Below the pieces are notes generated by a model. It had not been told where the DNA came from. It saw only the letters and a program-made list of their open reading frames with translations, and ran no database searches. From the NCBI GenBank assembly GCA_027488845.1, contig JAIYBC010000048.1:62001-126000 (forward strand): a stretch of DNA of 64,000 nt, in the 5' to 3' direction. The stretch comes from Verrucomicrobiales bacterium. Its GTDB lineage: Bacteria; Verrucomicrobiota; Verrucomicrobiia; Limisphaerales; UBA9464. This document shows positions 1 to 64,000 of this stretch, piece by piece. Every line of letters starts with the position of its first letter. Positions within the stretch are counted from its first letter, which is position 1. The position numbers and the translations under genes were made by a program.

Positions 1-301
1 TTTGCCGACCCACCGTGGCCTCCCGTTCCGCGACACGGCCTTCCGACGCCAAGAGGCGTTGCCGGGAGGACTCGAGGTCGCGGTCCTGTTCGGCGCGCCA
101 GCGGGACGCCTCCTCCTGCGCGGTCAACCGGGCCTGCACCCGGGCGGATTCGGCCTCGCGACGGACCTGCTCGGTCAATTCGCGTTCGCGTACGGAAAGC
201 TCCGCACGGAGGGCCTGTTCCTTCACCCGGAAAAAGGCGTAGGCGACCCCGGCTCCGACCGCTGCAAAGGCGGCCGACAGCAACCAAGCTTCAGATGGCA
301 T
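1..301 (-). CDS. rny: Ribonuclease Y, N-terminal fragment (runs off the left edge)
   Basis: The first 100 residues are visible. A hydrophobic helix (about residues 5-24, LLSAAFAAVGAGVAYAFF) is followed by an uninterrupted charged coiled coil rich in E, R, Q and A that still continues at the window edge. This is the N-terminal layout of RNase Y, the membrane-anchored endoribonuclease that starts mRNA decay; its KH and HD domains would lie outside the window. The heptad-like stretch around residues 80-100 (RQRLLASEGRVAERE) resembles the family's coiled-coil end. The ATG is at 301-299, four bases after the stop of the 5-formyl-THF cyclo-ligase gene, and a cyclo-ligase/rny neighbourhood is common in bacteria. 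An earlier ATG at 305-303 gives only four codons. The visible part alone could also be another coiled-coil membrane protein. Confidence 0.75.
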   Translation of the reverse strand, partial: MPSEAWLLSAAFAAVGAGVAYAFFRVKEQALRAELSVRERELTEQVRREAESARVQARLTAQEEASRWRAEQDRDLESSRQRLLASEGRVAEREATVGRQ

Positions 302-305
302 TCAT

Positions 306-899
306 TCAACCCGCGCCGTCCCTCATTGCGGAGGTAGGCGACAGGACCCGTTGCATTTTCACGTCGTGGGCGGCCACCGGGATCTTCTCCAACACTTGGA
401 AGTCGAAGCAGACCCCGCAGGCCGTTCCACGGAAGGAGGCCAAGAGCCGGTCGTAGAAACCACGACCACGACCCAAGCGCGCTCCAACAAGGGTGAACGC
501 TACGCCCGGGACCAACGCCAAGTCCAGCGACTCCGGGACGATCCGGGGACAGTCCGGGGAAGGCTCCCGCAGCCCGAAGCGTCCCAAAACGAAATCCCCT
601 TCCCCACAAACCTCTCGGAAGCAGTAGCTTTCATTGTCCGGATCCCATCCGGGAAAGGCCGCCCTCCGTCCGGTCCTCAAGGCCTCGGCAAAAAGGGGGC
701 GGATATCGGGCTCGTCGCCCCGAGGATCGAAAAGCGCCACCGAACGGGCTTCCCGCCACGCGGGAAGGAGCAGGACCTGGGCGCACACCACCGCGGATTG
801 CCGAGCCCTTTCGACCGGGTCCAAGGCTGCCCAATGCGATTTCAGCTCCTGGCGCAGCTGCGCCTTGGATTGGGCCACCCGATCGGCATCGCCTTCCAT
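306..899 (-). CDS. fau: 5-formyltetrahydrofolate cyclo-ligase
   Basis: 197 residues, a normal length for the family. The enzyme uses ATP to convert 5-formyl-THF to 5,10-methenyl-THF and so returns stored folate to one-carbon metabolism in the cytoplasm. Visible motifs are the N-terminal basic helix (KAQLRQELKSHW), the substrate region around PGVAFTLVGARLG, and the glycine-rich signature GRGRGFYDRLL, which matches the family's GxGxGYYDR loop. The ATG at 899 lies four bases after the stop of the MacB-like permease, and rny follows after a further four bases. The gene is therefore probably translated as part of the same long transcript as the efflux genes upstream, although the functions are unrelated. 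Confidence 0.9.
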   Translation of the reverse strand: MEGDADRVAQSKAQLRQELKSHWAALDPVERARQSAVVCAQVLLLPAWREARSVALFDPRGDEPDIRPLFAEALRTGRRAAFPGWDPDNESYCFREVCGEGDFVLGRFGLREPSPDCPRIVPESLDLALVPGVAFTLVGARLGRGRGFYDRLLASFRGTACGVCFDFQVLEKIPVAAHDVKMQRVLSPTSAMRDGAG

Positions 900-903
900 G
901 GAC

Positions 904-2118
904 TCACTCGTATCGCAGGGCGTCGATGGGATCGAGGTTTGCCGCCTTGAGGGCCGGGAAGAACCCGAAGACGATTCCGATCACCGCGCTGACGCTGAAG
1001 GCGAGGACGACCGAGGTCTGCGAGATCAAGGTGGGGAACTCGAAAAGACGGGTCAGCAGCGGCGCGAGCCAGTAGCCGGTGGCGATGCCCAAGGCGCCCC
1101 CGAGCACGCTCAGCAGGACGGCCTCGGCCAGGAACTGCATCAGGACATCCCGGCCCCGCGCGCCGACGGCCAGGCGGATGCCGATCTCCCGGGTCCGCTC
1201 CGTGACGCTGACGAGCATGATGTTCATGATGCCGATGCCTCCGACCACGAGCGAGATGCCGGCGAAGAAGCCGATCAGCACCGTCATGATGCGGTTGTTG
1301 GCGTTGAAGAAATCCGAGGTCTCCTGCTGGTTGCGGACCATGAAGTCGTCGTCGCGTCCGTCGGCGATCTTGTGACGACGGCGGAGCAGCTCGGTGACCT
1401 GCTGCTGGACATCCGCGATGGAATCCGGGCTCTCCGCCTGGACGAAGATGGAACGGAACTTGGTGTCCCCGGAAAGCCGCTTCATCACGCTGGTGTAGGG
1501 CACGAGCAGGATGTCGTCCTGATCCTGTCCGAAGCTGCCCGAACCCTTTGCTTCCAGCCAACCGACGACCGTGAAGGGGGCGTTCTTGATCCGGATCACC
1601 TGCCCGACCGGATCGATGCCCTCACCGAAGAGCGTCTTGGCCGAGGTCGCACCCACGAGACAGATCTTGGACGCGCCGCGGACGTCGGCGCCGGTGAAGT
1701 TGGCGCCGGACTTGAGGCCCCAAGAACGGGCGAGGATGTACTCCTCGCTGACGCCGGAGACCTGGATGAAGGTGTTCTGGTTGCCGGCGGCGACCTGGGC
1801 GGAGGTCCGGGCCTCGGGACTGGCCGCGGAGATGCCGGAGACCTCGCGTCGAACCGCCTCGTAGTCCTCGACCGAAAGGTTGGGAGCCATGCCGAAGCCG
1901 CCGCGGACGCCGCCACGGGACATGTTGCCGGAAAGCACGGTCAGGAGGTTCTGCCCCATGCTGGCGATCCGCTTGTCCACCTCGGCCTTGGCGCCGGTGC
2001 CCATGGACACGCCCACGATGACGGCCGAGATGCCGACGATGATGCCCAGCATGGTGAGGAACGAGCGGAGCAGGTTCCGGCGCAGGGCGAGCAGGGCGAT
2101 TCGAAGGACGGAGAACAT
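904..2118 (-). CDS. MacB-type ABC transporter permease (FtsX family)
   Basis: 404 residues. The architecture is that of MacB/LolE-type mechanotransmission permeases: one N-terminal membrane helix (about residues 15-40, with GIIVGISAVIVGVSMG), a large periplasmic domain (about 45-270), then three helices near the C-terminus (about 275-300, 330-350 and 365-390), ending in the typical LDPIDALRYE. It pairs with the separate ATPase gene upstream (gap of two bases) and the MacA-like adaptor before that, so this is a tripartite efflux or lipoprotein-handling pump whose ATPase and permease are separate chains rather than fused as in E. coli MacB. The substrate cannot be told from sequence. The first codon is ATG with no downstream alternative that keeps the first helix. 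Confidence 0.9.
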   Translation of the reverse strand: MFSVLRIALLALRRNLLRSFLTMLGIIVGISAVIVGVSMGTGAKAEVDKRIASMGQNLLTVLSGNMSRGGVRGGFGMAPNLSVEDYEAVRREVSGISAASPEARTSAQVAAGNQNTFIQVSGVSEEYILARSWGLKSGANFTGADVRGASKICLVGATSAKTLFGEGIDPVGQVIRIKNAPFTVVGWLEAKGSGSFGQDQDDILLVPYTSVMKRLSGDTKFRSIFVQAESPDSIADVQQQVTELLRRRHKIADGRDDDFMVRNQQETSDFFNANNRIMTVLIGFFAGISLVVGGIGIMNIMLVSVTERTREIGIRLAVGARGRDVLMQFLAEAVLLSVLGGALGIATGYWLAPLLTRLFEFPTLISQTSVVLAFSVSAVIGIVFGFFPALKAANLDPIDALRYE

Positions 2119-2120
2119 GG

Positions 2121-2882
2121 TCAGGCGGTGAGTTGGACGGCCTTCTGTTCGGCCTCGAGTTTCTGGAGTTCCTCCACGGCGATGAACCGGGAGGCGACCG
2201 CGGTGTCGCTGCGGATGAGGCCGTCCCGCATCACCACGACCCGTTTGCAGTAGTTCGCGATGTCGAGCTCGTGGGTGACCATCACCACGGTCATGCCCTC
2301 GTCGTTCAGCTTCTGGAAGATGCCCATGATCTCGATGCTGGTCCGGGAATCGAGGTTGCCGGTCGGCTCGTCGGCCAAGAGCAGCGTGGGCCGGTTCACC
2401 AGGGCGCGGGCGATGGCCACCCGCTGCTGTTGGCCGCCGGAAAGCCGGCTCGGCGTGTGGTCAAGGCGCTTGCCCAAGCCCACGAGGGTCAACGCCTCGG
2501 TGGCCCTCTGCGTCTGCTCCGAAGCGGATGGACGCGGACGTGCGTACATCATCGGCAGCTCGACGTTCTCCAATGCCGTCGTCCTCGAGAGGAGGTTGAA
2601 GCCCTGGAACACGAACCCGAGCTTGCGGTTGCGCAGTTCGGCCAGCTCGTTGCGGCCGAGGGAACCCGTCTCGACGCCGTCGATCAGGCACTTGCCCTCG
2701 GTCGGCCGATCCAGGCACCCGATGGTGTTCATCATGGTGCTCTTGCCGGATCCCGAGGAGCCCATGATGGCGACGAACTCGCCCTTCTCGATGGTGAGGT
2801 TCACCCCGCGGACCGCCTGCACCTCGATCTCACCGGTGCGGTAGGTCTTGCGGAAGTCGATCAACTGGACGACGGCGGACAT
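2121..2882 (-). CDS. MacB/LolD-type ABC transporter ATP-binding protein
   Basis: 253 residues from an ATG at 2882. Walker A GSSGSGKST is near residue 40, the signature LSGGQQQRVAIARAL near 145, and Walker B LLLADEPTGNLDS directly after it, then the H-loop VTHE. The LADEPTGNLD wording is typical of the LolD/MacB/FtsE branch. The open frame extends further upstream but that part overlaps the adaptor gene in another frame and is not homologous to anything expected, so I start at MSAVVQLIDF. It lies 17 bases after the MacA-like gene and two bases before the permease and powers that pump from the cytoplasmic side. The C-terminal 25 residues (VEELQKLEAEQKAVQLTA) extend slightly beyond the usual end. 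Confidence 0.93.
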   Translation of the reverse strand: MSAVVQLIDFRKTYRTGEIEVQAVRGVNLTIEKGEFVAIMGSSGSGKSTMMNTIGCLDRPTEGKCLIDGVETGSLGRNELAELRNRKLGFVFQGFNLLSRTTALENVELPMMYARPRPSASEQTQRATEALTLVGLGKRLDHTPSRLSGGQQQRVAIARALVNRPTLLLADEPTGNLDSRTSIEIMGIFQKLNDEGMTVVMVTHELDIANYCKRVVVMRDGLIRSDTAVASRFIAVEELQKLEAEQKAVQLTA

Positions 2883-2899
2883 CGGGTGGCTGGTTGGGA

Positions 2900-4372
2900 T
2901 CAACGGCGCGGGCCCCCGCCGAAAGGTCCACCAAACGGATTGGCCGCAGGTGCGGCCGCCGTCGCCGCGGTCGTACGGAGACCCGTGACGACCACGGCTC
3001 CCGGCTGAAGCCCCTCGATGACCTCGGCGGAACTTCCGTCGGTGAGACCGATCTTCACGTTCACCGCCTGCAATTGCGGCGCGGCACCTTCGGCACCGGG
3101 AAGCAGCGTGTAGATGGTCTTGAGGGTCGGCCCCTCGGCCTGACGCGGACGGGGGGAACCTCCGCCGCCGGGACCACCCATTCCTCCGCCGCCCATCCCG
3201 CCTCCGCCACCACCTCCGCCGGCAGCCATCATCGACCGCATCCGCTCGCGCATCGCCTGGAATTGCTGCCGCTGTTCCGGAGTGAGGCTTTCGTCGAACT
3301 TCTTCCGCTCCTCCTCGGTCGGGCGGCGCCCTTCCGCCACCCAAGGCGGAGTCGGCATGCCCTCCATCCCGGGCATCGAAGGACGGACGACGTCGTTGGT
3401 GGAAACCCGATTGGTCGCCGGCAGGACCGTGACCGTCGACGGCGGCGCGAAGCGCGTGGCCGAAGCCGGGATTCGGACGATGTTCGTCTTCTCGGAAGTG
3501 ATGATGGTTGCCGTCGCGGTCATGCCCGGACGCAGCCGCATCGAGCGGTTGTCGACGTCGACCACGGTGGTGTAGGTCACCACGTTCTGATTGGTCGTCG
3601 GCGCAAACCGAACCTGTCGGACCGTCCCGTCGAACTTGCGGTTCGCGAAGGCATCGACGTTGAACTCGACCCGCTGCTTCTCGGCCACGTTGCCGATGTC
3701 GGCCTCGGAAACGGCCAGTTCGATCTGCATCCGCGTGAGGTCCTGCGCGATGAGGAAAAGGGTCGGCGTGTTGAAGCTCGCGGCGACCGTCTGACCGGCA
3801 TCCACGCTGCGGGTGACCACGACGCCGCTGATCGGCGCATAGATCGTCGTGCGGTCGAGGTCCACCTTGGCGCTCTCCAACGCCGCCTCACGCGTCTTGA
3901 CCACCGCGGCGGCCTGAAGGAGGGACACGTCCGCCTGCTGGTACTCCGTTTCCGAGATCAGCTTGGACGCGTACAGCTCCTTCGACCGCTTGAAGTTGAA
4001 CTCGGCCAACGCAAGGCCCGCCTTGGCGTTCGAGAGGTCGGCATCCGCCCGGGCCAAGGCCCGTTCGTAGATGGCGGGATCGATCTTCGCGAGCACGTCC
4101 CCCTCCTGGACCCGTGAATTGAAGTCCACCTTCAGCTCGGTGATCGTGCCCGAGATCTGGGACCCGACCTGGACCTGCCGGGTGGGGGCGATGCCTCCGT
4201 TGGCGCTGACGCTCTGGACGATGTTGGTCAGGACCGCGACCTCGGTCTTGAACTCGGGTGGGGCCTCCTTCTTGAAGCGGTCACAACCGGCGGAACCCAA
4301 GGCGAGCACGATCAGCGAGGCCGCCCAGGTGCGGTCGGCGCGGTTGAAACGGGGAACGGAGGAAGCCTTCAT
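2900..4372 (-). CDS. MacA/HlyD-type periplasmic adaptor lipoprotein with a Gly/Met-rich insertion
   Basis: 490 residues from an ATG at 4372. A signal peptide ends in a lipobox-like LGSAGC, with Cys30 as the probable lipid anchor. A lipoyl half-motif follows (about 60-100, GTITELKVDFNSRVQEGDVLAKIDP), then a coiled-coil hairpin (about 100-170), the second lipoyl half (about 175-195, APISGVVVTRSVDAG), a beta-barrel (about 205-305) and a C-terminal membrane-proximal domain (about 415-465). The odd part is residues 335-412: a charged helical segment (PTEEERKKFDESLTPEQRQQ) and then a run of Gly and Met inserted before the last domain, which ordinary MacA lacks. The protein also ends in a Gly/Pro/Phe-rich tail. 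It should link the MacB-like inner-membrane pair downstream to an outer-membrane channel; no TolC-like gene is in the window. Confidence 0.9.
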   Translation of the reverse strand: MKASSVPRFNRADRTWAASLIVLALGSAGCDRFKKEAPPEFKTEVAVLTNIVQSVSANGGIAPTRQVQVGSQISGTITELKVDFNSRVQEGDVLAKIDPAIYERALARADADLSNAKAGLALAEFNFKRSKELYASKLISETEYQQADVSLLQAAAVVKTREAALESAKVDLDRTTIYAPISGVVVTRSVDAGQTVAASFNTPTLFLIAQDLTRMQIELAVSEADIGNVAEKQRVEFNVDAFANRKFDGTVRQVRFAPTTNQNVVTYTTVVDVDNRSMRLRPGMTATATIITSEKTNIVRIPASATRFAPPSTVTVLPATNRVSTNDVVRPSMPGMEGMPTPPWVAEGRRPTEEERKKFDESLTPEQRQQFQAMRERMRSMMAAGGGGGGGGMGGGGMGGPGGGGSPRPRQAEGPTLKTIYTLLPGAEGAAPQLQAVNVKIGLTDGSSAEVIEGLQPGAVVVTGLRTTAATAAAPAANPFGGPFGGGPRR

Positions 4373-4419
4373 TCGGGGGGAGCGGAAATGGGAAAGGTTG
4401 GGATGGAGACCGGAGCGGA

Positions 4420-5139
4420 TCAGAGACCCAGCTTCTTCAGCGCCTCGGGAGCGACACGCACCTTCGTGGTTCCGACGTCCTTGATCTCCGTGGTGGTCTT
4501 GGAGTTGAGAGACATCGATCCCTGCGGGGTTTCCATCTCGGTGTCGAGGTTCAGCTCGCTCTTGGAAACGACGCCATCCTTGAGCCAAAACCGGATGCCG
4601 CCCTTGGCGCTCTTGGGCTCGGCGAACGAACGTCCACGGCGGCTTTCCTTCAGGTACTCCTTCGCCCCCTCCTCGGTGAATTCGCCGGACAGGACGTCGC
4701 CCTCCGCCTTGAGCGGTCCGAGTCGGCGCAGCAGCGAGTCCACCTCCTCGCCTGGCGGCTTCGATGAAAGGAGCCGGCGCCCCATCATCGCCCCCATGTT
4801 GGGCACTCCGCCGCCGCCGAAATTCGGCTGAGGAAGCTCCGCGGCGGTCATCCAGCCGTCATCGGTCTTCACCACGGCGTTCGTGCCCTTGCGGACCACT
4901 TCGATCTCTGACCCGAAGGCCTCTGTGGAAAGGACCATGAAGCCACCCTTCTCGACCTTGCCGGTGGTCGGACTCAACCGCATCGGGGCGCCACTGATGT
5001 CGGTCGTGGAGATCCAAGTGTAGCCCGATGCATCGGTGAGCTTGGCGACGGCTGCCTTGAGCCGGTCTTCGGCCTCGCCGGCATGGAGACTCAGCAAGGC
5101 GGCACTGGCGGCGACGGCGACGAATAGCGCGGATTTCAT
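4420..5139 (-). CDS. Exported hypothetical protein
   Basis: 239 residues. There is a clear signal peptide (MKSALFVAVAASAALLSLHAGEA), with cleavage probably after residue 20 or so. The mature part is a soluble, mostly beta-looking domain: W and Y residues near TWISTTD, a middle section with GGGGVPNMGAMMGRR, and a C-terminal pattern (IRFWLKDGVVSKSELNLD...) reminiscent of LolA/LppX-type folds in which a prediction of surface change is fitted to a curved sheet. That comparison is only by feel. The gene sits 47 bases upstream of the MacA-like adaptor and may belong to the same transcript, so a role in the same envelope process is possible. I do not recognise a named family. Confidence 0.8.
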   Translation of the reverse strand: MKSALFVAVAASAALLSLHAGEAEDRLKAAVAKLTDASGYTWISTTDISGAPMRLSPTTGKVEKGGFMVLSTEAFGSEIEVVRKGTNAVVKTDDGWMTAAELPQPNFGGGGVPNMGAMMGRRLLSSKPPGEEVDSLLRRLGPLKAEGDVLSGEFTEEGAKEYLKESRRGRSFAEPKSAKGGIRFWLKDGVVSKSELNLDTEMETPQGSMSLNSKTTTEIKDVGTTKVRVAPEALKKLGL

Positions 5140-5309
5140 CTTTGGACGGGACGGTAGACCGGAGAGGTTGGTCCCGGTTACGCAGAAAGGCCAATCCCAA
5201 GGTCCGCGCCGTCCGGGAATCCCCCCGGAAGCGAACTCCGTTCATCGACCCAGTTCCGAAGAGGCCCGGTCCATGAGCCCTCCCAACGACGTCCACCGCC
5301 GCAATCCGG

Positions 5310-5810
5310 TCAGGCGCGGTACACCACCATCACGCCGAAATCGGTCACCAGCTTCTGGGTCGCCATCTCGACGTAGCTGTAGCTGATCGGGGTGATGCTC
5401 ACGACGGCGTTGTCACCGATCCGGTTGAGGAACTCCGAGACCGTGTCGTCGAACTTGTCCTTCCCCACCTCCTTGCAGTCCGAATGCCGGATCGTCTTCA
5501 CCCGGAGGCCGGGCTTCTGATCGCGGGAGACGGCGTCGAGGGACTTGTTGGGCTTCTGGATGAGGGATTCCACGGGATTGGATGTGACGGGCACGCTGAT
5601 GCGTTTCTCGATCTTCGGAACCTGCGGCTGCGGGCTCGACGCGGCCGGGGCCACTGCGGAGGCGGGCGGACCACCAGCCCGTTCTGTCGAAGCCGGGGAA
5701 GGCACCTGGATGGGCTTGTGGCAGGAAGGGCAGTCGAACTGTTGACCCGCCGCCTCGGATTCCACCTCCAGGCTGATGCCACAGCCCGGGCAACTGAACG
5801 TGATGTCCAT
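5310..5810 (-). CDS. Zinc-ribbon protein with a C-terminal conserved domain, function unknown
   Basis: 166 residues from an ATG at 5810. The N-terminus holds two CxxC knuckles (CPGCGISLEVESEAAGQQFDCPSC), a zinc ribbon of the type found at the front of many planctomycete and verrucomicrobial proteins. A Pro/Ala-rich linker (about 38-65) leads to a C-terminal globular part (about 85-166) with a conserved look: KTIRHSDCKEVGKDKFDDTVSEFLNRIG, then beta-strands ending VTDFGVMVVYRA. The C-terminal part may sense or bind a ligand, but I cannot name it. The gene starts eight bases after the stop of the small membrane protein that overlaps murA, so all three are probably co-transcribed. Confidence 0.75.
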   Translation of the reverse strand: MDITFSCPGCGISLEVESEAAGQQFDCPSCHKPIQVPSPASTERAGGPPASAVAPAASSPQPQVPKIEKRISVPVTSNPVESLIQKPNKSLDAVSRDQKPGLRVKTIRHSDCKEVGKDKFDDTVSEFLNRIGDNAVVSITPISYSYVEMATQKLVTDFGVMVVYRA

Positions 5811-5818
5811 GGGATCGG

Positions 5819-6223
5819 TTATTGGAAAGTCTTCGACAACCGCGACAAGCGTGGAGCGAGGGGGGAACCTGCCGGTGTGCGTGCCTTCACGGCGTTGTAG
5901 ATCCGACGCGCCTCCGCCGGGTTGCTTCGGATCAGGACCTGGGCGTAGTCCAGTTGGATCGCCGAGAGTCGAGGCTCCGGGATGAACCGGGCGTTTGCAT
6001 CCAGCCACGTCTTCAGCGCCGGGGCGCCGGCCGCGGTCGCGGCGGCCAAGGTCGCTTCCGCCTGGGGAGACAGCGCGGGCAGGGACGCCTCCGGGGCGAC
6101 CTCGGAAGCCGCTTCCCGGGCTCGTGCGCGTTCTTCCACGTCGGCGGCCTCGTAGACCCTCGAGATCCGATAGACCCCGTAGACGACGGAGGCGATCAAC
6201 AACACTAGCAACAGCTTGCTCAT
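5819..6223 (-). CDS. Small single-helix membrane protein, hypothetical
   Basis: 134 residues. One N-terminal hydrophobic helix (MSKLLLVLLIASVVYGVYRI) is followed by an Ala/Glu-rich region (about 27-65) and a helical C-terminal domain with a TPR-like feel (YAQVLIRSNPAEARRIYNAVKARTPAGSP). Its ATG at 6223 overlaps the murA stop in the arrangement ATGA, a sign of translational coupling. The helical part and the NPAEARR turn hint at one TPR-like hairpin facing one side of the membrane. No family recognised. Confidence 0.75.
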   Translation of the reverse strand: MSKLLLVLLIASVVYGVYRISRVYEAADVEERARAREAASEVAPEASLPALSPQAEATLAAATAAGAPALKTWLDANARFIPEPRLSAIQLDYAQVLIRSNPAEARRIYNAVKARTPAGSPLAPRLSRLSKTFQ

Positions 6224-7482
6224 TCCCCGGGAACCCGAGAGATCCGCGCGCCCAACGCCTGCAGTTTCAGCTCCATCCGCTCATAGCCTCGGTCCAGGTG
6301 ATAGACCCGGTTCACCTGGGTCTTCCCTCCGGCGGCCAGTCCGGCGATCACCAAGGCCGCAGAGGCACGCAAGTCCGAGGCCATGACCGGTGCACCGCTC
6401 AGGGGCCTGCCCCCCTTCACGATGGCGCTGGGCCCTTCGATGGCGATCTCCGCCCCCAAGCGCATCAGCTCTGAGGCATGCATGAAGCGCGACTCGAAGA
6501 TCCGCTCCGTGATGATGCTGGTGCCCGGTGCCAAACAGGCCACCGCCATCAACTGGGCCTGCATGTCGGTGGGGAATCCGCTGTAGGGCATCGTGGTGAT
6601 GTCCACCGGACGCAGGACCCCACCGCCCCGCACCGTCAGGGAACCGGCGTTGCGGGTGACGACGCCGCCCACTTCCCGCAACTTGTCCAGCACCGCTCCG
6701 AGATGGTCCGGTCGCGCCCCTCGGAGGATCACTTCCCCGCCGGTCGCCACGGCCGCGGCAGCGAAGGTGCCGGCCTCGATCCGGTCCGGAATCACCTCGT
6801 GCTCGGCGCCATGCAGTTCCTTCACCCCGGTGACCGTGATGGTCGGGCTACCGGCTCCGTGGATCTTCGCCCCCATCGCATTCAGGAAGTCGGCGAGGTC
6901 GATGATCTCCGGCTCGCAGGCCGCGCTCTCGATCACCGTGACACCCTCCGCCAAGGTGGCCGCCATGAGGATGTTCGCGGTTCCCAGGACCGTCGGTCCG
7001 ACCCGCCCGCCGAGGAACACCATCTGCCCATCGAGTTTCGGCGCATGCACCCGCACGTACCCGGAGTCGACCTCGACCGCGGCCCCCAAGGCCTGAAGCC
7101 CCTTCAGATGCAGGTCGATCGGACGGGTCCCGATCACGCAGCCTCCGGGAAGCGAAACGCGCGCTTCCTTCAATCGCGCCAGCAAGGGACCCAGGATGCA
7201 GATCGATCCCCGCATCTTCCGGATCAACTCGTAGTCGCCGAAGCCGGACAGCTTCTCCGCCTTCACTGTCAACGTGCCGCCCTCGAGGGACACCTCGGCC
7301 CCGAGTGAACGGAGGATCTTCGCCATGAACCCGACATCGCTGAGGTCGGGAACCTTCCGGATCACACAGGTCTCCGCGGTCAACAGCGTCGCGGCCATGA
7401 TCGGAAGGACGGCGTTCTTGGAGCCGCTGATGAGGACCTCGCCCTTCAGGGGCACTCCGCCCTCGATGAGAAAACTATCCAT
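6220..7482 (-). CDS. murA: UDP-N-acetylglucosamine 1-carboxyvinyltransferase
   Basis: 420 residues, the usual MurA length. It transfers enolpyruvate from PEP to UDP-GlcNAc, the first committed step of peptidoglycan synthesis in the cytoplasm. The catalytic Cys115 is present in LPGGCVIGTRPIDLH, so the enzyme should be fosfomycin sensitive (some lineages carry Asp here). SGSKNAVLPIMAATLL near residue 20 and the conserved Lys22 are intact, as are the later PTDMQAQ and MHASELMRLGA segments. It lies 36 bases after prmC and overlaps the following small membrane-protein gene by four bases. Possession of murA supports a peptidoglycan-containing organism. Confidence 0.97.
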   Translation of the reverse strand: MDSFLIEGGVPLKGEVLISGSKNAVLPIMAATLLTAETCVIRKVPDLSDVGFMAKILRSLGAEVSLEGGTLTVKAEKLSGFGDYELIRKMRGSICILGPLLARLKEARVSLPGGCVIGTRPIDLHLKGLQALGAAVEVDSGYVRVHAPKLDGQMVFLGGRVGPTVLGTANILMAATLAEGVTVIESAACEPEIIDLADFLNAMGAKIHGAGSPTITVTGVKELHGAEHEVIPDRIEAGTFAAAAVATGGEVILRGARPDHLGAVLDKLREVGGVVTRNAGSLTVRGGGVLRPVDITTMPYSGFPTDMQAQLMAVACLAPGTSIITERIFESRFMHASELMRLGAEIAIEGPSAIVKGGRPLSGAPVMASDLRASAALVIAGLAAGGKTQVNRVYHLDRGYERMELKLQALGARISRVPGE

Positions 7483-7518
7483 GGAATTGGGTGTGAAGCA
7501 TCGGCTCGGGCGTGGGAT

Positions 7519-8403
7519 TCACGCCGCGCATGCCGAGGACGTCCGCACGATGAGAACCCGGTCACGTCCGCTCAAGTCTTTCTCCACCGAGACCTCGCAA
7601 CCCCGTCGACGAAACAGCGCCCCCACCGCGTCCGCCTGGCCGTCGCCCAACTCCAGCAGGATCCATCCCCCAGGTCGGACCCAATGGACCGCGACGTCGG
7701 CCAGATGCCGGTAGAAGACCAGGCCGTCCGGTCCTCCATCGAGCGCCGAAATCGGATCATGGTCCCGAACCTCGGGCTCCAAGGCACGGATCTCTGCCGA
7801 CGGGATGTACGGTGGATTCGAGACCACGAGGTCGAGTCCTTGGAAGGCGTCGGGACCGAGACCCAAGACGTCCACCCGACGGAATTCGATGCGCCCCGGG
7901 CTATGGACCGCCCCATTCCGTTCCGCCAACGAGAGGGCGGCAGCCGAGACGTCGATGGCCTGGATCGAGAACGATGGAAGGCTTTTGGCAAGATGGATGG
8001 AAAGGCATCCCGAACCGGTGCCGACATCCAGAATTGCGCCCCGGGCGCCGCCTTCCCGCCTGAGGATTTCGACGGCACGAAGCGCGAGAAATTCGGTCTC
8101 AGGACGCGGTACCAGAACGTCTCCATTCACCACGAGATCCAGTTCCAAGAACGGCGCCACGCCCAGGAGATGCTGCAAAGGCACCCGACGAAGACGCCCC
8201 GCGATCACCTCCTCGAAACGGGCCTCGAATCCCTGCGGCGGAACCGAGTCCAGCAGGAGGGCAACGCGAGGTCTAGAAACCCCAATCACCTCGGCGGCAA
8301 CGATTTGGGACTCGGAATCAGGATCACCGATCCCGGCATTCCGCATCCGTTCCGCCGCGGAGTTCAGGTGGTCTCGCAGTCGCATCCCGAGACGAGACTC
8401 CAT
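7519..8403 (-). CDS. prmC: Peptide chain release factor N5-glutamine methyltransferase
   Basis: 294 residues. An N-terminal helical domain (about 1-80) is followed by a Rossmann methyltransferase with the SAM loop [15 protein letters not shown] and the catalytic NPPY motif ([13 protein letters not shown]), which contacts the glutamine of the GGQ loop in release factors. The HLLG and VLVPRPETE motifs typical of PrmC are present. In many bacteria prfA lies directly upstream; here the upstream side is a divergent 119-base gap to a pilin-like gene, so prfA must be elsewhere. murA follows 36 bases downstream. The ATG at 8403 gives the family's normal N-terminus. Confidence 0.95.
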
Positions 8404-8522
8404 CCCGGGGAGGAAGATTGTCCAGTTTCACGAAACCGACACAGCTGTGCGGTGGTCAACAAACACTTGCCAATTCGGCACCAATTCCGGAACTTCGCGC
8501 CTGCCCCACGAATTCCCAAGAC

Positions 8523-9374
8523 ATGAAGTCCATTCATTTTTCCCAGCGACGGGCGAACCTCGCCGGTTTCACCCTGATCGAACTCCTCGTCGTCATCGCC
8601 ATCATCGCCATCTTGGCGGGCATGCTGCTCCCGGCGCTCGGCCGGGCAAAGTCGAAGGCCCAAGGCATCGCCTGCATGAACAACGGGAAGCAGCTGATGC
8701 TCGGCTGGACCCTCTATTCCGGTGAATACAACGACCTGATCTGCCGGACCGCGGGTCTCGACTCATTGGTCTCGGCCACCAACGCCGCACGCAACTATCC
8801 GCTCAACCAGTGGGCCATGGGCACGATGGACGTGGCCAATGTGGCCACGAATTCGGCGCTGATCATGCACTCCCTGCTGTTTCCCTTCGTGAACAGCATG
8901 GGGCCGTACCGCTGTCCCTCGGACCGTCACACGTGGCAGGGCGGCACCCGTCGCCCCTACGGCGGCGCTGGAAACTCGACCGTTCGTTCCATGTCGATGA
9001 ATGCTTGGCTCAACCCGATCAACGCCTGGGCTCCTGACAGCCAAACCGGTGGATTCCAAGGCGCCGGCATCATCAACTTCCGCCGCCAGTCCCAGATCAC
9101 CCGCCCGGCGGACACCTGGGTGACGATCGACGAAAACCCGGCGTCCATCAACGACGGCTGGTTCGTCTGCGATCCGAACAGCGGCAACTGGGTCGACATC
9201 CCGGCCACCTACCACAACGGAGCCGGCGGTCTGTCCTACGCAGACGGTCACTCCGAGATCAAGCGTTGGCGCGATGGCAACATCACCAAGCGCACGGCGG
9301 CGATCGGCGCCACCCCGGCCGACCGCGGCGTCGACCTCAACTGGCTCAAGCAGCGCAGCACCTACGCCCGCTGA
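8523..9374 (+). CDS. Prepilin-type (type II pseudopilin-like) protein, first copy
   Basis: 283 residues from the ATG at 8523; the open frame extends upstream but the homology starts with [12 protein letters not shown] short basic leader ends at Gly15, and cleavage before Phe16 would give [18 protein letters not shown], the methylated N-terminal helix of type IV pilin-like proteins. The body is not a classical pilin: it has the PVC-type arrangement with [14 protein letters not shown], a conserved middle with Cys residues ([10 protein letters not shown]), and a late [12 protein letters not shown] motif (H-X9-DG type). Such proteins are numerous in Verrucomicrobia and are probably exported and assembled or surface-bound, but their role is unknown. 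It is followed by a strong terminator and then by a second member of the family. Confidence 0.9.
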
Positions 9375-9397
9375 GTTCCCGATCCATTCCCCATCAC

Positions 9398-9424
9398 AAG
9401 CCCGCCGATCCGGCGGGCTTTTTT
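9398..9424 (+). terminator. Rho-independent terminator after the first pilin-like gene
   Basis: A perfect 9-bp stem (AGCCCGCCG at 9399-9407 with CGGCGGGCT at 9411-9419), a 3-base loop and a run of T at 9419-9424. It lies 25 bases after the stop, so the two pilin-like genes are probably transcribed separately. Confidence 0.88.
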
Positions 9425-9508
9425 GTTGGTCTCAACATCCCACGACTCTGTTTTCCCTTGCAGCACCATGACCCGGGGACACTCTCGGAAATCCCACACG
9501 CAGTTCCC

Positions 9509-10426
9509 ATGAACCCCACCCTCATTGTACCCCTGCGGCCCCGATTCCACCGGGGTTTCACCCTCATCGAACTCCTCGTCGTCATCGCCATCATCGCCAT
9601 CCTCGCAGGAATGCTCCTGCCGGCCTTGGGCCGGGCCAAGTCCAAGGCGATGCAAGTCAAGGCGCTGAGCAACGGCAAACAGATGGGTCTGGGCTGGAAC
9701 ATGTACGCCACGGATGCCAACGACCGCCTCATGGGTTCCGTCGGCTACACTTCGACGGACGGCAACCCCTCCGTGGCCCTGGCCGGGGATCGCTTCAACC
9801 AGAGCCGCGAATGGAGCGGCATGGGCCCCAACGGTGAGGGTTGGCTCGACATCCCGCCGGATCACGATGCGGAACTCGTCTCCGCCGTGGCCCAGGCCAA
9901 GTACAGCCCCCTCTGGAAATACCTGAGCAGCAAGGAGGCCTGGCGGGCCCCGGGCGACCGCACCACCGGCAAGGTGATGGGCAACCAACCGGAATCCGCC
10001 CAGTTCCGTGGCCAGATCCAAAACCGGGTCCGCAGCTATTCCATGAACAACTGGATGGGACGCGGCGGCGTCTGGACCGACTCCGGGGGCGACCGATTCG
10101 GCCGAGAGTACCCGCTGCTTTCGGTCATCGATTCCCCGTCGGACCGCTTCGTGTTCGTGGACGAACGGGAGGACTCCATCAATGACGGCTATTTCGTCGT
10201 CAACATGAGCGCCCTGAACGGTACCGGAAAGATCGTCGATTTCCCGGCGGCCTACTACAACAACGGCTGCCACTTCACCTTCGCCGACGGCCATTCCGAG
10301 ATCCACAAGTGGCGCTCGCGGGAATTCACGCAATCGGTCCGTCGTGGCACGGAGTTGACGCTCAACGTCGACACTTCCAACAACCCGGACCTCCAATGGA
10401 TGCGGTCCAAGGCGACGATCAAGTAG
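9509..10426 (+). CDS. Prepilin-type (type II pseudopilin-like) protein, second copy
   Basis: 305 residues from the ATG at 9509. The leader [16 protein letters not shown] ends in Gly16, and the following [18 protein letters not shown] helix and [14 protein letters not shown] are identical in sequence to those of the gene at 8523. The rest differs but keeps the same order of landmarks: [45 protein letters not shown], then [16 protein letters not shown] near the end. This is a tandem paralogue with a conserved export and assembly helix and a diverged body. It has its own terminator just downstream. Processing would require a prepilin peptidase (PilD), not seen in this window. Confidence 0.9.
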
Positions 10427-10452
10427 CCCGAACCGATCTCCCCTTCCGCAGT

Positions 10453-10484
10453 AGGGCGGCCCCGGAAACAGGCCGCCCTTTTTC
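10453..10484 (+). terminator. Rho-independent terminator after the second pilin-like gene
   Basis: A perfect 9-bp stem (AGGGCGGCC at 10453-10461 with GGCCGCCCT at 10471-10479), a 9-base loop and a run of five T. It separates the pilin-like genes from the methionine-salvage pair. Confidence 0.85.
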
Positions 10485-10549
10485 GTGACCCAATTCCGGC
10501 AGTTGGACTCTTGGTTCCTTCGGGGCGACTTGCCATCCTCCGCCTCCCG

Positions 10550-11752
10550 ATGCCCCAGACCGCATCCCGTCTCCACGCCTTCACCGAGTCCGTCATCCGC
10601 GGCATGAGCCGGCTTTCCAGCCGGTACGGCGCCATCAACCTGGCCCAAGGCTTCCCGGATTTCGATCCGCCCGAACCGCTGCTCGCCGGTTTGGAACGCG
10701 CCACCCGGGGGCCCCATCACCAATACGCGGTCACCTGGGGTGCCCCCCGATTCCGGAACGCGCTCGCGGCGAAGATCCAGCGCGACACCGGACTCGAGGT
10801 CGACCCCGACCGCCATCTCGTCGTCACCTGCGGCAGCACCGAGGCCATGATGGTGGCGATGATGACCGCGTGTGATCCCGGGGACCGCGTGGTCGTGTTC
10901 TCCCCGTTCTACGAGAACTACGCCGCCGACGCGATCCTGTCGGGCGCCGAGCCGATCTACGTTCCGCTGGAACCTCCCGACTTCCGCTACCGACGCGAAG
11001 CTTTGGAGAAGGCGTTCGAGCGAAAGCCCAAGGCGATCGTCGTCTGCAATCCCTCCAATCCGACCGGCAAGGTGTTCACCCGCGAGGAACTCACCGAGAT
11101 CCTCGCGCTCGCCGAGCGGCACGACGCGTTCGTGATCCTGGACGAACCGTACGAACACATCGTCTACGAGCCCCATAGGCATGTTTATGGCGCCGCCCTG
11201 CCGGGCGCCTTCGAACGCACCATCACCTGCAATTCCCTTTCGAAGACCTATTCCATCACCGGCTGGAGACTCGGTTACGTGTTCGCCCGTCCGGAGGTCG
11301 TCGCCCAGGCCCGGAAGGTGCATGACTTCCTCACGGTCGGAGCGGCCGCCCCGCTCCAGGAGGCCGCCGTGGCCGGACTGGAGATGCCTCCTTCCTATTA
11401 CGACGACCTGCGGCGGCTCTACACTCGGAAGCGGGACGTCTTCCTGGGTTACCTCCGGAGGACCGGGCTGCCCTTCACCGAACCGCAGGGCGCCTACTAC
11501 GTCATGCTCGACATCTCGGCGCTCGGATTCGAGGACGACATCCGCGCGGCCGAGTGGTTCATCCGGGAGATCGGCGTCGCCGGCGTTCCGGGATCGAGCT
11601 TCTTCCGTCACCCGGAGCACCGCTTCCTCCGCCTGCATTTCGCCAAGCGCGAGGAGACGCTGGTCGCCGCCGGCGAACGTTTGGAGAAACTCGCGGGATA
11701 CATCGCCGATCCCTCGCGCGTCCTGGAAAGCCGGAAACGTCTGGGCTTATGA
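10550..11752 (+). CDS. PLP-dependent aminotransferase, probable methionine aminotransferase of the salvage pathway
   Basis: 400 residues from the ATG at 10550. Fold-type I class I/II aminotransferase: substrate loop LAQGFPDFDPP, the CNPSNPTGK motif near 166, and the PLP Schiff-base lysine K232 in SLSKTYSITGWRLGY. The early INLAQGFPDF and HHQYAVTWGAP are typical of the YbdL/kynurenine aminotransferase branch, which transaminates methionine and 2-keto-4-methylthiobutyrate. Its stop overlaps the start of mtnA by four bases (ATGA), and mtnA acts in the same pathway, so I infer that it carries out the last step, regenerating methionine (the MtnE role). Other substrates such as kynurenine or aromatic amino acids are possible from sequence alone. 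Confidence 0.85.
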   Translation: MPQTASRLHAFTESVIRGMSRLSSRYGAINLAQGFPDFDPPEPLLAGLERATRGPHHQYAVTWGAPRFRNALAAKIQRDTGLEVDPDRHLVVTCGSTEAMMVAMMTACDPGDRVVVFSPFYENYAADAILSGAEPIYVPLEPPDFRYRREALEKAFERKPKAIVVCNPSNPTGKVFTREELTEILALAERHDAFVILDEPYEHIVYEPHRHVYGAALPGAFERTITCNSLSKTYSITGWRLGYVFARPEVVAQARKVHDFLTVGAAAPLQEAAVAGLEMPPSYYDDLRRLYTRKRDVFLGYLRRTGLPFTEPQGAYYVMLDISALGFEDDIRAAEWFIREIGVAGVPGSSFFRHPEHRFLRLHFAKREETLVAAGERLEKLAGYIADPSRVLESRKRLGL

Positions 11753-12837
11753 GCGACTCGAACGCCTCCATCCGCTCCCTCGAACCCGGACGCGACCGCC
11801 GTTCGGTCCGCATCCTCGACCAGACGCTGCTGCCGCATGCCGTGGAGACGATCCGTCTGGAGACGGTCGCCGGTGCCGCCCAGGCGATCAGCGGCATGCA
11901 GGTGCGGGGTTCGAACCTCATCGGCGTCACCGCCGCCTTCGGGATGGCCTTCGGCATGCGGGAGGATCCTTCGGATGCCGGGCTGGAGAACGCGTTCGAG
12001 TCGCTCGTCCACACGCGTCCCACCGCGGTGAACCTCCGTTGGGCGTTGGAACGGATGCGCACCCTGCTGAAGCCACTGCCCACGAGGTCACGGTCCAAGG
12101 CCGCATGGGACGAGGCCGTGGCGATGGTCGCCGAGGATGTCGCCATCAACAGGGCCATTGGCGAGAACGGTCTCGAGCTGTTCCGGAAACTGCTCGCGCG
12201 GAAGAAGTCCGGCGAACCGCTCCGGATCATGACCCACTGCAATGCGGGTCGCATCGCCACCCTCGACTGGGGCACGGCCACGGCGCCGATCTACCTCGCG
12301 CATCAGGCGGGCATTCCCGTGCATGTCTGGGTCTCCGAGACCCGCCCGCGCAACCAAGGCGCCGCCCTGACCGCCTGGGAACTCGGTGGAAGGGGCGTTC
12401 CCCACACGCTCATCGCCGACAACGCCGCGGGGCATCTCATGCAGCAGGGATTGGTGGACGCCGTGATCGTCGGAGCCGACCGGGTGACCTCACGGGGCGA
12501 TGTGGCCAACAAGATCGGCACCTATCTCAAGGCGTTGGCCGCCCGGGAGCATCGCATTCCGTTCTACGTCGCCTTCGTGGGTGGGTCGGTGGACTGGACG
12601 ATCCGCGACGGCGTCCGGGAAATCCCGATCGAACAGCGGAATGCCCGCGAACTCACCCACATCCAGGGCACCGCAGCAGACGGCCGCCGGCTCGAGGTCC
12701 GGATCACCCCGGAAGGTGTGGTCGCCCGGAATGACGGCTTCGACGTCACGCCTTCGCGCCTGATCACGGCGCTCATCACCGAACGCGGAACCTGCAAGGC
12801 CAACGCCGCCGCCTTGAAGCGTCTTTATCGACGCTGA
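11749..12837 (+). CDS. mtnA: S-methyl-5-thioribose-1-phosphate isomerase
   Basis: 362 residues. It isomerises the aldose 5-methylthioribose-1-phosphate to the ketose, an early step in recycling methylthioadenosine to methionine. The catalytic Cys164 (MTHCNAG) and Asp244 (VGADRV) are both present, as are the N-terminal RGSNLIGVTAAFGM (usually RGAPAIG, here slightly changed) and the C-terminal DVTP region. The related eIF2B and ribose-isomerase proteins usually lack this exact Cys/Asp pair. The start overlaps the aminotransferase stop by four bases, so the two are translationally coupled. The end overlaps the converging PIG-L deacetylase gene by 13 bases. Confidence 0.93.
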   Translation: MSDSNASIRSLEPGRDRRSVRILDQTLLPHAVETIRLETVAGAAQAISGMQVRGSNLIGVTAAFGMAFGMREDPSDAGLENAFESLVHTRPTAVNLRWALERMRTLLKPLPTRSRSKAAWDEAVAMVAEDVAINRAIGENGLELFRKLLARKKSGEPLRIMTHCNAGRIATLDWGTATAPIYLAHQAGIPVHVWVSETRPRNQGAALTAWELGGRGVPHTLIADNAAGHLMQQGLVDAVIVGADRVTSRGDVANKIGTYLKALAAREHRIPFYVAFVGGSVDWTIRDGVREIPIEQRNARELTHIQGTAADGRRLEVRITPEGVVARNDGFDVTPSRLITALITERGTCKANAAALKRLYRR

Positions 12838-13658
12838 CGCACGGACCTTTCGGTCATGCTGGATTTCCCGGCGTCTCCGGCACTCCAGAATCCATCCAGA
12901 GCACTTCGCAGCGGATCATCGGATTCGTTTCCGAACCCGAGGTGCAGGTGCCGCGACCACCCTTCCGCCAGCCCCTTCCTCCCCGACCTCCGACTGAGTT
13001 CCCGGCATTCGTCTTCCATGGAAACGAGGTAGCTGTCCATGCCCTGGGAGACGTCCAGCCACTCCTTCTGGCTGGCATGGCAGGCCAAGGCCGCCCGCTT
13101 CCGGTCCGCCACCGACGTGATGTCGACGAATCCCTCCGGGAGCACCGGCTCCCGCATCGGCCCGCGAAGCCCGTGCGGCGTGGAATGGTAGATCGTGACG
13201 GGATCGAGCACCGACGGCCGTGACGGGATCGACTTGTAGTTGGGGATGCCCCGGGCGAAGGCCGCGGTCACGGCGATCCGGGCCGTCTCCATGTGGTCCT
13301 CCATGTAGTCGGACAACGGATGGGTCAACAGGATGGACGGGCGGACCTGCCTCACCAATGCGCAGACCTGGCGCACGCGACGGTCGGAGTAGAAGATCTG
13401 GAGGTCGCGGGCGATCGGCGGATGCCAGCGGAAATCCATGGACTCGCAGGCCGCCCGGGCTTCGGCGGCGCGGATCCGCGCCGTCCGGGCCGAGGTCATC
13501 ACGCTGCTTCCCAAGTCGCCGTTGGAGAGATTGCAGTAGTGGACTTCCCATCCGCGGTCGCGCAGCAGCAGCAGCGTCCCCGCGGCACGGAACTCGATGT
13601 CATCCGGATGGGCGAAGACGGCGAGGACGGAAGGCATGCGGAACAGGATGGGCCGCAT
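12825..13658 (-). CDS. PIG-L/LmbE family deacetylase
   Basis: 277 residues from the ATG at 13658, which has AGGA four bases upstream; a second ATG at 13637 would remove seven residues and is a fair alternative. The zinc site is visible: AHPDD near residue 17 and the later HPLSDYMEDH, which supplies the third ligand. The family removes N-acetyl groups from sugars (GlcNAc-PI, mycothiol and bacillithiol precursors, antibiotic intermediates). The actual substrate is not clear; in non-bacillithiol organisms such proteins often act on exported or cell-wall sugars. It converges on mtnA with a 13-base overlap of coding sequence and has no close co-directional neighbour. Confidence 0.88.
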   Translation of the reverse strand: MRPILFRMPSVLAVFAHPDDIEFRAAGTLLLLRDRGWEVHYCNLSNGDLGSSVMTSARTARIRAAEARAACESMDFRWHPPIARDLQIFYSDRRVRQVCALVRQVRPSILLTHPLSDYMEDHMETARIAVTAAFARGIPNYKSIPSRPSVLDPVTIYHSTPHGLRGPMREPVLPEGFVDITSVADRKRAALACHASQKEWLDVSQGMDSYLVSMEDECRELSRRSGRKGLAEGWSRHLHLGFGNESDDPLRSALDGFWSAGDAGKSSMTERSVRQRR

Positions 13659-13814
13659 GGGATCCTGAAGCCAGACCGGCTTGGTGAAGGGAAGCCGGCG
13701 GCATCCATGAGTGGAATTCTCCGAAACAAAACGGCCGCCCCGTGCGTAGAGGAAGGGATCCGCTACGGTGTCGGCAACCGGCCCGACCACGGGCGGGGAA
13801 CCCCGATCCTGTCC

Positions 13815-14303
13815 ATGAAAGCCATCCGCCTGGTTCTCACGATTCCAGGCCCTGCCGATGCGGTCTGGTCCGCCTGGACCACCTCGGAGGGCCTGGCCAC
13901 CTTTTTTGCGCCCCAAGCCCTGGTCGAACTGTGGCCCGGGGGCAAGTTCGAGCTGTATTTCCGTCCGGAAGCTCCGGCCGGGAGCCGCGGGAGCGAGGGA
14001 TGCCGGATACAGACGTTCGCCCCCGGGACCCTCTTGGCCTTCGAATGGAACGCGCCGCCGAGGTTTCCCACCGTGCGTTTGCGCAAGACCTGGGTGGTGG
14101 TCCAGTTCCAGGCCTTGGGACTCGTGGCCACCCGTGTCACCCTCACCCATCTGGGTTGGGGCGACGGCCCGGAATGGGAGGCGGCCCACCAGTATTTCCG
14201 GAGATCCTGGGGCGTGGTGCTGGCCCGGTTGGAACACCGGTTCGAATCCGGTCCATTCCAATGGAACCCGCCGGGAATCGGATCCGGCGAAAGCCGTACC
14301 TAA
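13815..14303 (+). CDS. SRPBCC (AHSA1-like) domain protein
   Basis: 162 residues from the ATG at 13815. The sequence follows the START-like helix-grip pattern of AHSA1/SRPBCC proteins: LTIPGPADAVWSAWTTSEGLATFFAP at the start, then GGKFELYF, the beta-strands around TFAPGTLLAFEWNAPPRFP, and a C-terminal long helix (AAHQYFRRSWGVVLARLEHRFE). These proteins bind hydrophobic ligands or act as co-chaperone-like factors. Nothing more specific can be said. It stands alone, 156 bases after the divergent PIG-L gene and just before the ilvB leader promoter. Confidence 0.8.
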   Translation: MKAIRLVLTIPGPADAVWSAWTTSEGLATFFAPQALVELWPGGKFELYFRPEAPAGSRGSEGCRIQTFAPGTLLAFEWNAPPRFPTVRLRKTWVVVQFQALGLVATRVTLTHLGWGDGPEWEAAHQYFRRSWGVVLARLEHRFESGPFQWNPPGIGSGESRT

Positions 14304-14317
14304 CGGCCAACCGGAGC

Positions 14318-14348
14318 TTGACCCGGACGCGCCTGTTCTTGGTACCTT
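14318..14348 (+). promoter_or_regulatory. Candidate promoter for the ilvB leader transcript
   Basis: TTGACC at 14318-14323 and TACCTT at 14343-14348, with a 19-base spacer and a TG extension just before the -10-like hexamer (TGG TACCTT). Transcription would begin near 14355, almost at the ATG of the leader peptide at 14359, so the leader mRNA would be leaderless or nearly so. This fits the lack of a purine-rich ribosome binding site before that ATG. The hexamers are my choice and the spacer is longer than ideal. Confidence 0.4.
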
Positions 14349-14358
14349 TCCCCCGTCA

Positions 14359-14430
14359 ATGAGCACGGCAATCGTACTTGTCCCCGTAGTCGTAGGCGGC
14401 ATCGCCGCCGCGGGGTCTTGTCGTGCTTGA
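14359..14430 (+). CDS. Attenuator leader peptide of ilvB, rich in Val, Ile and Leu codons
   Basis: A 23-codon frame that opens with MSTAIVLVPVVVGG and contains Ile, Val, Leu, Val in a row, then Val Val Val, then Ile. Nine of the first 15 residues are Ile, Val or Leu, or the Ala/Pro between them. GTA is used three times and CTT once; these are minor codons in this GC-rich genome. The peptide ends at 14430, 18 bases before the terminator stem. This composition and position match leader peptides of ilv attenuators: shortage of charged Val, Leu or Ile tRNA would stall the ribosome inside the Val run. It is not a stable protein but a regulatory element. No clear Shine-Dalgarno sequence precedes it. 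Confidence 0.8.
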   Translation: MSTAIVLVPVVVGGIAAAGSCRA

Positions 14431-14455
14431 ACACACTTTCACAAGAACCCACGGC
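14395..14455 (+). promoter_or_regulatory. Pause hairpin and antiterminator of the ilvB attenuator
   Basis: Two competing helices can be drawn. A short hairpin is GGCGGC (14395-14400), loop ATC, GCCGCC (14404-14409). The antiterminator pairs 14407-14421 with 14441-14455: GGG/CCC at 14412-14414 with 14448-14450, TCTTGT/ACAAGA at 14416-14421 with 14441-14446, and GCCG/CGGC at 14407-14410 with 14452-14455, with two mismatches (13 pairs in all). This occupies eight of the ten bases of the terminator's 5' arm. A ribosome stalled in the Val codons (14386-14394) leaves the region free; one that reaches the stop at 14428 covers it. That is the classical attenuation logic. Confidence 0.7.
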
Positions 14456-14477
14456 CGGCGACGGCCGTGGGTTTTTT
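14448..14477 (+). terminator. Attenuator terminator upstream of ilvB
   Basis: A perfect 10-bp stem (CCCACGGCCG at 14448-14457 with CGGCCGTGGG at 14462-14471), a 4-base loop GCGA and six T at 14472-14477. It lies between the leader peptide stop and the ilvB start (14533), so it would block ilvB transcription when the leader is translated quickly. Confidence 0.88.
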
Positions 14478-14532
14478 GTTCCTAGCAGGACAGAGATCCA
14501 CGACGTCCGGCCAGACACGGAGACAACACAGA

Positions 14533-16404
14533 ATGAGCACGGCCACCAAGACGACCACCCCCACCCCGAATCCGAACAAGGAGATCGGACCGCTGATGTT
14601 CGGACGCGACATCTTCGTCGAAGCCCTCGAGCGTGAAGGCGTCGAGGTCATCTTCGCCTACCCGGGCGGAGCGAGCATGGAGATCCACCAGTCGCTGACT
14701 AAGTCCAAGATCCGCACCATCCTCCCCCGCCATGAGCAGGGCGGAAGCTTCGCTGCGGAGGGCTACGCCCGCGTCACCGGCAAGGCCGGCGTGTGCATGG
14801 CCACCAGCGGTCCCGGCGCGACCAACCTGGTGACCGCGATCGCGGATGCCTTCATGGACAGCACCCCGCTCGTCGCCATCACCGGACAGGTGCCCCAGGC
14901 GATGATCGGTCGCGGTGCGTTCCAGGAGACCGACATGGTGGGTGTGACCCTGCCGATCGTGAAGCACTCCTACCTGATCACCGACATCAACGACATCCCC
15001 CGGATCGTGAAGGAGGCGTTCTACATCGCCCAGAGCGGACGCCCGGGGCCCGTGGTGATCGACTTCCCGAAGAACGTCCAGCAGGTCAAGGCCCGCCCGG
15101 TCTGGCCGACGATCGAGGAGGTGAAGGCCAACCTGCGGGGCTACACCGACGAGGTGTTCGCCGACGAACTGGCCTTGAACGAAGTGATCGGCCTGATCGA
15201 GAAGTCCGAGCGCCCGGTGCTCTATTGCGGCGGCGGCATCATCACCGCCGGCGCCTCCGGCGAGCTGCTCCGCTTCGCCGAGTCCGGCGAGATCCCGGTG
15301 ACCACGACGCTGATGGGTGTCGGCGGCTTCCCCGAGGAGCATCCGTTGTCGCTCCGTTGGCTCGGCATGCACGGCGCCGCCTTCGCCAACTGGGCGGTCA
15401 ACGGCGAGTACGTCAAGCGCACCGATCCCACCGAACCGCTGGTGAAGCTCAAGGACGGCTGCGACCTGCTGCTCGCCTTCGGAGTCCGGTTCGACGACCG
15501 CGTCACGGGCGCCTTCTCGGAATTCGCCAAGGGCGCGACCATCGTCCACATCGACATCGACGCCTCGGAGCACAACAAGAACAAGCGGGCGAACCTCGCG
15601 ATCCATGGCGACCTGAAGGACGCCCTCTCCCGGCTGAACTCCCTGATCGCCCAGCGCGGCGGGATCAAGAAGAAGTTCCCGACCTGGCACAGCCAGATCA
15701 CGGAATGGAAGGCCAAGGCGCCGTTCCGTTACACCACGGAAGGCCAGATCGTCGATTCGGCCCACATCAAGCCGTACCAGAAGGACGGCGAGGAATACAT
15801 CCTGCCCCAGATGGTGATCGAGGAGCTGTGGCGCCTGACCCAAGGCGACGCCATCATCACCACCGGCGTCGGCCAGCACCAGATGTGGGCGGGCCAGTGG
15901 TACAAGTACAAGTTCGCACGCCAGTTCGTGACCAGCGCCGGCCTCGGCTCGATGGGCTACGGTTTCCCCGCGGCCCTGGGCGCCAAGGTGGCCCGACCGG
16001 ACAAGCAGGTGATCGACATCGACGGCGACGGCTCGTTCCTGATGAACATCCAGGAACTGGCCACCGCACACATCGAGAAGATCGCGGCCAAGGCGATCGT
16101 GCTGAACAACCAGCACCTCGGCATGGTGGTGCAGTGGGAAGACAACTTCTATGACGGCAACCGTGGCCACACCTACCTCGGCAACCCGGCCAACCGTTCC
16201 GGGATCTACCCGGACTACGTGAAGGTCTGCAACAGCTTCGGCGTTTCCTGCGAACGCGTGGTCTACCGCAAGGACCTGCGCGCCGCGCTCGAACGGATGC
16301 TGGCGTCCGAGACCGCCTACGTGCTCGACGTGATCACTCCCTACACCGAACACGTCCTTCCGTTCATCCCGGCCGGAAGAACCGTGGCCGACATGCGCTG
16401 GTAG
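14533..16404 (+). CDS. ilvB: Acetolactate synthase large subunit (biosynthetic)
   Basis: 623 residues from the ATG at 14533. A ThDP-dependent enzyme that condenses pyruvate with pyruvate or 2-oxobutyrate, the first common step of valine, leucine and isoleucine synthesis. Visible parts are the ThDP N-terminal region with the catalytic glutamate in [18 protein letters not shown], the FAD-binding middle, and the ThDP/Mg motif GDGSFLMN...IVLNN near residue 500. A stretch around 400-435 ([27 protein letters not shown]) is longer than in E. coli IlvB. It is controlled by the attenuator just upstream. A terminator follows at 16434, so it is transcribed alone; the regulatory subunit gene ilvN, often adjacent, is not in this window. 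Confidence 0.96.
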
Positions 16405-16433
16405 TCCGGCCCTGGACACGGGTTCGATCTCCG

Positions 16434-16463
16434 ACGGCGGCCGATCTCCCGGCCGCCGTTTTC
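16434..16463 (+). terminator. Rho-independent terminator after ilvB
   Basis: A perfect 10-bp stem (ACGGCGGCCG at 16434-16443 with CGGCCGCCGT at 16450-16459), a 6-base loop and a T-rich tail (TTTTCCTTTT). It ends the ilvB transcript 30 bases after the stop. Confidence 0.83.
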
Positions 16464-16519
16464 CTTTTGGCGGCATGACGGCTTGATTCGGAACGGGGAC
16501 TCCGGTAACGCGGGGTTCC

Positions 16520-18253
16520 ATGGACGCCGAGCGCCCCTCTCCCGAAGACTCCCAGCATCTGGAAGTCATCGAGGCCTACCAGCGACAGGGCCGCTGGATC
16601 CTTCCGGGATTCCTGGCCCTGGTGATCGTCATCGGCTTGGGAGTCATCTACTTCCGTCCCGCCTATCGCTGGATGAAGGAACGCCGGGGAGACGTCCTCG
16701 CCGCGGAAGCGAGGGCCGCCATGGACGCGGGCGAGTACGAGAGGGCCATGACGAGGATCCGTTCCGCGGTGCAGTTGGCCCCCAAGCGCATCACCGTGGC
16801 CCGGATCACGGCGGAGATGTGCGACCTCTACGGCATGCCGGAAGCCTTGGGATATTGGCAAACCGTGGTCACCGACCCAAAGGCGACGCGCCTGGACCGA
16901 CAGCGGTTCGTCTCGTCGGCGCTCAACCTCGGCCGTGAAGACATGGCCCAGAAGGAATTGGCCGAACTGGTGAAGGAGGACGAGGCGGATCTGGAGAACC
17001 TCCGTCTGAGCATCCGCTTCCTCCGCCAACGGGGTGACGTGGAGGCGGCGATCCTGGTGGCGAGGCGAGGCATCGTCCTCCATCCCACCAACGCGGCACC
17101 CAAGCTGGCGCTGGCCAGCCTGATGGCGGGCCACCCCCTTCCCAGCTATCGGGATGAGGGACGCGGTCTCCTTCGCGAGCTGGCCCGGGGTGAAAGCCCG
17201 GTCCAGATCGAGGCGCTCAAGACCCTCGCGGTGGACAAGTCGCTTCCCCGCGAGGAGAAGGTCTCCATCGCCGGCCAACTGGAACGCCTGAAGGACCCTC
17301 CCGTCGACTCCGTGCTGACCCTGCAGACACTGCGTCTGGAGTTGGCACCGGATTCCCGTGGCATGCTGGTCACCCGCACCACCGAGTTGGCGACGCAACG
17401 GACCAATTCGGCGGAGGTGGCGCTGTGCCTGAAATGGCTCTACGAGAACGGCGCCTCGGAAATGCTGCTGGAGGCCATGCCTCTGGTCCGGGCTCGCAAG
17501 GATCAGGGCTGGATCTTCTGGCACTGCACGGCACTCGGAGGCGTCGGCCGATGGGACGACCTGGTCGCACTGCTCGAAGACAAGGAGTTGCCCCTGGTGC
17601 AGTATCGTCGGTTCGGACTTCTGGCTTCCGCAGCCCATGCCCAGGGGAATGCCGAAGCCGCGCGAAACCACCTCGATTCCGCCATCGGATTCGCACGCGG
17701 ACTGCCCGAGGAGCTCCAGAGGTTGGCCAAGCTTTCAGAGCAGATGGGCGACCACAACATGGCGATGCGCGCCTGGGTGGAACTGCTCGAACTGCCGTCG
17801 TTGGCCAAATCGGCCGCCCTTCAGGTCCTTCGGCTTTCCCAGCTGGGGGATCGTCCCGACCTGGTGATCTTGGCCACCCGTCGGCTTCTGGGCCTGAATC
17901 CAACCGACCTACTGGCCCTCAACGAGTTGGCGTACACGCTGTTTCTCGAAGGCCGCCGCGACCCCGAGGTGGAGAAGCAGTTCCTGGTTGCCGCCCTACA
18001 GGCCGATTCCCAGCCGGGCCTCAAGATCACCTTGGCCCTGTTCTACCTGCAGGACAACAGGGCCTCGGAGGCGCTGGACGTGTTGGAGGGAAACGGGTTG
18101 GACCTCGAACGCGCCCCCTACCGCTGGAGGATGATCCACGCTCTGGTTCTTGCGGCCAACCAGCAGCGGGAAGTGGCGAAGAAGATTTTCGCCGGGTTGG
18201 ATGTGGAACGCCTGAAGGCGGCGGAGAGAAACCTCGCCAGCAGGTGGCTTTGA
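16520..18253 (+). CDS. Membrane-anchored TPR protein, paralogue A
   Basis: 577 residues. A short cytoplasmic N-terminus (about 1-26, with acidic and Gln residues), one membrane helix (about 27-45, ILPGFLALVIVIGLGVIYF), then a long periplasmic helical-repeat domain. Several repeats match TPR pairs (AEARAAMDAGEYERAMTRIRSAVQLAPK; LALNELAYTLFLEGRRDPEVE; LALFYLQDNRASEALDVLEGNG). The same plan, one TM and then degenerate TPRs to the end, is found in the two adjacent genes at 52000 and 53897, so I treat it as a related member. It probably forms a scaffold on the outer side of the inner membrane; no partner is evident. It starts 57 bases after the ilvB terminator. Confidence 0.85.
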   Translation: MDAERPSPEDSQHLEVIEAYQRQGRWILPGFLALVIVIGLGVIYFRPAYRWMKERRGDVLAAEARAAMDAGEYERAMTRIRSAVQLAPKRITVARITAEMCDLYGMPEALGYWQTVVTDPKATRLDRQRFVSSALNLGREDMAQKELAELVKEDEADLENLRLSIRFLRQRGDVEAAILVARRGIVLHPTNAAPKLALASLMAGHPLPSYRDEGRGLLRELARGESPVQIEALKTLAVDKSLPREEKVSIAGQLERLKDPPVDSVLTLQTLRLELAPDSRGMLVTRTTELATQRTNSAEVALCLKWLYENGASEMLLEAMPLVRARKDQGWIFWHCTALGGVGRWDDLVALLEDKELPLVQYRRFGLLASAAHAQGNAEAARNHLDSAIGFARGLPEELQRLAKLSEQMGDHNMAMRAWVELLELPSLAKSAALQVLRLSQLGDRPDLVILATRRLLGLNPTDLLALNELAYTLFLEGRRDPEVEKQFLVAALQADSQPGLKITLALFYLQDNRASEALDVLEGNGLDLERAPYRWRMIHALVLAANQQREVAKKIFAGLDVERLKAAERNLASRWL

Positions 18254-18331
18254 ATAGCCCCTACCACACCACCGGCGCCCAGGACATGCGACGATGTCCA
18301 CGTCGGATCGCGGCGGCCGAGTGAAGGCGTA

Positions 18332-19372
18332 TCAGGCCTTCAAAGCACGGCGGCGACGCCAGACGGTCATTCCGCCGACGGCGACCACGAAGGAGATCGC
18401 GGCGTAGGTCGAGGGTTCAGGAACCCCCACCCAAGCAGGACCATGGATCTCGGCATTGAACAGCGAGTACTTCACGGCCGCGGAACCATCGAGGTTGGAA
18501 TTTCCCTCCAAGGTCGCTTCCGGAGCCAAAATCGATCCGTACCAGTTCCGGTTCAGTTCCACGACTTCGTCCGTGTCGTAGAAGTTCCAAAGAACCCGGG
18601 AGCGCAGGTTCACATCGCTGGTGATGCTGCCCAGGAAATTGGCCTGCGAGTTGAAGTCGTTGCTCCGGAAACCGGCGATGTTGACGATGATGAAGTCCAG
18701 CGAACTGACCTGGCGTCCGTTCAAGTCGAACTGGACCTCGGCGTTCTGGGTCTCAAAAATCGACGAAGCTTGGGATTCAGTCAGGTTGAAGACGACCTGC
18801 CGGACCGAAGTCGACGCCGGGATCGTGAACGTGGTCCGGGTGCCCGAAGTGCTGGTGGTCGCGTTTGCCGAGTAGTTGCTGTACGTCGACGCCTCCGTGA
18901 GCACGGCGTTGTAGACGGAATCAAAGGTCGACGATTGAGCGGAACCGGGGTTGGAGGGGCGCTGGATGGTGGCCCCGTTCGAGGACTGCTGAAGCTGGAT
19001 CGGGGTAGAGGGGGCGTCTGAGGAGTTCTGATCCAGGAACGCGCTGCCGTTCATGAGACGGATGACGTCTCCAGAATCCGTACGGATCCGATCACCCACC
19101 AGCAGACTCGGGGTGCTCTGCGAAGAAATGGGAGTGATCCCCTCGGAATTCGGCCCACCCAGTCGGGAACCGATCTCGATGTTCTGACCCGTGTTTCCGG
19201 AACTCGAACGCGTATCGATGTTCTGGGCAATCACCCTCCCATACACGTGGTTCGCCTGATACAGGGTGTGACGAACGATGAGATTGTAGGTGCTCAGCTG
19301 GCTCTGTGCCTGGGCGGCCCCGGCAAGTCCGGCGCCGATGACGAGTGCTGACCAACTATGTTTGTGATTCAT
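18332..19372 (-). CDS. PEP-CTERM protein with choice-of-anchor-A body
   Basis: 346 residues. A signal peptide with cleavage around AGAAQA, a secreted body, and the sorting tail VPEPSTYAAISFVVAVGG followed by WRRRRALKA: the PEP motif, one membrane helix and a basic end, recognised by exosortase. The body matches the choice-of-anchor-A pattern: YNLIVRHTLYQANHVYGRVIAQNI at the start and NRNWYGSILAPEATLEGNSNLDG...NAEIHGPAWV before the tail. Such proteins are secreted and probably end up in the cell surface or exopolysaccharide. The start has a strong AGGAGG only two bases before the ATG. No exosortase or other PEP-CTERM gene is in the window. Confidence 0.9.
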   Translation of the reverse strand: MNHKHSWSALVIGAGLAGAAQAQSQLSTYNLIVRHTLYQANHVYGRVIAQNIDTRSSSGNTGQNIEIGSRLGGPNSEGITPISSQSTPSLLVGDRIRTDSGDVIRLMNGSAFLDQNSSDAPSTPIQLQQSSNGATIQRPSNPGSAQSSTFDSVYNAVLTEASTYSNYSANATTSTSGTRTTFTIPASTSVRQVVFNLTESQASSIFETQNAEVQFDLNGRQVSSLDFIIVNIAGFRSNDFNSQANFLGSITSDVNLRSRVLWNFYDTDEVVELNRNWYGSILAPEATLEGNSNLDGSAAVKYSLFNAEIHGPAWVGVPEPSTYAAISFVVAVGGMTVWRRRRALKA

Positions 19373-20062
19373 GACCTCCTGTGACCGGGGAATCCCGGCA
19401 TGATCTGGTTTCCCTAGAACCCAGACCGAAAAAAAGTAAGCAAATCCCGCACCCTTTTCAAGAACGGAAGAGGTGAATCGGCCCGAGATTCACACGAGCC
19501 GGCAACCGTCCAAGGGTCCGCCCAGGCCGGCTCTCCAATCCACCGTGCGGTGGCATTCAGAAGTGCGTCGCCCCTTCCGGATGGCGTCCGATCCCCTCCG
19601 CCCGCTTTGAAGCGCGGACTCCCCCCGATCGGTGAAGCATTCCCAAGAAAGTCCAAACTTCCTGAAACCATGGGGCGTAGAACCGGGTGTTGGATGTGTC
19701 CGTTTACCGATTCCCGCGTCCGCTTGTTGAACAGACGGCGGTCTTGGGAGTCCGAATCGCCGGTTTGGTGGTTTGCCAGTGAATCAGGCTCCCGATTCGA
19801 GGAAGAGGTCCCAGTTCCCTCCGGGGATTGGGACGAAACCCGGATTCGAGGCCCGGTGGACTGGTGGGTAAACGGATAGGGCCGATGGCGACACCCCGCA
19901 CGGACCGTACGTGGATTCGATTGTTGGTCCACGTCCGGAGTTGGACCTGCGGAGCCGCCATCGGCCCTCAACCGTTCATCCAAATATCGCTGCAGAGCGA
20001 GAAACTCAACACCTACGTGCGCCCCGGACGGTTCTCGTCCAAGGTTCCCGCCCCAATCCACC
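19373..20062. other. 690-base intergenic region with inverted repeats, no gene seen
   Basis: The region between the divergent PEP-CTERM and DUF4097 genes. No frame with coding character was found on either strand, and base composition is closer to even than in neighbouring genes. Two small symmetries stand out: GTGAATC (19473-19479) with GATTCAC (19487-19493), a 7-bp hairpin with a 7-base loop, and TCCGTTTACC (19699-19708) with its exact reverse complement GGTAAACGGA (19867-19876), 158 bases apart. Both divergent promoters must lie here but I cannot assign -35/-10 boxes. Confidence 0.5.
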
Positions 20063-21112
20063 ATGCCTCCCGTCAGGACCCTGCTCTCGACTTCGCCCCT
20101 TCTCGCCTTCTGGTTGTCGCTGGCCCCCCACCCGCTCGTCGCCGAAATCACTCCCACGGTTCGCACGAGTGAAACGAATACCGAGGAGGTGCTGCTTCAC
20201 CGCATGCCCGCCGCTCCCGGTGGCACATTGAAGGTGCGCATCGAGTTCGGCGGCATCGAGGTCTCCACGAATTCCACCAATGAGGTGGTCTTCGATTCCC
20301 TGCGTCGGATCTCCATGGGGAACCGGAAGAAGGAAGCCGATTTCCTCGAAGACCGCCCCATCCGCATCACCGAGGAAGGCGACACGCTCGTGTTCACGGC
20401 GGTCCGGAAGGATGCCGTCGGCGGAAAATGGAACTGGAACGTCCTCCGCAACCGCAGGACCGAGGCGAAGCTCAGGATTTCGGTCCCCACACGCTTCAGG
20501 GTGGAACTCGACACCGCCGGCGGTCCGATCTCCGTCGCCGACGTCGAAGGCCCGGTGAAGGCCGACACCTCGGGCGGTTCCCTCCGCTTTTCCAGGATCC
20601 GTGGGCCCATCCACGGAGACACCTCGGGCGGCGGCATCCATGTCGATGACAGCGTGGGGGAGATCCATGTGGACACCTCCGGAGGTGGGATCGAGGTCAA
20701 GGGCGGGGGTGGATCTCTCCATGCCGACACATCGGGCGGCCCCATTGCGGTCCGCAACTTCAACGGATCCGCGACCGTCGACACCTCCGGTGGCGGCATC
20801 GTCCTGGAGAAGGTCGGCGGCGCCCTCAACGGTTCGACCAGCGGCGGCGGAATCCAGGCCGAACTCCCCTCCCCCGTCCCGGGCGACGTCCACCTGGAGA
20901 CGTCCGGTGGTGGCATCACCGTGCGGACCGCTTCGGATGCCAAGTTCCACCTCGATGCCGAAAGCTCCGGGGGTGGCGTCTCCAGCGAACTGCCGGTCTC
21001 TTCACCGGAGAAACGGGAGCGCGACGAACTCCGCGGACAGGTCAACGGAGGAGGCCCCAAGGTTCACCTCCGCACCAGCGGCGGCGGAATCCGGATCAAG
21101 AAGACCTCTTGA
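20063..21112 (+). CDS. DUF4097-type exported beta-repeat protein
   Basis: 349 residues. A signal peptide (LLSTSPLLAFWLSLAPHPLVAE), then a first domain (about 50-140), then many short beta-repeats that all carry the wording D/T-TSGGG-I or a variant (for example KADTSGGSL, HGDTSGGGI, HVDTSGGGI, HADTSGGPI, TVDTSGGGI, HLETSGGGI, HLRTSGGGI), spaced about 18-20 residues apart. This is the DUF4097 (DUF4098) beta-solenoid style seen in bacterial envelope proteins near anti-sigma or signalling genes. The function is unknown; the repeat face suggests binding or adhesion. Its 3' end overlaps the converging epimerase-like gene by 17 bases. Confidence 0.87.
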   Translation: MPPVRTLLSTSPLLAFWLSLAPHPLVAEITPTVRTSETNTEEVLLHRMPAAPGGTLKVRIEFGGIEVSTNSTNEVVFDSLRRISMGNRKKEADFLEDRPIRITEEGDTLVFTAVRKDAVGGKWNWNVLRNRRTEAKLRISVPTRFRVELDTAGGPISVADVEGPVKADTSGGSLRFSRIRGPIHGDTSGGGIHVDDSVGEIHVDTSGGGIEVKGGGGSLHADTSGGPIAVRNFNGSATVDTSGGGIVLEKVGGALNGSTSGGGIQAELPSPVPGDVHLETSGGGITVRTASDAKFHLDAESSGGGVSSELPVSSPEKRERDELRGQVNGGGPKVHLRTSGGGIRIKKTS

Positions 21113-22010
21113 TCCCATTCCCTTCGAACATCCGTCCGAGACCGTCGGCGAAGCTCTCCTCGCGAATCCCGAACACCCGCCTCGCCGGAAGCGGATCCCC
21201 GACATTGTCCTCGTCCAGCATGAGGATCTGATCCCGATTCAGCGGCGGCGCCTGCCGGAACACGGACGGGAAAAGCCATTCCAGGAACCGGGCCTGCCCC
21301 CAGGCAACCGACCGTGGAACCACCAACCGGAGGCGCCGCCGCCCCATCGCCCGATCGATCGCGTCCAGGATTTCACGCAACGTCAGCGGGACCGGACCGC
21401 ACACGTCGAAGGTCTCCCCGATCCCCAGGGATTCCACCGTCGCGCGGACGAAGCACCGGGCGACCGATTCGACATCCACCGGCTGAAGCCGCGAATGGCC
21501 GCCGCCGACCACGGGAACCACCGGCGACCATCTTCCGATCCGGGCGAACAGGTTCACGAAGCCGTCGCCCTTGCCGTAGATCACCGAAGGCCGGAACACC
21601 GTCCAATCCAACCCCGAGGCCCGCACCGCCTGGTCCGCCTCCCATTTGCTGCGGTGATATCGGGCGACCGCATCGGGTCGCGTCCCCAACGCGCTCATGT
21701 GCACCCATCGGCGCACGCCAGCGGCCCGGGCAGCCTCCAAAACCCGCCGGGCACCCTCGGTGTGGACCCCTTCGTAGGTCTGGCCCGGTGCCTCGGAGAT
21801 GATCCCGACCAGATGGATCACACGGTCGCATCCAGCCATTGCACGGTCCAGCGAACCCCGGTCGAGGACGGAACCGGCGTATCCCTCGGACAGCCCTCCC
21901 AGACCCCTTCCGCGACGGGAAAGCAGGCGGTGCGGGATTCCGGCCTCCGAGAGACCTCGGGAGATCGAACGACCGACAAATCCGGTTCCACCGGTGATCA
22001 GGACCTTCAT
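21096..22010 (-). CDS. NAD(P)-binding epimerase-like protein (NDUFA9-type SDR)
   Basis: 304 residues. The Rossmann loop GGTGFVGRSISRGL is near residue 7, followed by the SDR middle (RVIHLVGIISEAPGQTYEGVHTEGARRVLEAA) and a KWEADQAVRAS segment; the YxxxK pair appears as YHRSKWEAD. This is the atypical SDR branch that includes complex I NDUFA9 and chloroplast/bacterial relatives. Some members stabilise complex I or bind quinone, lipids or nucleotide-sugars; the substrate here is unknown. The ATG at 22010 overlaps the hybrid kinase stop by four bases (ATGA), so it is the third gene of a coupled trio with the squalene/phytoene synthase and the kinase. Confidence 0.85.
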   Translation of the reverse strand: MKVLITGGTGFVGRSISRGLSEAGIPHRLLSRRGRGLGGLSEGYAGSVLDRGSLDRAMAGCDRVIHLVGIISEAPGQTYEGVHTEGARRVLEAARAAGVRRWVHMSALGTRPDAVARYHRSKWEADQAVRASGLDWTVFRPSVIYGKGDGFVNLFARIGRWSPVVPVVGGGHSRLQPVDVESVARCFVRATVESLGIGETFDVCGPVPLTLREILDAIDRAMGRRRLRLVVPRSVAWGQARFLEWLFPSVFRQAPPLNRDQILMLDEDNVGDPLPARRVFGIREESFADGLGRMFEGNGIKRSS

Positions 22011-24619
22011 CGACGGCGCACACGGTCCATCACCTGGGCCATTTCGTCCAACCGGTAGGGCTTGGGAAGCACCCCGGCGAATCCATGCTGGAGGTGGTCC
22101 GCCATGATGGGATCGACCGAATAGCCGCTGGAAACCACCGTAACCACCTCGGGATCGCCTTCCCGGAGCATCGCGGCCGTCTCCAGTCCGCCCAGGCCGT
22201 CCGGGATGGTCAGGTCGAGCAGCACGACATCGTACCTCTTTCCGTGGTCCATGGCTTGTCGGTACAACTGGATCGCGTCCATGCCGTTGGCGACGCATTC
22301 GACCTCGTAGCCCAGGCGCCGCAGCATCGCCCTCGCCACGTCGCGGATGGCCTGCTCATCGTCCATGACCAGCACCCTCCCGATCCCACGGACCGGCTTG
22401 CCCGGCACGGCGACCTCGGACACGGGCACCTCGTCGGTGGCCGGCAGGAAGACGTCGAACGTCGCACCGTGGCCCGGTTCCGAGCGGACAGCGATGTCCC
22501 CGCGGTGCTGCCGGACGATGCGGAAGGCGGTGGCCAGCCCAAGGCCGGTCCCACCGGACTTCGTGGAGAAGTAGGGCTCGAAGATGCGGGCCAGGTGGGT
22601 CGGGGCGATGCCGGGTCCGTCGTCGGCGACGGATACCCGGACGTAGCGTCCCTCGCCGAGGCGGGGCATCGCCCCCAGGTTGGCCATGTCGATGCGGATG
22701 ACTCCGCCTCCGGGCATCGCCTGGGATGCGTTGACGGTGAGATTCTGGATCACGCGCGAGATCTGGGCGGGATCAACCGCGGTGGTCCACAGCCCGGGTT
22801 CGATCGTGAACTCGCAGCGCACCGTGGCTCCGCGGACGGCGAACTCAGCCGTGTCCTTCACCAACTCCCGCAGGTCGGTCGGCCGCACCACCGGCGCTCC
22901 GCCCTTGGAGAAGGTCAACAGCTGCTGGGTGAGCCGCTGGGCCCGACGAACGCCGTGTTCCGTCCTCTCCAACAGCCCCTCCAACTCGTTCCCCTTCGTG
23001 TCCCGCGCAAGGGAGAGGTTGCCGAGGATGGCGGTGAGGTAGTTGTTGAAGTCGTGGGCGATGCCGCCGGCCAGCAGGCCCACCGACTCGAGTCGTCCGG
23101 CCCGGATCTGCTCCTCTTCCAACTGCCGCCGCTCGGTCAGGTCACGGAGCACCACCACCCGGCCTTCCGCCCCCGCCCGGCGGGCCCTCAGCGGCGACAG
23201 CGCCACGACGAGGGTCCGCTCCTGCAGTCCCTCCCGCGCGAATTGGAAGAACCCCGGGATCAGGTCGGATTCCGTCACCCCCCGCAGCCGGACGCCCAGT
23301 TCGAGGAACGGCTGCCCCGATTCCCGGTGACGCAGGCTCAGGATGCGCGAGACCTCCACGCCAAGCACCTCGCGCTCGCTCCGGCCGAGCAGGTTCTCGG
23401 CGGCGCGGTTCAGCGACAGGATCCGCCCGTCGACGTCGGTGGTGATGACCGCGTCGCCGATGGACTTCAGGGTGACCGCCAGTCGGTCGCGCTCGTCGGC
23501 GATCTGCCGTTCCCGCTCGGCCAGTTCCGCCAGCGCCCTCCGGGCACGGGCTTCGGACTCGCCGATCTTCGAAGCGGACAACTCCGCATCCCTCCTCCGC
23601 AGGGCGAGGATGGATGCCACCACCGAGAGCACCAGGGTGAACGCGGACCCCACGACGAGGACCACGCCCGGCAGCTGTGAATGGAACTGATCGACGAAGG
23701 CCTGCGAATCGAGGAACTCAACCCGCCAGCGACGCCCCAGCCTCTCGATGGAACCCTCCATCGTGCGGGTGGGTGCCGCGGGATCCACGGAGGACATGAA
23801 CACGGGCGCCGCGGCGGGATCCGGGTCCGCCATGATCCGAAACCGGATTCCATCCAGACCGCGTCGGTAGGGCTCCCAGAGCCGCTCCGTCAGGATCGAG
23901 CCGAAGACGAAGCCGACCGGATGGGAATTGCTCTCCATCCGGGCGTCCGGCGGCTGGACGAAAACGGGGAGCACCACCAGGACGCCTTGGAACGAATTCG
24001 AGCTGAACTCGCGATGGAGCAGGATCGGACCGGAAGCGGCCAGGCTCCGCGTCCGGACCGCCGCCCGAAGGACCTCCAGACGTCCGGGCTCCTGGCCGAG
24101 ATCCCAGCCGATCGCGCGGATCGCTCCGCCGTCGAAGTCGCTGATCTGGGTGATCGGATAGACATGGCCTCCCTCTACCGCTCCACCGGGCCGCTGGATG
24201 AAGTAGTCCGGATTGCCGGATCGGCGGATCCGGGCGACGTGGTCGTCGATCTCGTTGGTCCCCACCCTTTCCGCGAACCCGATGTCGAGCAGCACGCCGT
24301 TGGTCAGATTGCCGATCGCGGTACGCAGATAGGCTTCCAACTCGAACGGCGCGACCTGCTGGCTTGAGGAGAAAAAACCGGCGACACCCCGAAGGAAGAC
24401 CTCATAGGACAGCAGCACCGAATCGAGACGCCCCAGGAGTTCCTCGGACTTCTGACGGAAGGACAGTTCCTCGCGTCTCTGGTACTGGCTCCGTAGCGAG
24501 CCGGAGAGGACGCCGCTGAAGACCAGTCCTGAAACCAGCACCAGGTAGGCGAGGGCGAAGGTCCGGAGATGGCCGGCCACCCGTGTCGACAAAAGCGGAC
24601 TGGGCGGCCGGGTGGTCAC
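22007..24619 (-). CDS. Hybrid histidine kinase with CHASE, PAS and receiver domains
   Basis: 870 residues from a GTG at 24619 that overlaps the preceding stop by four bases (GTGA). Membrane helix 1 is at about 20-40; the extracytoplasmic CHASE domain at about 65-300 (YPITQISDFDGG and GWDLGQEPGRLEVL are typical); helix 2 at 317-341; a PAS domain at about 375-495; the HisKA box with phospho-acceptor His522 (GGIAHDFNN); the ATPase at about 610-725 with N626, DDGPG at 666-670 and TGLGL at 691-695; and a C-terminal receiver at about 748-868 with Asp802 and Lys853. The CHASE domain should sense a small external ligand. There is no separate regulator gene next to it, so output may go through a His-phosphotransfer protein elsewhere. 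Confidence 0.93.
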   Translation of the reverse strand: MTTRPPSPLLSTRVAGHLRTFALAYLVLVSGLVFSGVLSGSLRSQYQRREELSFRQKSEELLGRLDSVLLSYEVFLRGVAGFFSSSQQVAPFELEAYLRTAIGNLTNGVLLDIGFAERVGTNEIDDHVARIRRSGNPDYFIQRPGGAVEGGHVYPITQISDFDGGAIRAIGWDLGQEPGRLEVLRAAVRTRSLAASGPILLHREFSSNSFQGVLVVLPVFVQPPDARMESNSHPVGFVFGSILTERLWEPYRRGLDGIRFRIMADPDPAAAPVFMSSVDPAAPTRTMEGSIERLGRRWRVEFLDSQAFVDQFHSQLPGVVLVVGSAFTLVLSVVASILALRRRDAELSASKIGESEARARRALAELAERERQIADERDRLAVTLKSIGDAVITTDVDGRILSLNRAAENLLGRSEREVLGVEVSRILSLRHRESGQPFLELGVRLRGVTESDLIPGFFQFAREGLQERTLVVALSPLRARRAGAEGRVVVLRDLTERRQLEEEQIRAGRLESVGLLAGGIAHDFNNYLTAILGNLSLARDTKGNELEGLLERTEHGVRRAQRLTQQLLTFSKGGAPVVRPTDLRELVKDTAEFAVRGATVRCEFTIEPGLWTTAVDPAQISRVIQNLTVNASQAMPGGGVIRIDMANLGAMPRLGEGRYVRVSVADDGPGIAPTHLARIFEPYFSTKSGGTGLGLATAFRIVRQHRGDIAVRSEPGHGATFDVFLPATDEVPVSEVAVPGKPVRGIGRVLVMDDEQAIRDVARAMLRRLGYEVECVANGMDAIQLYRQAMDHGKRYDVVLLDLTIPDGLGGLETAAMLREGDPEVVTVVSSGYSVDPIMADHLQHGFAGVLPKPYRLDEMAQVMDRVRRR

Positions 24620-25647
24620 GGCATCCGGCTCCTCATGGCACGTCTCTGGCCCGTGAACTGCGCTTCCCAGAGCCCGCGGAACGGAAGCCTCCACACGGAC
24701 GACCAGAGGATCCCCCGCACCGCGCCACGGTCCAACTTGATCCGATGTCCCGGCTCGAGGACGGGGCCTTCCCGCAGCAGGCCCGTTGTCCGGATGCCGA
24801 TCAGCACGGGCCAGGCACAGGCCAATCGAACCCGGACGCACGACCGGGGCACGGAGGTGGTGTAGCGCCAGCCGGACTCGAGATGGTTTTCGGCCAGGTC
24901 CAACCAACGTCGGTACACCGGGCGCAGCGCTTCGGAACGTGCGGCTTCCAACAGGTCCCTGGGCTCCAGTCCGACCTCCGCGAGCTCGCTGGCAGGAAGG
25001 TAGCAGCGGCCGGCCTGCAGGTCCCTCGGCAGGTCCCTCAGGATGTTCACCAACTGGAGGCCCTTCCCGAATCGGACCCCATCCTCCAGCAGCTTGGCAT
25101 CGTCCAGTTGGGCGCCGGGAAAGACCGACTTCCGACACAGCCGGGTCCAGAACTCCCCGACACAGCCGGCGACCCGGTAGGTGTAGTCGTCCAACTCCGA
25201 CGCCGTCGCCAAGGCGCGGACCGTCCCCGGTTCCAGCGTGCCAAAACGCCGCAGGTCGAGGACCTGTCCCGAGACGATCACGGCCAAGACATCCCGGATC
25301 CTCTCCTGCTCGAAGGCGTCACACAGATCGAGCAACTGGACCGCCGACGGCAGCCGCGCCAGCAAACGGCCTTCGGCCTCCGTGATTCCTGCGTCCGAAC
25401 CCAGGAACCGGGAGAAGTCGGGGCGATTCACGGCGTCGCCGCGGATCCAGCTTCCCAACGATTCCAAGGTCCCCAGACGCTCCTCCACCGGCAGACCGGA
25501 TGCGTCGGCGACGGTGTCGGTGGCCCGGGCGAGAAGATAGGCGAGGCTGATCGGCGTCCGGACCGCCGCCGGCAGGACCCAAAGCGTCAGGTAGAACGAG
25601 CGGGACACCTCCCGCAGCAGGTCGGTCAGCAGACCCTCCGCCGGCAT
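24616..25647 (-). CDS. Squalene/phytoene synthase family protein
   Basis: 343 residues from the ATG at 25647; a GTG 30 bases upstream would add ten residues. Trans-isoprenyl head-to-head synthase motifs are present: a first Asp-rich box DTVAD near residue 44 and a second region GKGLQLVNILRDLPRDLQAGRCYLP near residue 196-220 with the paired aspartates. The DYTYRVAGCVGEFW segment between them resembles squalene synthases more than phytoene synthases, so squalene (for hopanoids or sterols) or a related C30 product is the best guess. The C-terminal 50 residues are basic and have no clear domain. No further hopanoid or carotenoid genes are in the window; instead it is coupled to a sensor kinase gene. 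Confidence 0.88.
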   Translation of the reverse strand: MPAEGLLTDLLREVSRSFYLTLWVLPAAVRTPISLAYLLARATDTVADASGLPVEERLGTLESLGSWIRGDAVNRPDFSRFLGSDAGITEAEGRLLARLPSAVQLLDLCDAFEQERIRDVLAVIVSGQVLDLRRFGTLEPGTVRALATASELDDYTYRVAGCVGEFWTRLCRKSVFPGAQLDDAKLLEDGVRFGKGLQLVNILRDLPRDLQAGRCYLPASELAEVGLEPRDLLEAARSEALRPVYRRWLDLAENHLESGWRYTTSVPRSCVRVRLACAWPVLIGIRTTGLLREGPVLEPGHRIKLDRGAVRGILWSSVWRLPFRGLWEAQFTGQRRAMRSRMP

Positions 25648-25792
25648 GTCCACCGCTTTCGTCTCAACCTCCACGACCCCATCCAAACAGAGCCGCTCCC
25701 CCGATGCCAAGCGCGCGACGCCGCGAGGTGCCGAATCCCCGGGGTTCTTCCATTGAATCCGTACCTGCCCTGTCGAATGGTTTCGGGGAACC

Positions 25793-27658
25793 ATGCTGCC
25801 GAACGACCCGGACCCCATTCCGTCCACGGAGGACGCCGACCTGGTCGGCGCGGCCTTGCGCCGTTCCCTTTTGGCGCTGGTCGTCCTCGGCGTCGTCGCC
25901 GGCGGCGCCGTCTGGTGGTTCGCACGCCCCGCAGCCCCCAAGGACACCCGCATCACCCCACTCGAGGCCCCCCTGGCCGCCAGCAGCGGTGCCCGCCCGC
26001 CGCAGGCCCGCTTCACCGCGGTCGGAGCCGAATGCGGCGTGGCATTCGTCCACCGCAACGGCGCCTCCGGATCGAAGCTGCTCCCGGAAACCATGGGCGG
26101 CGGCGTGGCATTCCTCGACTTCGACGCCGACGGCGATCCGGACCTGCTGCTGGTCAACTCCGGCGACTGGCCGGGGTCGACCAACCCTCCCGCCACCTCC
26201 TTCTCCCGCCTCTTCCGCAACGACACGCCCGCCGGCGGACCTTGGCGCTTCACCGATGTCACCGGGGGCTCGGGACTCGACCGCCCCTTCTTCGGGATGG
26301 GTGCCGCCTGCGCGGACTACGACAGCGACGGCCTCACGGACGTCCTCCTGACCGGAGTGGGAGGGGTCCGTCTCCTCCGCAACCGCGGCGGGGCCCGCTT
26401 CGAGGACGTCACCCGGCAGGTGGGAATCCCGGGGGAAAGCGGCGACTGGACCACCGCCGCCTCCTGGTTCGACGCCGACAACGACGGTGACCTGGATCTC
26501 TTCGTGGGTCGTTATGTGGGCTGGTCGCCGGAACTCGACCGCGAGGTGAACAACCAACTCGTCGGCGTGGGCCGCGCCTACGGCCGTCCCTGGAACTTTC
26601 CCGGAACGGCTCCCAGCCTTTGGCGAAACGAAGGCCCAGCGCCGGACACCGGAACCACGCGGTTCACCGACGTCTCGGCGGCGAGCGGGCTCGTCGTCCG
26701 GAACCCCGCGACCGGCCATCCCATGGCCAAGACCCTGGCGGTCGCGCCCATCGACCTCAATGAGGACGGCTGGATGGACCTGGTCCTGGCCAACGACACC
26801 GTCCAGAACTTCGTCTTCACCAACCGCCACGACGGCACCTTCCGCGAGGTCGGCGCACAGAGCGGCATCGCCTTCGACGCCTACGGCCAGACGCGCGGAG
26901 CCATGGGCATCGACGCCGCCCGCTTCCGCAACGACCGCGCCCTCGGCATCGCGATCGGCAACTTCGCGAACGAGATGAACGCGCTCTACGTGCGACAGCC
27001 GGTGCGGGAACAACTGGTGTTCGCGGACGAGGCGATCCCCGAAGGCCTCGGCCCGGCGAGCCGGCTGCTGCTGAAATTCGGGCTTTTCTTCTTCGACTAC
27101 GACCTCGACGGGCGCCTCGACGTCCTCACCGCCAACGGCCACATCGAGGAGGACATCGAGAAGATCCAGGCCGACGTCCGCTACCGGCAGCCGGCACAGC
27201 TCTTCTGGAACGCCGGCGGCGGCAGCACCTTCACCGCGGCCGGTCCCGAGGAGTGCGGCCCCGACCTGTTCAAACCGGTCGTCGGACGCGGATCCGCCTA
27301 CGCCGACGTGGACGCGGACGGCGACCTGGACGTGGTCATCACCCAGATCAACGGCCCTCCCCTTCTCCTGCGAAACGACCAGCGATTGGGTCATGGATGG
27401 ATCCGCATCCGCCTGGTCGGGGACCGCGGCAACCCGGAGGCGATCGGGGCCTGGGTGACGGTCGCCACCAGCGACGGGCGACGTCTTTCGCGTCATGTCA
27501 TGCCGACCAAGAGCTACCTTTCGCAGAGCGAACTCACCTTGACCTTCGGCTTGGGAACCGCGACGGCTGACTCGGCCGAGGTCCGCTGGCCAGACGGCTC
27601 GAACACCCGGCACCCGATCCGGACCGGCGCGCAAAACGTCCTCCGTCGCGTCCGTTGA
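25793..27658 (+). CDS. CRTAC1-type FG-GAP/VCBS repeat protein with ASPIC/UnbV domain
   Basis: 621 residues. One membrane helix or uncleaved signal anchor near the N-terminus (about 25-45, SLLALVVLGVVAGGAVWWF), then seven or so beta-propeller blades carrying calcium-binding loops of the type DFDADGDPDLLLV, DYDSDGLTDVLLT, DADNDGDLDLFVG, DLNEDGWMDLVLA, DYDLDGRLDVLTA and DVDADGDLDVVIT. The C-terminal ASPIC/UnbV module (about 540-621: RLVGDRGNPEAIGAWVTVAT ... RWPDGS) is complete. These proteins are secreted or surface-bound in Verrucomicrobia and Bacteroidetes; enzymatic activity is not established. Its start is 145 bases from the divergent squalene synthase gene. Confidence 0.93.
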   Translation: MLPNDPDPIPSTEDADLVGAALRRSLLALVVLGVVAGGAVWWFARPAAPKDTRITPLEAPLAASSGARPPQARFTAVGAECGVAFVHRNGASGSKLLPETMGGGVAFLDFDADGDPDLLLVNSGDWPGSTNPPATSFSRLFRNDTPAGGPWRFTDVTGGSGLDRPFFGMGAACADYDSDGLTDVLLTGVGGVRLLRNRGGARFEDVTRQVGIPGESGDWTTAASWFDADNDGDLDLFVGRYVGWSPELDREVNNQLVGVGRAYGRPWNFPGTAPSLWRNEGPAPDTGTTRFTDVSAASGLVVRNPATGHPMAKTLAVAPIDLNEDGWMDLVLANDTVQNFVFTNRHDGTFREVGAQSGIAFDAYGQTRGAMGIDAARFRNDRALGIAIGNFANEMNALYVRQPVREQLVFADEAIPEGLGPASRLLLKFGLFFFDYDLDGRLDVLTANGHIEEDIEKIQADVRYRQPAQLFWNAGGGSTFTAAGPEECGPDLFKPVVGRGSAYADVDADGDLDVVITQINGPPLLLRNDQRLGHGWIRIRLVGDRGNPEAIGAWVTVATSDGRRLSRHVMPTKSYLSQSELTLTFGLGTATADSAEVRWPDGSNTRHPIRTGAQNVLRRVR

Positions 27659-27676
27659 TCATCGATGCCGCTGCGG

Positions 27677-27886
27677 CTAATCGCCACCTCCGTCGCCTCC
27701 CCCTCCGGAATCCGAGGAGTCCGACGAGCAATCGGCTCCGGATCCATCCGAGGAGCCGTGGTCCAAGCCCGAGAATCCACCATCCGGGGATCCCGAGCCG
27801 ACTCCACCGGCACCACCCCGGGCCAAGCGACGCACCAGAAGGATCACTCCGACGACGACTGTGGCCAGAATCAGGTAGAGGATCAT
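27677..27886 (-). CDS. Small single-TM protein with Ser/Asp/Gly-rich tail
   Basis: 69 residues: one membrane helix (about 3-20, ILYLILATVVVGVILLV), two basic residues and then a tail made almost only of Ser, Gly and Asp with one Cys. It lies 43 bases after polX on the same strand. The TM plus low-complexity acidic-Gly tail pattern recurs in small proteins of PVC bacteria, which makes it likely to be real, but the low complexity means the frame call rests mainly on the helix. The tail may be exposed to the periplasm or chelate metal. No function is known. Confidence 0.5.
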   Translation of the reverse strand: MILYLILATVVVGVILLVRRLARGGAGGVGSGSPDGGFSGLDHGSSDGSGADCSSDSSDSGGGGDGGGD

Positions 27887-27929
27887 GGTTTCAGGGACTG
27901 GTTCGCCTCCGGGGCTTCCCAGTGTGGGC

Positions 27930-29684
27930 TCAGCCCTTCCGCCGCTTCGCTTCCAATTCGGTCCGCAAGGCGGGGAGGGTCAGGGTGTTGATCACGTCCG
28001 CCCGGGTCAGCCAGCCCTTGCGGGCGATGCCGGCCCCGAGCCGCAGGAAGTCGAAGTGGTGCAACCGGTGGGCGTCGCAGTTGATGACGCACTTCACCCC
28101 CTTGTCCCGCGCCCGCTTCCACAGCCGCCAGTCGAGGTCGAAACGGTACGGGCTCGCATTCAGCTCGATCCAGGTGCCGGTGGCCGCGCAGGCGTCCACC
28201 ACGGCGTCGACGTCCAGCTTGTAGGCGTCCCGCTCCAGCAGCAGGCGTCCCGTCAGGTGGCCGAGCATGTGCACGTACGGGTTCTCCGCGGCCCGCACCA
28301 GCCGACGCGTGTTCTCCGCGGGGTCGCTCGACGGCACGTGCAGGCTCGCCACCACCACGTCGAGTCCGGCCAGCGTCTCGTCGTCGAAGTCGAGGCCGTC
28401 CTTGAGGATGTCGACCTCGCTTCCGGTCAGCAGACGGAAGTCGCTCCCCTCGGCGGCGTAGGATTCGTTCACCCGGCGGATGGCCTCCTTCTGCTCCGCA
28501 AGACGCCGGAGGTCGAGGCCGTTGGCCTGGAAGGACGCCCGCGAATGGTCGGTGACGGCCCAGTAGCCGAGACCCAGCTCATGGGCGTGGGCGGCGATGG
28601 CCTCAAGGGTGTCGCGGCCGTCCGACCAGTTGGAGTGGTTGTGCAGCGACCCCTTCAGCTCGGTCCATTCGATGAGCTTAGGAAGGCGTCCACCCGACTC
28701 GACCGCGGCGAACTCCCCGTGGTCCTCGCGCAACTCCGGCGGCACGTAGGCCAGGCCGAGTTCGGCGAAGATGTCCGCCTCGTCGCGGCACGGAATGCGC
28801 AGCGCGGGATCGCGGGTCTCCTCGTGGCTCCGGAACAGGCCGTACTCGTTGAGCCGCAGCCCACGCGCGATCGCACGCTGTCTCATCACGATGTTGTGCT
28901 CCTTCGAGCCGGTGAAGTAGGCGAGCGCGAACGGGTACTCGACGTCCGCCACCACGCGCAGGTCGGCCTGGATCCCCGCGCCGAGGATCACGCTCGCCTT
29001 GGTCTCGCCCTTCGCCAGGACCGACTGGATCCCGGGCTGCGACACGAAGTCCTCGATCACCGCCGACGGGTTCTTCGACGAAACGAGGAAGTCGATGTCG
29101 CCGATGACCTCCTTCCACCGCCGCAGGCTGCCTGCGGTCGAACAGCGGATCACGTCGGGATGTCCGCGGAGGCACTCGAGGATCGGCTCCGCCACGACCA
29201 AGGCGTCGAACAGGCGGTGCCGCGAGGCGAACTGCCGCTTGAAGGCGATCGCCTCGAGGATCTTCGACTGGGACTTCTCACCGAACCCCTCGAGCGCGGC
29301 GATGGTGCCGGCATGGCAGGCGGCCTCGAGCTTCTCCATCGAGTCGATCCCGAGCTCGTCGTGGAGCTTCTTCACCTTCTTGGGGCCGAGTCCCTGGATC
29401 TCCAACAGCGCCGGGAGCCCGGGCGGAAGCGACGCCTTCAGTTCCTCGAAGTAGGGAAGGCGTCCGGTGGTGACGAGCGTGGTGACCTTGTCCTGCAAGG
29501 CCTCGCCGAAGCCCTTGAGCTCGCCGAGCCGCTTCTCCGCGACCAGTTTCTCCAGCGAGCCGTCCAGTCCCTCCAGCACCCGGACGGCATTGTGGTATGC
29601 CCGCGTCTTGAACGGATTCTCCCCCTTCAGCTCCAGCAGGGTCCCGATCTCCCCGAGGACCGCCGCCACCTCGTTCTTGTCCAT
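27930..29684 (-). CDS. polX: DNA polymerase/3'-5' exonuclease PolX
   Basis: 584 residues. Pol X core at about 1-320: helix-hairpin-helix motifs (ELKGFGEALQDKV; LLEIQGLGPKKVKKL; LEGFGEKSQSKI), the catalytic GSLRRWKEVIGDIDFLV with two of the acidic residues, and a third Asp further on in ADLRVV. The PHP domain at about 340-575 carries the metal motifs LHNHSNWSDG, VTDHS, LTGSEVDIL and INCDAH. The bacterial form combines gap-filling polymerisation and PHP exonuclease or AP-endonuclease activity in base-excision repair. The ATG at 29684 follows the ribF stop by 60 bases. The order of the two domains and the length are standard. Confidence 0.96.
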   Translation of the reverse strand: MDKNEVAAVLGEIGTLLELKGENPFKTRAYHNAVRVLEGLDGSLEKLVAEKRLGELKGFGEALQDKVTTLVTTGRLPYFEELKASLPPGLPALLEIQGLGPKKVKKLHDELGIDSMEKLEAACHAGTIAALEGFGEKSQSKILEAIAFKRQFASRHRLFDALVVAEPILECLRGHPDVIRCSTAGSLRRWKEVIGDIDFLVSSKNPSAVIEDFVSQPGIQSVLAKGETKASVILGAGIQADLRVVADVEYPFALAYFTGSKEHNIVMRQRAIARGLRLNEYGLFRSHEETRDPALRIPCRDEADIFAELGLAYVPPELREDHGEFAAVESGGRLPKLIEWTELKGSLHNHSNWSDGRDTLEAIAAHAHELGLGYWAVTDHSRASFQANGLDLRRLAEQKEAIRRVNESYAAEGSDFRLLTGSEVDILKDGLDFDDETLAGLDVVVASLHVPSSDPAENTRRLVRAAENPYVHMLGHLTGRLLLERDAYKLDVDAVVDACAATGTWIELNASPYRFDLDWRLWKRARDKGVKCVINCDAHRLHHFDFLRLGAGIARKGWLTRADVINTLTLPALRTELEAKRRKG

Positions 29685-29744
29685 GGGCCGACCCTATTAC
29701 CGGCGGACGATCCGGCGGAAGCCTCGAGCGGACCCGGCGGGCTC

Positions 29745-30665
29745 TCAGGCCAAGAGCGCGGCGACCTCCCGCACGTCCTGACCGATGCGGGCCTTCAACG
29801 CCTCCAATCCGTCGAAGCGGATCTCCCCGCGCATCCGGCGGACGAACTCGACCTCGAGTTCGACGCCATAGAGGTCGCCGTCGAAGCCGATCAGGTGCAC
29901 CTCGAAGCGCAGTTCCGGCACGGACGATCGCAGGGTGGGACGGAAGCCGATGTTCAACGCCGCCGGATGTTCCCCGCCCGGATGCCGGGCGCGCACGGCG
30001 TAGACGCCGGGGGGTGGCAGCTCCAGTCCGGCGACGGCGAGGTTCGCGGTGGGGAAGCCGAGCGTCCTCCCGATGCGGTCGCCATCGACCACCGTTCCAG
30101 AGATGGCATACGGGCGCCCGATCAACTCCGAGGCCAACCCCAGCTCGCCCCCACGCAGGGCCGCACGGACCCGGGTGCTGCTGACCACGGCGTCGCCGAT
30201 CTGGATCGGCGCCATCGCGTGCACCTCGAACCCCAGCTCGGCGCCCAACCGCCGGAGCAACGGGACGTCTCCGCTCCGCCCGTGTCCGAAGCTGAATCCC
30301 TCCCCGACGGTGAAGCTGCGGATCCGGACGAAGCCTTCCGCGAGGTCGCGGACGAAGCGCTCCCCGGTCCGCCGGCTGAACTCGGCGTCGAACCGCAGGA
30401 CCAGCGCCGCATCCGCACCCAGGCGGGCGATCTCGGCGAGACGTTGACCGGGCGGCTGGAGCAGCCTCGGGGCCTGCTCGGGACGCACCACCGCCAGCGG
30501 ATGCGGATCGAAGGTGGCGACGACCGACCGCGCCCCGAACGTCCGCGCGTCGAGCAGCGCCTGGCGGATGACGTGTTGGTGGCCGAGGTGGACGCCGTCG
30601 AACATCCCCAGGGCGAGACAGACGCCGTTGGGCGAGACCGGAACCGGTTGTCGGAGGATTTGCAC
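29745..30665 (-). CDS. ribF: Bifunctional riboflavin kinase/FAD synthetase
   Basis: 306 residues from a GTG at 30665 (the best start, since the family opens a few residues before the first motif). The nucleotidyltransferase half shows GMFDGVHLGHQHVI and later the SSTRVRAAL segment that resembles the ISSTxIR motif. The kinase half shows GRTLGFPTANLA, GVYAV and the C-terminal strands (LEVEFVRRMRGEIRF). It phosphorylates riboflavin to FMN and adenylates FMN to FAD. No FMN-riboswitch signature is visible in the 92 bases before it. It stands between acpH and polX in a minus-strand run. Confidence 0.95.
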   Translation of the reverse strand: MQILRQPVPVSPNGVCLALGMFDGVHLGHQHVIRQALLDARTFGARSVVATFDPHPLAVVRPEQAPRLLQPPGQRLAEIARLGADAALVLRFDAEFSRRTGERFVRDLAEGFVRIRSFTVGEGFSFGHGRSGDVPLLRRLGAELGFEVHAMAPIQIGDAVVSSTRVRAALRGGELGLASELIGRPYAISGTVVDGDRIGRTLGFPTANLAVAGLELPPPGVYAVRARHPGGEHPAALNIGFRPTLRSSVPELRFEVHLIGFDGDLYGVELEVEFVRRMRGEIRFDGLEALKARIGQDVREVAALLA

Positions 30666-30757
30666 GCGTTCCGCGTCGCGGTCCGTGTTGGCGGCGAGCG
30701 GGGACGGGATCGTGGCCGACCGGAGGCCCCGGGGCCAAGCGGTTCCGGTCGCCGTCC

Positions 30758-31375
30758 TCAGTCCCGTGGCACCATCGGAAGCACGACGCCTTCGGTGGCC
30801 GCCAGGGTGACGAGATCCAGCCACAGGCGTCCGAAGGCGAGTTCCAGCCGAGCGTGTTCGGCCTCCAAATGCCGTCGGGCCGCCTCGGGCTCGAAGGCCG
30901 CACGGGCCCTGGGCGAGAGCCGATGCGCGATCCGACGCAGTGTCAGCTCGTAGCCGGCGGCGTCCCGATAGCAGGTCAGCCACGACTCGGCCACCATCCG
31001 GTCGACCACGGCCGCCACCCCGCTGGAGAGGTTCGGACGCTGCCGGAGCAGTCCCACATGGACTTCGTGCACGAAGCCCTCGAGATCCCGTCCAACCCGT
31101 TCCCGGAACCGGATCGAAAGGAAATGGTCCCAGGCGACATCCAGCACGATGCCGGCGTAGCGGCGGACGCCCTGTGGCAGACGCGCCCTCGACTCGAGCA
31201 CCGCGGGGTGCGCGTCGGTGAGCCGGTCGACCTCGCGGTGCAGGCGGATCCCGGACCGGACCATCGGATCGGACACCGAGGCGGCCTCGGATGGGGTGAG
31301 CACGTCGGCAAGCCAGCCACCGAGCCGCGCGCGGTCGTCGGAGGGCGACAGGACGAAATGGGCGAGCCAGTTCAA
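30758..31375 (-). CDS. Acyl carrier protein phosphodiesterase-like protein
   Basis: 205 residues starting at a TTG (31375) that overlaps the stop of the upstream glycosidase as TTGA. The N-terminal LNWLAHFVLSPSDDRARLGGWLADV is the classic AcpH start (NWLAHxxLS). Metal ligands of the HD-like fold are suggested by IRLHREVDRLTDAHP and VLDVAWDHFL. AcpH removes the 4'-phosphopantetheine arm from acyl carrier protein. If the family is right it could recycle or regulate ACP. It is the last of three overlapping genes (aroB, glycosidase, acpH). Confidence 0.85.
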   Translation of the reverse strand: MNWLAHFVLSPSDDRARLGGWLADVLTPSEAASVSDPMVRSGIRLHREVDRLTDAHPAVLESRARLPQGVRRYAGIVLDVAWDHFLSIRFRERVGRDLEGFVHEVHVGLLRQRPNLSSGVAAVVDRMVAESWLTCYRDAAGYELTLRRIAHRLSPRARAAFEPEAARRHLEAEHARLELAFGRLWLDLVTLAATEGVVLPMVPRD

Positions 31376-32970
31376 CGCAGGGGACGGAAACCCGCGCGCT
31401 CGAGACCGCGGCGCAGGATGGGATCGGAGCCCAGCCGCGACCACGGCCCGCGACCCCGCAGGTTCTCGATCATGAGCAGGATCGGCCCCTGGTCGATCCC
31501 CAGCGTGTCGGTCGCATACCAGCCTCGACCCGGATGGAAGGCGTCGCGGAATCCGTACGGCCCCCAAAGTCCCTCGCGGTGCTGCTCGTAAAGGGCACGC
31601 AGCGTCGGGATGCACACCTCCGGGGCGAAGGCCACCGAGCCTCCGGCGGCGGTCGGAACCACCGTGCCATGCTCGTTCTCGGAGGGCGGCGCGCCGTGGG
31701 CGGCGTACCCATCCGGGGTGTCGCTGGCGGTGAATCCCCAGATCCACGGACCGTAGCCGGTGAATCCACCAGGGTTCCGGATCGCATGGGCCCGTTGGGC
31801 CAGGGTCGCACGACGGGAGTTCTCGAAGTAGTCGATGCCGCGCGGCCGGAGGAAGTCGTCGGCGATGCCGCGGAAATCCACCCAGACATGGGAGTACTGG
31901 TGACCGAAGAGCGGCGGGAACGGCGAGAACTCGAATCCCTCCAGCCGGCCCCAGCCGCTGGTGCGCGTCCATGCCGACCAGGTCGCCGGCAGTTCCGGAC
32001 CGGCCGACCCGAGCGCCAGCAGGTAGAGCAGCATGCCTTCGTTGTAGCCGCGCCACCGGCTCCGGATGAATCCCTTCTCCGGATGCCAACCCATGGAGAA
32101 GGTGTCCTCGCCATCGGTCATCCAGGACCAGTCCACGCGTGCGACCAAGCGCTCCGCGAGGTCCCGGATCTCCCGCTCGACCGGAACGTCGCCCCGGAAG
32201 AAGGCCCGGGCATCCAGCACCCCGCCGAGGAACAGCACGGTGTCGATCGAGGACAGCTCGCACTTCCACGCGCGGAGGCCGGTGTCCATCTCGAGGAAGT
32301 GGTAGAACCATCCCCGATGACCCGCGGTCCCCTCGGCTCCCGGGCCCTGTGGCCGTTCGAGGAAGGTCCGCAGCGTGGTGCGGACCCGTTCGGCGGCGGC
32401 CGCGCGGTCCCACCATCCGCGTTCCACGGCGGCGACCTGCGCGGAAAGCCCGAATCCGACCGCGGCGATGCTGCACTTGGAGTCCCGGCGGTTCCGGTCG
32501 CGCACCAGGCCGTTCCGCGGATTGGCCTCGAACCGGAAGTAGTCGAAGGCGGTCGCGGCCAGCAGGTCGAGGAACGCCGTGTCGTCCGCGAACTCCTTGG
32601 GCGTGGCCGCGGCCCAAGGCCCGGAAGAGCCGTCGGGCCCGACGACCCGGTACTCGTAGGCGATGCCGTTGGTGACGGCCACATCGGCCCAGGCCGGTGC
32701 GGGAAGGCCACGGCGGACCACCGATCCGTTGGAACCGCCACTGGCGCCGGCGAGACGGCGTTCGACGGAAAACGGCCCGGCCGCGGCATGGCCGCAATCC
32801 CATTGCACGGTCACGGATCGGTCGCCGGCGCGGAGGAAGGTGCCGCCGGTGGGATGAAAGGAGTCGGAAGCCCGGCAGACGGAAGCCGGAAGGTTTCCGA
32901 ATCCGAATCCGAGTCCGAGCGCCAGCAACGGGAACGCGCGGCGGAACAGGCGTCCCGCGGCACGCCTCAT
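31372..32970 (-). CDS. Glucoamylase/GH144-like exported glycosidase
   Basis: 532 residues. A basic signal peptide (about 1-35, RRAFPLLALGLGFGFG), a fibronectin-III-like or similar beta domain (about 38-128, VTVQWDCGHAAAGPFSVERRL...YEYRVVGPDG), then an alpha/alpha-barrel domain of the glycoamylase family (PF10091, related to GH144 endo-beta-1,2-glucanase): TAFDYFRFEANPRNGLVRDRN, SIAAVGFGLSAQV, GHRGWFYHFLEMDTG, ELSSIDTVLFLGG, EGMLLYLLALGS and LFGHQYSHVWVDFRG are its usual landmarks. It should be exported and act on a glucan. It is odd that it is coupled by 4-base overlaps with aroB and acpH, which have no evident link to it. Confidence 0.88.
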   Translation of the reverse strand: MRRAAGRLFRRAFPLLALGLGFGFGNLPASVCRASDSFHPTGGTFLRAGDRSVTVQWDCGHAAAGPFSVERRLAGASGGSNGSVVRRGLPAPAWADVAVTNGIAYEYRVVGPDGSSGPWAAATPKEFADDTAFLDLLAATAFDYFRFEANPRNGLVRDRNRRDSKCSIAAVGFGLSAQVAAVERGWWDRAAAAERVRTTLRTFLERPQGPGAEGTAGHRGWFYHFLEMDTGLRAWKCELSSIDTVLFLGGVLDARAFFRGDVPVEREIRDLAERLVARVDWSWMTDGEDTFSMGWHPEKGFIRSRWRGYNEGMLLYLLALGSAGPELPATWSAWTRTSGWGRLEGFEFSPFPPLFGHQYSHVWVDFRGIADDFLRPRGIDYFENSRRATLAQRAHAIRNPGGFTGYGPWIWGFTASDTPDGYAAHGAPPSENEHGTVVPTAAGGSVAFAPEVCIPTLRALYEQHREGLWGPYGFRDAFHPGRGWYATDTLGIDQGPILLMIENLRGRGPWSRLGSDPILRRGLERAGFRPLR

Positions 32971-34058
32971 TCCTTGATCTGGTCGAGCGCCCAGTTGACC
33001 TCGGCGTCGGGGACGCGCTGCCCGAACACCGTCCTGCCGATCGCCTCGGCCAGCACGAAGTGGATCTCACCGGCCTGCACCTTCTTGTCGAGCCGCATGG
33101 CGGCGAAGAGGCGGTCGCGCTTGTCGCCGGGCATCTTGAGGGTGACCGGGAGACCCGAGCGCTGGAGCACCGTGCGGATCCGTCCGACGTCCTCGGCGCC
33201 GAGACCGAGCCGCCGCGCGGAGAGGTGGGCCGCGGCGACATGGCCGATCGCGATGGCCTCCCCGTGCAGCAGCTTGCCGTAGCCGATGCTGTTCTCGATG
33301 GCGTGGCCGATGGTGTGTCCGAAGTTGAGCAGGGCCCGGGGACCGTTGTCGGTCTCGTCCTTCGCCACGATCTCCGCCTTGATGGCGCAGCATCGGGCGA
33401 CGATCGCCGACATCGTGGCCGCCTGGCGCGACAGCACCGCGTCCATCTGCTTCTCGAGCTTCTGGAAGAGGGAGGCGTCGTGGATGATGCCGTACTTCAC
33501 GACCTCTCCGAGCCCGGAACGATACTCGCGGTCCGGCAGCGTCGACAGGGTGTCGAGGTCGCAGAGGACCAACCGCGGCTGGTGGAAGGCGCCGACCAGG
33601 TTCTTGCCGGCCTTGAGGTTCACCCCCACCTTCCCGCCCACCGAGCTGTCCACCTGCGCCAGCAGGGTCGTCGGGACCTGGACGAAGGCGATGCCCCGCA
33701 GGTAGGTCGCGGCGACGAAGCCGGCGAGGTCGCCGATCACCCCACCGCCGAGGGCGACGATGAACGACTTGCGCTCGATCCGGTGCGCGGCGAGCAGGTC
33801 GTAGCACTTCTGCACCGTCGCGAGCGACTTGGTGTTCTCCCCCGCATCCAGCGTGATCAGCGTCGGCGTGAAGCCGGCGATCTTCAGCGACTTGACCGCG
33901 GCCTCTCCGTACTTGGCTCCGACGTTGGCGTCGGTGATCACGGCGCAGCGGGTGCCGATCTTGAGCCGCCGGCAACGCTCGCCCAGGGAGGCGATGAGGC
34001 GGTTACCGACCTGGATTTCGTAGGAACGGTTCCCCAGCGGAACCTGAACAGTAGGCAT
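32967..34058 (-). CDS. aroB: 3-dehydroquinate synthase
   Basis: 363 residues from the ATG at 34058. It converts DAHP to 3-dehydroquinate, the second step of the shikimate pathway, using NAD and zinc. Visible parts are the NAD loop GGGVIGDLAGFVAATYLRG, PTTLLAQVDSSVGGKVGVN, the metal ligands in SGLGEVVKYG and NFGHTIGHAIE and HGEAIAIG. The C-terminal region is of the short AroB form. It is the first gene of a minus-strand group in which the next two genes overlap the preceding stop by four bases each. Confidence 0.96.
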   Translation of the reverse strand: MPTVQVPLGNRSYEIQVGNRLIASLGERCRRLKIGTRCAVITDANVGAKYGEAAVKSLKIAGFTPTLITLDAGENTKSLATVQKCYDLLAAHRIERKSFIVALGGGVIGDLAGFVAATYLRGIAFVQVPTTLLAQVDSSVGGKVGVNLKAGKNLVGAFHQPRLVLCDLDTLSTLPDREYRSGLGEVVKYGIIHDASLFQKLEKQMDAVLSRQAATMSAIVARCCAIKAEIVAKDETDNGPRALLNFGHTIGHAIENSIGYGKLLHGEAIAIGHVAAAHLSARRLGLGAEDVGRIRTVLQRSGLPVTLKMPGDKRDRLFAAMRLDKKVQAGEIHFVLAEAIGRTVFGQRVPDAEVNWALDQIKE

Positions 34059-34170
34059 GACGCCCCGGAGCCTGCATCGAACCGGCTGGCAAAGGCAAGA
34101 CAACGGAAGATCCGCAAGCGGAAAGTTGCCCACGGGGACCGCGATGCAGAAAACGGGAACGGGTGGGGAG

Positions 34171-34197
34171 CTCACGCAAATCCGCGAAGACGCCAAC
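34171..34197 (-). repeat. Dispersed 27-nt intergenic repeat, copy 1
   Basis: Positions 34171-34197 match, with 23 of 27 bases, the copy at 46112 and, with 21 of 27, the copy at 48479 in the same plus orientation (CTCACGCAAATCCGCGAAG...). It sits in the 295-base gap between aroB and the GNAT gene (34059-34353), where I see no gene. All copies found in this window are intergenic. It reads as a degenerate tandem of CGCAAAG/CGCCAAG units. Confidence 0.6.
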
Positions 34198-34353
34198 GGG
34201 GAACCGGTGCACAGAACCGGAGCCTGAGACGGAAACACAGGGCTGAGACCCGCATGGCAACTGCGACATGCCCGGCTTCCGTCCCGTACATCGAAGCTTG
34301 GCTCTTGGGCATGAGGCCTCCTTCTTCATGGATCAGAAGGTCGGCAAATGGCC

Positions 34354-34911
34354 TCACCGGGCATCCAGGCCCGGGCGGGTCGGATCGTCATTCGGCGAAC
34401 CCCCGCCAACTCCGGCTTCCCCGACCGATGGCACGGAGGCCAGCATCAGGTGGAAGGTCCGACGGAACTCCACCGTCCGGAACCCGAAGCTCTCGTAGAG
34501 TCGGCGTGCGGGATTCGCCGGGTGGACGGTCAGGGCCACCTGTCGGATCCCATCGGCCCAGGCGGCGGACAACGCGTCGGCCATCAACCGGCGCCCCACA
34601 CCCCTGCCCTGGTGGGCGGGCAGCACCGCGATCCCCAGCTGGGGCGTCTCATCGTCCACGTATCCGAATCCGACGCCGCCCTGGAGCCGGCGCATCCAGC
34701 AGGCCCCCACCGGACGCTCCTCCCCATCCGGAACCGCCACCACGCCGAGGTCGCCGGCACGTCCCCAGTCCTCGGCGTAGATCCGGACATGGGGATCCTG
34801 GAGGATCTCCCGAGGCCGAAGCGGGGCCGGGGGCGGATCCCAAAGGGCGACATGGAGCGCATCCCAGAGGAACGCCTGGTCGGAGGACAACAAGGGTCGG
34901 ATCAGGAACAT
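34354..34911 (-). CDS. GNAT family N-acetyltransferase
   Basis: 185 residues from the ATG at 34911, which opens MFLIRPLLSSDQAFLW like most GNATs; an ATG 18 bases further upstream is an alternative. The acetyl-CoA motif A is clear: PQLGIAVLPAHQGRGVGRRLMADAL, followed by motif B ARRLYESFGFRTVEF. The N-terminal half includes CWMRRLQGGVGFGYV. The substrate is unknown. The C-terminal 15 residues (GGSPNDDPTRPGLDAR) are a short tail beyond the fold. It diverges from the large haem-binding gene (start 35063). Confidence 0.87.
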   Translation of the reverse strand: MFLIRPLLSSDQAFLWDALHVALWDPPPAPLRPREILQDPHVRIYAEDWGRAGDLGVVAVPDGEERPVGACWMRRLQGGVGFGYVDDETPQLGIAVLPAHQGRGVGRRLMADALSAAWADGIRQVALTVHPANPARRLYESFGFRTVEFRRTFHLMLASVPSVGEAGVGGGSPNDDPTRPGLDAR

Positions 34912-35062
34912 GGGGACTCGGGGAACCAATCGGATCCGCGGGAACCGTAGGAGGTCACCGAAGACAACGGAAGCCGCTCCCCGCCGTCGGGATCTGAGCG
35001 GACCCGCATGGCGGCAAACTTACCGTTTCAGCCCCCTTTCACGAATCGCTAGTGTCGGACGC

Positions 35063-38000
35063 ATGCCACCGTGGAACCTCCGTGAGCCGCGACTCCGCAT
35101 CCTCCGGTTCGCCTTGCTGACGGCGATCGCGTCCGCCGCCGCCCAGCATGCGGTGGTCGACGACGTCCGGTTCCGCATCCCGGCCCCGAAGCCGGGCCTC
35201 GACGAGGCAAGGCAGTCGCTCCGGCGGATGTCGCTGCCGCCGGGTTGGACCGGCTCGGTCTGGGCCGCGGAGCCGGATGTCACCCACCCGGTGGCGTTCG
35301 ACGTCGCCGACGACGGCCGCGTGTTCGTCGCAGAGTCCCTGCGTGCGTGGCGTGGCGTCCAGGACATCCGACCGCTTCCCGACTGGCTCGACGAGGACAT
35401 CGCGTCGAAGTCCGTCGAGGACCGCCTCGCCATGATGCGGCGACATCTCGGCGAGGCGGGGCTCGAGCCGTTCCGCCGGAACACCGAACGGGTGCGGCTG
35501 TTGGACGACACGGACGGGAACGGCGTCGCCGACCGCTCGGTGGTCTTCGCCGAGGGATTCAACACGCCGCTCGACGGTGTCGCTTCCTCCGTCCTCGCCC
35601 GCGGCGACGAGGTCTGGTTCGCCAACATCCCCGACGTCTGGTGGCTCCGCGACGGCGACGGCGACGGCCGGGCCGACGAACGACGCAGCCTCAGCCATGG
35701 GCATGGGGTGAGGATCTCGATGCTCGGACACGACCTCCATGGACTGGCGTGGGGACCGGACGGACGCATCTACGTGAGCGTCGGCGACCGCGGTTCCCGC
35801 GTCTTCCACGAAGGACGCTGGCACGGGAACCCGGAAAGCGGCGCGGTGTTCCGGTTCGAGCCCGACGGCAGCGGGTTCGAGATGTTCGCGGAAGGCCTGC
35901 GCAACCCGCAGGAGCTGGTCTTCGACGACCGTGGCCACCTCTTCACCGGCGACAACAGCGCCAACACGGGCGACGAGTCGCGGTGGGTCCACGTGGTCGA
36001 GGGCGGCGACAGCGGTTGGCGCATCGGATGGCAGTGGACCGAGAACAGACGCTACGACGGGTCGGGATGGAAAGGCGGCGCGGACGGTCCCGGCGCCCTG
36101 GCCCCCTGGAACACCGAGGCGATGTGGCATCCGCAGACCAACGGGCAGCCGGCCTACATCGTGCCGCCGGTGGCCAACATCTCCGCGGGTCCGTGCGGCG
36201 TGGCCCTCTACCCGGGCACGGGTCTCGGTCCGGAGTGGGACGGCACGTTCGTGCTCTCGGACTTCCGCGGCAGCTCGTCGGGAAGCGGCTTCTGGAAGTT
36301 CAAGCTGCGGCCGCGTGGCGCCGGGTTCGAACTGCTGGATCCGTCTCGGTTCATCTGGGGCGTCAACGCAACCGACGGCACCTGGGGTCCGGACGGCGCC
36401 TTCTGGCTGCTCGACTGGACGGACGGTTGGGAACCCGAGGGCCGCGGACGGATCCACCGCTTCGCCCCATCCCAGCCGGCCGATCCCGGTTTGGTGCTCG
36501 CGACGCAGGGCCTGCTGCGCCGCGGGTTCGTCGGGCAACCGGTTGCCGAACTGGCCGGACACCTGGGCCACCGCAATCGCAGGGTCCGTGAGGGCGCCCA
36601 AGCCGAATTGGTCCGACGTTGGATGGAAGCCCCTCAGGAGCGGGCCGCGGTGGTCGAAACCCTGCGTGCGCGGCTCGCCGGAACATCTCCATCCGATTCG
36701 ACGCAGGCCCGCCTTCATGCGCTGTGGGCGCTTGGACACGGGTTGAGAGTCGGACGGACCGGGGCACCGGCACCCGATGCCAAGGCGGTGCTCGACGACA
36801 TCGCCGCCCAACTGAAGTCTCCAGAGAGGGACCTCCGCATCCAGGCCGCACGGGTCCTCGGCGACCTTCGGTCCACCAGCCACCGGCTGTCGCTCGAATC
36901 CGCCCTGTCGGACGCGGACGCCGGCGTCCGGGCCGAATCGGCCATCGCACTGGGGAAGCTGGGAGGCCGGGAAAGCCTGGGCGGACTGGTCAGGATGCTG
37001 CGAGCCAACCAGGACCAGGATGCCACGCTGCGACACGCGGGCGTCCTCGGGCTGATTGGTTGCGCCGACGCGGAGTCGATCCTGGCCCTGCGGAAGGATC
37101 CGTCCGAATCCGTCCGCCTGGCCGCCGTGGTCGCCCTGCGCCGCTTGCAGAGGAACGAACTGGAGGAGTTCCTGACCGATTCATCCGCCCGCGTTTCCAC
37201 CGAGGCCGCCCGGGCCATCCATGACCTGCCGGTCCCCGGAGCCCTGCCCGCTTTGGCGGCCCGGCTCGGTTCGCCGCTGCCCAACTGGGCGTTCGCGCGA
37301 CGCGCAATCAATGCGGCCCTGCGGACCGGTACCGCCACGTCCGCGGCGGCCTTGGGCCGCCTCGCCGCAGACACCAACGCCCCCACCGAACACCGCATCG
37401 AGGCGTTGACCGCGCTCGGCGCCTGGGCCGGAACGGCGGGACGCGACCGTGTCACCGGGCTTTGGCGCCCCCTGCCCTTCACGCGGGACGTGGAACCCGC
37501 GCGGCTCGCGGTGGGTGAGGCGTGGACTTCGGTGGCCGGGTCGAAGGACGCCGCCCTGCTGGAGGAACTGGTGCGGACGGCCGGGGCCCTCGGGCTGGCG
37601 ACGCGGTCTGCCGACGTGGCCGCCATCGCCTTGGACAAGGCCGGCGCGTCCGCCTTGAGACTGACTGCATTGCGAACGCTCGCCTTGTGGCCGGGCCCGC
37701 GGCTGGATTCCGCGCTCGACCGGCTGCTGGACGACGGCGACGAAAAGGTCCGGGCCGAGGCGTTGCAGTGGGCCACGGTCGCCGGCGGTTCCGGCGCGGT
37801 CGGACGTCTGGAGAAGGTTCTCCAGCAGGGTGGAATCCGCGACCGCCAAGCCGCCATCGCGGCACTCGGGCGACTCGATGGGCCGGAGGCACGACGGCGT
37901 CTGGAGTCGTTGGGCGCGGATCTCCTCGCCGGCAAGCTACCCACCGAGCTGGTGGCCGACCTGCTCGACGTCGCGGCCGCGTCCACGAACGGCCCGCTCG

Positions 38001-38494
38001 CCGACCTGCCAGCCCGATACGCTTCCAGCCGTCCGAAATCGGATCCGCTCGCCGCCTGGGACTGGGCGCTTTCCGGCGGCGACTTCGATGCGGGCCAGAA
38101 GGTCTACCAGCAGAAGGCCTCGGTGGAATGCGTCCGTTGCCATGCCATGTATGGCAGCGGCGGACAGGTGGGGCCGGACCTTACCGCGATCGGGACCAAG
38201 CGGGACCCCCGGTACCTGCTCCAGGCGGTCGTCCAGCCCAACGCGGCGATCGCACCCGGATTCGAGACCGTGCTGCTGGGACTGAAGGACGGCGAAACCT
38301 TGGCCGGCACGGTGGCCGCGGAGACCCCCGACGCGGTGGACTTGCGCCTGGCGGACGGCACGCTGCGGAAGGTCCCGAAGACGGAGATCACCGGGCGGGA
38401 CCGCGGCGTGTCGTCGATGCCGGAGGGATTCGGCGAGATCCTGAGCCGCCGGGAGCTGAGGGACTTGGTCGCGTACCTTTCGGGCCTGCGGTGA
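35063..38494 (+). CDS. PVC-type haem-binding membrane-bound dehydrogenase-like protein with HEAT repeats
   Basis: 1143 residues from the ATG at 35063. A signal sequence (about 1-25), then a beta-propeller dehydrogenase-like domain (about 40-470; GLAWGPDGRIYVSVGDRGSR and WLLDWTDGWEPEGRGRIHRF are typical of the TIGR02604 family), a long HEAT-repeat region (about 480-1000, for example LDDIAAQLKSPERDLRIQAARVLGDLRS), and a C-terminal haem domain (TIGR02603-like) with C1023-V-R-C-H1027 and then GPDLTAIGTKRDPRYLL. The family is special to planctomycetes and verrucomicrobia and is thought to be secreted and to carry haem c; partner and substrate are unknown. The gene is alone, followed by an octamer repeat. 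Confidence 0.93.
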   Translation: MPPWNLREPRLRILRFALLTAIASAAAQHAVVDDVRFRIPAPKPGLDEARQSLRRMSLPPGWTGSVWAAEPDVTHPVAFDVADDGRVFVAESLRAWRGVQDIRPLPDWLDEDIASKSVEDRLAMMRRHLGEAGLEPFRRNTERVRLLDDTDGNGVADRSVVFAEGFNTPLDGVASSVLARGDEVWFANIPDVWWLRDGDGDGRADERRSLSHGHGVRISMLGHDLHGLAWGPDGRIYVSVGDRGSRVFHEGRWHGNPESGAVFRFEPDGSGFEMFAEGLRNPQELVFDDRGHLFTGDNSANTGDESRWVHVVEGGDSGWRIGWQWTENRRYDGSGWKGGADGPGALAPWNTEAMWHPQTNGQPAYIVPPVANISAGPCGVALYPGTGLGPEWDGTFVLSDFRGSSSGSGFWKFKLRPRGAGFELLDPSRFIWGVNATDGTWGPDGAFWLLDWTDGWEPEGRGRIHRFAPSQPADPGLVLATQGLLRRGFVGQPVAELAGHLGHRNRRVREGAQAELVRRWMEAPQERAAVVETLRARLAGTSPSDSTQARLHALWALGHGLRVGRTGAPAPDAKAVLDDIAAQLKSPERDLRIQAARVLGDLRSTSHRLSLESALSDADAGVRAESAIALGKLGGRESLGGLVRMLRANQDQDATLRHAGVLGLIGCADAESILALRKDPSESVRLAAVVALRRLQRNELEEFLTDSSARVSTEAARAIHDLPVPGALPALAARLGSPLPNWAFARRAINAALRTGTATSAAALGRLAADTNAPTEHRIEALTALGAWAGTAGRDRVTGLWRPLPFTRDVEPARLAVGEAWTSVAGSKDAALLEELVRTAGALGLATRSADVAAIALDKAGASALRLTALRTLALWPGPRLDSALDRLLDDGDEKVRAEALQWATVAGGSGAVGRLEKVLQQGGIRDRQAAIAALGRLDGPEARRRLESLGADLLAGKLPTELVADLLDVAAASTNGPLADLPARYASSRPKSDPLAAWDWALSGGDFDAGQKVYQQKASVECVRCHAMYGSGGQVGPDLTAIGTKRDPRYLLQAVVQPNAAIAPGFETVLLGLKDGETLAGTVAAETPDAVDLRLADGTLRKVPKTEITGRDRGVSSMPEGFGEILSRRELRDLVAYLSGLR

Positions 38495-38497
38495 GGG

Positions 38498-38537
38498 GGT
38501 TGAAAGGTTGAAAGGTTGAAGGGCTGAAGAGTGGAAC
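38498..38537 (+). repeat. Tandem octamer repeat GGTTGAAR, five units
   Basis: Units of eight bases: GGTTGAAA, GGTTGAAA, GGTTGAAG, GGCTGAAG, AGTGGAAC, directly after the stop at 38494. A second array on the far side of murJ (41217-41272) has the same octamer in opposite orientation. Confidence 0.8.
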
Positions 38538-38619
38538 GGATTGGGGATGGAGCGGCTCCAAGGGGGCCCCGTTTTCGTCTGATGCGGGCGTGGGTTTGAC
38601 CGGGCGACGGCGGGTCGAC

Positions 38620-38859
38620 ATGCTGAAGGACATGGGCACAGCCCTCCCACCCAAGATGGACCGCAGTTGGCGCAAGTCGCGCATTGCAGCCCGCATCCTT
38701 CTCCGGCACGAGGCAGGACGCACGACGCCCAGGGACGAACGGCTGGCCAGGATCCTGTCGAACGACCGGGGGGTCACCTCACGACTCATCGACCAGGCAC
38801 TCTATGGTTTTCAAGGAAGAGCACATCGATTGGAACACGAACGCAGGCCGGCGACTTGA
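38620..38859 (+). CDS. Possible small partner of the nucleotidyltransferase (uncertain)
   Basis: 79 residues from the ATG at 38620, overlapping the following gene by 56 bases in another frame; a GTG at 38590 would add ten residues. The composition is basic with helical character (DRSWRKSRIAARILLRHEAG; DERLARILSNDRGVTSRLIDQALYGF). In two-gene modules of the DUF6036 type a small gene often precedes the nucleotidyltransferase, and this one has the right place, but the overlap is long for a normal operon and I recognise no motif. It could be spurious. Confidence 0.4.
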   Translation: MLKDMGTALPPKMDRSWRKSRIAARILLRHEAGRTTPRDERLARILSNDRGVTSRLIDQALYGFQGRAHRLEHERRPAT

Positions 38860-39496
38860 CGCCCTGACCTGTCGGCTTCCGCCGAGCCCACGGTTCGAGA
38901 TCAACATCTTCGGTTCGGCTCCGCTTCAAATGCTCGTTGAGAGCAACTTCGTGAGTGAGGACATCGACCTCTTCGCAACCGAGCCCGAGTGGGAAAACTT
39001 GGAGCGCCTGGTGGAGGAGCACCATTGGTCCAAAGGGCAGACCGACTTCTACATCCAGGTCTGCGACCCGCTGGCCTTCCGCAGCACTTCGGACTGGCGG
39101 GTGCGGGCCATCGAGGTCGAACGCAATGGGCACCTGCTACGGATCGTCCATCCGTGGGACGTCCTCGTCAGCAAGCTCCAACGGCTTGAGGAGAAGGACC
39201 TCGACGCGTTCCGCAAGGTGATCGAACGGACCGGCCACCCGACCGAGTCGGAGTTCCTCCGCCATCTCCAGAAGGCGGTGGACCTGTACCGGCCGAAGTT
39301 CGACGAGGAATCCCATCGCGGAGACATGATGGCGAACACCCGCATCCTTTGGCGGACCCTGTGGGGACGGGACATCGATCCGCGGGCCGAGATCATCCGC
39401 CCCGCGGTCGAGCGCGTGAACCGGGCGCACTCCGATTTCGATCCGACCTTGAAGGACCGGTTGGCCGAGGTCCGGGCCAAATACCGTCCGGCTTAG
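38804..39496 (+). CDS. DUF6036-type nucleotidyltransferase-like protein
   Basis: 230 residues from the ATG at 38804. The polymerase-beta-like signature appears as FEINIFGSAPLQMLVESNFVSEDIDLFA: GS followed about 15 residues later by D-x-D. The middle has DVLVSKLQRLEEKDLDAFRKVI, usual for this group, and the C-terminus is helical. The family includes AbiEii/MNT-like proteins, several of which are toxins or part of two-gene defence or TA modules. Here only a short upstream frame (38620) could be a partner. The gene lies between two octamer arrays and is not co-directional with any functional neighbour besides murJ, which starts 112 bases later. Confidence 0.75.
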   Translation: MVFKEEHIDWNTNAGRRLDALTCRLPPSPRFEINIFGSAPLQMLVESNFVSEDIDLFATEPEWENLERLVEEHHWSKGQTDFYIQVCDPLAFRSTSDWRVRAIEVERNGHLLRIVHPWDVLVSKLQRLEEKDLDAFRKVIERTGHPTESEFLRHLQKAVDLYRPKFDEESHRGDMMANTRILWRTLWGRDIDPRAEIIRPAVERVNRAHSDFDPTLKDRLAEVRAKYRPA

Positions 39497-39608
39497 CGAC
39501 CTGGCGGTTTTGCGTGCCGATTCCTTTCGGATCGTTGGCTTCGCTCCCTCCGCAACGGGAACTTTTCCGCTGGGTGTCCGCGCCCGGTTCCCGAATCCTC
39601 CGCGTCCG

Positions 39609-41186
39609 ATGCCTCGTTGGCTCTCATCTTCAGGCGCCGCCGGGGCCGCCACCCTGATCAGCCGGATCCTGGGCTTCGTCCGGGAGTCGGCCTACGCCGC
39701 CTTCATGGGCACCGGCCCGGTCGCGGACGCCTTCTTCCTCGCGTTCCAGATCCCGAACCTCTTCCGACGTCTGCTCGGCGAGGGCGCGCTGTCTTCGGCC
39801 TTCATCCCGATCTTCAAGGAAACCGAGCGGAAACATGGTGACGCCGCAGCATGGCGTGTCGGGCTCGCCTTCACCTGGATGGTAGTCATCGCGACCGTCG
39901 CGGTGTGCCTCGTGATGCTGGTCTTCCTTTCGGTGATGATCTTCGCGTCGAACGTGGACGTGTACACCGAGCTGATGTTCCGGCTCATGCGCTGGATGCT
40001 GCCGTACCTGCCGCTGGTGTGCGTGGCGGCGGGATTCATCGGGATGCTGAACTCCCGGAATCATTTCTTCATGCCCGCGCTCGGGGCCACCATGCTCAAC
40101 GTGGCCATGCTCGGCTCCGTGTGGTTCCTGGCACCCCTGTTCGGCAAGGAACTCGACCACCGGGTCTTCGGACTCGCCATCGGCGTGGTGATCGCAGGCT
40201 TCCTCCAGGCGGGATTCCAGGTGCCCTCACTCCACAAGGAAGGGTTCCGGTTCCACTGGCTCGACCCACGCAAGGAACCGGCCGTGAAGGAGATCCTCCA
40301 CCGCGTCGGCCCGACCGTCCTCGGCGTCGCCGCGTTCCAGTTCAACACGGTCCTCTGCCAGGGATTCGCCTACAGCCACGGACGCGAGATCGTGTCGTCG
40401 TTCAACTACGCGGTGCGGCTGATGGAGCTGCCCCAAGGCGTCGTCGGCGTCTCGCTCGCGACGGTGCTCCTGCCCGAGCTGAGCGCCTTGGTGGCGGACC
40501 AGAAGTACCCCGAGTTCCGCAGCACGCTTTCCGAAGGCCTTCGCCAGGTCTTCTTCCTCACGCTGCTCCCGGCGGTCCTGCTGCTGACGTTGGCCGAACC
40601 GATGGTGCGCCTGCTGTTCGAACGCGGCGAGTTCGTCGCCTCGTCGACCCAGCGCGTCTCGTTCATGCTCGCCTGCCTCACGCCCGGCCTGATGGCGTTC
40701 TCGCTGAACAACATCCTCGCACGCGCGTTCTACGCCCTCGGCGACACCCGGACGCCGATGCGCATCAGCCTCGCCGCCATCGCCGCGAACCTCGTCGCCG
40801 CCTTCCTCTCCATCAGCCTCTACCCGCGTGCCGGACTCGCCGTGGCCAACTCGTTCAGCGCCATCGTCAACTGCGTGCTGCTCTTCTACGGACTCCGCCG
40901 GGCCCAGCCGAAGTTCGCGTTGGCCCCGTTCCTTTCCCCGACACTCCGCATGATCGCCGCAGGACTGGTCGCCGCCGTCGTGGCCTACGCCGCACGCCTC
41001 GGCTGCACCCGCTGGATCGGCCACGCGTCCCTCCCCACCAAGATCGTCGAGGTGTTCATCCCGATCCTCTTCGCCACCATCGCCTACGTTGGCGTCGCCC
41101 TGGCCTTCCGGATCCAGGAAGTCGAAGACGTCATCGAGGTCTTCCTCCGCCGCCGCGCCCGCAAGGCGGCTGCGAACGGAGCGTAG
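39609..41186 (+). CDS. murJ: Lipid II flippase MurJ (MviN family)
   Basis: 525 residues from the ATG at 39609 (the frame is open upstream but the homology begins at MPRWLSSSGAAGAATLISR). About 14 membrane helices fit the MOP-superfamily fold. The motif region SRILGFVRESAYAAFMGTGPVADAFFLAFQIPNLFRRLLGEGALSSAFIPIF is almost a consensus MurJ N-terminus. It moves lipid II from the cytoplasmic to the outer side of the inner membrane for peptidoglycan assembly. It is not in a cell-wall cluster here; together with murA it supports a peptidoglycan-containing organism. The octamer array starts about 30 bases after its stop. Confidence 0.95.
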   Translation: MPRWLSSSGAAGAATLISRILGFVRESAYAAFMGTGPVADAFFLAFQIPNLFRRLLGEGALSSAFIPIFKETERKHGDAAAWRVGLAFTWMVVIATVAVCLVMLVFLSVMIFASNVDVYTELMFRLMRWMLPYLPLVCVAAGFIGMLNSRNHFFMPALGATMLNVAMLGSVWFLAPLFGKELDHRVFGLAIGVVIAGFLQAGFQVPSLHKEGFRFHWLDPRKEPAVKEILHRVGPTVLGVAAFQFNTVLCQGFAYSHGREIVSSFNYAVRLMELPQGVVGVSLATVLLPELSALVADQKYPEFRSTLSEGLRQVFFLTLLPAVLLLTLAEPMVRLLFERGEFVASSTQRVSFMLACLTPGLMAFSLNNILARAFYALGDTRTPMRISLAAIAANLVAAFLSISLYPRAGLAVANSFSAIVNCVLLFYGLRRAQPKFALAPFLSPTLRMIAAGLVAAVVAYAARLGCTRWIGHASLPTKIVEVFIPILFATIAYVGVALAFRIQEVEDVIEVFLRRRARKAAANGA

Positions 41187-41216
41187 CGCAGGGAGCAGGG
41201 AGCTCGGTCCTCAGCG

Positions 41217-41272
41217 CTTCCACCCTTCAACGCTTCCACCCTTCAACGCTTCAACGCTTCGACCATTCAACC
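41217..41272 (-). repeat. Tandem octamer repeat, seven units, opposite orientation to the array at 38498
   Basis: On the plus strand: CTTCCACC, CTTCAACG, CTTCCACC, CTTCAACG, CTTCAACG, CTTCGACC, ATTCAACC, which on the minus strand reads GGTTGAAT, GGTCGAAG, CGTTGAAG and so on. It follows murJ by 30 bases and precedes the GntR operator. Confidence 0.8.
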
Positions 41273-41300
41273 CCACCAAAATCCATCTCTTGACTGTCCC

Positions 41301-41316
41301 AGTGTCCTATGACACT
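41301..41316. promoter_or_regulatory. Palindromic operator of the GntR/YtrA-like regulator
   Basis: AGTGTC at 41301-41306, CTAT, and GACACT at 41311-41316: a perfect 6-4-6 palindrome 14 bases before the regulator's ATG. YtrA-type regulators bind such ACACT/AGTGT half-sites. A TTGACT at 41290-41295 could be the -35 box, with the operator over the spacer, so binding would block the promoter of the regulator-ABC cassette. Confidence 0.65.
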
Positions 41317-41330
41317 TTGATCCCGTTCCC

Positions 41331-41768
41331 ATGATCCTGCATGTCCATTTCACGTCCGGAGTGCCGGTCTACCTGCAGATCGTGCAGCAGGTGAAGGCCG
41401 CCGCGGCGGCCGGCGCCCTGCGGCCCGGCGACGCCCTTCCATCCGTCCGCGCCCTGGCCGAGGACCTGCGCATCAACCGCAACACCGCCGCCCGCGCCTA
41501 CGAGGAACTGGAAGCCGAGGGTGTCATCGAAACCCGCCGCGGGGCCGGATGCTTCCTGCGCGACTCAGGCCAGAGCCCGCTGAGGAAGGCCGTCCGCACC
41601 GAACGCCTCGCCGCCGAGATCGATTCCCTCCTGGTCCAGGCACACCACCTCCAGATCCCCGACGCCGACCTCCGGGCGCTTCTCGAGGAACGGATCGAGG
41701 CCTTCCGCGAACGCCAGTCGGCACCGACCGCCCCGGTTCCCACTCCCGCCCGTTCCACGCCGACCTGA
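41331..41768 (+). CDS. GntR family regulator, YtrA type
   Basis: 145 residues. The winged helix occupies about 10-75: VPVYLQIVQQVKAAAAAGALRPGDALPSVRALAEDLRINRNTAARAYEELEAEGVIETRRGAGCFL is a textbook GntR N-terminus. The C-terminal part is short, as in the YtrA subfamily, with no large effector domain, and ends in a Pro-rich tail. YtrA regulators are usually next to and repress an ABC transporter that answers cell-envelope stress or antibiotics; the ABC genes follow 54 bases later. A palindromic operator lies just upstream. Confidence 0.93.
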   Translation: MILHVHFTSGVPVYLQIVQQVKAAAAAGALRPGDALPSVRALAEDLRINRNTAARAYEELEAEGVIETRRGAGCFLRDSGQSPLRKAVRTERLAAEIDSLLVQAHHLQIPDADLRALLEERIEAFRERQSAPTAPVPTPARSTPT

Positions 41769-41822
41769 CCCGCATCCCCCGCCCCTTTCCCGCACGAGTC
41801 CCGACATCCCATCCGCATCGCC

Positions 41823-42710
41823 ATGAGCACACCCGTCATCGAGATCCGCGACCTGGTCCACCGCTACGGCCGCACCGAAGCCCTCCACGGGCTTTCCCTC
41901 ACCGTGGACGCCGGACGCTGCTACGGCTTCTTCGGACGCAACGGCGCCGGGAAGACGACGACCATCAAGTGCCTGTTGAATCTCCTCCGGCCCGACGCCG
42001 GCACGGTCCGGGTTTTCGGCCTGGACCCGGCCAAGGACGAAGAGGAGATCAAGTCGCGCATCGCCTACGTGCCGGACTTCGTCTCGTTCTATCCGTGGAT
42101 GTCCGTCGCCGAGGCCCTGGAATACCAGGCCGCCTTCCGTCGCCGCTGGAACCCCGAGATCCAGTCCCAACTGCTGGCGCGGTTCCGACTCGATCCCGAC
42201 GCGCCGACCTCCGGGCTCAGCAAGGGACAACGCACCCAACTCGCGCTCGTCGGCGCCATCGCCGCGGAGCCCGACATGCTCATCCTCGATGAACCGACGT
42301 CCGGCCTCGACCCGCTGGTCCGGCGTGAGTTCATCCAGACCGTGATCGGCGCCTACCAGGAGGCGGATCCGGGGAACCGCACGGTGTTCGTCTCCACGCA
42401 CCTGATCACGGAGTTCGAAGGCCTGATCGACCGGTTCACGATCGTGGACCAGGGCAGGAACATCCTCACCGCCGACGCGGACACGGCCCGTTCCGAGTAC
42501 CGGCGTCTGCTTGCGGAGTTCGAAGCCGACGTGCCCGAGGCCGAATGGATGCGGAAGACGCCACGGCTCAAGCGGCGGGGACGGATCCTCGAACTGGTCG
42601 TCGGCCCGGAAGTGGATCCGGCCGCCGAGGAACTGCATCGGATGCGACCCACGCGGATCCGCGAGGAAGCCCTGTCGCTGGAGGAGATCTTCATGAACGC
42701 CGTGCGTTGA
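41823..42710 (+). CDS. ABC transporter ATP-binding protein (YtrB/ABC-2 type)
   Basis: 295 residues. Walker A GRNGAGKTTTIK, signature LSKGQRTQLAL (with K in place of the usual second G) and Walker B MLILDEPTSGLDPLVRREF are all present. The C-terminal extension (about 225-295) is of the type seen in ABC-2 ATPases. It belongs with the regulator before and the permease after (8-base gap). The substrate is unknown; given the YtrA-type regulator, a role in response to envelope stress or export of a toxic compound is likely. Confidence 0.93.
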   Translation: MSTPVIEIRDLVHRYGRTEALHGLSLTVDAGRCYGFFGRNGAGKTTTIKCLLNLLRPDAGTVRVFGLDPAKDEEEIKSRIAYVPDFVSFYPWMSVAEALEYQAAFRRRWNPEIQSQLLARFRLDPDAPTSGLSKGQRTQLALVGAIAAEPDMLILDEPTSGLDPLVRREFIQTVIGAYQEADPGNRTVFVSTHLITEFEGLIDRFTIVDQGRNILTADADTARSEYRRLLAEFEADVPEAEWMRKTPRLKRRGRILELVVGPEVDPAAEELHRMRPTRIREEALSLEEIFMNAVR

Positions 42711-42718
42711 GGTGCACC

Positions 42719-45019
42719 ATGACCCTGACCTTCCAATTCCGGGCGCCGCGATTCCATCCCGCCTGGCTCGTTCCGCCGCTGGTGCCGCTGGCCCAATGGA
42801 TCTCCGGCGGCCCCGGGGCCCCGTTGTCGCTCGTGGTGCAACTGGTCCTGACGCTGTTGATCTCGGCGGTCACGCTGTACCTCGCCCGTGAGGACCGCAC
42901 CCGGAACTCCAACCGCTGGAGCAAGGAACTGCGGCTCCTGATGCCGCCGGCAGTCGGCACGTTGGTGATCCCGGCGGCGTTGCACAACGACCTCTCGGAA
43001 CTGGCGGTGATGCTCCACTGCGTCGGCTGCGTGTGGATGGGCGCGACGGTCTTCGGCGCGGAGTTCGAACACCGGACCCTCGGGCCCCTCCTCGCCCAAC
43101 CCGTTTCCCGCAGACGCCTCTTCTGGGAGAAGACCGCGATCCTCGCCGTGCTGTGCGGCGCCGCCTGGTTGAACACGATGGCCTCGTTGGACCGGGGCCA
43201 AGGCTCCGCCGACTGGGTGGTCGTCGCCGCGGCTCCGGTCCTCGCCGTGTCCACCGGCCCACTGTTCAGCCTGCTCGGACGCAGCACGCTCGCCGGCATG
43301 GTCTTCACCGCGACGGCGCCGATGCTGTTCCTGTTGGCTTCGATGATGGTCTCCGTCGCCATCCAAGCCGGCATGCCCGTGCTCTCGGCTCCACCCACCG
43401 CCGAGCAACTGAAGGCCATCGAACCGTACAACCGCGCCCTGGCCTTCTGGGGCGACTGTCAGCCGTGGCTGCGGGCGCTCTACCTCCTGGCCGGGCCGTG
43501 GCTCGGATGGCTCTGGTTCCGCACCCTTTCGTGGCAGGACGGCGCCGCCGTGGCCCGCCCGCCTTCCGGTACCGTTGCGTCGCGGGCCCTGCTCACCCGG
43601 ATGGTACGTCTCCTCGTTCCCGGCGATTTCGCGACCGCCCATCTCATCCGGAAAGAGATCCGGCTCCATGCGATCCCCTGGATGATCGCCGCTTTGACCA
43701 CCGGACTCTGGATCCTCTGGATGATCGCCCGCTCGCTGGCACCGGAAGGCGACCTCAAGGACGGCCTAAACGAGTTCTCACCGATCACCGTGATCGGCGG
43801 CATGCTGGGCGTGGTTGCGTTGGTCACCGCCGGGGCGGGGTCCGTGGCCGAGGAACGCGCCCTCGGCACCCTCGACTGGCAGGTGACCCAACCGGTCACC
43901 GGAAGCCGCCAGTGGTGGATCAAGTCGCTGGTGGCAGTGGTCACGGGACTCGTCACCGGACTGCTCATCCCGGCGACGCTGCTCGCCGTCGGCTTCGGTC
44001 CGGAACGCTGGGAAAAGGAAGGCCTCGTGTTCGAGCTGCTGCCCACCGCGTCCTTCGCCACCGCAGTCGGTTTGGCCTTGGCCCTCAGCCTCTACGCGTC
44101 GTCGATCGCCCGGAACACGATGCGCGCCGTTGGACTGACCGTGCTCCTCGGCGCGGCGACGCTGGGACTGGTGTGGGCCGTGGCCACGCCGGGGATTTAT
44201 CTGATGGAATTGGGTCACCAAGAACTCCAGCGGTCCTTCGCAGACGGTGTCTCCTTCCTCAATACTCTGTCGCCCGAAGATTCCCTGGAGCCGAAGCGCA
44301 GCCAGGTTCAAATGCTGCAATGGGCCACGGCGACGGTCTTCGCGGCCTGCGCGCTCGTCGGAATCCAATGGGCCTGGCTCGCCAGCTCGAACTTCGCCCG
44401 GTCGTCCATGCCATCCGCCCACCTTCGTCGCCAATGGATCCAGCAGGCAGGCATCTTGGTCCTGCTCACCGCAGTCGGGGTCGGGGTCTTTGGTCAGCTG
44501 TTCCTAAGACAGCAGCAAAGAGAATTGGCATGGTATGAACGCTCTTCCTTGGGCCGATTGGAAGAAACCCTGCGCAAACTGGCGGTGAACGGTTCGTTGC
44601 CAACACCGGTGGCCGCGTGGCTCAAGATACGCCCGGGATCCCCGGACGAGGCCTATCGGACGATCCTCGAGCGGGATGGAACACGTGCCGCCGGAAAGCT
44701 GGGACTTGTGCTCCGTGAGGAGGTCCGTTGGATCGAGGCGCGATTGAAATCCCATCTCACCGCGCCCAAGGGGACATTGCCTGAGGAAATCCGCGGAGCC
44801 CTGGGCATCGCGGCAACCTCGCCCGAGGACGCCGGATTCGAGTTGGTCCGACGCCTGGGACCGAAGGAAGCCGGCGAACTCGTCGCGCGCCTGCCCGACA
44901 ACCGTGTCCGTCCCGACCCATCGACGACGAAACCCAGCATGACTGCCCCGCGGCCCGGCAACACGCTCTCCCCAGAGCTCCGCCAGCGCTACAACCTTCC
45001 CGATCCTCCCCGACGGTGA
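42719..45019 (+). CDS. ABC-2 type transporter permease, long form
   Basis: 766 residues from the ATG at 42719. It seems to hold two ABC-2-like permease halves: about 1-265 (with FGAEFEHRTLGPLLAQPVSRRRLFWEKT, the typical cytoplasmic loop) and about 300-600 (with AEERALGTLDWQVTQPVTGSRQWWIKS). Each half has about six membrane helices. Residues about 610-766 form a soluble C-terminal segment (ELAWYERSSLGRLEETLRKLA...LPDPPRR) with no domain I recognise. A fused permease of this kind is consistent with one ATPase dimer. The gene closes the GntR-ABC cassette; the next gene begins 70 bases later. Confidence 0.87.
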   Translation: MTLTFQFRAPRFHPAWLVPPLVPLAQWISGGPGAPLSLVVQLVLTLLISAVTLYLAREDRTRNSNRWSKELRLLMPPAVGTLVIPAALHNDLSELAVMLHCVGCVWMGATVFGAEFEHRTLGPLLAQPVSRRRLFWEKTAILAVLCGAAWLNTMASLDRGQGSADWVVVAAAPVLAVSTGPLFSLLGRSTLAGMVFTATAPMLFLLASMMVSVAIQAGMPVLSAPPTAEQLKAIEPYNRALAFWGDCQPWLRALYLLAGPWLGWLWFRTLSWQDGAAVARPPSGTVASRALLTRMVRLLVPGDFATAHLIRKEIRLHAIPWMIAALTTGLWILWMIARSLAPEGDLKDGLNEFSPITVIGGMLGVVALVTAGAGSVAEERALGTLDWQVTQPVTGSRQWWIKSLVAVVTGLVTGLLIPATLLAVGFGPERWEKEGLVFELLPTASFATAVGLALALSLYASSIARNTMRAVGLTVLLGAATLGLVWAVATPGIYLMELGHQELQRSFADGVSFLNTLSPEDSLEPKRSQVQMLQWATATVFAACALVGIQWAWLASSNFARSSMPSAHLRRQWIQQAGILVLLTAVGVGVFGQLFLRQQQRELAWYERSSLGRLEETLRKLAVNGSLPTPVAAWLKIRPGSPDEAYRTILERDGTRAAGKLGLVLREEVRWIEARLKSHLTAPKGTLPEEIRGALGIAATSPEDAGFELVRRLGPKEAGELVARLPDNRVRPDPSTTKPSMTAPRPGNTLSPELRQRYNLPDPPRR

Positions 45020-45089
45020 GGAACCGTGGCGGGCGAATGCCTTCACTTTCTCCTCACAGGTCTCTTTCGGACGAACGCAGTCTCCGCCC

Positions 45090-46085
45090 GTGATTTCTGG
45101 GCGCCTGACGTTCCTCCTGCTCCTCACGTCGCTTCTCCACGCGGTCCCAGTCCGGGCTGAGGCGACCGGCTCCACAAACCAAGCCCGGCTCGAGTCCATC
45201 ATGGGGCCGTTCCCCGGACCGGATCGCCGGACGCCGATCTCCCATCGGGTCCTGTCCTCCACGAACGGCCCGGGCTGGGTCCTTCAGGACATCCGCTATG
45301 CCGCGGATCCCGGCGACGAGGTGCCCGCATGGCTTCTGCTGCCGGCCGCGGCCGCGACCAACTCGACACGCGCCTTCCCGGCGGTTCTGGCCCTCCACCA
45401 GACCCACGCCGCCGGCCGGAACGTGGTGGTCGGACTCGGGAATTCTCCCGACGACGAATACGGGATGGAGCTGGTCCGACGCGGCTACGTCGTGCTGGCG
45501 CCTTCCTACCCGCATCTCGCGGAATACGCCCCGGACCTCTCGAAGTGGAACAGCGGCACGATGAAGGCCATCTGGGACAATTCCCGCGGCCTCGACCTCC
45601 TGACCTCCCTTCCCTGTGTCGCCACAAACCGCGGCTTCGGCGTCATCGGCCATTCCTTGGGCGGCCACAACGGACTGTTCACCGCCGCCTTCGATCCCCG
45701 GCTGACGGCCGTCGTCACGAGCTGCGGCTTCGATTCCTTCCGCGATTACCAGGACGGCCGTGAGGACCTCTGGCAGCGGGGACGCGGATGGTGCCAGGAC
45801 CGCTACATGCCGCGGCTGGCGGAGTACCGTGGAAAGCTGGACCGGCTTCCCTTCGATTTCGCCGACGTCCTGTCCGCCATCACGCCTCGGCCGGTCTTCG
45901 TCAACGCGCCTCGGGGCGACTCCAATTTCCGCTGGCGCTCCGTGGATCGCGTCGTGGAGGAGGTGGTCCAACGCGACGCCGGACGCGCCCGGATCAGCGT
46001 CGAGCACCCGGATGTCCCCCACCGCTTCCCACCGGAGCAACGTCGTCAGGCCTACGACCTGTTCGATCGCGTCCTGAAGCCCTGA
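45090..46085 (+). CDS. Exported alpha/beta-hydrolase (dienelactone-hydrolase-like)
   Basis: 331 residues from a GTG at 45090; no ATG gives an equally good signal peptide. The signal is LTFLLLLTSLLHAVPVRAEA. The fold shows the nucleophile elbow GHSLGGH with Ser189, an oxyanion region near ALHQTHAAG, and a late His in EHPDVPHRFPPEQR that would complete the triad. The family includes acetyl-esterases, dienelactone hydrolases and related enzymes secreted by polysaccharide degraders. The substrate is unknown. Confidence 0.85.
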   Translation: MISGRLTFLLLLTSLLHAVPVRAEATGSTNQARLESIMGPFPGPDRRTPISHRVLSSTNGPGWVLQDIRYAADPGDEVPAWLLLPAAAATNSTRAFPAVLALHQTHAAGRNVVVGLGNSPDDEYGMELVRRGYVVLAPSYPHLAEYAPDLSKWNSGTMKAIWDNSRGLDLLTSLPCVATNRGFGVIGHSLGGHNGLFTAAFDPRLTAVVTSCGFDSFRDYQDGREDLWQRGRGWCQDRYMPRLAEYRGKLDRLPFDFADVLSAITPRPVFVNAPRGDSNFRWRSVDRVVEEVVQRDAGRARISVEHPDVPHRFPPEQRRQAYDLFDRVLKP

Positions 46086-46394
46086 ACGATTCAGAAGGGG
46101 CGAAGACCGACCTCTCGCAAAAGCGCCAAGACGCCAACCTGCGCGACGGAGCCCGGACCGGGAAGGCGATCACCGTTGGGTTCGAGGTTCCGCTTCGGGA
46201 GACCTGCTGTCTTCGCACCGCTCCCCAGCGGCTTCGCGGCTTTGTGGGCCCCTGCCCTCAGCATCGACCCGCTGGGAAGCCGACGCTCCGCTGCTCGATC
46301 GGAAGTTCCGGCTCGAGGCGTCCGCCGGCGGCGGTTCCGGATCGAACGGAATTCCAAGACCTCCCGGCCCCTGCGACAGCCATTGTCCGTGGGC
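46086..46394. other. 309-base intergenic region containing a dispersed repeat
   Basis: Between the hydrolase and the small gene at 46395. It holds the 27-nt repeat at 46112-46138 and a second similar looking stretch around 46218-46240 (CTTCGCGGCTTTGTGGG). No convincing gene was found. Confidence 0.5.
46112..46138 (+). repeat. Dispersed 27-nt intergenic repeat, copy 2
   Basis: CTCTCGCAAAAGCGCCAAG and on to 46138. It matches the copy at 34171 at 23 of 27 positions and lies in the same plus-strand orientation. Confidence 0.65.
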
Positions 46395-46736
46395 ATGTCC
46401 CAGGATGTCGGCATGATGAACACGACGATGGAGTTGGAGCCGGGCGATGTGGTCGAGGTGAACGCGGCGGGAACGCTGCCGTTCGGTTTGTCGGATGGCT
46501 TCCAGGTGCGGTTGGTCCGGGTGCTCGACTCGGCCCGTCGGCTGGTGGAACGCGAGGGACGGGAATGGGTGCTGGAAATCGGCCAGATCCGCGCCCGGCA
46601 CTTCCGCAGTCCGTCTCCGGACTGCCGGCGCGACCGGAAGGGTACCGGAATGCGGGAGACCGCGCCGTCGCAACCGGCACGCCGTGCGTGGAGTCCTCCG
46701 GCGATCTGGAACCACCGGCTCGCGGCCGGCCATTGA
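46395..46736 (+). CDS. Small hypothetical protein with a short beta-rich domain
   Basis: 113 residues from the ATG at 46395 (an alternative ATG is at 46413). A compact stretch (about 10-75: MELEPGDVVEVNAAGTLPF...FQVRLVRVLDSARRLVEREGREWVLEIGQIRARHF) has the alternating hydrophobic pattern of a small beta-barrel, followed by a basic, low-complexity tail. Codon use is similar to that of neighbours. It faces the converging parA gene. I do not recognise a family, and the tail in particular may be untranslated or unstructured. Confidence 0.5.
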   Translation: MSQDVGMMNTTMELEPGDVVEVNAAGTLPFGLSDGFQVRLVRVLDSARRLVEREGREWVLEIGQIRARHFRSPSPDCRRDRKGTGMRETAPSQPARRAWSPPAIWNHRLAAGH

Positions 46737-46796
46737 GCGGCCGCACCGGTCGCGACGGACGGGATGTCCCCAGATCGGACCCAGCCGGCAACCGGT

Positions 46797-47585
46797 TCAA
46801 CCCCGCGGAGGAAGCGCGAGACGCTTCGCCACTTCCTGGGCCAGCACCTCGTACGCGGCCGCGCCGGCGCTGTAGGGATCGTAGGTGGTGATCGGCTTGC
46901 CGTGGCTCGGGGCCTCGGCGAGGCGCGTCGTGCGCGGGATGACCGTGTCGAAGACCGTCTCCCCGAAATGCTGGCGCACCTCGGCGACGACGCCCTGGGC
47001 CAGCTTGGTCCGGCCGTCGTACATGGTCATGAGCACGCCGAGGATCGCGAGGTCGGGATTGATCCCGCCGTCCCGGAGCTGGTTGAGGATCCGCGTGATC
47101 ATCGCGATGCCCTCCAGGGCGTAGTACTCGCACTGGAGCGGCACGAGGAGCCGGTCGGCCGCGGCGAAGCAGTTGAGGGTGAGGATTCCCAGCGAAGGCG
47201 GGCAGTCGATGAGGATGACCTCGAAGCGCCCGGAATCGCGGAGGGGCTTCAGGGCGTTCTTGAGCCGATGGAGGTAGTCCTCGGCCCGGGCCAGTTCGAC
47301 CTCGGCGCCGCAGAGGTCCACCTCGCTGCCGATCACCGAGAGGTTCGGCAGCGCCGTGGCGCGGACCCGTTCCTCCAACGTCCCTTCGCCGAGCAGCGGA
47401 CGGTACACGGAACCGCCCTCGAGCTTGTCCAGGCCGAGACCGCTCGTGGCGTTGGCCTGGGAATCCATGTCGATGAGCAGCACCGGGTGCCCCAGGGCCG
47501 CGAGGGCGGCGGAGAGGTTGACGCTGGTGGTGGTCTTGCCGACGCCACCCTTCTGGTTGGCCACGGCGATGACATGAGACGGCAT
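46797..47585 (-). CDS. parA: ParA/Soj family ATPase
   Basis: 262 residues from the ATG at 47585. The deviant Walker A KGGVGKTTT at about 12-20 includes the signature Lys before GG. DMDSQANATSGLG, VILIDCPPSLGILTLNCFAAAD and YYALEGIAMI are all standard for chromosomal ParA/Soj. It moves origin regions or other cargo by cycling on DNA with ParB. parB normally follows directly, but here the downstream side is a converging small gene, and no ParB-like protein or parS cluster is visible. It may be the main chromosomal ParA with parB elsewhere or an orphan with another partner. Confidence 0.92.
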   Translation of the reverse strand: MPSHVIAVANQKGGVGKTTTSVNLSAALAALGHPVLLIDMDSQANATSGLGLDKLEGGSVYRPLLGEGTLEERVRATALPNLSVIGSEVDLCGAEVELARAEDYLHRLKNALKPLRDSGRFEVILIDCPPSLGILTLNCFAAADRLLVPLQCEYYALEGIAMITRILNQLRDGGINPDLAILGVLMTMYDGRTKLAQGVVAEVRQHFGETVFDTVIPRTTRLAEAPSHGKPITTYDPYSAGAAAYEVLAQEVAKRLALPPRG

Positions 47586-47658
47586 GGGCGGAGAGTCGGG
47601 CGAGGCGGCCCCGAGGCGCAAAGGGAAACACGCTTCCGGATGCCGGAGGTCGGGCGGG

Positions 47659-47682
47659 CTTCCGATTCGGCTTCCGATTCGG
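47659..47682. repeat. Perfect 12-bp tandem duplication upstream of parA and the VC0807-like gene
   Basis: CTTCCGATTCGG occurs twice in a row (47659-47670 and 47671-47682). The second copy with the next bases forms the palindrome TTCCGATTCGGAA. It lies in the 125-base divergent gap between the two genes and could be a regulator site. Confidence 0.55.
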
Positions 47683-47710
47683 AAAGGGAACGGCACGCTT
47701 CGCCGCGACC

Positions 47711-48460
47711 ATGGCCGAGTCGCCGACATCCAGCACGCCCCCGCCGCGTGAGAACCTGCTGCTGAACCTCGCCTGCAACGTCTTCCTGCCCGGACTGATC
47801 CTGGACAAGCTGAGCAAGGCGGACCGGCTCGGGCCGCTCTGGGCGCTGGTGGTGGCGTTGTCGTTGCCGCTCGGTTACGGAATCTGGGACTGGTTCCTGC
47901 GCCGCAAGTGGAACCTCTTCTCCATCCTGGGCATCGTGGGAACGCTCGCGTCGGGCGGGCTCGGCGTCGGCACCCACCTCGGCTGGTGGCGCGCGACCGC
48001 CCTGTGGTACGCGATCAAGGAGGCGAGCATCCCCGCCCTCATCGGGATCGCCATCCCGGTCTCCCTGCTGGGAGGAAAACCGCTCGTCCGCGAACTGCTC
48101 TACAACGACCAGGTGCTCGACACCCGCCGCGTCGCGGACGCGCTCCGGGAACGCCAGGCGGAAGCCGGCTTCCAGCGGCTGCTGGTCTCGTCGTCCTGGC
48201 TCCTCACCGTGTCGTTCCTCCTCAGCGCCGCCCTCAACTTCGGCCTAGCGATGTGGCTGCTGAAGGCCGAGCCGGCCTCGGAGGAATGGAACCGTCAGCT
48301 CGGCCGCATGAGCTGGATGTCCTGGCCGGTGATCGTGGTGCCCAGCATGGGGATGATGATCTGGGCCCTCATGCGGCTTCTGAACGGCATCCAACGCCTC
48401 ACCGGTCTGAAGCCGGAGGAGCTCTTCCACGCGCCTCCTCCCAAGGCGAAAGCCAAGTGA
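47711..48460 (+). CDS. VC0807-like multi-spanning membrane protein
   Basis: 249 residues with about six membrane segments. NLLLNLACNVFLPGLILDKLS at the start and LGPLWALVVALSLPLGYGIWDWF with RRKWNLFSILGIVGTLASGGLGV after it are the typical pattern of the VC0807 family, a group of uncharacterised inner-membrane proteins. A conserved helix pair follows (YAIKEASIPALIGIAIPVSLL). The C-terminus is short, Pro/Lys-rich and probably cytoplasmic. It is divergent from parA. Function unknown. Confidence 0.75.
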   Translation: MAESPTSSTPPPRENLLLNLACNVFLPGLILDKLSKADRLGPLWALVVALSLPLGYGIWDWFLRRKWNLFSILGIVGTLASGGLGVGTHLGWWRATALWYAIKEASIPALIGIAIPVSLLGGKPLVRELLYNDQVLDTRRVADALRERQAEAGFQRLLVSSSWLLTVSFLLSAALNFGLAMWLLKAEPASEEWNRQLGRMSWMSWPVIVVPSMGMMIWALMRLLNGIQRLTGLKPEELFHAPPPKAKAK

Positions 48461-48478
48461 GCCCATGCGGGGAAGACC

Positions 48479-48505
48479 CTCACGCCAAGACGCAAAGACG
48501 CGAAG
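48479..48505 (+). repeat. Dispersed 27-nt intergenic repeat, copy 3
   Basis: CTCACGCCAAGACGCAAAG and on to 48505. It matches copy 1 at 21 of 27 positions. It lies in the 225-base gap between the VC0807-like gene and the peptidase gene, which shows no other gene. Confidence 0.65.
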
Positions 48506-48685
48506 TGTTGGGCCGGAAACCTCGGCTTTTGTTGGGCACGGCCGAACGCCGGCCGGTGTCCGCCGCTTTGGCTCAGGATCCGGCTTCCCGTTGGTGCCTT
48601 GGCGATGCCGGGTGGGGTCACGTCTCGCGGGCATTGAATGGGGCCAACTGAAATACGGAACGGTACGTTGAAGGAGCACCACGTC

Positions 48686-49924
48686 ATGGCCCCGGTAGAA
48701 GTCCTCCGCGACGAGATCGCACGCCGTCTGCCCGAGGCGTTCGAACTGCTGCGCGCGATGGTCGGGATCAACAGCTGGACCCGGAATCCGGAAGGCGTCG
48801 CACGGCTGGCCGCGCTCACCGCCGAGGCCTTCGCCCCGTTGGGGTTCGTGGCCGAGTCGGTTCCATCGGTCGTTCCCGGCTATGGCAGCCACCTGTTCCT
48901 GTCGCGTCCGGAGGCCTCCGGGGCACCCGTCTCGCTCGGGCTCGTCTCGCATCTGGACACGGTGTTCCCGCCGGAGGAGGAGGAGCGCAATGGGTTCCGG
49001 TGGCTCCGCGAAGGCGACCGGGCCTACGGACCCGGGACCGAGGACATCAAGGGTGGCACGGTGATGATCTGGCTGGTGTTGCACGCGTTGCGTGCCGCGG
49101 CGCCCGAGGTGTTCCATGGAACGCGCTGGGTGGTCGGGCTCAACGCCGCGGAGGAGGAGCTTTCGCCGGACTTCGGACCGGAGCTGGTCCGACGACTCGG
49201 TTCAGACGCCCGCGCAGCGCTGGTCTTCGAGGCGGAGGGGAGCCGCGGGTCGATGCGCCGCCTCGTGCGGGCGCGCAAGGGACGCGGAACCTTCCGCATG
49301 TGGGCGGACGGACGCTCCGCACACGCCGGCGTCGACCACGCCCGCGGCGTGAACGCCATCACCCAGCTCGCCCGGCGCATCCTACAGGCCGAGGCGCTCA
49401 CCGATCCCACCCGACTGCTGACCGTCAACGTCGGCCGGATCGAGGGAGGCGGCGGCTTGAACCGTGTGCCCCAGTCGGCGTTGGCCGAGGGTGAATTCCG
49501 GGCGTTCGATCCCGCCGCCTACGCTTCGGCCCGGGCGGGATTGCTCGCCTTGGCCGGCACCGGGGACGTACGGAGCCGTGCCGACGGACATCCGGCCGAG
49601 TTCCACGTGCGGATCGAGACCGAGACCGCACCTTGGCCGGTGAATCCCGGGACCGAGGGACTGCTCCAACACTGGATGTCGACGTCCGCCGGCCTGGGCA
49701 TCCCGATCGAGGGCGAGGAACGCGGGGGACTCAGCGACGGCAACCACCTGTGGGATTCCGTTCCGACCCTCGACGGCCTTGGTCCGGCCGGAGGGAATGC
49801 CCACTGTTCGGAACGCAGCGCCGACGGCTCGAAGGTGCCCGAATACGTCGAACTCGGCTCGTTTGCCCCCAAGGCCCTGCTCAACGCCGCGGCCTTGGTC
49901 CGCCTGTTCCAGCCAGGTTCCTGA
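48686..49924 (+). CDS. M20 family metallopeptidase (carboxypeptidase G2-like)
   Basis: 412 residues from the ATG at 48686, which is preceded by GAAGGAG at a good distance (about nine bases). The two-zinc catalytic domain shows SHLDTVF with His89 and Asp91, the bridging Asp in GTEDIKGG, the catalytic Glu in LNAAEEELSPD and a C-terminal His ligand in GGNAHCSE. A lid or dimerisation domain is inserted at about 190-310. The family cleaves C-terminal amino acids from dipeptides or folate-like compounds, or deacylates N-acyl amino acids; CPG2-type enzymes release glutamate. There is no signal peptide, so it is cytoplasmic. Confidence 0.92.
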   Translation: MAPVEVLRDEIARRLPEAFELLRAMVGINSWTRNPEGVARLAALTAEAFAPLGFVAESVPSVVPGYGSHLFLSRPEASGAPVSLGLVSHLDTVFPPEEEERNGFRWLREGDRAYGPGTEDIKGGTVMIWLVLHALRAAAPEVFHGTRWVVGLNAAEEELSPDFGPELVRRLGSDARAALVFEAEGSRGSMRRLVRARKGRGTFRMWADGRSAHAGVDHARGVNAITQLARRILQAEALTDPTRLLTVNVGRIEGGGGLNRVPQSALAEGEFRAFDPAAYASARAGLLALAGTGDVRSRADGHPAEFHVRIETETAPWPVNPGTEGLLQHWMSTSAGLGIPIEGEERGGLSDGNHLWDSVPTLDGLGPAGGNAHCSERSADGSKVPEYVELGSFAPKALLNAAALVRLFQPGS

Positions 49925-49961
49925 TTGTGAACGGGCGGTCGGACGCGGCCCAACTCCGCCG

Positions 49962-49991
49962 TTGCCCGGTTTGGGACCGGATGCATACCGT
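49962..49991 (+). promoter_or_regulatory. Candidate promoter for the accA operon
   Basis: TTGCCC at 49962-49967 and TACCGT at 49986-49991 with an 18-base spacer; transcription would start near 49998, 26 bases before the accA ATG. The -10 has the same TACC start as the candidates before ilvB and ahpC. Confidence 0.35.
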
Positions 49992-50023
49992 TCAACCGGG
50001 CGGTCGTGGGGCCGTCCGAGCCG

Positions 50024-51001
50024 ATGAGACACTATCTCGATTTCGAAAAACCGATCGCGGAACTGCAGCGCAAGCTCGACGAATTGCGGGCGCATCCGGA
50101 GACCGATTCCCTGGGAATCAGCTGGGAAGAGGAGATCCAGGGCCTGGAGCGGAAGATCCTCGAGGCCCAGAAGCAGCTCTATTCGAACCTGACCTCCTGG
50201 CAGCGGGTGCAGTTGGCGCGGCACCCGCGTCGTCCCTACACCATGGACTACCTCCGGACCGCGTTCACCGAGTTCGAGGAACTGCACGGGGACCGGCTTT
50301 TCTCCGACGACCGGGCCATGGTCGGCGGGTTCGCCAAGCTGGGCGGGCGGCGGGTGGTGGTCATCGGCACCCAGAAGGGCCGCGACACCAAGGAGAACAT
50401 CCTCCGGAACTTCGGTTCCGCCCATCCCGAAGGCTACCGCAAGGCGCTCCGCCTGATGAAGCTGGCCGACCGCTTCGGGCTGCCGATCGTGACCCTGATC
50501 GACACGGCCGGCGCCTATCCCGGCATCGGCGCCGAGGAACGCCACATCGCCGAGGCGATCGCGGTGAACCTGCGTGAGATGATGCTTTTCGATGTCCCGA
50601 TCATCGCCTGTGTCATCGGCGAGGGCGGTTCCGGTGGCGCACTCGGCATCGGCGTCGCGGACCGCGTGTTGATCCTCGAGAACGCCTACTACTCGGTGAT
50701 CAGCCCCGAAGGTTGCGCGGCGATCCTCTGGAAGGACCGCACGGCGGCGCCGAAGGCGGCGGAGGCCCTGAAGATCACCGCTCCCCACCTCAAGGCCGCG
50801 GGTCTCGTGGACGAGGTGCTCCAGGAACCCCTCGGCGGAGCCCATCACGATCCCGACGCCACCGCGACAACGCTCCGCGAGGGACTGCTCCGCCATCTCG
50901 ACGAGGTCCAGGCCCTGTCGAAGGAGGACCGGCTCGCGGGTCGCTACGCCAAGTTCCGTGCCTTCGGTCACTTCACCGAACCGAAAACGGTCGCGGCATG
51001 A
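50024..51001 (+). CDS. accA: Acetyl-CoA carboxylase carboxyltransferase subunit alpha
   Basis: 325 residues from the ATG at 50024; a GTG 18 bases upstream is an alternative. It makes malonyl-CoA together with AccD. Conserved parts: LDFEKPIAELQRKLDEL at the start, RPYTMDYL, GGFAKLGGRRVVVIGTQKGRDTKEN, GSAHPEGYRKALRLMKLADRFGLPIVTLIDTAGAYPGIGAEERH and SEGGSGGALGIGVADRVLILENAYYSVISPEG. The N-terminal zinc-finger subunit AccD is not nearby. The stop overlaps the manA start by four bases (ATGA), so it begins an operon accA-manA-TPR-TPR. Confidence 0.96.
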   Translation: MRHYLDFEKPIAELQRKLDELRAHPETDSLGISWEEEIQGLERKILEAQKQLYSNLTSWQRVQLARHPRRPYTMDYLRTAFTEFEELHGDRLFSDDRAMVGGFAKLGGRRVVVIGTQKGRDTKENILRNFGSAHPEGYRKALRLMKLADRFGLPIVTLIDTAGAYPGIGAEERHIAEAIAVNLREMMLFDVPIIACVIGEGGSGGALGIGVADRVLILENAYYSVISPEGCAAILWKDRTAAPKAAEALKITAPHLKAAGLVDEVLQEPLGGAHHDPDATATTLREGLLRHLDEVQALSKEDRLAGRYAKFRAFGHFTEPKTVAA

Positions 51002-51993
51002 TCCCGGACGCCCCCCTTTCCTTCGTACCGATCCTCAAGGAGCGCATCTGGGGTGGGGACTCCCTCGTCCGGATCTTCGGCAGGTCCGCGTCCCCCGACG
51101 TTCCCTTCGGCGAATCGTGGGAGGTCGTCGACCGGCCCGAGGAGGTTTCCGTGGTGGCCACGGGTCCTTGGAAGGGCACCTCGCTCCGCGAACTGCTCGA
51201 GCGGTTCCCGAAGGAGATGCTCGGCGGTCTTCCCACCCAGGACGGGCGTTTTCCTTGGCTGATCAAGATCCTCGACGCCCGCGCGGATCTCTCCCTCCAG
51301 GTCCATCCGCCGGCTTCAAGGGCAGAACGGCTCGGTGGCCAGCCCAAGACGGAGATGTGGTACATCGCCCAGGCCTCACCGGAAGCGACAATCCACGTGG
51401 GATTGCAACCGGGCGTCACACGTGAGGTCTTCGAGGCCAGGACCCGTGACGGATCGGTCGCCGCGTGCTTCCACCGCCATCAGGTGCGCGCCGGCGACGC
51501 GATGTTCCTGCCCAGCGGACGCGTCCACGCCCTGGGAGCCGGCAATGTCGTCTTCGAGGTCCAGCAGAACTCCGACACCACCTACCGTGTCTTCGACTGG
51601 AACCGGGTGGAAAAGGATGGCCGTCCACGCGCCCTGCACCTCGACCAGGCTTTCGAATCGATCGACTTCGAGGACACCTTGCCGGCGCTGATCCCGGAAA
51701 TCTGGTCCCGGGTCGCACCCGGGGTACGGAACCGGCCGCTGATCCGAAATGCGCTCTTCGACATCGACCTCATCGAGATCGAACCCGGTCGGAGCCACAT
51801 CGTCGGGAACGGCGACGGACCCGTCGTCCTGGCCGGAGTCGCGGGTTCCCTCGAGGCCGCGGCGGGCTCCGGGACCGCCCACGTTTCTCCGGGCAACTTC
51901 GTCCTCTTCCCGGCGGCGGCCGGTTCCGTGGCCCTTTCCGGCGCGTCCACGACCACGAAGGTGCTCGCCGTCCGACGCCATCTCGATCCCTGA
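50998..51993 (+). CDS. manA: Mannose-6-phosphate isomerase, class I
   Basis: 331 residues. A cupin enzyme that interconverts mannose-6-phosphate and fructose-6-phosphate with one zinc. The short bacterial form (about 315-330 residues) is present: SFVPILKERIWGGDSL, GESWEVVDRPEEVS, FPWLIKILDARADLSLQVHPP with Gln and His zinc ligands, KTEMWYI with the Glu ligand, FLPSGRVHALGAG with the last His. The start overlaps the accA stop by four bases. Upstream of the TPR pair it may feed mannose into a surface glycan, but this is only by context. Confidence 0.92.
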   Translation: MIPDAPLSFVPILKERIWGGDSLVRIFGRSASPDVPFGESWEVVDRPEEVSVVATGPWKGTSLRELLERFPKEMLGGLPTQDGRFPWLIKILDARADLSLQVHPPASRAERLGGQPKTEMWYIAQASPEATIHVGLQPGVTREVFEARTRDGSVAACFHRHQVRAGDAMFLPSGRVHALGAGNVVFEVQQNSDTTYRVFDWNRVEKDGRPRALHLDQAFESIDFEDTLPALIPEIWSRVAPGVRNRPLIRNALFDIDLIEIEPGRSHIVGNGDGPVVLAGVAGSLEAAAGSGTAHVSPGNFVLFPAAAGSVALSGASTTTKVLAVRRHLDP

Positions 51994-51999
51994 ACCGCC

Positions 52000-53892
52000 A
52001 TGGCCGATCCACTCCCAGAGGATCCCGAGGAGGAGGACAAGAAGGACTCGATTCGCGATCCGAGCCGGATCGAGTTCCCACTGCTGCGGCAGATGATGGT
52101 GGAGCGGCGGTTCATGGTCGCGGTGGTCGTGTCCGCACTCCTCTGCGTCACCGCCCTGGTCGGGTTGCCGAAGATCTGGACGTCGACCCCCTCCGGTTTC
52201 GAGCCCAAGGTCCGAGTCAGCCTGCTCGACCGTCTCCAGGTCCATTCGCTGTCCCGGGCCGCCCGCGCGGCGGAATCGGCCGGCCAGTGGAACGAGGCGA
52301 TCCAGACCTGGGCCGGCGCCGTGGCCAACAACGCCGCCGACATCGAGGCGAACCGGGGACTCGTGCGGTCTGTCCTGGCGTTGCCCGACCCGGAACGACG
52401 TGAACTCGGCCGCGGAATCCAGCAGCTCTTCTGGCTGTTCCGACTCGACGGGACCAACGCCGTCAACCTGACGCTGCTCGGGGACGTCTGCGAGAAGTAC
52501 GCCTTGGACGACCTCAACATCTCCATGCTGCTTCCGCACCGGCAGGTCCTTTCCCAGGCCGCGCGACGGTCCCTGATCAAGGCCGCGTTCCGCGGAGGAC
52601 AGATGGAACTCTTCGGCGCCCTGTGGAACGAGTCCCCGGAGGCGTTCGCAGCCGACCCGGAGCTGGCCGTCTACCATGCGGCGTGGTCGGCCGGATGGGG
52701 CCCGGTCATCGGGATCTCCGCGGGCCAGACCCGACTCCGGGGTTTCCTGGGGGATCCGTCCACCGCACTCGTCGCACATCAGGTCCAGCTCCAACTGGCC
52801 GCAAGCCGTCAGGATGCCGAGTCCTACGGCCGCTCGCTTGCGTTCCTGGTGGATCGCCACGCCGACACCCTCTCGCATCATGCCGGCCTTTGGACCCTGT
52901 TGATCCAGTCCGGCCGCTCCGCGGAAGCCGCCGAACTGGCCCGCAAGCTGAACACCGCCCCGCGGACGCCGGTGGAGCTGATCCGGATCGCGAACCTGCT
53001 CGGCATCCTCGGACTCAAGGAAGAGGCGATCCAGCTCATGCAGCGGAACCTCAGCCTCTTCTCGTTCCACACCCAGGTCTGGGTGGCCATGGCCGAGCTG
53101 CTCGGGAATGCGGGAAGGTGGGGGGAACTGCGCATCCTCGGACTCCAGCTCCGGAACGATCCCCGGCAGCGTCAGGAGGTTCCGGGCTATGGCTGGTTCC
53201 TTGAAGGCTACGGGGCCGTCATGTCCGTCCGGCAAAGCGGCGGGATGCCCGAAGCGGAGTTGCGCAAGGTCGGCTCGCTCGAGTTCCAGGAGATGCTCCG
53301 ATCCCACATCTCCGATCCCCTCATCGGGTACCGTTGCGCCGTCCAACTCCAGCAGCTGGGCCACCCCGACGTGGCTCGGGGCCTGTTCGAAGGCATGGAG
53401 AAGTCGTTCGGCGGACAGGCGGACTACTGGTTTCGGCTCGGGTTGGCGGCCTACCAGACGGATGACATCCGCCTCATGCTGACCGCCTACGAGAAGGCCC
53501 ACCAGATCCGGCCGGACGAGCCGCTCATCGTCAACAACCTCGCGGCCGCGTTGCTGATGCTCCGCGAACAGCCGGCCCGCGCCGTGGAATTGACCCTGCG
53601 CCGGGTGGCCCGGAACCCCGGCGACCTCGCCGCGCGCATCAACCACATCCTCGCGCTGGTCCTGAACCGCCGGACCGGTCAGGCGCGCAACGAACTCGCC
53701 GCCCTGAGGCCGGAGGACCTTGGGGCCCTGGAGGCGACCTTGATCCACCTGGCCCGCTTCGAGATCGCGGTCATCGAAGGCGACACGGCGGCCGCCAAGG
53801 CCGAGTTGCCCCAGATCGAGAAACGTTTCCTGAAGTCGGCACAATCCGATTGGTTGGACAAGGAGGCCCGGCGCCTCGCAGACGGAGCCTAA
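52000..53892 (+). CDS. Membrane-anchored TPR protein, paralogue B
   Basis: 630 residues. An acidic N-terminus (DPEEEDKKDS), one membrane helix (about 38-58, FMVAVVVSALLCVTALVGL), then a long helical-repeat domain on the outer side. TPR-like pairs can be seen at about 90-115 (AARAAESAGQWNEAIQTWAGAV), about 300-330 (LWTLLIQSGRSAEAAELARKL), about 335-370 and 490-560 (NNLAAALLMLREQPARAVELTLRRV). It aligns along nearly its whole length with the next gene: VRVSLLDRLQVHSLSRAA against FRISFLDRMQARSLDRAA. It starts six bases after manA, so it is the third gene of the operon. Confidence 0.85.
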   Translation: MADPLPEDPEEEDKKDSIRDPSRIEFPLLRQMMVERRFMVAVVVSALLCVTALVGLPKIWTSTPSGFEPKVRVSLLDRLQVHSLSRAARAAESAGQWNEAIQTWAGAVANNAADIEANRGLVRSVLALPDPERRELGRGIQQLFWLFRLDGTNAVNLTLLGDVCEKYALDDLNISMLLPHRQVLSQAARRSLIKAAFRGGQMELFGALWNESPEAFAADPELAVYHAAWSAGWGPVIGISAGQTRLRGFLGDPSTALVAHQVQLQLAASRQDAESYGRSLAFLVDRHADTLSHHAGLWTLLIQSGRSAEAAELARKLNTAPRTPVELIRIANLLGILGLKEEAIQLMQRNLSLFSFHTQVWVAMAELLGNAGRWGELRILGLQLRNDPRQRQEVPGYGWFLEGYGAVMSVRQSGGMPEAELRKVGSLEFQEMLRSHISDPLIGYRCAVQLQQLGHPDVARGLFEGMEKSFGGQADYWFRLGLAAYQTDDIRLMLTAYEKAHQIRPDEPLIVNNLAAALLMLREQPARAVELTLRRVARNPGDLAARINHILALVLNRRTGQARNELAALRPEDLGALEATLIHLARFEIAVIEGDTAAAKAELPQIEKRFLKSAQSDWLDKEARRLADGA

Positions 53893-53896
53893 GGGC

Positions 53897-55738
53897 ATGG
53901 AAAACAAGACCAAATCATCGAAGGGATCCAAACCCAAGCGGCAGGTGCAGAACAGCGCACTCCGCACACTGCTGTACGACAAGTGGTTCCGTCGCACCGC
54001 CGTGTTTCTCCTGCTTCTCGTGGCGGGCGGCCTGCTCTTCATCGCCAAGATCCACGTCGCCTCGACCCCGGAGGTCGATCCCCCGTTCCGGATCAGTTTC
54101 CTCGACCGCATGCAGGCCCGGTCGCTGGACCGGGCCGCCAAGGATCTCGCCTCCAAGGGACTGGTGAAGGACGCCGTCAACACCTGGAGGTCCGCAGCGG
54201 CAAACGACCCGGCCAACCTCGGGATCTACCGCGCCATCACGGACACCCTCGGCACGCACGTCCCGGTGCCCCGGTCCGAACTCGGCATCGGACTCCGGGC
54301 TTCATGGGAGCTGCTCAAGCGGACCGGGACGAACTCCGTCGAAACGCTTCGCGTCGCCCGTTTCTACAACGCGGCCCGGATGTTCGACCTCACCGCCGAG
54401 CTGTTGGCTCCCCTTGGAGAAAGCCGCAACCCGGAGATGAACCGCCTTTACGCGGAGGCCCTGTTCAACACCGATTCCATGCGGAAACTCGGGGCCCTCG
54501 TCGAAGGCCATTCCGAGGATCTCGTCGCGACTCCGGGGTCCGGGCTGCTGGTCACCGCCTGGAAGGCAGCCTGGGGACCTCCAGCCGGCATGCAGTCCGC
54601 AAGGAAGGAGCTCGCGGCGGCACGTCAATCCCTGGAAACAGGCACGTTGGCCAGCAGGCTCCAGCTCTCCGTATCGGCGGAACTCTCCGACATCGCGACC
54701 TACCGGGAGGCCCTTGACCAGATTTCCGCCCGTCAGGAGGACCTGCCCCGGGACCATGTCCGATATTGGAACCTGCTCGTCATCGCGGGCAGGACCGCCG
54801 AGGCCGCCGCGCTCGCACAGCGCTACACCGCGGCACCGGCTTCACCTTCCGAGGCGGCCGGAATGGCGGCGATCTTCGACGCGCTTGGCATGACCCGCTA
54901 CGCCGCCGATTTCGGTCTCCAGCAGCTTGGGGAGTTCCCCTACGCGCCCACCCTCTGGGTCACCACCTCACAGCTTCTCCAGAAGCTCCAGTCCTGGAAG
55001 GAGCTCCAGGAGGTCGCGGTGCGCATGAGGACCGAACCAAGCCTGAACGGGGCGCTCTCCGGCTTCAGCTGGTTCCTCGAGGGATTCATCGACCTCCAAT
55101 CCGGGCGCGGCGAATCCGCCGACCAGTACTTCAGCCAGATCCAGGGGTCGCGATTCCCCAGCGTGGACCTCGCCTTGCAGACGGCGATCGAGCTCCGCAG
55201 GCAGGGCCGCCCGAAGATCGCCCTCGCCCTGCTGCTCGAGCAGGCCGAGGCGTTGTCCTCCAACCCGGGATTCTGGTTCGAAACCAGCATCGCGGCCTAC
55301 GAATCCAAGGACATGCCGGCGCTGCTCCGGGCGACCGAGGCGGCCTACCGACTCAACCCCGGCGACAAACGCGTCGCGAACAACCGCGCCGCGGTCCTGA
55401 TCGCCACGGAGTCCCAGGCCGAGGAGGCGGTCGCCCTCACGCTCCGCCTGTTCGCCCAGAACACCGCGTCGATCGACCTCCTGCTCAACCACGTCCTCGC
55501 ACTGGTCAATGCCGGCCGCATCGAGGACGCCGAGTCCCGGATCCGTCCCCTGGCCACCCGGACCTTCAACGCGGAGGAATCCACCGTCTACCACTTCGCC
55601 CGATTCCGCATCGCGGAGTCCAGGAACGATCCGAAGACCATGCTGTCGGAGGCCGAACTCATACGACGAGACCTCCTGCTGCCACCCCAGTTGGACCGCT
55701 TGGAGAAGGCTGTCGCCCGGATCCGCAACCAGGAGTGA
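53897..55738 (+). CDS. Membrane-anchored TPR protein, paralogue C
   Basis: 613 residues, four bases after the previous stop. A basic N-terminus (KTKSSKGSKPKRQ), one helix (about 35-52, TAVFLLLLVAGGLLFIA), then helical repeats similar to those of the gene before it; for instance VANNRAAVLIATESQAEEAVALTLRLF against VNNLAAALLMLREQPARAVELTLRRV. The pair clearly comes from a tandem duplication. The basic and acidic N-termini of the two differ in charge, which could help hetero-oligomerisation (inference). The role is unknown; as single-TM periplasmic TPR proteins they may be scaffolds for export or envelope assembly. Confidence 0.85.
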   Translation: MENKTKSSKGSKPKRQVQNSALRTLLYDKWFRRTAVFLLLLVAGGLLFIAKIHVASTPEVDPPFRISFLDRMQARSLDRAAKDLASKGLVKDAVNTWRSAAANDPANLGIYRAITDTLGTHVPVPRSELGIGLRASWELLKRTGTNSVETLRVARFYNAARMFDLTAELLAPLGESRNPEMNRLYAEALFNTDSMRKLGALVEGHSEDLVATPGSGLLVTAWKAAWGPPAGMQSARKELAAARQSLETGTLASRLQLSVSAELSDIATYREALDQISARQEDLPRDHVRYWNLLVIAGRTAEAAALAQRYTAAPASPSEAAGMAAIFDALGMTRYAADFGLQQLGEFPYAPTLWVTTSQLLQKLQSWKELQEVAVRMRTEPSLNGALSGFSWFLEGFIDLQSGRGESADQYFSQIQGSRFPSVDLALQTAIELRRQGRPKIALALLLEQAEALSSNPGFWFETSIAAYESKDMPALLRATEAAYRLNPGDKRVANNRAAVLIATESQAEEAVALTLRLFAQNTASIDLLLNHVLALVNAGRIEDAESRIRPLATRTFNAEESTVYHFARFRIAESRNDPKTMLSEAELIRRDLLLPPQLDRLEKAVARIRNQE

Positions 55739-55973
55739 CCCCACGATTCCGCAGGAATGCTCCGCTCGGGGATCCGTTGGAAGCGATGGCTTCCACGGCT
55801 GGGCCCGGCGGCCCAGGGGCGGGGGACAGGGAACGCGAATCGCGGTTGCCGGCATCCTGAGCCGGGAATTGGCAGAAGGGTTCGGCTCGCAAAACCGGAA
55901 GGCCGTCGGATTCCAGTCGCGGAACCGCACACCAAGCGGGGATCGCAGTTCCGATCCCAGATCCCACGCCGGG

Positions 55974-55989
55974 TTTGCGTCTTTGCGCG
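55974..55989 (-). repeat. Partial copy of the dispersed repeat, copy 4
   Basis: TTTGCGTCTTTGCGCG on the plus strand, i.e. CGCGCAAAGACGCAAA on the minus, the core of the 27-nt repeat in opposite orientation. It lies in the 283-base gap 55739-56021 that otherwise shows no gene. Confidence 0.5.
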
Positions 55990-56021
55990 CGGTCGGCGGC
56001 CGCTCCCGCCGGATCGGCGAC

Positions 56022-56798
56022 TCAAAGACCCAGGCGGCGCAGGGCCTCGAGGATCCCGTTGCCGGCGGTCTGTGAGGCGACGTACCCGCCCTCGGCCACG
56101 ACCTGGCTCTTCACCACCGGCAACGCGTTGGAAGGCGACGCCAGGTGGTGGGCGTGTTCCCGACGCAGCATCGGCAGGTCGTTGAGATGGTCCCCGGCCG
56201 CGAAACGGCCCTCGGGCCCGATCCCCAGGATCCGCCCCAGTTCCGACAACGCCGTGCCCTTGCTGTAGCCGACATGGCTGAGGCGGACATAGACGTCGTT
56301 GCGGACCGCGACGAGTGTCGGGACACCGGCACAGAACACCTCCAGTTCGGCCTGGATCGCGTCCATCTGCGGATTGGACCGGGCAATGACGCACAACGGC
56401 GAGAAGGCGTCCTGATAGAACGTGGCGTCGAACCTTTCGGACAGCGATTCCATCAGCTGTCGGATCGGCTGTTCCGAGGCGCGGAACACCTCCGCGTGGT
56501 CCGCCGTGCAGCGCCCGTTCCAAGGCTCGACCGGAACGTACCGGCCGTGGTCCCGACGATAGATCTCGCGCTCGACCAGGATGAGGAAGTCCGGCTGCAC
56601 GGCCACATGCCCGCGTCCCAGGGATTCCATCAGGCTGGCCATCTCCCGTCCGGTGTTGATGACCCAGAGCCCGCCCCGCGCCTGGAAGGCCGCGATCGCC
56701 TCCTGCAGCGCATGGGGTATCCGCGGAGTCGCGAAGTCCTCGTGGATGGTGCCGTCGAAATCCGTGGAAAGTAGCCGAACATCGGCGCTGGGGCTCAT
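56022..56798 (-). CDS. HAD family hydrolase (Cof-type phosphatase)
   Basis: 258 residues from the ATG at 56798. Motif I STDFDGTIHED has the nucleophile Asp and its partner two residues later. Motif II is suggested by VINTGREMASLMESLG, and the lysine and motif IV by YSKGTALSELGRILGI...FAAGDHLNDLPMLRRE. The cap is of type C2 as in Cof/sucrose-phosphatase proteins, so the substrate is likely a small sugar phosphate or similar. No operon partner; it diverges from the next TPR gene. Confidence 0.9.
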   Translation of the reverse strand: MSPSADVRLLSTDFDGTIHEDFATPRIPHALQEAIAAFQARGGLWVINTGREMASLMESLGRGHVAVQPDFLILVEREIYRRDHGRYVPVEPWNGRCTADHAEVFRASEQPIRQLMESLSERFDATFYQDAFSPLCVIARSNPQMDAIQAELEVFCAGVPTLVAVRNDVYVRLSHVGYSKGTALSELGRILGIGPEGRFAAGDHLNDLPMLRREHAHHLASPSNALPVVKSQVVAEGGYVASQTAGNGILEALRRLGL

Positions 56799-56927
56799 GG
56801 GCCGCGACACTCTGGGGAGCGCCGCCCAAGATGCCAATCCCGCCGTGCCGGAAGATCGCAGCGGGCCGCCAACCCCGCCTTGCCGACCCGTCCGTCCCGG
56901 AGCAGGTTGACGCGTCCGTCCCAAGCC

Positions 56928-57431
56928 ATGCCCGACCTCCAGGAACAATTCGACGACGCCATGTTCGACTACTCGACCGGCGCCTACGACACCGCGATCT
57001 CCAAGTTCCACCGGATCCTCGAGTCCGATCCGGACCACTTCGACGGCCGCCTCGGCCTGGCCATGAGCCTCTACCGCCTGGGCGACTACGCCGGAGCCAT
57101 CGCCGAGGGCCACAAGGCGGAGAAGCTGAAGCCCAACGAACAGCTGGTGCACACCAACCTGTCCCTCTTCTACATGAAGTCCGGGGACAAGCAGACCGCG
57201 GAGAAACATGGCCTCCAGGCGAGGATCGCCTCCTGGAAGGGCAACATGAGCGCACCGGGCACGAAGCCCGGGGAGGAATCCGAGGATCCGGAACTCCGGA
57301 TGGCACAGCCGAAGGCCCAGGCCTTCAAGATGCCGGAGAAGTTTCCCGACATGCCTTGGAGGAAGAAGGCCGCCGCGACTTCGCCGACACAGCCTCCCGG
57401 CAGTCCGCAGCCACCGCCACCGGCCGCCTGA
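56928..57431 (+). CDS. Small TPR protein
   Basis: 167 residues from the ATG at 56928. Three TPR units are visible (FDDAMFDYSTGAYDTAISKFHRILESDPD; FDGRLGLAMSLYRLGDYAGAIAEGHKAEKLKPN; VHTNLSLFYMKSGDKQTAEKHGLQARI), followed by a flexible Pro/Ala-rich tail with MPEKFPDMPWRKK. There is no signal peptide or TM, so it is cytoplasmic. The MPEKFPDMPWRK tail is a conserved feature in small verrucomicrobial TPR proteins in my recollection, but the role is unknown. The stop is only three bases from the converging stop of the propeller gene. Confidence 0.82.
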   Translation: MPDLQEQFDDAMFDYSTGAYDTAISKFHRILESDPDHFDGRLGLAMSLYRLGDYAGAIAEGHKAEKLKPNEQLVHTNLSLFYMKSGDKQTAEKHGLQARIASWKGNMSAPGTKPGEESEDPELRMAQPKAQAFKMPEKFPDMPWRKKAAATSPTQPPGSPQPPPPAA

Positions 57432-57434
57432 AGG

Positions 57435-58688
57435 TCACCGCGTCGGCGCAGGAGCCCAGTCCCACGCGGTGATGCCGTCGAGGGCGCGCACGTAGAGGTT
57501 GTTCCCCGCCGCGGCCAGGTGGGCCCAGGTGTCGGATTCGGAGATCTTCCGCCGCGAGAGCACCTCGAACTTCGCAGGATCCGCCCGGAAGAGGATCAAC
57601 TCACCACGCTCGTCGAGGGCGAGGATGCGGTCGCGGTTGGCCACCAGGCTCCAGTACTTCCCGAAGCTCTCGCGGGTGGTCCAGGCTTCCTTGCCGTCGC
57701 GCAGGTCGATGCACAGGGCGCGCTGGCTTCGGAGTTGGAGGTAGGCATGTTCGCCGACGATCACCGGGGAGGTCATGTACCCCTGCGCCTTGAACTCCCA
57801 GGCCACCGCCGCCCGGAACGCGTCGCCGTCCTTGCGGAGGTCGATTCCCAGCGTCTTTCCGCCGTAGGTGCTGGTGAACAGACGGTCCGGCCCCGCTTGG
57901 ACCGGCGTGAGGATGTTCATCCCGCGGAAGGATTCCACCGGCAGGGACCAGAGTTCGGCACCGTCCTCGAGACCGACACCGAGCAGACGCGTCCGAGACT
58001 GCACCACCAGTTGGCGGCGACCGGCGAGGGTCAGGATCACGGGAGAACCGAACGCGCTGCCCATCATCCCGCCGCCATCCTTGCAGGTGTGCCACAGGAT
58101 CTTCCCCGATGCGGCCTCGACCTTGGCCACTCCCCCGCCGGCCTGGACGTACAACGAGCCCGCATCCACCAACGGGGAGGAGACGAACCCGAAGGTCGGA
58201 AGGTCCGAACCGGAGTCCTTCACGAAGTCCAGACGCCAACGCTCGGTCCCGGTCGCGCCGTCCAACGCCACGAGGACGTCCCGGATGCCACCCACGAAGA
58301 GGTTGGTGCCATCCCAGGCCGGGGTGCAGCGGATCCAGTCGCCGTTGGACTTGGCGAAGAAGGGCACGCTGAGCGAGCCCTCCCATTCACGGGTCCAACG
58401 CGGCTTGCCGGTGGACCGGTCGAGGGCCGTGACCCGCTCCGACTTCTTCGCGACCGTCTCCGTGGTGAAGACCGTGTCGGCGGTGACGATCGGCCCGGAA
58501 TAGCCCGGTCCCTGGGGAAACCGCCAGCGCTGGACCAACCGCGCCTCCTCCAGCGAATCCGGCCAGGCGGGACCCGAGAACTGGCCGTCCCGCGTCGGGC
58601 CGCGCCACTGGGGCCAGGTTTCGCCCCCGTGGAGCAATGAGGCCGCCCATGCGGCGGCGACCACGAGCGACAGGATCCGGATCTGCAT
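57435..58688 (-). CDS. Exported PQQ-like beta-propeller protein
   Basis: 417 residues from the ATG at 58688. A signal peptide (about 1-22, LSLVVAAAWAASLLHGGE) then WPQWRGPTRDGQ, the usual entry to PQQ-like propellers in planctomycetes and verrucomicrobia. Blades contain the repeated VTALDRSTGKPRW, VALDGATGTERWRLDF, VAKVEAASGKILWHT and CIDLRDGKEAWTT motifs. Despite the name, such proteins usually lack the PQQ-binding residues, so I do not claim an enzyme activity; many are BamB-like or unknown. It is divergent from ahpC. Confidence 0.88.
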   Translation of the reverse strand: MQIRILSLVVAAAWAASLLHGGETWPQWRGPTRDGQFSGPAWPDSLEEARLVQRWRFPQGPGYSGPIVTADTVFTTETVAKKSERVTALDRSTGKPRWTREWEGSLSVPFFAKSNGDWIRCTPAWDGTNLFVGGIRDVLVALDGATGTERWRLDFVKDSGSDLPTFGFVSSPLVDAGSLYVQAGGGVAKVEAASGKILWHTCKDGGGMMGSAFGSPVILTLAGRRQLVVQSRTRLLGVGLEDGAELWSLPVESFRGMNILTPVQAGPDRLFTSTYGGKTLGIDLRKDGDAFRAAVAWEFKAQGYMTSPVIVGEHAYLQLRSQRALCIDLRDGKEAWTTRESFGKYWSLVANRDRILALDERGELILFRADPAKFEVLSRRKISESDTWAHLAAAGNNLYVRALDGITAWDWAPAPTR

Positions 58689-58749
58689 GCCCCACGGTAC
58701 CCGAGGGTCGTTGGACGTCAAAAGCGCCGCCGCGGACGCTTCGCCGGAT

Positions 58750-58777
58750 TTGCACCGGCCGACATCCGTGCTACCAC
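58750..58777 (+). promoter_or_regulatory. Candidate promoter for ahpC
   Basis: TTGCAC at 58750-58755 and TACCAC at 58772-58777 with a 16-base spacer; transcription would start near 58784, about 40 bases before the ATG. No OxyR- or PerR-like box is obvious. Confidence 0.35.
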
Positions 58778-58824
58778 CTCTGCATCCGATCCCGTCACGG
58801 GACCATCACTTCGGGAATTCCAAC

Positions 58825-59430
58825 ATGAGCGACATCACACAACTCCGCGTGGGCCAGGACGTGCCCCATTTCGAACTCGAAACCTACGATCCCGCCGCCG
58901 GCGACTTCGGTAAGTTCTCCCTGGAAGGCGCCAAGCGCGAAGGGCGCTGGACGGTCCTCGTCTTCTATCCGGCCGACTTCACCTTCGTCTGCCCGACCGA
59001 ACTGGCCGACATCGCCGAGAAGCAGGACAAGCTGAAGGCCCTCGGCTGTGACATCTACGGCGTCTCCACCGACACCAAGTTCGCCCACCTCGCGTGGCGC
59101 AATTCGGAGAAGCTTCTCCAGAATGTCCGCTATGCCCTCGCCGCGGACCCCACCGGCATCGTCTCCAAGATGTTCGGCGTCTACGACGGCGGCTCCGGCC
59201 TGGCGCTGCGCGGCACCTTCATCATCAGCCCCGAAGGCCGCCTCGTCTCGAGCGAGATCAACTTCTACAACGTCGGTCGCGACGCGGACGAACTCCTCCG
59301 GAAGGTCGAGGCCAACACCTACCTCGTGAAGCACCCGGAACAGGCGTGCCCCGCGAAGTGGAAGCCCGGTTCCAAGACCCTCACGCCTTCCAAGGACATG
59401 GTCGGCAAGGTCTACGAAGCGCTGAACTGA
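58825..59430 (+). CDS. ahpC: Peroxiredoxin (AhpC, 2-Cys type)
   Basis: 201 residues from the ATG at 58825. The peroxidatic Cys56 in DFTFVCPTEL and the resolving Cys175 in EQACPAKW are both present, with the FYPADF run before the first. It reduces hydrogen peroxide and alkyl hydroperoxides, usually with AhpF or a thioredoxin system, neither of which lies in the window. The tail (SKDMVGKVYEALN) fits bacterial AhpC. A hairpin terminator follows the stop. Confidence 0.94.
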   Translation: MSDITQLRVGQDVPHFELETYDPAAGDFGKFSLEGAKREGRWTVLVFYPADFTFVCPTELADIAEKQDKLKALGCDIYGVSTDTKFAHLAWRNSEKLLQNVRYALAADPTGIVSKMFGVYDGGSGLALRGTFIISPEGRLVSSEINFYNVGRDADELLRKVEANTYLVKHPEQACPAKWKPGSKTLTPSKDMVGKVYEALN

Positions 59431-59447
59431 GCCACCTTTCCACCGGC

Positions 59448-59479
59448 AACGGCCGCTTCCCGACCCGGGGAGGCGGCCG
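59448..59479 (+). terminator. Probable terminator after ahpC
   Basis: AACGGCCGC (59448-59456) with GCGGCCGTT downstream near 59473-59481, extended by TTCCCG/CGGGGA pairs in the inner part. The T-run after it is short (TTTGCG), so it may be less efficient. Confidence 0.6.
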
Positions 59480-59511
59480 TTTGCGTTTCGGCGGAACCGC
59501 ACGGCACGGGC

Positions 59512-60465
59512 TCAACGCACGCCGGCTCGGGACTTCAGTTGGTCGATGACCTTCCGGTCGTCGTCGCCGGCGTCGCGGACCCAGCGCAGGAACTCCGGAA
59601 GGTCCGTCCCCATGCGTCTGAGGAAGGGACGGTCACCGCCGCACCCGTACATCAGGTCGTCCGGCATCTCGCCCCGCAGCTTCAGGCGCGCCTTCACCAG
59701 CAACCGGGGCAGCCAGGCGATGCCGTCCACCGCGGCCGACTTCGCCGGGAGCTCCTCCATCCGGGCCCGATGCGGACTGGGACGCCCCTGCTGCACGCCG
59801 AGGAAGTAGTCCCGCCGCAGGCGTTGGACCTCGAGGGCCGTGGCCGCATCGGGTTCGCCGTAGACGAGGAAGTCGTCGACGAAGTCGAAGAGCTCCTGCG
59901 CGGAACAGCCGATCGACGAAAGGAAGGCGACATCCGGCCCGGCGAACATCGTGGCCGGAGTCCGGCGTCCATGGCGCCAGGCCTCGGCACCGTTCCGGAA
60001 CACCTGAAGGAACTGCGCCTCCCAATCCTTGGATTCGTCCATGCCCGAAGCTGCATCGGGAATCCCGCGGGCGCCAGCCGTCGACGAATCCAGTTGCGCG
60101 AGCCGCGAACCCACCCGCCGCCACTGCCATCCGCGATAGCCGAGGAGGACCACGGCGAAACCCGCCGCACAGAGCACGTGCCCATGCCCTTCGTGGAACC
60201 CGACCGCAAGACCCTCGACGAGCAGGTCGAGGACGACGGCGAGGTGGAGCCCGACGTCCAGGGGCGAGAGGAACTCCCCGCGCCGACGGGCGCGGAGAAG
60301 GGACAGCGTCAGCGCCACGCAGAGCGGAACCGCACTCAGCCGGCTCCAGACCGGGGGCAGACGGATCCAAGCCTCGAAGACGACGAGGTAGACCGCCAGG
60401 AGAAGGGTGGTGAAGGCCCCGGGCGGCATCGCCCGCCGAGGCGACGTGACCGGGGAACCGGGCAT
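59512..60465 (-). CDS. Membrane protein with a C-terminal DUF5069 domain
   Basis: 317 residues from the ATG at 60465. Four hydrophobic segments at about 17-34, 43-57, 71-90 and 97-113 are followed by a soluble half. The end (about 250-317: AVDGIAWLPRLLVKARLKLRGEMPDDLMYGCGGDRPFLRRMGTDLPEFLRWV) fits DUF5069, a short domain that normally stands alone in Verrucomicrobia and related bacteria. The fusion to a membrane part is unusual. The ATG shares its last base pattern with the mlaD stop (TGATG, one-base overlap), so it is the last gene of the Mla operon. Role unknown. Confidence 0.75.
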   Translation of the reverse strand: MPGSPVTSPRRAMPPGAFTTLLLAVYLVVFEAWIRLPPVWSRLSAVPLCVALTLSLLRARRRGEFLSPLDVGLHLAVVLDLLVEGLAVGFHEGHGHVLCAAGFAVVLLGYRGWQWRRVGSRLAQLDSSTAGARGIPDAASGMDESKDWEAQFLQVFRNGAEAWRHGRRTPATMFAGPDVAFLSSIGCSAQELFDFVDDFLVYGEPDAATALEVQRLRRDYFLGVQQGRPSPHRARMEELPAKSAAVDGIAWLPRLLVKARLKLRGEMPDDLMYGCGGDRPFLRRMGTDLPEFLRWVRDAGDDDRKVIDQLKSRAGVR

Positions 60466-61460
60466 CAGCGGAAGGGACCCCGGCCGGAGTAGCGGGTGTC
60501 GTTGGTCAACGGGGTGAGCCGTTTCGGGGACCAGAGGAGTCCATGCTTGGCGACATTGCTGGAGACGAGGTTGAGGTTGGCGACGGCGGAGGTGACCTGG
60601 ACCTGGACGCCCGGATCCTTGAGCAGCGCCCCGACGGCGCCTCGACCGGCCTGGAGGTCGGCCGAGATCCCCTTGAGGCCGGCGGCGGTGTCGCGGAGGG
60701 AGGCCAGGGTCTCGCGCACGGACTCCCGGTTCTCGACGACGACCTGGTCGGCGTTGGTGACGAGCCCGCCGATGCGGTCCGCCACGGCGGCCATGCGCAG
60801 GGTGAGCGCGTTGACGTTGGTCAGCGTCGCGACCACCGCGGGGCGGCCGTCGCGGACCAGCAGATGGGCCTCCTCAAGGGTGAGATCCGCCTTCTCGGAG
60901 GTCTTGCGCAGGTTGGCGATGGTGTTGGTCAGATCCCGCAGGGCGGCCTCGGCGAGGAGGATCCGGTCGACGCGGTCCACAGCGGAGTCCACGCGTGTGA
61001 CGGTCGCCTCGAGCTTGCTCATCAGCCCCATCATCCCGCGGGCGGCCTCCTGGAGGTTGAACGGGTCCGCCGCCTTCACCACCGCCCCGTCGGCCAAGGG
61101 AGGCGCGGCGTTCAGGGTGGGGATGATCGCGATGTACTGGTCGCCGAGGAAGCCGCTCTGCTCGATGTCGAAGCGGGCGTCACCATGGATCGCCACCGGG
61201 GACTCGATCCGGCAGACGATGCGGACCGACCGGCCGTCCTCGGAGAGGAGGACATCCTGGACCAGGCCGACCTGGACCCCGGACATCGTGACCACGGCGC
61301 CCGCACGCAGGCCGCCGACGTTGCCGGAGGTCACGATGATGTCGCGACCCTTCTTCCAGAAGGACGCCCCCTTGCTGAAGTTCAGGATCAGGGCGGCGAT
61401 GATGACGAGGCCGGCGAGGACGAAGAGGCCGACCTTGTTGGCCAGGGACTTGGGTTCCAT
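60465..61460 (-). CDS. mlaD: MlaD-type MCE-domain substrate-binding protein
   Basis: 331 residues. One N-terminal membrane anchor (about 8-28, VGLFVLAGLVIIAALIL), the MCE domain (about 38-115, with IIVTSGNVGGLRAGAVVTMSGVQVG and FLGDQYIAI), then a long helical region (about 130-270) with MGLMSKLEATVTRVDSAVDRVDRILL that could form a tunnel or coiled coil. It takes lipid between the inner-membrane permease and a periplasmic or outer-membrane partner. It is longer than E. coli MlaD (about 180 residues), as in the LetB/PqiB-like and many MlaD relatives of other phyla. It starts two bases after mlaF. Confidence 0.92.
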   Translation of the reverse strand: MEPKSLANKVGLFVLAGLVIIAALILNFSKGASFWKKGRDIIVTSGNVGGLRAGAVVTMSGVQVGLVQDVLLSEDGRSVRIVCRIESPVAIHGDARFDIEQSGFLGDQYIAIIPTLNAAPPLADGAVVKAADPFNLQEAARGMMGLMSKLEATVTRVDSAVDRVDRILLAEAALRDLTNTIANLRKTSEKADLTLEEAHLLVRDGRPAVVATLTNVNALTLRMAAVADRIGGLVTNADQVVVENRESVRETLASLRDTAAGLKGISADLQAGRGAVGALLKDPGVQVQVTSAVANLNLVSSNVAKHGLLWSPKRLTPLTNDTRYSGRGPFR

Positions 61461-61462
61461 GT

Positions 61463-62209
61463 TCAGGGGCCCTCGTTCTGGGGCGTGGAGATTCCGTTGA
61501 CGAAGCGGTGGAGGATGGGGTCGGTGGAGCCGAGGATCGAGTCGGTCGGGCCGTCGGCGTAGATGACGCCCTCATGGAGCATGAGGATCCGGTTGCTGAT
61601 GGTGCGGGCGCTCTTCATGTCGTGGGTGACGGCGATGCTGGTGACGTGGAGCTGTTCCCACACGCGGCGGATGAGCCGGTCGATGCGGTCGCCGGCCACC
61701 GGATCGAGTCCGGTGGTGGGCTCGTCGTAGAGCACGATCTCGGGACGGTAGATGATGGCGCGGGCGAGGCCCACACGCTTGCGCATGCCGCCGGAGAGTT
61801 CGGAGGGCAGCTTCTCCTCGATGCCGGGGAGCTCGACCATCTCGAGGGCTTCGGCCACCTGACGGCGGATCTCGCCTTCGGTGTATCGCCGTTCCCTCCG
61901 CAGCACGAAGCTCACGTTCTCATAGACGTTGAGCGAATCGAACAGGGCCGCCATCTGGAAGAGCATGCCGAAGCGGCGCCGCACCTGGAGCAGCTTCCGC
62001 TCGTCCATGCAGGCGAGGTCTTCCCCGGCGACCAACACCGAGCCACGGTCGGGGGGCAGCAACCCGATGAGGTGCTTGAGCAGAACGCTCTTGCCCCCGC
62101 CGCTGCGCCCGATGATCACGACGGCCTCGCCCTTGGCGATGGTCAGCGTGGCGCCCTGGAGCACCTTTTGGGTGCCGAAGGCCTTGTGGACGTCCCGTAC
62201 CTCGATCAT
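61463..62209 (-). CDS. mlaF: MlaF-type ABC transporter ATP-binding protein
   Basis: 248 residues. Walker A GRSGGGKSVLLKH, signature LSGGMRKRVGLARAI and Walker B VLYDEPTTGLDPVAGDRID are the MlaF/Ttg2A wording. With MlaE it powers phospholipid transport across the envelope. It lies three bases after mlaE and two before mlaD. The MlaB STAS subunit is not in the operon here. Confidence 0.94.
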   Translation of the reverse strand: MIEVRDVHKAFGTQKVLQGATLTIAKGEAVVIIGRSGGGKSVLLKHLIGLLPPDRGSVLVAGEDLACMDERKLLQVRRRFGMLFQMAALFDSLNVYENVSFVLRRERRYTEGEIRRQVAEALEMVELPGIEEKLPSELSGGMRKRVGLARAIIYRPEIVLYDEPTTGLDPVAGDRIDRLIRRVWEQLHVTSIAVTHDMKSARTISNRILMLHEGVIYADGPTDSILGSTDPILHRFVNGISTPQNEGP

Positions 62210-62212
62210 GGA

Positions 62213-62989
62213 TCAACCCTTGAAGAGACGGGCAAGGAACAGGGTGAGGAAGAAGTTGGCCACCAGGATGCTGATGCTGGCGATCACGACCGCCTCGGTG
62301 GTGGCGCGCCCGACCCCTTCGGCGCCGCCGCGGCAGGTCAAGCCCTTGTTGCAGCTGACCATCGCGATGATCACGCCGAAGACCACCGACTTCACCAGGC
62401 CGTTGAACACATCCTCGGGGATCGTGTAGCGGTTCATGTTCACCAGGTAGTAGGCGCTGTCGATGCCGAGCAGCTTCACCCCGATCAGCCAACTGGCGGT
62501 GATGCCGACGAGGATGGCTTCCGCGGTGAGCAGGGGCGCCGAGACGAGCAGGGCGAGCAACCGTGGCACGACGAGCGTGTCGACCGGATGGGCCGCCAGG
62601 GTCCGGAGGGCGTCGATCTGCTCGGTGACCTTCATGGTGCCCAGCTCGGCCGCCATGGCCGCACCGACCCGGCCGGTGAGCATGAGGGCGGCAAGCACGG
62701 GTCCCAGTTCGCTGCTCATGCCGACGCTCACCACGGCGCCGGTGGCGGTGTCCATCTTGACCTTGTGGAACTGGAAGTAGGTCTGCGCGCAGAGGACCAT
62801 CCCGGTGGCGGCGCCCGTGGTGATGACCACGCTCTGGCTCTTCACGCCGATGAAGTGGAGCTGGTACAGGAAATCCTTCCAGGACGGCCTGCTCAGGCGG
62901 AAGGAACGGACGACCTCGGCACCCAGGAGCGAGACCTCGCCGAGGTCCCGCAGGAAGGATGTGATCCGCTGGTAGATCGGGATGAACAC
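62213..62989 (-). CDS. mlaE: MlaE-type permease
   Basis: 258 residues if started at the GTG at 62989 (VFIPIYQRITSFLRDLGEVSLLG). The frame is open to a TTG at 63043, but that TTG lies in the U-run of the clpC terminator, so I prefer the later start; a TTG at 63028 is another option. The body is typical MlaE: VGMSSELGPVLAALMLTGRVGAAMAAELGTMKVTEQIDALRTLAAHP and NGLVKSVVFGVIIAMVSCNKGL, with about five membrane helices. It is the membrane part of the ABC lipid transporter with mlaF and mlaD downstream. Confidence 0.93.
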   Translation of the reverse strand: MFIPIYQRITSFLRDLGEVSLLGAEVVRSFRLSRPSWKDFLYQLHFIGVKSQSVVITTGAATGMVLCAQTYFQFHKVKMDTATGAVVSVGMSSELGPVLAALMLTGRVGAAMAAELGTMKVTEQIDALRTLAAHPVDTLVVPRLLALLVSAPLLTAEAILVGITASWLIGVKLLGIDSAYYLVNMNRYTIPEDVFNGLVKSVVFGVIIAMVSCNKGLTCRGGAEGVGRATTEAVVIASISILVANFFLTLFLARLFKG

Positions 62990-63041
62990 CGGACGGAGGA
63001 GATAGCCCCTGCACCCGGGGAAATCCAATGCGGATTCGGCC

Positions 63042-63082
63042 AAAACGGCGAAGCCGCCCCCGATTCGGCGGGGACGGCTTCG
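63042..63082 (-). terminator. Terminator after clpC (minus strand)
   Basis: A 14-bp stem (63069-63082 with 63049-63062, one wobble pair), loop of six, then CCGTTTTG on the minus strand. It lies 26 bases after the clpC stop and just before mlaE. Confidence 0.65.
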
Positions 63083-63107
63083 TTTCAGCCCGGATGGGAC
63101 CGGGAAA

Positions 63108-64000
63108 TCAGGAGCTCAAGGCGCCTTCGGCGGCGGGATCCTTCTTCTGGCGGAAGAGGATCTTGTCGCCCTCGGCGGTCGCGATGACCGGCTCGCCGTC
63201 GATGAGGGTTCCACGCAGGATCTCCTCGGCCAACGGATCCTCGAGATAACGTTCCACGGCACGGCGCATCGGACGCGCGCCATACTGCGGATCGAAACCC
63301 TTCTCGATCAGCAGCTCGCGGGCCTTGTCGTCGAGCACGACCACCACGTTGCGACGGCGGAGACGCTCGAGGACCTTGGCGACCTCGAGTTCGAGGATCG
63401 TGTTGAGCTCCGGCCGGCCCAGCGTGCGGAACACGATGATGTCGTCCAGGCGGTTCAGGAACTCCGGACGGAAGAACTTCTTCGCCTCGTCCAGGATCCG
63501 GCCGCGCATCGACTCGTAGGTGGAGTCGTCGGTCGACTTGGAGAAGCCCATCACCGACTGCTTGCGGATGGTCTCGGAGCCGACGTTCGAGGTCAGCAGG
63601 ATGATGGTGTTCCGGAAGTCCACCGTGCGGCCCTGCGAATCGGTCAGCTTACCCTCCTCCAGGATCTGGAGGAGCATGTTCATGACGTCGGGATGGGCCT
63701 TCTCGATCTCGTCGAAGAGGACAACCGAGTAGGGCTGGCGGCGCACCTTCTCGGTGAGCTGGCCACCTTCCTCGTGACCGACATAGCCCGGCGGGGAACC
63801 GATCAGGCGGCTCACCGTGAACTTCTCCATGTACTCGGACATGTCGAGCTGGATGAGGGCCTGGTTGCTGCCGAACATCTGCTCGGCAAGGGTGCGGGCA
63901 AGAAGGGTCTTGCCGACGCCGGTCGGCCCCAGCAGCCCGAAGCATCCGATGGGACGCTTGGGATCCTTGAGGTCGGTGCGCGAACGGCGCAGGGCCTTGG
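63108..64000 (-). CDS. clpC: ATP-dependent Clp protease ATP-binding subunit ClpC, C-terminal part (runs off the right edge)
   Basis: About 297 residues of the second AAA+ module. It includes Walker A GPTGVGKTLLARTLAEQ, the pore region IGSPPGYVGHEEGGQLTEKVR, Walker B VVLFDEIEKAHPDV, the sensor regions TSNVGSETIRKQ and RPEFLNRLDDII, and the D2-small domain YGARPMRRAVERYLEDPLAEEIL. It unfolds proteins for ClpP. The absence of the LGF/IGL ClpP loop cannot be judged as only the end is seen, but the wording fits ClpC rather than ClpB. The start is beyond 64000. A terminator follows. Confidence 0.92.
   Translation of the reverse strand, partial: KALRRSRTDLKDPKRPIGCFGLLGPTGVGKTLLARTLAEQMFGSNQALIQLDMSEYMEKFTVSRLIGSPPGYVGHEEGGQLTEKVRRQPYSVVLFDEIEKAHPDVMNMLLQILEEGKLTDSQGRTVDFRNTIILLTSNVGSETIRKQSVMGFSKSTDDSTYESMRGRILDEAKKFFRPEFLNRLDDIIVFRTLGRPELNTILELEVAKVLERLRRRNVVVVLDDKARELLIEKGFDPQYGARPMRRAVERYLEDPLAEEILRGTLIDGEPVIATAEGDKILFRQKKDPAAEGALSS

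Follow-up and report, generated by a model that had tools for sequence, protein, structure and literature searches.

The window, a 64,000-nucleotide stretch from a member of the Verrucomicrobiota, carries three minus-strand genes, joined by GTGA and ATGA overlaps, that encode a squalene-synthase-type (Sqs-type) enzyme, a CHASE hybrid histidine kinase and an NDUFA9-type SDR. On balance we favour a reading in which a two-gene Sqs–SDR unit received an independent kinase, and in which HpnD would make presqualene diphosphate and the Sqs-type enzyme would carry out the second step. An earlier note on this DNA guessed at a link between membrane-lipid synthesis and sensing in these three genes; the notion of a conserved trio of this kind is corrected here.

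Gene layout and probable insertion of the kinase

The features of the locus, in window coordinates, are as follows.

24616..25674, minus strand: squalene-synthase-type (SQS_PSY) gene (SQS); 352 amino acids from GTG 25674, alternative starts GTG 25653 and ATG 25647; PF00494, 4.5e-50
22007..24619, minus strand: hybrid histidine kinase; 870 amino acids (Pfam, motifs, hydropathy)
21096..22010, minus strand: NDUFA9/HpnA-like extended SDR; 304 amino acids, glycine motif (Pfam/NCBIfam, PDB sequence matches)
24616..24619, minus strand: GTGA stop/start overlap, SQS to kinase; ATGA in three sister genomes
22007..22010, minus strand: ATGA stop/start overlap, kinase to SDR; the same in 4/4 trio genomes
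25793..27658, plus strand: FG-GAP/UnbV-ASPIC gene, divergent from SQS (Pfam)
20063..21112, plus strand: DUF4097/LiaG-like gene, convergent (Pfam); overlaps the SDR 3′ end by 17 bases

The frames, strands, 4-base overlaps and domain titles of the earlier note all match our recheck (Pfam/NCBIfam for the domains). Its SQS start, ATG 25647, reads ACG in the sister genome G013. The 5′ end was read in two sisters, G012 and G013, and both of them retain GTG 25674 and GTG 25653; the Sqs-type protein therefore probably begins upstream of 25647. The FG-GAP/UnbV-ASPIC gene adjoins SQS in 18 of 19 same-genus genomes (the contig of the 19th, G005, is cut inside SQS) and is a genus-wide neighbour for which we claim no common function with SQS. 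The DUF4097/LiaG-like gene lies at this place in all four trio genomes, as a context marker of the kinase clade; its position is taken by a trpC-like gene (named by eye) in 12 of the 15 other congeners.

Both overlaps recur in all four trio genomes, the SQS/kinase junction being GTGA in the window and ATGA in the other three. Such overlaps are common: they join 133 of 690 same-strand neighbour pairs in rough gene calls from the relatives' loci (three sister trio loci included) and 6 of 41 pairs in a sample of the window genome, in which a 17-kb stretch was counted twice and the SQS/kinase pair was missed owing to a mis-called start. The Sqs-type gene also overlaps argH (named by eye) by 4 bases in G041 and G050, as read from ORF coordinates. 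We therefore reject the overlaps as a sign of special coupling or as strong evidence of shared function; that the three ORFs are open, conserved genes is more than chance.

When the gene-order check proposed in the earlier note was run across relatives, the closest relatives (four genomes) turned out to keep the order of the trio, but other members of the genus do not. The kinase lies between SQS and SDR in 4 of 19 same-genus genomes, and SQS and SDR are adjacent without it in 14. This pairing is older than the trio, as it also occurs in 4 of the family's 17 other genomes (5 of the 17 were not readable there); outside the family, 18 of the 23 genomes have 1.2 kb or more of sequence after SQS, and none of these shows it. 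Elsewhere SQS comes after argH or purF (names given by eye from the sequences). Of 320 genomes of the order, four have a kinase orthologue (>1,600 bits), with the next best match at 529 bits, and a search at E 1e-60 finds no kinase match in the other 15 of the 19 congeners. Among 80 named loci, the trio was found only at L128, which is the same gene as in G005. On these counts we reject the trio as a conserved module and see no support for it as a unit that joins a sensor to lipid synthesis; the kinase gene looks like a late insertion into an older SQS–SDR pair.

The kinase itself has a hydrophobic segment at about residues 20–42, CHASE at 111–272, a second hydrophobic segment at about 315–341 and then PAS, HisKA (His522), HATPase and receiver domains; CHASE, HisKA, HATPase_c and receiver score 83.5, 37.2, 84.0 and 64.1 bits, each above its Pfam cut-off. 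Its dN/dS values of 0.125–0.149 among the four genomes indicate that it is kept under purifying selection (SQS, 0.120 for one pair; SDR, 0.131–0.223). We propose that the gene was inserted into the two-gene unit in the ancestor of one four-genome clade of uncultured bacteria. Because its ends overlap both neighbours, co-transcription with them and translation by termination–reinitiation are probable. The kinase is probably an independent sensor that gained the expression of the operon rather than its dedicated regulator, and presumably has no role in lipid synthesis. The kept overlaps, together with purifying selection, leave room for a functional tie of the kinase in this clade.

Such a tie was the idea of the earlier note; spelled out for this clade, the trio would be a functional module in which the kinase responds to a signal from the envelope or from lipids and tunes the squalene supply. 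Within the clade, this idea draws on the purifying selection and on the retention of both overlaps in 4/4 genomes despite the varying sequence of the SQS/kinase junction; we nonetheless consider it unlikely, given the 15 congeners that lack a kinase match. Moreover, no response regulator was found by Pfam among the five neighbours scanned in the window, and seven full-length relatives of the kinase lie in other contexts (five of the seven with surroundings read adjoin ribF- and/or moxR-like genes, named by eye). Kinase candidates number 100–144 in the clade versus 24–50 in other congeners, and in a clade so rich in them the insertion of one by chance is plausible.

Identity of the Sqs-type enzyme

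The squalene-synthase-type assignment made in the earlier note holds up in the predicted structure and in the motifs. An AlphaFold2 model of the protein (mean pLDDT 92.2) aligns in VIA-align with eukaryotic squalene synthases at Z 29.6–32.8 over 301–324 residues (model residues 8–352), corresponding to a predicted full-length fold with the C-terminal helices, at 21–23% identity in the structural alignment. Z values are 23.8–24.9 to CrtM-type chains and 23.1 to HpnC, and no other family in the VIA-align list matches the model better. The functional motifs of squalene synthase are two Asp-rich motifs, SRSF and a catalytic Tyr. Sqs-type proteins keep all of these, including the Tyr of DYTYRVAG, as well as the Lys-x-x-Arg motif: in the 26 aligned sequences, DTxAD, xYTxRVAG and N-I-L/I-R-D-x-x-x-D are present in 26 and SRSF in 25. 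At the position of human Phe288, a residue that we take to have a role in the second half-reaction, 23 of these sequences carry Ala (Ala285 in the window protein) and the other 3 carry Gly, with no aromatic residue, in a sequence alignment at low identity. Hydropathy reveals no strongly hydrophobic segment in the protein.

All 26 members match the squalene-synthase model, but also the HpnD and HpnC models. The protein scores 56.9 bits against TIGR01559 (squalene synthase, an NCBIfam equivalog; cut-off, 286.75), 67.2 bits against TIGR03464 (HpnC; 250.45) and 81.4 bits against TIGR03465 (HpnD; 278.6), and reaches none of these cut-offs. HpnC, HpnD and Sqs-type proteins are resolved from one another in a tree of 40 chosen rows; the Sqs-type stands apart from the two HpnC rows, and the HpnD-type proteins of both routes share one group (support, 91/92). 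Scores and tree together rule out that the window protein is HpnC or HpnD.

Co-occurrence with HpnD

The setting of hopanoid or squalene synthesis suggested in the earlier note is supported by a squalene–hopene cyclase encoded elsewhere in the same genome. This genome also has a separate HpnD (G000:C33, 291.3 bits) with HpnK next after it. Among 59 genomes of the order, 57 have the Sqs-type gene (E 1e-25 or better), 58 have HpnD (E 1e-30; 52 over the cut-off), 56 have both and 56 have a squalene–hopene cyclase match (<1e-40). The exceptions are G052, with Sqs-type but not HpnD, and G025 and G057, with HpnD but not Sqs-type (completeness 89, 89 and 83%, respectively). HpnE is over its cut-off in none of the 59 genomes, with weak HpnE-like matches below the cut-off in five, the trio genome G012 among them. 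An HpnK-like gene comes next after hpnD in 45 of 59 loci, and an NtrC-like gene lies upstream of hpnD in 54 of 59. The conserved sensor link is this NtrC-like gene.

The more telling result concerns genes beyond this locus. Across Verrucomicrobiota, the Sqs-type gene is present in 43 of 288 genomes, 42 of which have an HpnD-type gene (E 1e-50), G355 and G376 (0.9 Mb each) among them; the 43 genomes represent 14 genera in 6 families, such that these counts are not independent of kinship. HpnC and HpnE are over their cut-offs in the same 10 of 288 genomes. All 10 have HpnD-type, and none belongs to the 43 with Sqs-type, which have neither HpnC nor HpnE over the cut-off. One genome, G418, has a weak HpnE-like match under the cut-off. 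G432 (one contig, 100% complete) has Sqs-type, but searches at E 1e-50 for HpnD and at E 1e-35 for HpnC gave no match in it, and G444, G529 and G599 have HpnD-type with neither partner.

Outside the order, the name HpnD denotes similarity and tree placement, as the cut-off is reached in 5 of 288 genomes; many g120 genomes have HpnD-type proteins of about 195–216 bits (cut-off, 278.6), and six such proteins are in the tree, one of them on a long branch. The Sqs profile match ends at about position 220–224 of 339 in genera g120 and g159 of family f64 and in family f68. Besides that of the window, 10 Sqs proteins among the 43 genomes were read; the four f64 rows and one f68 row among those read are not HpnC, as they score 125–205 bits as Sqs-type (HpnD, 42–62 bits) and carry DTxAD and either SRSF or SRSL.

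Routes to squalene

The co-occurrence of Sqs-type with HpnD, and its mutual exclusion with HpnC and HpnE, support a two-enzyme route of HpnD followed by the Sqs-type enzyme. From the observed gene structure, conservation, insertion pattern and co-occurrence and from the predicted fold, we infer each enzymatic step. The Sqs-type enzyme would work in squalene supply for hopanoids, in which farnesyl diphosphate is converted to presqualene diphosphate and this is reduced to squalene, to be folded by the squalene–hopene cyclase. Most likely, presqualene diphosphate comes at least in part from HpnD, and the Sqs-type enzyme carries out the NADPH-dependent second step in place of HpnC and HpnE.

Alternatively, the Sqs-type protein could be an ordinary one-enzyme squalene synthase that catalyses both half-reactions, and HpnD could be retained to make something else, for example a C30 carotenoid precursor. 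This is a real possibility, although we would not call it probable. It would account for the full-length structural match to one-enzyme synthases, for the retention of most of the motifs checked and for G432 and G052, which have Sqs-type but yielded no HpnD match under the thresholds applied; squalene synthase is also named as the squalene gene of neutrophilic Verrucomicrobia in an excerpt of PMC9543262. It sits less well with the HpnD-type genes of 42 of 43 Sqs-bearing genomes, the two of 0.9 Mb included, with the HpnK-like gene after hpnD in most loci of the order and with Ala or Gly at the Phe288 position.

Returning to the route through HpnD, we tentatively propose, at rather less than even confidence, that it holds for the phylum. 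Verrucomicrobiota would share HpnD as a first step and complete squalene in either of two interchangeable ways: roughly one bearer in five by HpnC and HpnE, the rest by a single Sqs-type enzyme specialized for presqualene diphosphate, with Phe288 lost. The latter would be the hybrid, two-enzyme route of the window. The first step, and not the window operon, would be tied genetically to a conserved NtrB/NtrC-like two-component pair. If this is true, enzymes annotated by homology as squalene synthase would be credited with the wrong substrate in many Verrucomicrobiota, and both routes would be committed to squalene at the HpnD step.

The SDR

The best PDB sequence match of the SDR is chain 9g83_P (named NAD-dependent epimerase/dehydratase; E 1.9e-33), followed by NDUFA9-type chains, and its match to the best chain of the complex I 39-kDa subunit (E 7.9e-20) upholds the NDUFA9-type kinship claimed in the earlier note. 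All 23 SDR sequences compared have Ser106, Tyr118 and Lys122, which by their positions make up the catalytic triad. This fits an active oxidoreductase, and the protein is probably NAD(P)-dependent. With 90.2 bits against TIGR03466 (cut-off, 367.65), it is not HpnA.

HpnE is a flavoprotein with a fold other than that of an SDR. A replacement of HpnE by the SDR, which would reduce hydroxysqualene beside the Sqs-type enzyme, might be suggested by the adjacency of the two genes in the genus, the invariant Ser, Tyr and Lys and the missing HpnE. We consider this highly improbable, as 18 of the 59 genomes of the order have no SDR match (E 1e-15 or better) and 41 have one, versus 57 with Sqs-type, and as the adjacency is found in 0 of 18 readable genomes outside the family.

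Comparison with known systems

Like FDFT1/ERG9 and bacterial Sqs/FdfT, the Sqs-type enzyme has the predicted full-length fold, the Asp-rich motifs, SRSF, the Tyr of the VAG motif and Lys-x-x-Arg. It differs from the FDFT1/ERG9 type in its 21–23% identity, a score far under the TIGR01559 cut-off, Ala or Gly at the Phe288 position, the lack of a strongly hydrophobic segment and a nearly constant co-occurrence with an HpnD-type gene. The SDR resembles the complex I 39-kDa subunit (NDUFA9 type) in sequence but has the catalytic triad in place, and it matches the HpnA model below the cut-off. The kinase is built like other CHASE-domain hybrid histidine kinases, with CHASE between two hydrophobic segments followed by PAS, HisKA, HATPase and receiver, but unlike them it sits, in a lineage-specific manner, inside a lipid-enzyme operon.

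An excerpt of PMC5462960 describes the squalene route through HpnC, HpnD and HpnE (Pan et al. 2015). Of these proteins, nearly all Sqs-bearing genomes have HpnD, but they lack HpnC and HpnE over the cut-offs; the HpnK gene that comes after hpnD in the window's genome, and the HpnK-like gene in 45 of 59 loci, are further points in common. A parallel is found in some Acidobacteria, four cultivated strains of which have hpnD and fdfT with hpnE, or hpnC and hpnE, missing; the same excerpt describes the acidobacterial fdfT genes as close to betaproteobacterial ones and offers, as a suggestion for testing, that fdfT may turn presqualene diphosphate into squalene. A similar gene combination, going by that excerpt, occurs here in 14 genera of another phylum, and a suggestion made for a few Acidobacteria, that a one-enzyme-type synthase acts on the product of HpnD, is thereby extended to a phylum-wide and sharply exclusive pattern.

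Gene order around the squalene-synthase-type gene

The overlaps by which the earlier note joined three minus-strand genes, GTGA and ATGA, are real in the window sequence.

25674-24616, minus strand, SQS_PSY protein of the squalene-synthase type (SQS), 352 residues
24619-22007, minus strand, hybrid histidine kinase, 870 residues
22010-21096, minus strand, extended SDR, 304 residues

Four-base overlaps join about one in five same-strand pairs in our sample, by scripted gene calls that are rough and greedy, with some starts wrong. In its available text, PMC6728339 describes ATGA overlaps as substantial fractions of gene pairs, with coupled translation possible, and PMC10666635, by its title, connects such overlaps in many cases with subunits of complexes.

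We read loci from 59 genomes of the order, including the window's own (G000; 5.39 Mb, 69 contigs, completeness 95.39). The trio, proposed as a shared-function unit linking membrane-lipid synthesis to signal sensing, keeps its order in 4 of the 19 genomes of the genus (G000, G005, G012 and G013; SQS identity 87–92%) and is reduced to SQS–SDR without the kinase in 14; the nineteenth, G007, gave no SDR match, and its contig runs on for only about 0.7 kb past SQS. Of the named relatives in the GTDB scan, the closest at the protein level was at locus L128 (87% over part of the gene). SQS–SDR spacings were usable for 11 of the 14 kinase-less genomes (three script values are meaningless): a 4-base overlap in G011 and 13–83 bases in the others.

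Elsewhere in the family, SQS adjoins SDR in 4 of 17 genomes (G023, G024, G031 and G035; the place is unreadable in 5), and outside it no SDR followed SQS in the 18 of 23 genomes with at least 1.2 kb past SQS. Among these 23, an argH-like gene lies less than 100 bases upstream of SQS on the same strand in 12 (13 with G058, by coordinates) and a lysA-like gene downstream within 4 kb in 7. SQS overlaps argH by four bases in G041 and G050, and a purF-like gene precedes it in G021, G022, G028 and G034, of the window's family. The SQS gene has therefore had unrelated neighbours, often tightly spaced. Runs of argH, sqs, a gene or gap, and lysA (argH and lysA named by eye) occur at L060:8147-12687, L063:7658-12610 and L069:6040-10785, an odd amino-acid-synthesis neighbourhood.

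A 118-base intergenic region (window 25675-25792) separates SQS from a divergent FG-GAP/UnbV-ASPIC gene; 18 of the 19 genomes of the genus retain this pair. The window also encodes a choice-of-anchor A/ice-binding-like adhesin with a PEP-CTERM sorting signal (18332-19372); a nearby gene (16520-18253) encodes a TPR protein weakly similar to PrsT.

Origin of the kinase gene

A search of 320 genomes of the order gave kinase orthologues (>1600 bits) in 4; the runner-up scored 529 bits at 39%. First-look candidates of the hybrid-kinase type number 100–144 in the four trio genomes, compared with 24–50 in the other 15 congeners. Five of the seven full-length relatives whose surroundings were read stand beside ribF-like and/or moxR-like genes (G056, G070, G071, G155 and G156); those in G282 and G284 have other surroundings. 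Pairwise dN/dS lies at 0.125–0.149 in the kinase and 0.131–0.223 in SDR; the one SQS pair gave 0.120. The simplest account of the trio is that a pre-existing kinase gene would have been inserted into an older SQS–SDR pair and then maintained by selection. The insertion may have been part of a wider rearrangement, because a DUF4097 gene lies downstream in all four trio genomes, at a place occupied by a trpC-like gene in 12 of the other 15 congeners.

Two proposed routes to squalene

Among the 59 order genomes, 57 have the Sqs-type gene, 58 have HpnD at E 1e-30 or better (52 over cut-off), 56 have both, and 56 have a squalene-hopene cyclase match below 1e-40. Scores in G000 are 681.8 bits for the cyclase (hopene-cyclase cut-off 431.1), 291.3 for HpnD (278.6) and 257.0 for HpnK (232.6). 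By Pfam count, 51 genomes have two SQS_PSY matches, G025, G052 and G057 have one, and five have three or four, owing to split genes in four and to a second HpnD-like gene in G021. HpnE exceeded its cut-off in none of the 59, with weak HpnE-like matches in five. Many genomes are draft assemblies, and absence from one is weak; absence of HpnE from the order is meaningful, because the same search found it over cut-off elsewhere in the phylum.

Across a sample of 288 genomes from Verrucomicrobiota, 43 matched the Sqs-type profile and 55 the HpnD model TIGR03465 (each at E 1e-50), and HpnC and HpnE exceeded their cut-offs in an identical set of 10. All 10 have an HpnD-type gene and none has the Sqs-type; HpnD-type also occurs in 42 of the 43 Sqs genomes, and with neither partner in G444, G529 and G599. 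The HpnD cut-off is reached in only 5 of the 288 genomes and is missed also by the HpnD of most HpnCDE genomes, so that outside the order the name HpnD-type is a matter of sequence similarity. The zero overlap of the 42 and the 10 within the 55 HpnD-type genomes has a hypergeometric probability of ~1e-8, with no kinship correction; across all 288 genomes it is not significant alone (0.19). A Sqs-type and an HpnD-type gene are both kept in the 0.9-Mb genomes G355 and G376 (99% completeness) and have therefore survived strong genome reduction.

HpnC, HpnD and Sqs-type fall apart from one another in a maximum-likelihood tree built from 40 chosen rows, and the HpnD-type rows of HpnCDE genomes (four) and of Sqs genomes lie together in one group (91/92, not starred). 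A fungal synthase lies on a very long branch beside the Sqs-type rows, its placement unsure. In the 10 HpnCDE-bearing genomes, a single open frame of 730–1065 codons contains both the HpnD and the HpnE match and looks like an HpnD–HpnE fusion; four of these frames are:

L283:1271-3523, HpnD–HpnE frame
L284:2170-5361, HpnD–HpnE frame
L285:1949-4135, HpnD–HpnE frame
L286:3050-5596, HpnD–HpnE frame

HpnD seems to be a common first step: it would open squalene synthesis in both routes, and the second stage would fall either to HpnC and HpnE or to the Sqs-type enzyme. It is nearly as likely that the Sqs-type enzyme needs no partner and that HpnD acts in making a different product. The one Sqs genome without HpnD, G432, is a single contig and 100% complete, which tells against a strict need for HpnD; at our thresholds it matches neither HpnD nor HpnC, and its listed congeners in genus g120 differ in this respect. 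As for HpnD acting first, the available text of PMC5462960 suggests a route, there untested, from hpnD to fdfT for Acidobacteria that have both genes and lack hpnE, or hpnC and hpnE. That of PMC9543262 assigns squalene synthase to neutrophilic and hpnCDE to acidophilic Verrucomicrobia, and contains no word starting with hpnD.

Regulatory genes at hpnD

We read 59 hpnD loci from 58 genomes (G021 twice). Within 4.5 kb upstream on the same strand, 54 have an NtrC-like regulator gene and 53 an NtrB-like kinase gene; an HpnK-like gene lies downstream in 45. If these bacteria do couple lipid synthesis to sensing, synteny would point to the NtrB/NtrC-like genes. Presumed coaBC and gmk neighbours are also conserved (50 and 44 of 59 loci), so synteny alone need not mean regulation. 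At L098:5673-11181 (G000 contig C33, ~29.7–35.2 kb), genes for an NtrC-like regulator (the 3′ part of called ORF 5673-8687), a small protein, HpnD, HpnK and an EamA-like protein are codirectional, with three 4-base overlaps. Here and in the trio, we infer the enzyme and sensor functions.

The Sqs-type enzyme

The window protein has weak NCBIfam scores (HpnD, HpnC and TIGR01559), and all 26 aligned Sqs-type members match the same six families. Three family genomes have a proline-rich insert of ~40–55 residues after the LDLxRF stretch:

L082:8807-9943, Sqs-type gene with insert
L085:8338-9522, Sqs-type gene with insert
L087:8946-10088, Sqs-type gene with insert

Over its whole length, the structure predicted for the window protein (mean pLDDT 92.2) aligns with eukaryotic squalene synthases at Z 29.6–32.8, compared with 23.8–24.9 for CrtM-type chains and 23.1 for HpnC. 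Phe288 of the human enzyme has a role in the second half-reaction. PDB titles list structures of F288 mutants with presqualene diphosphate. The Sqs-type enzyme has the same motifs as squalene synthase except at this position, which is Ala in 23 and Gly in 3 of the 26 aligned sequences.
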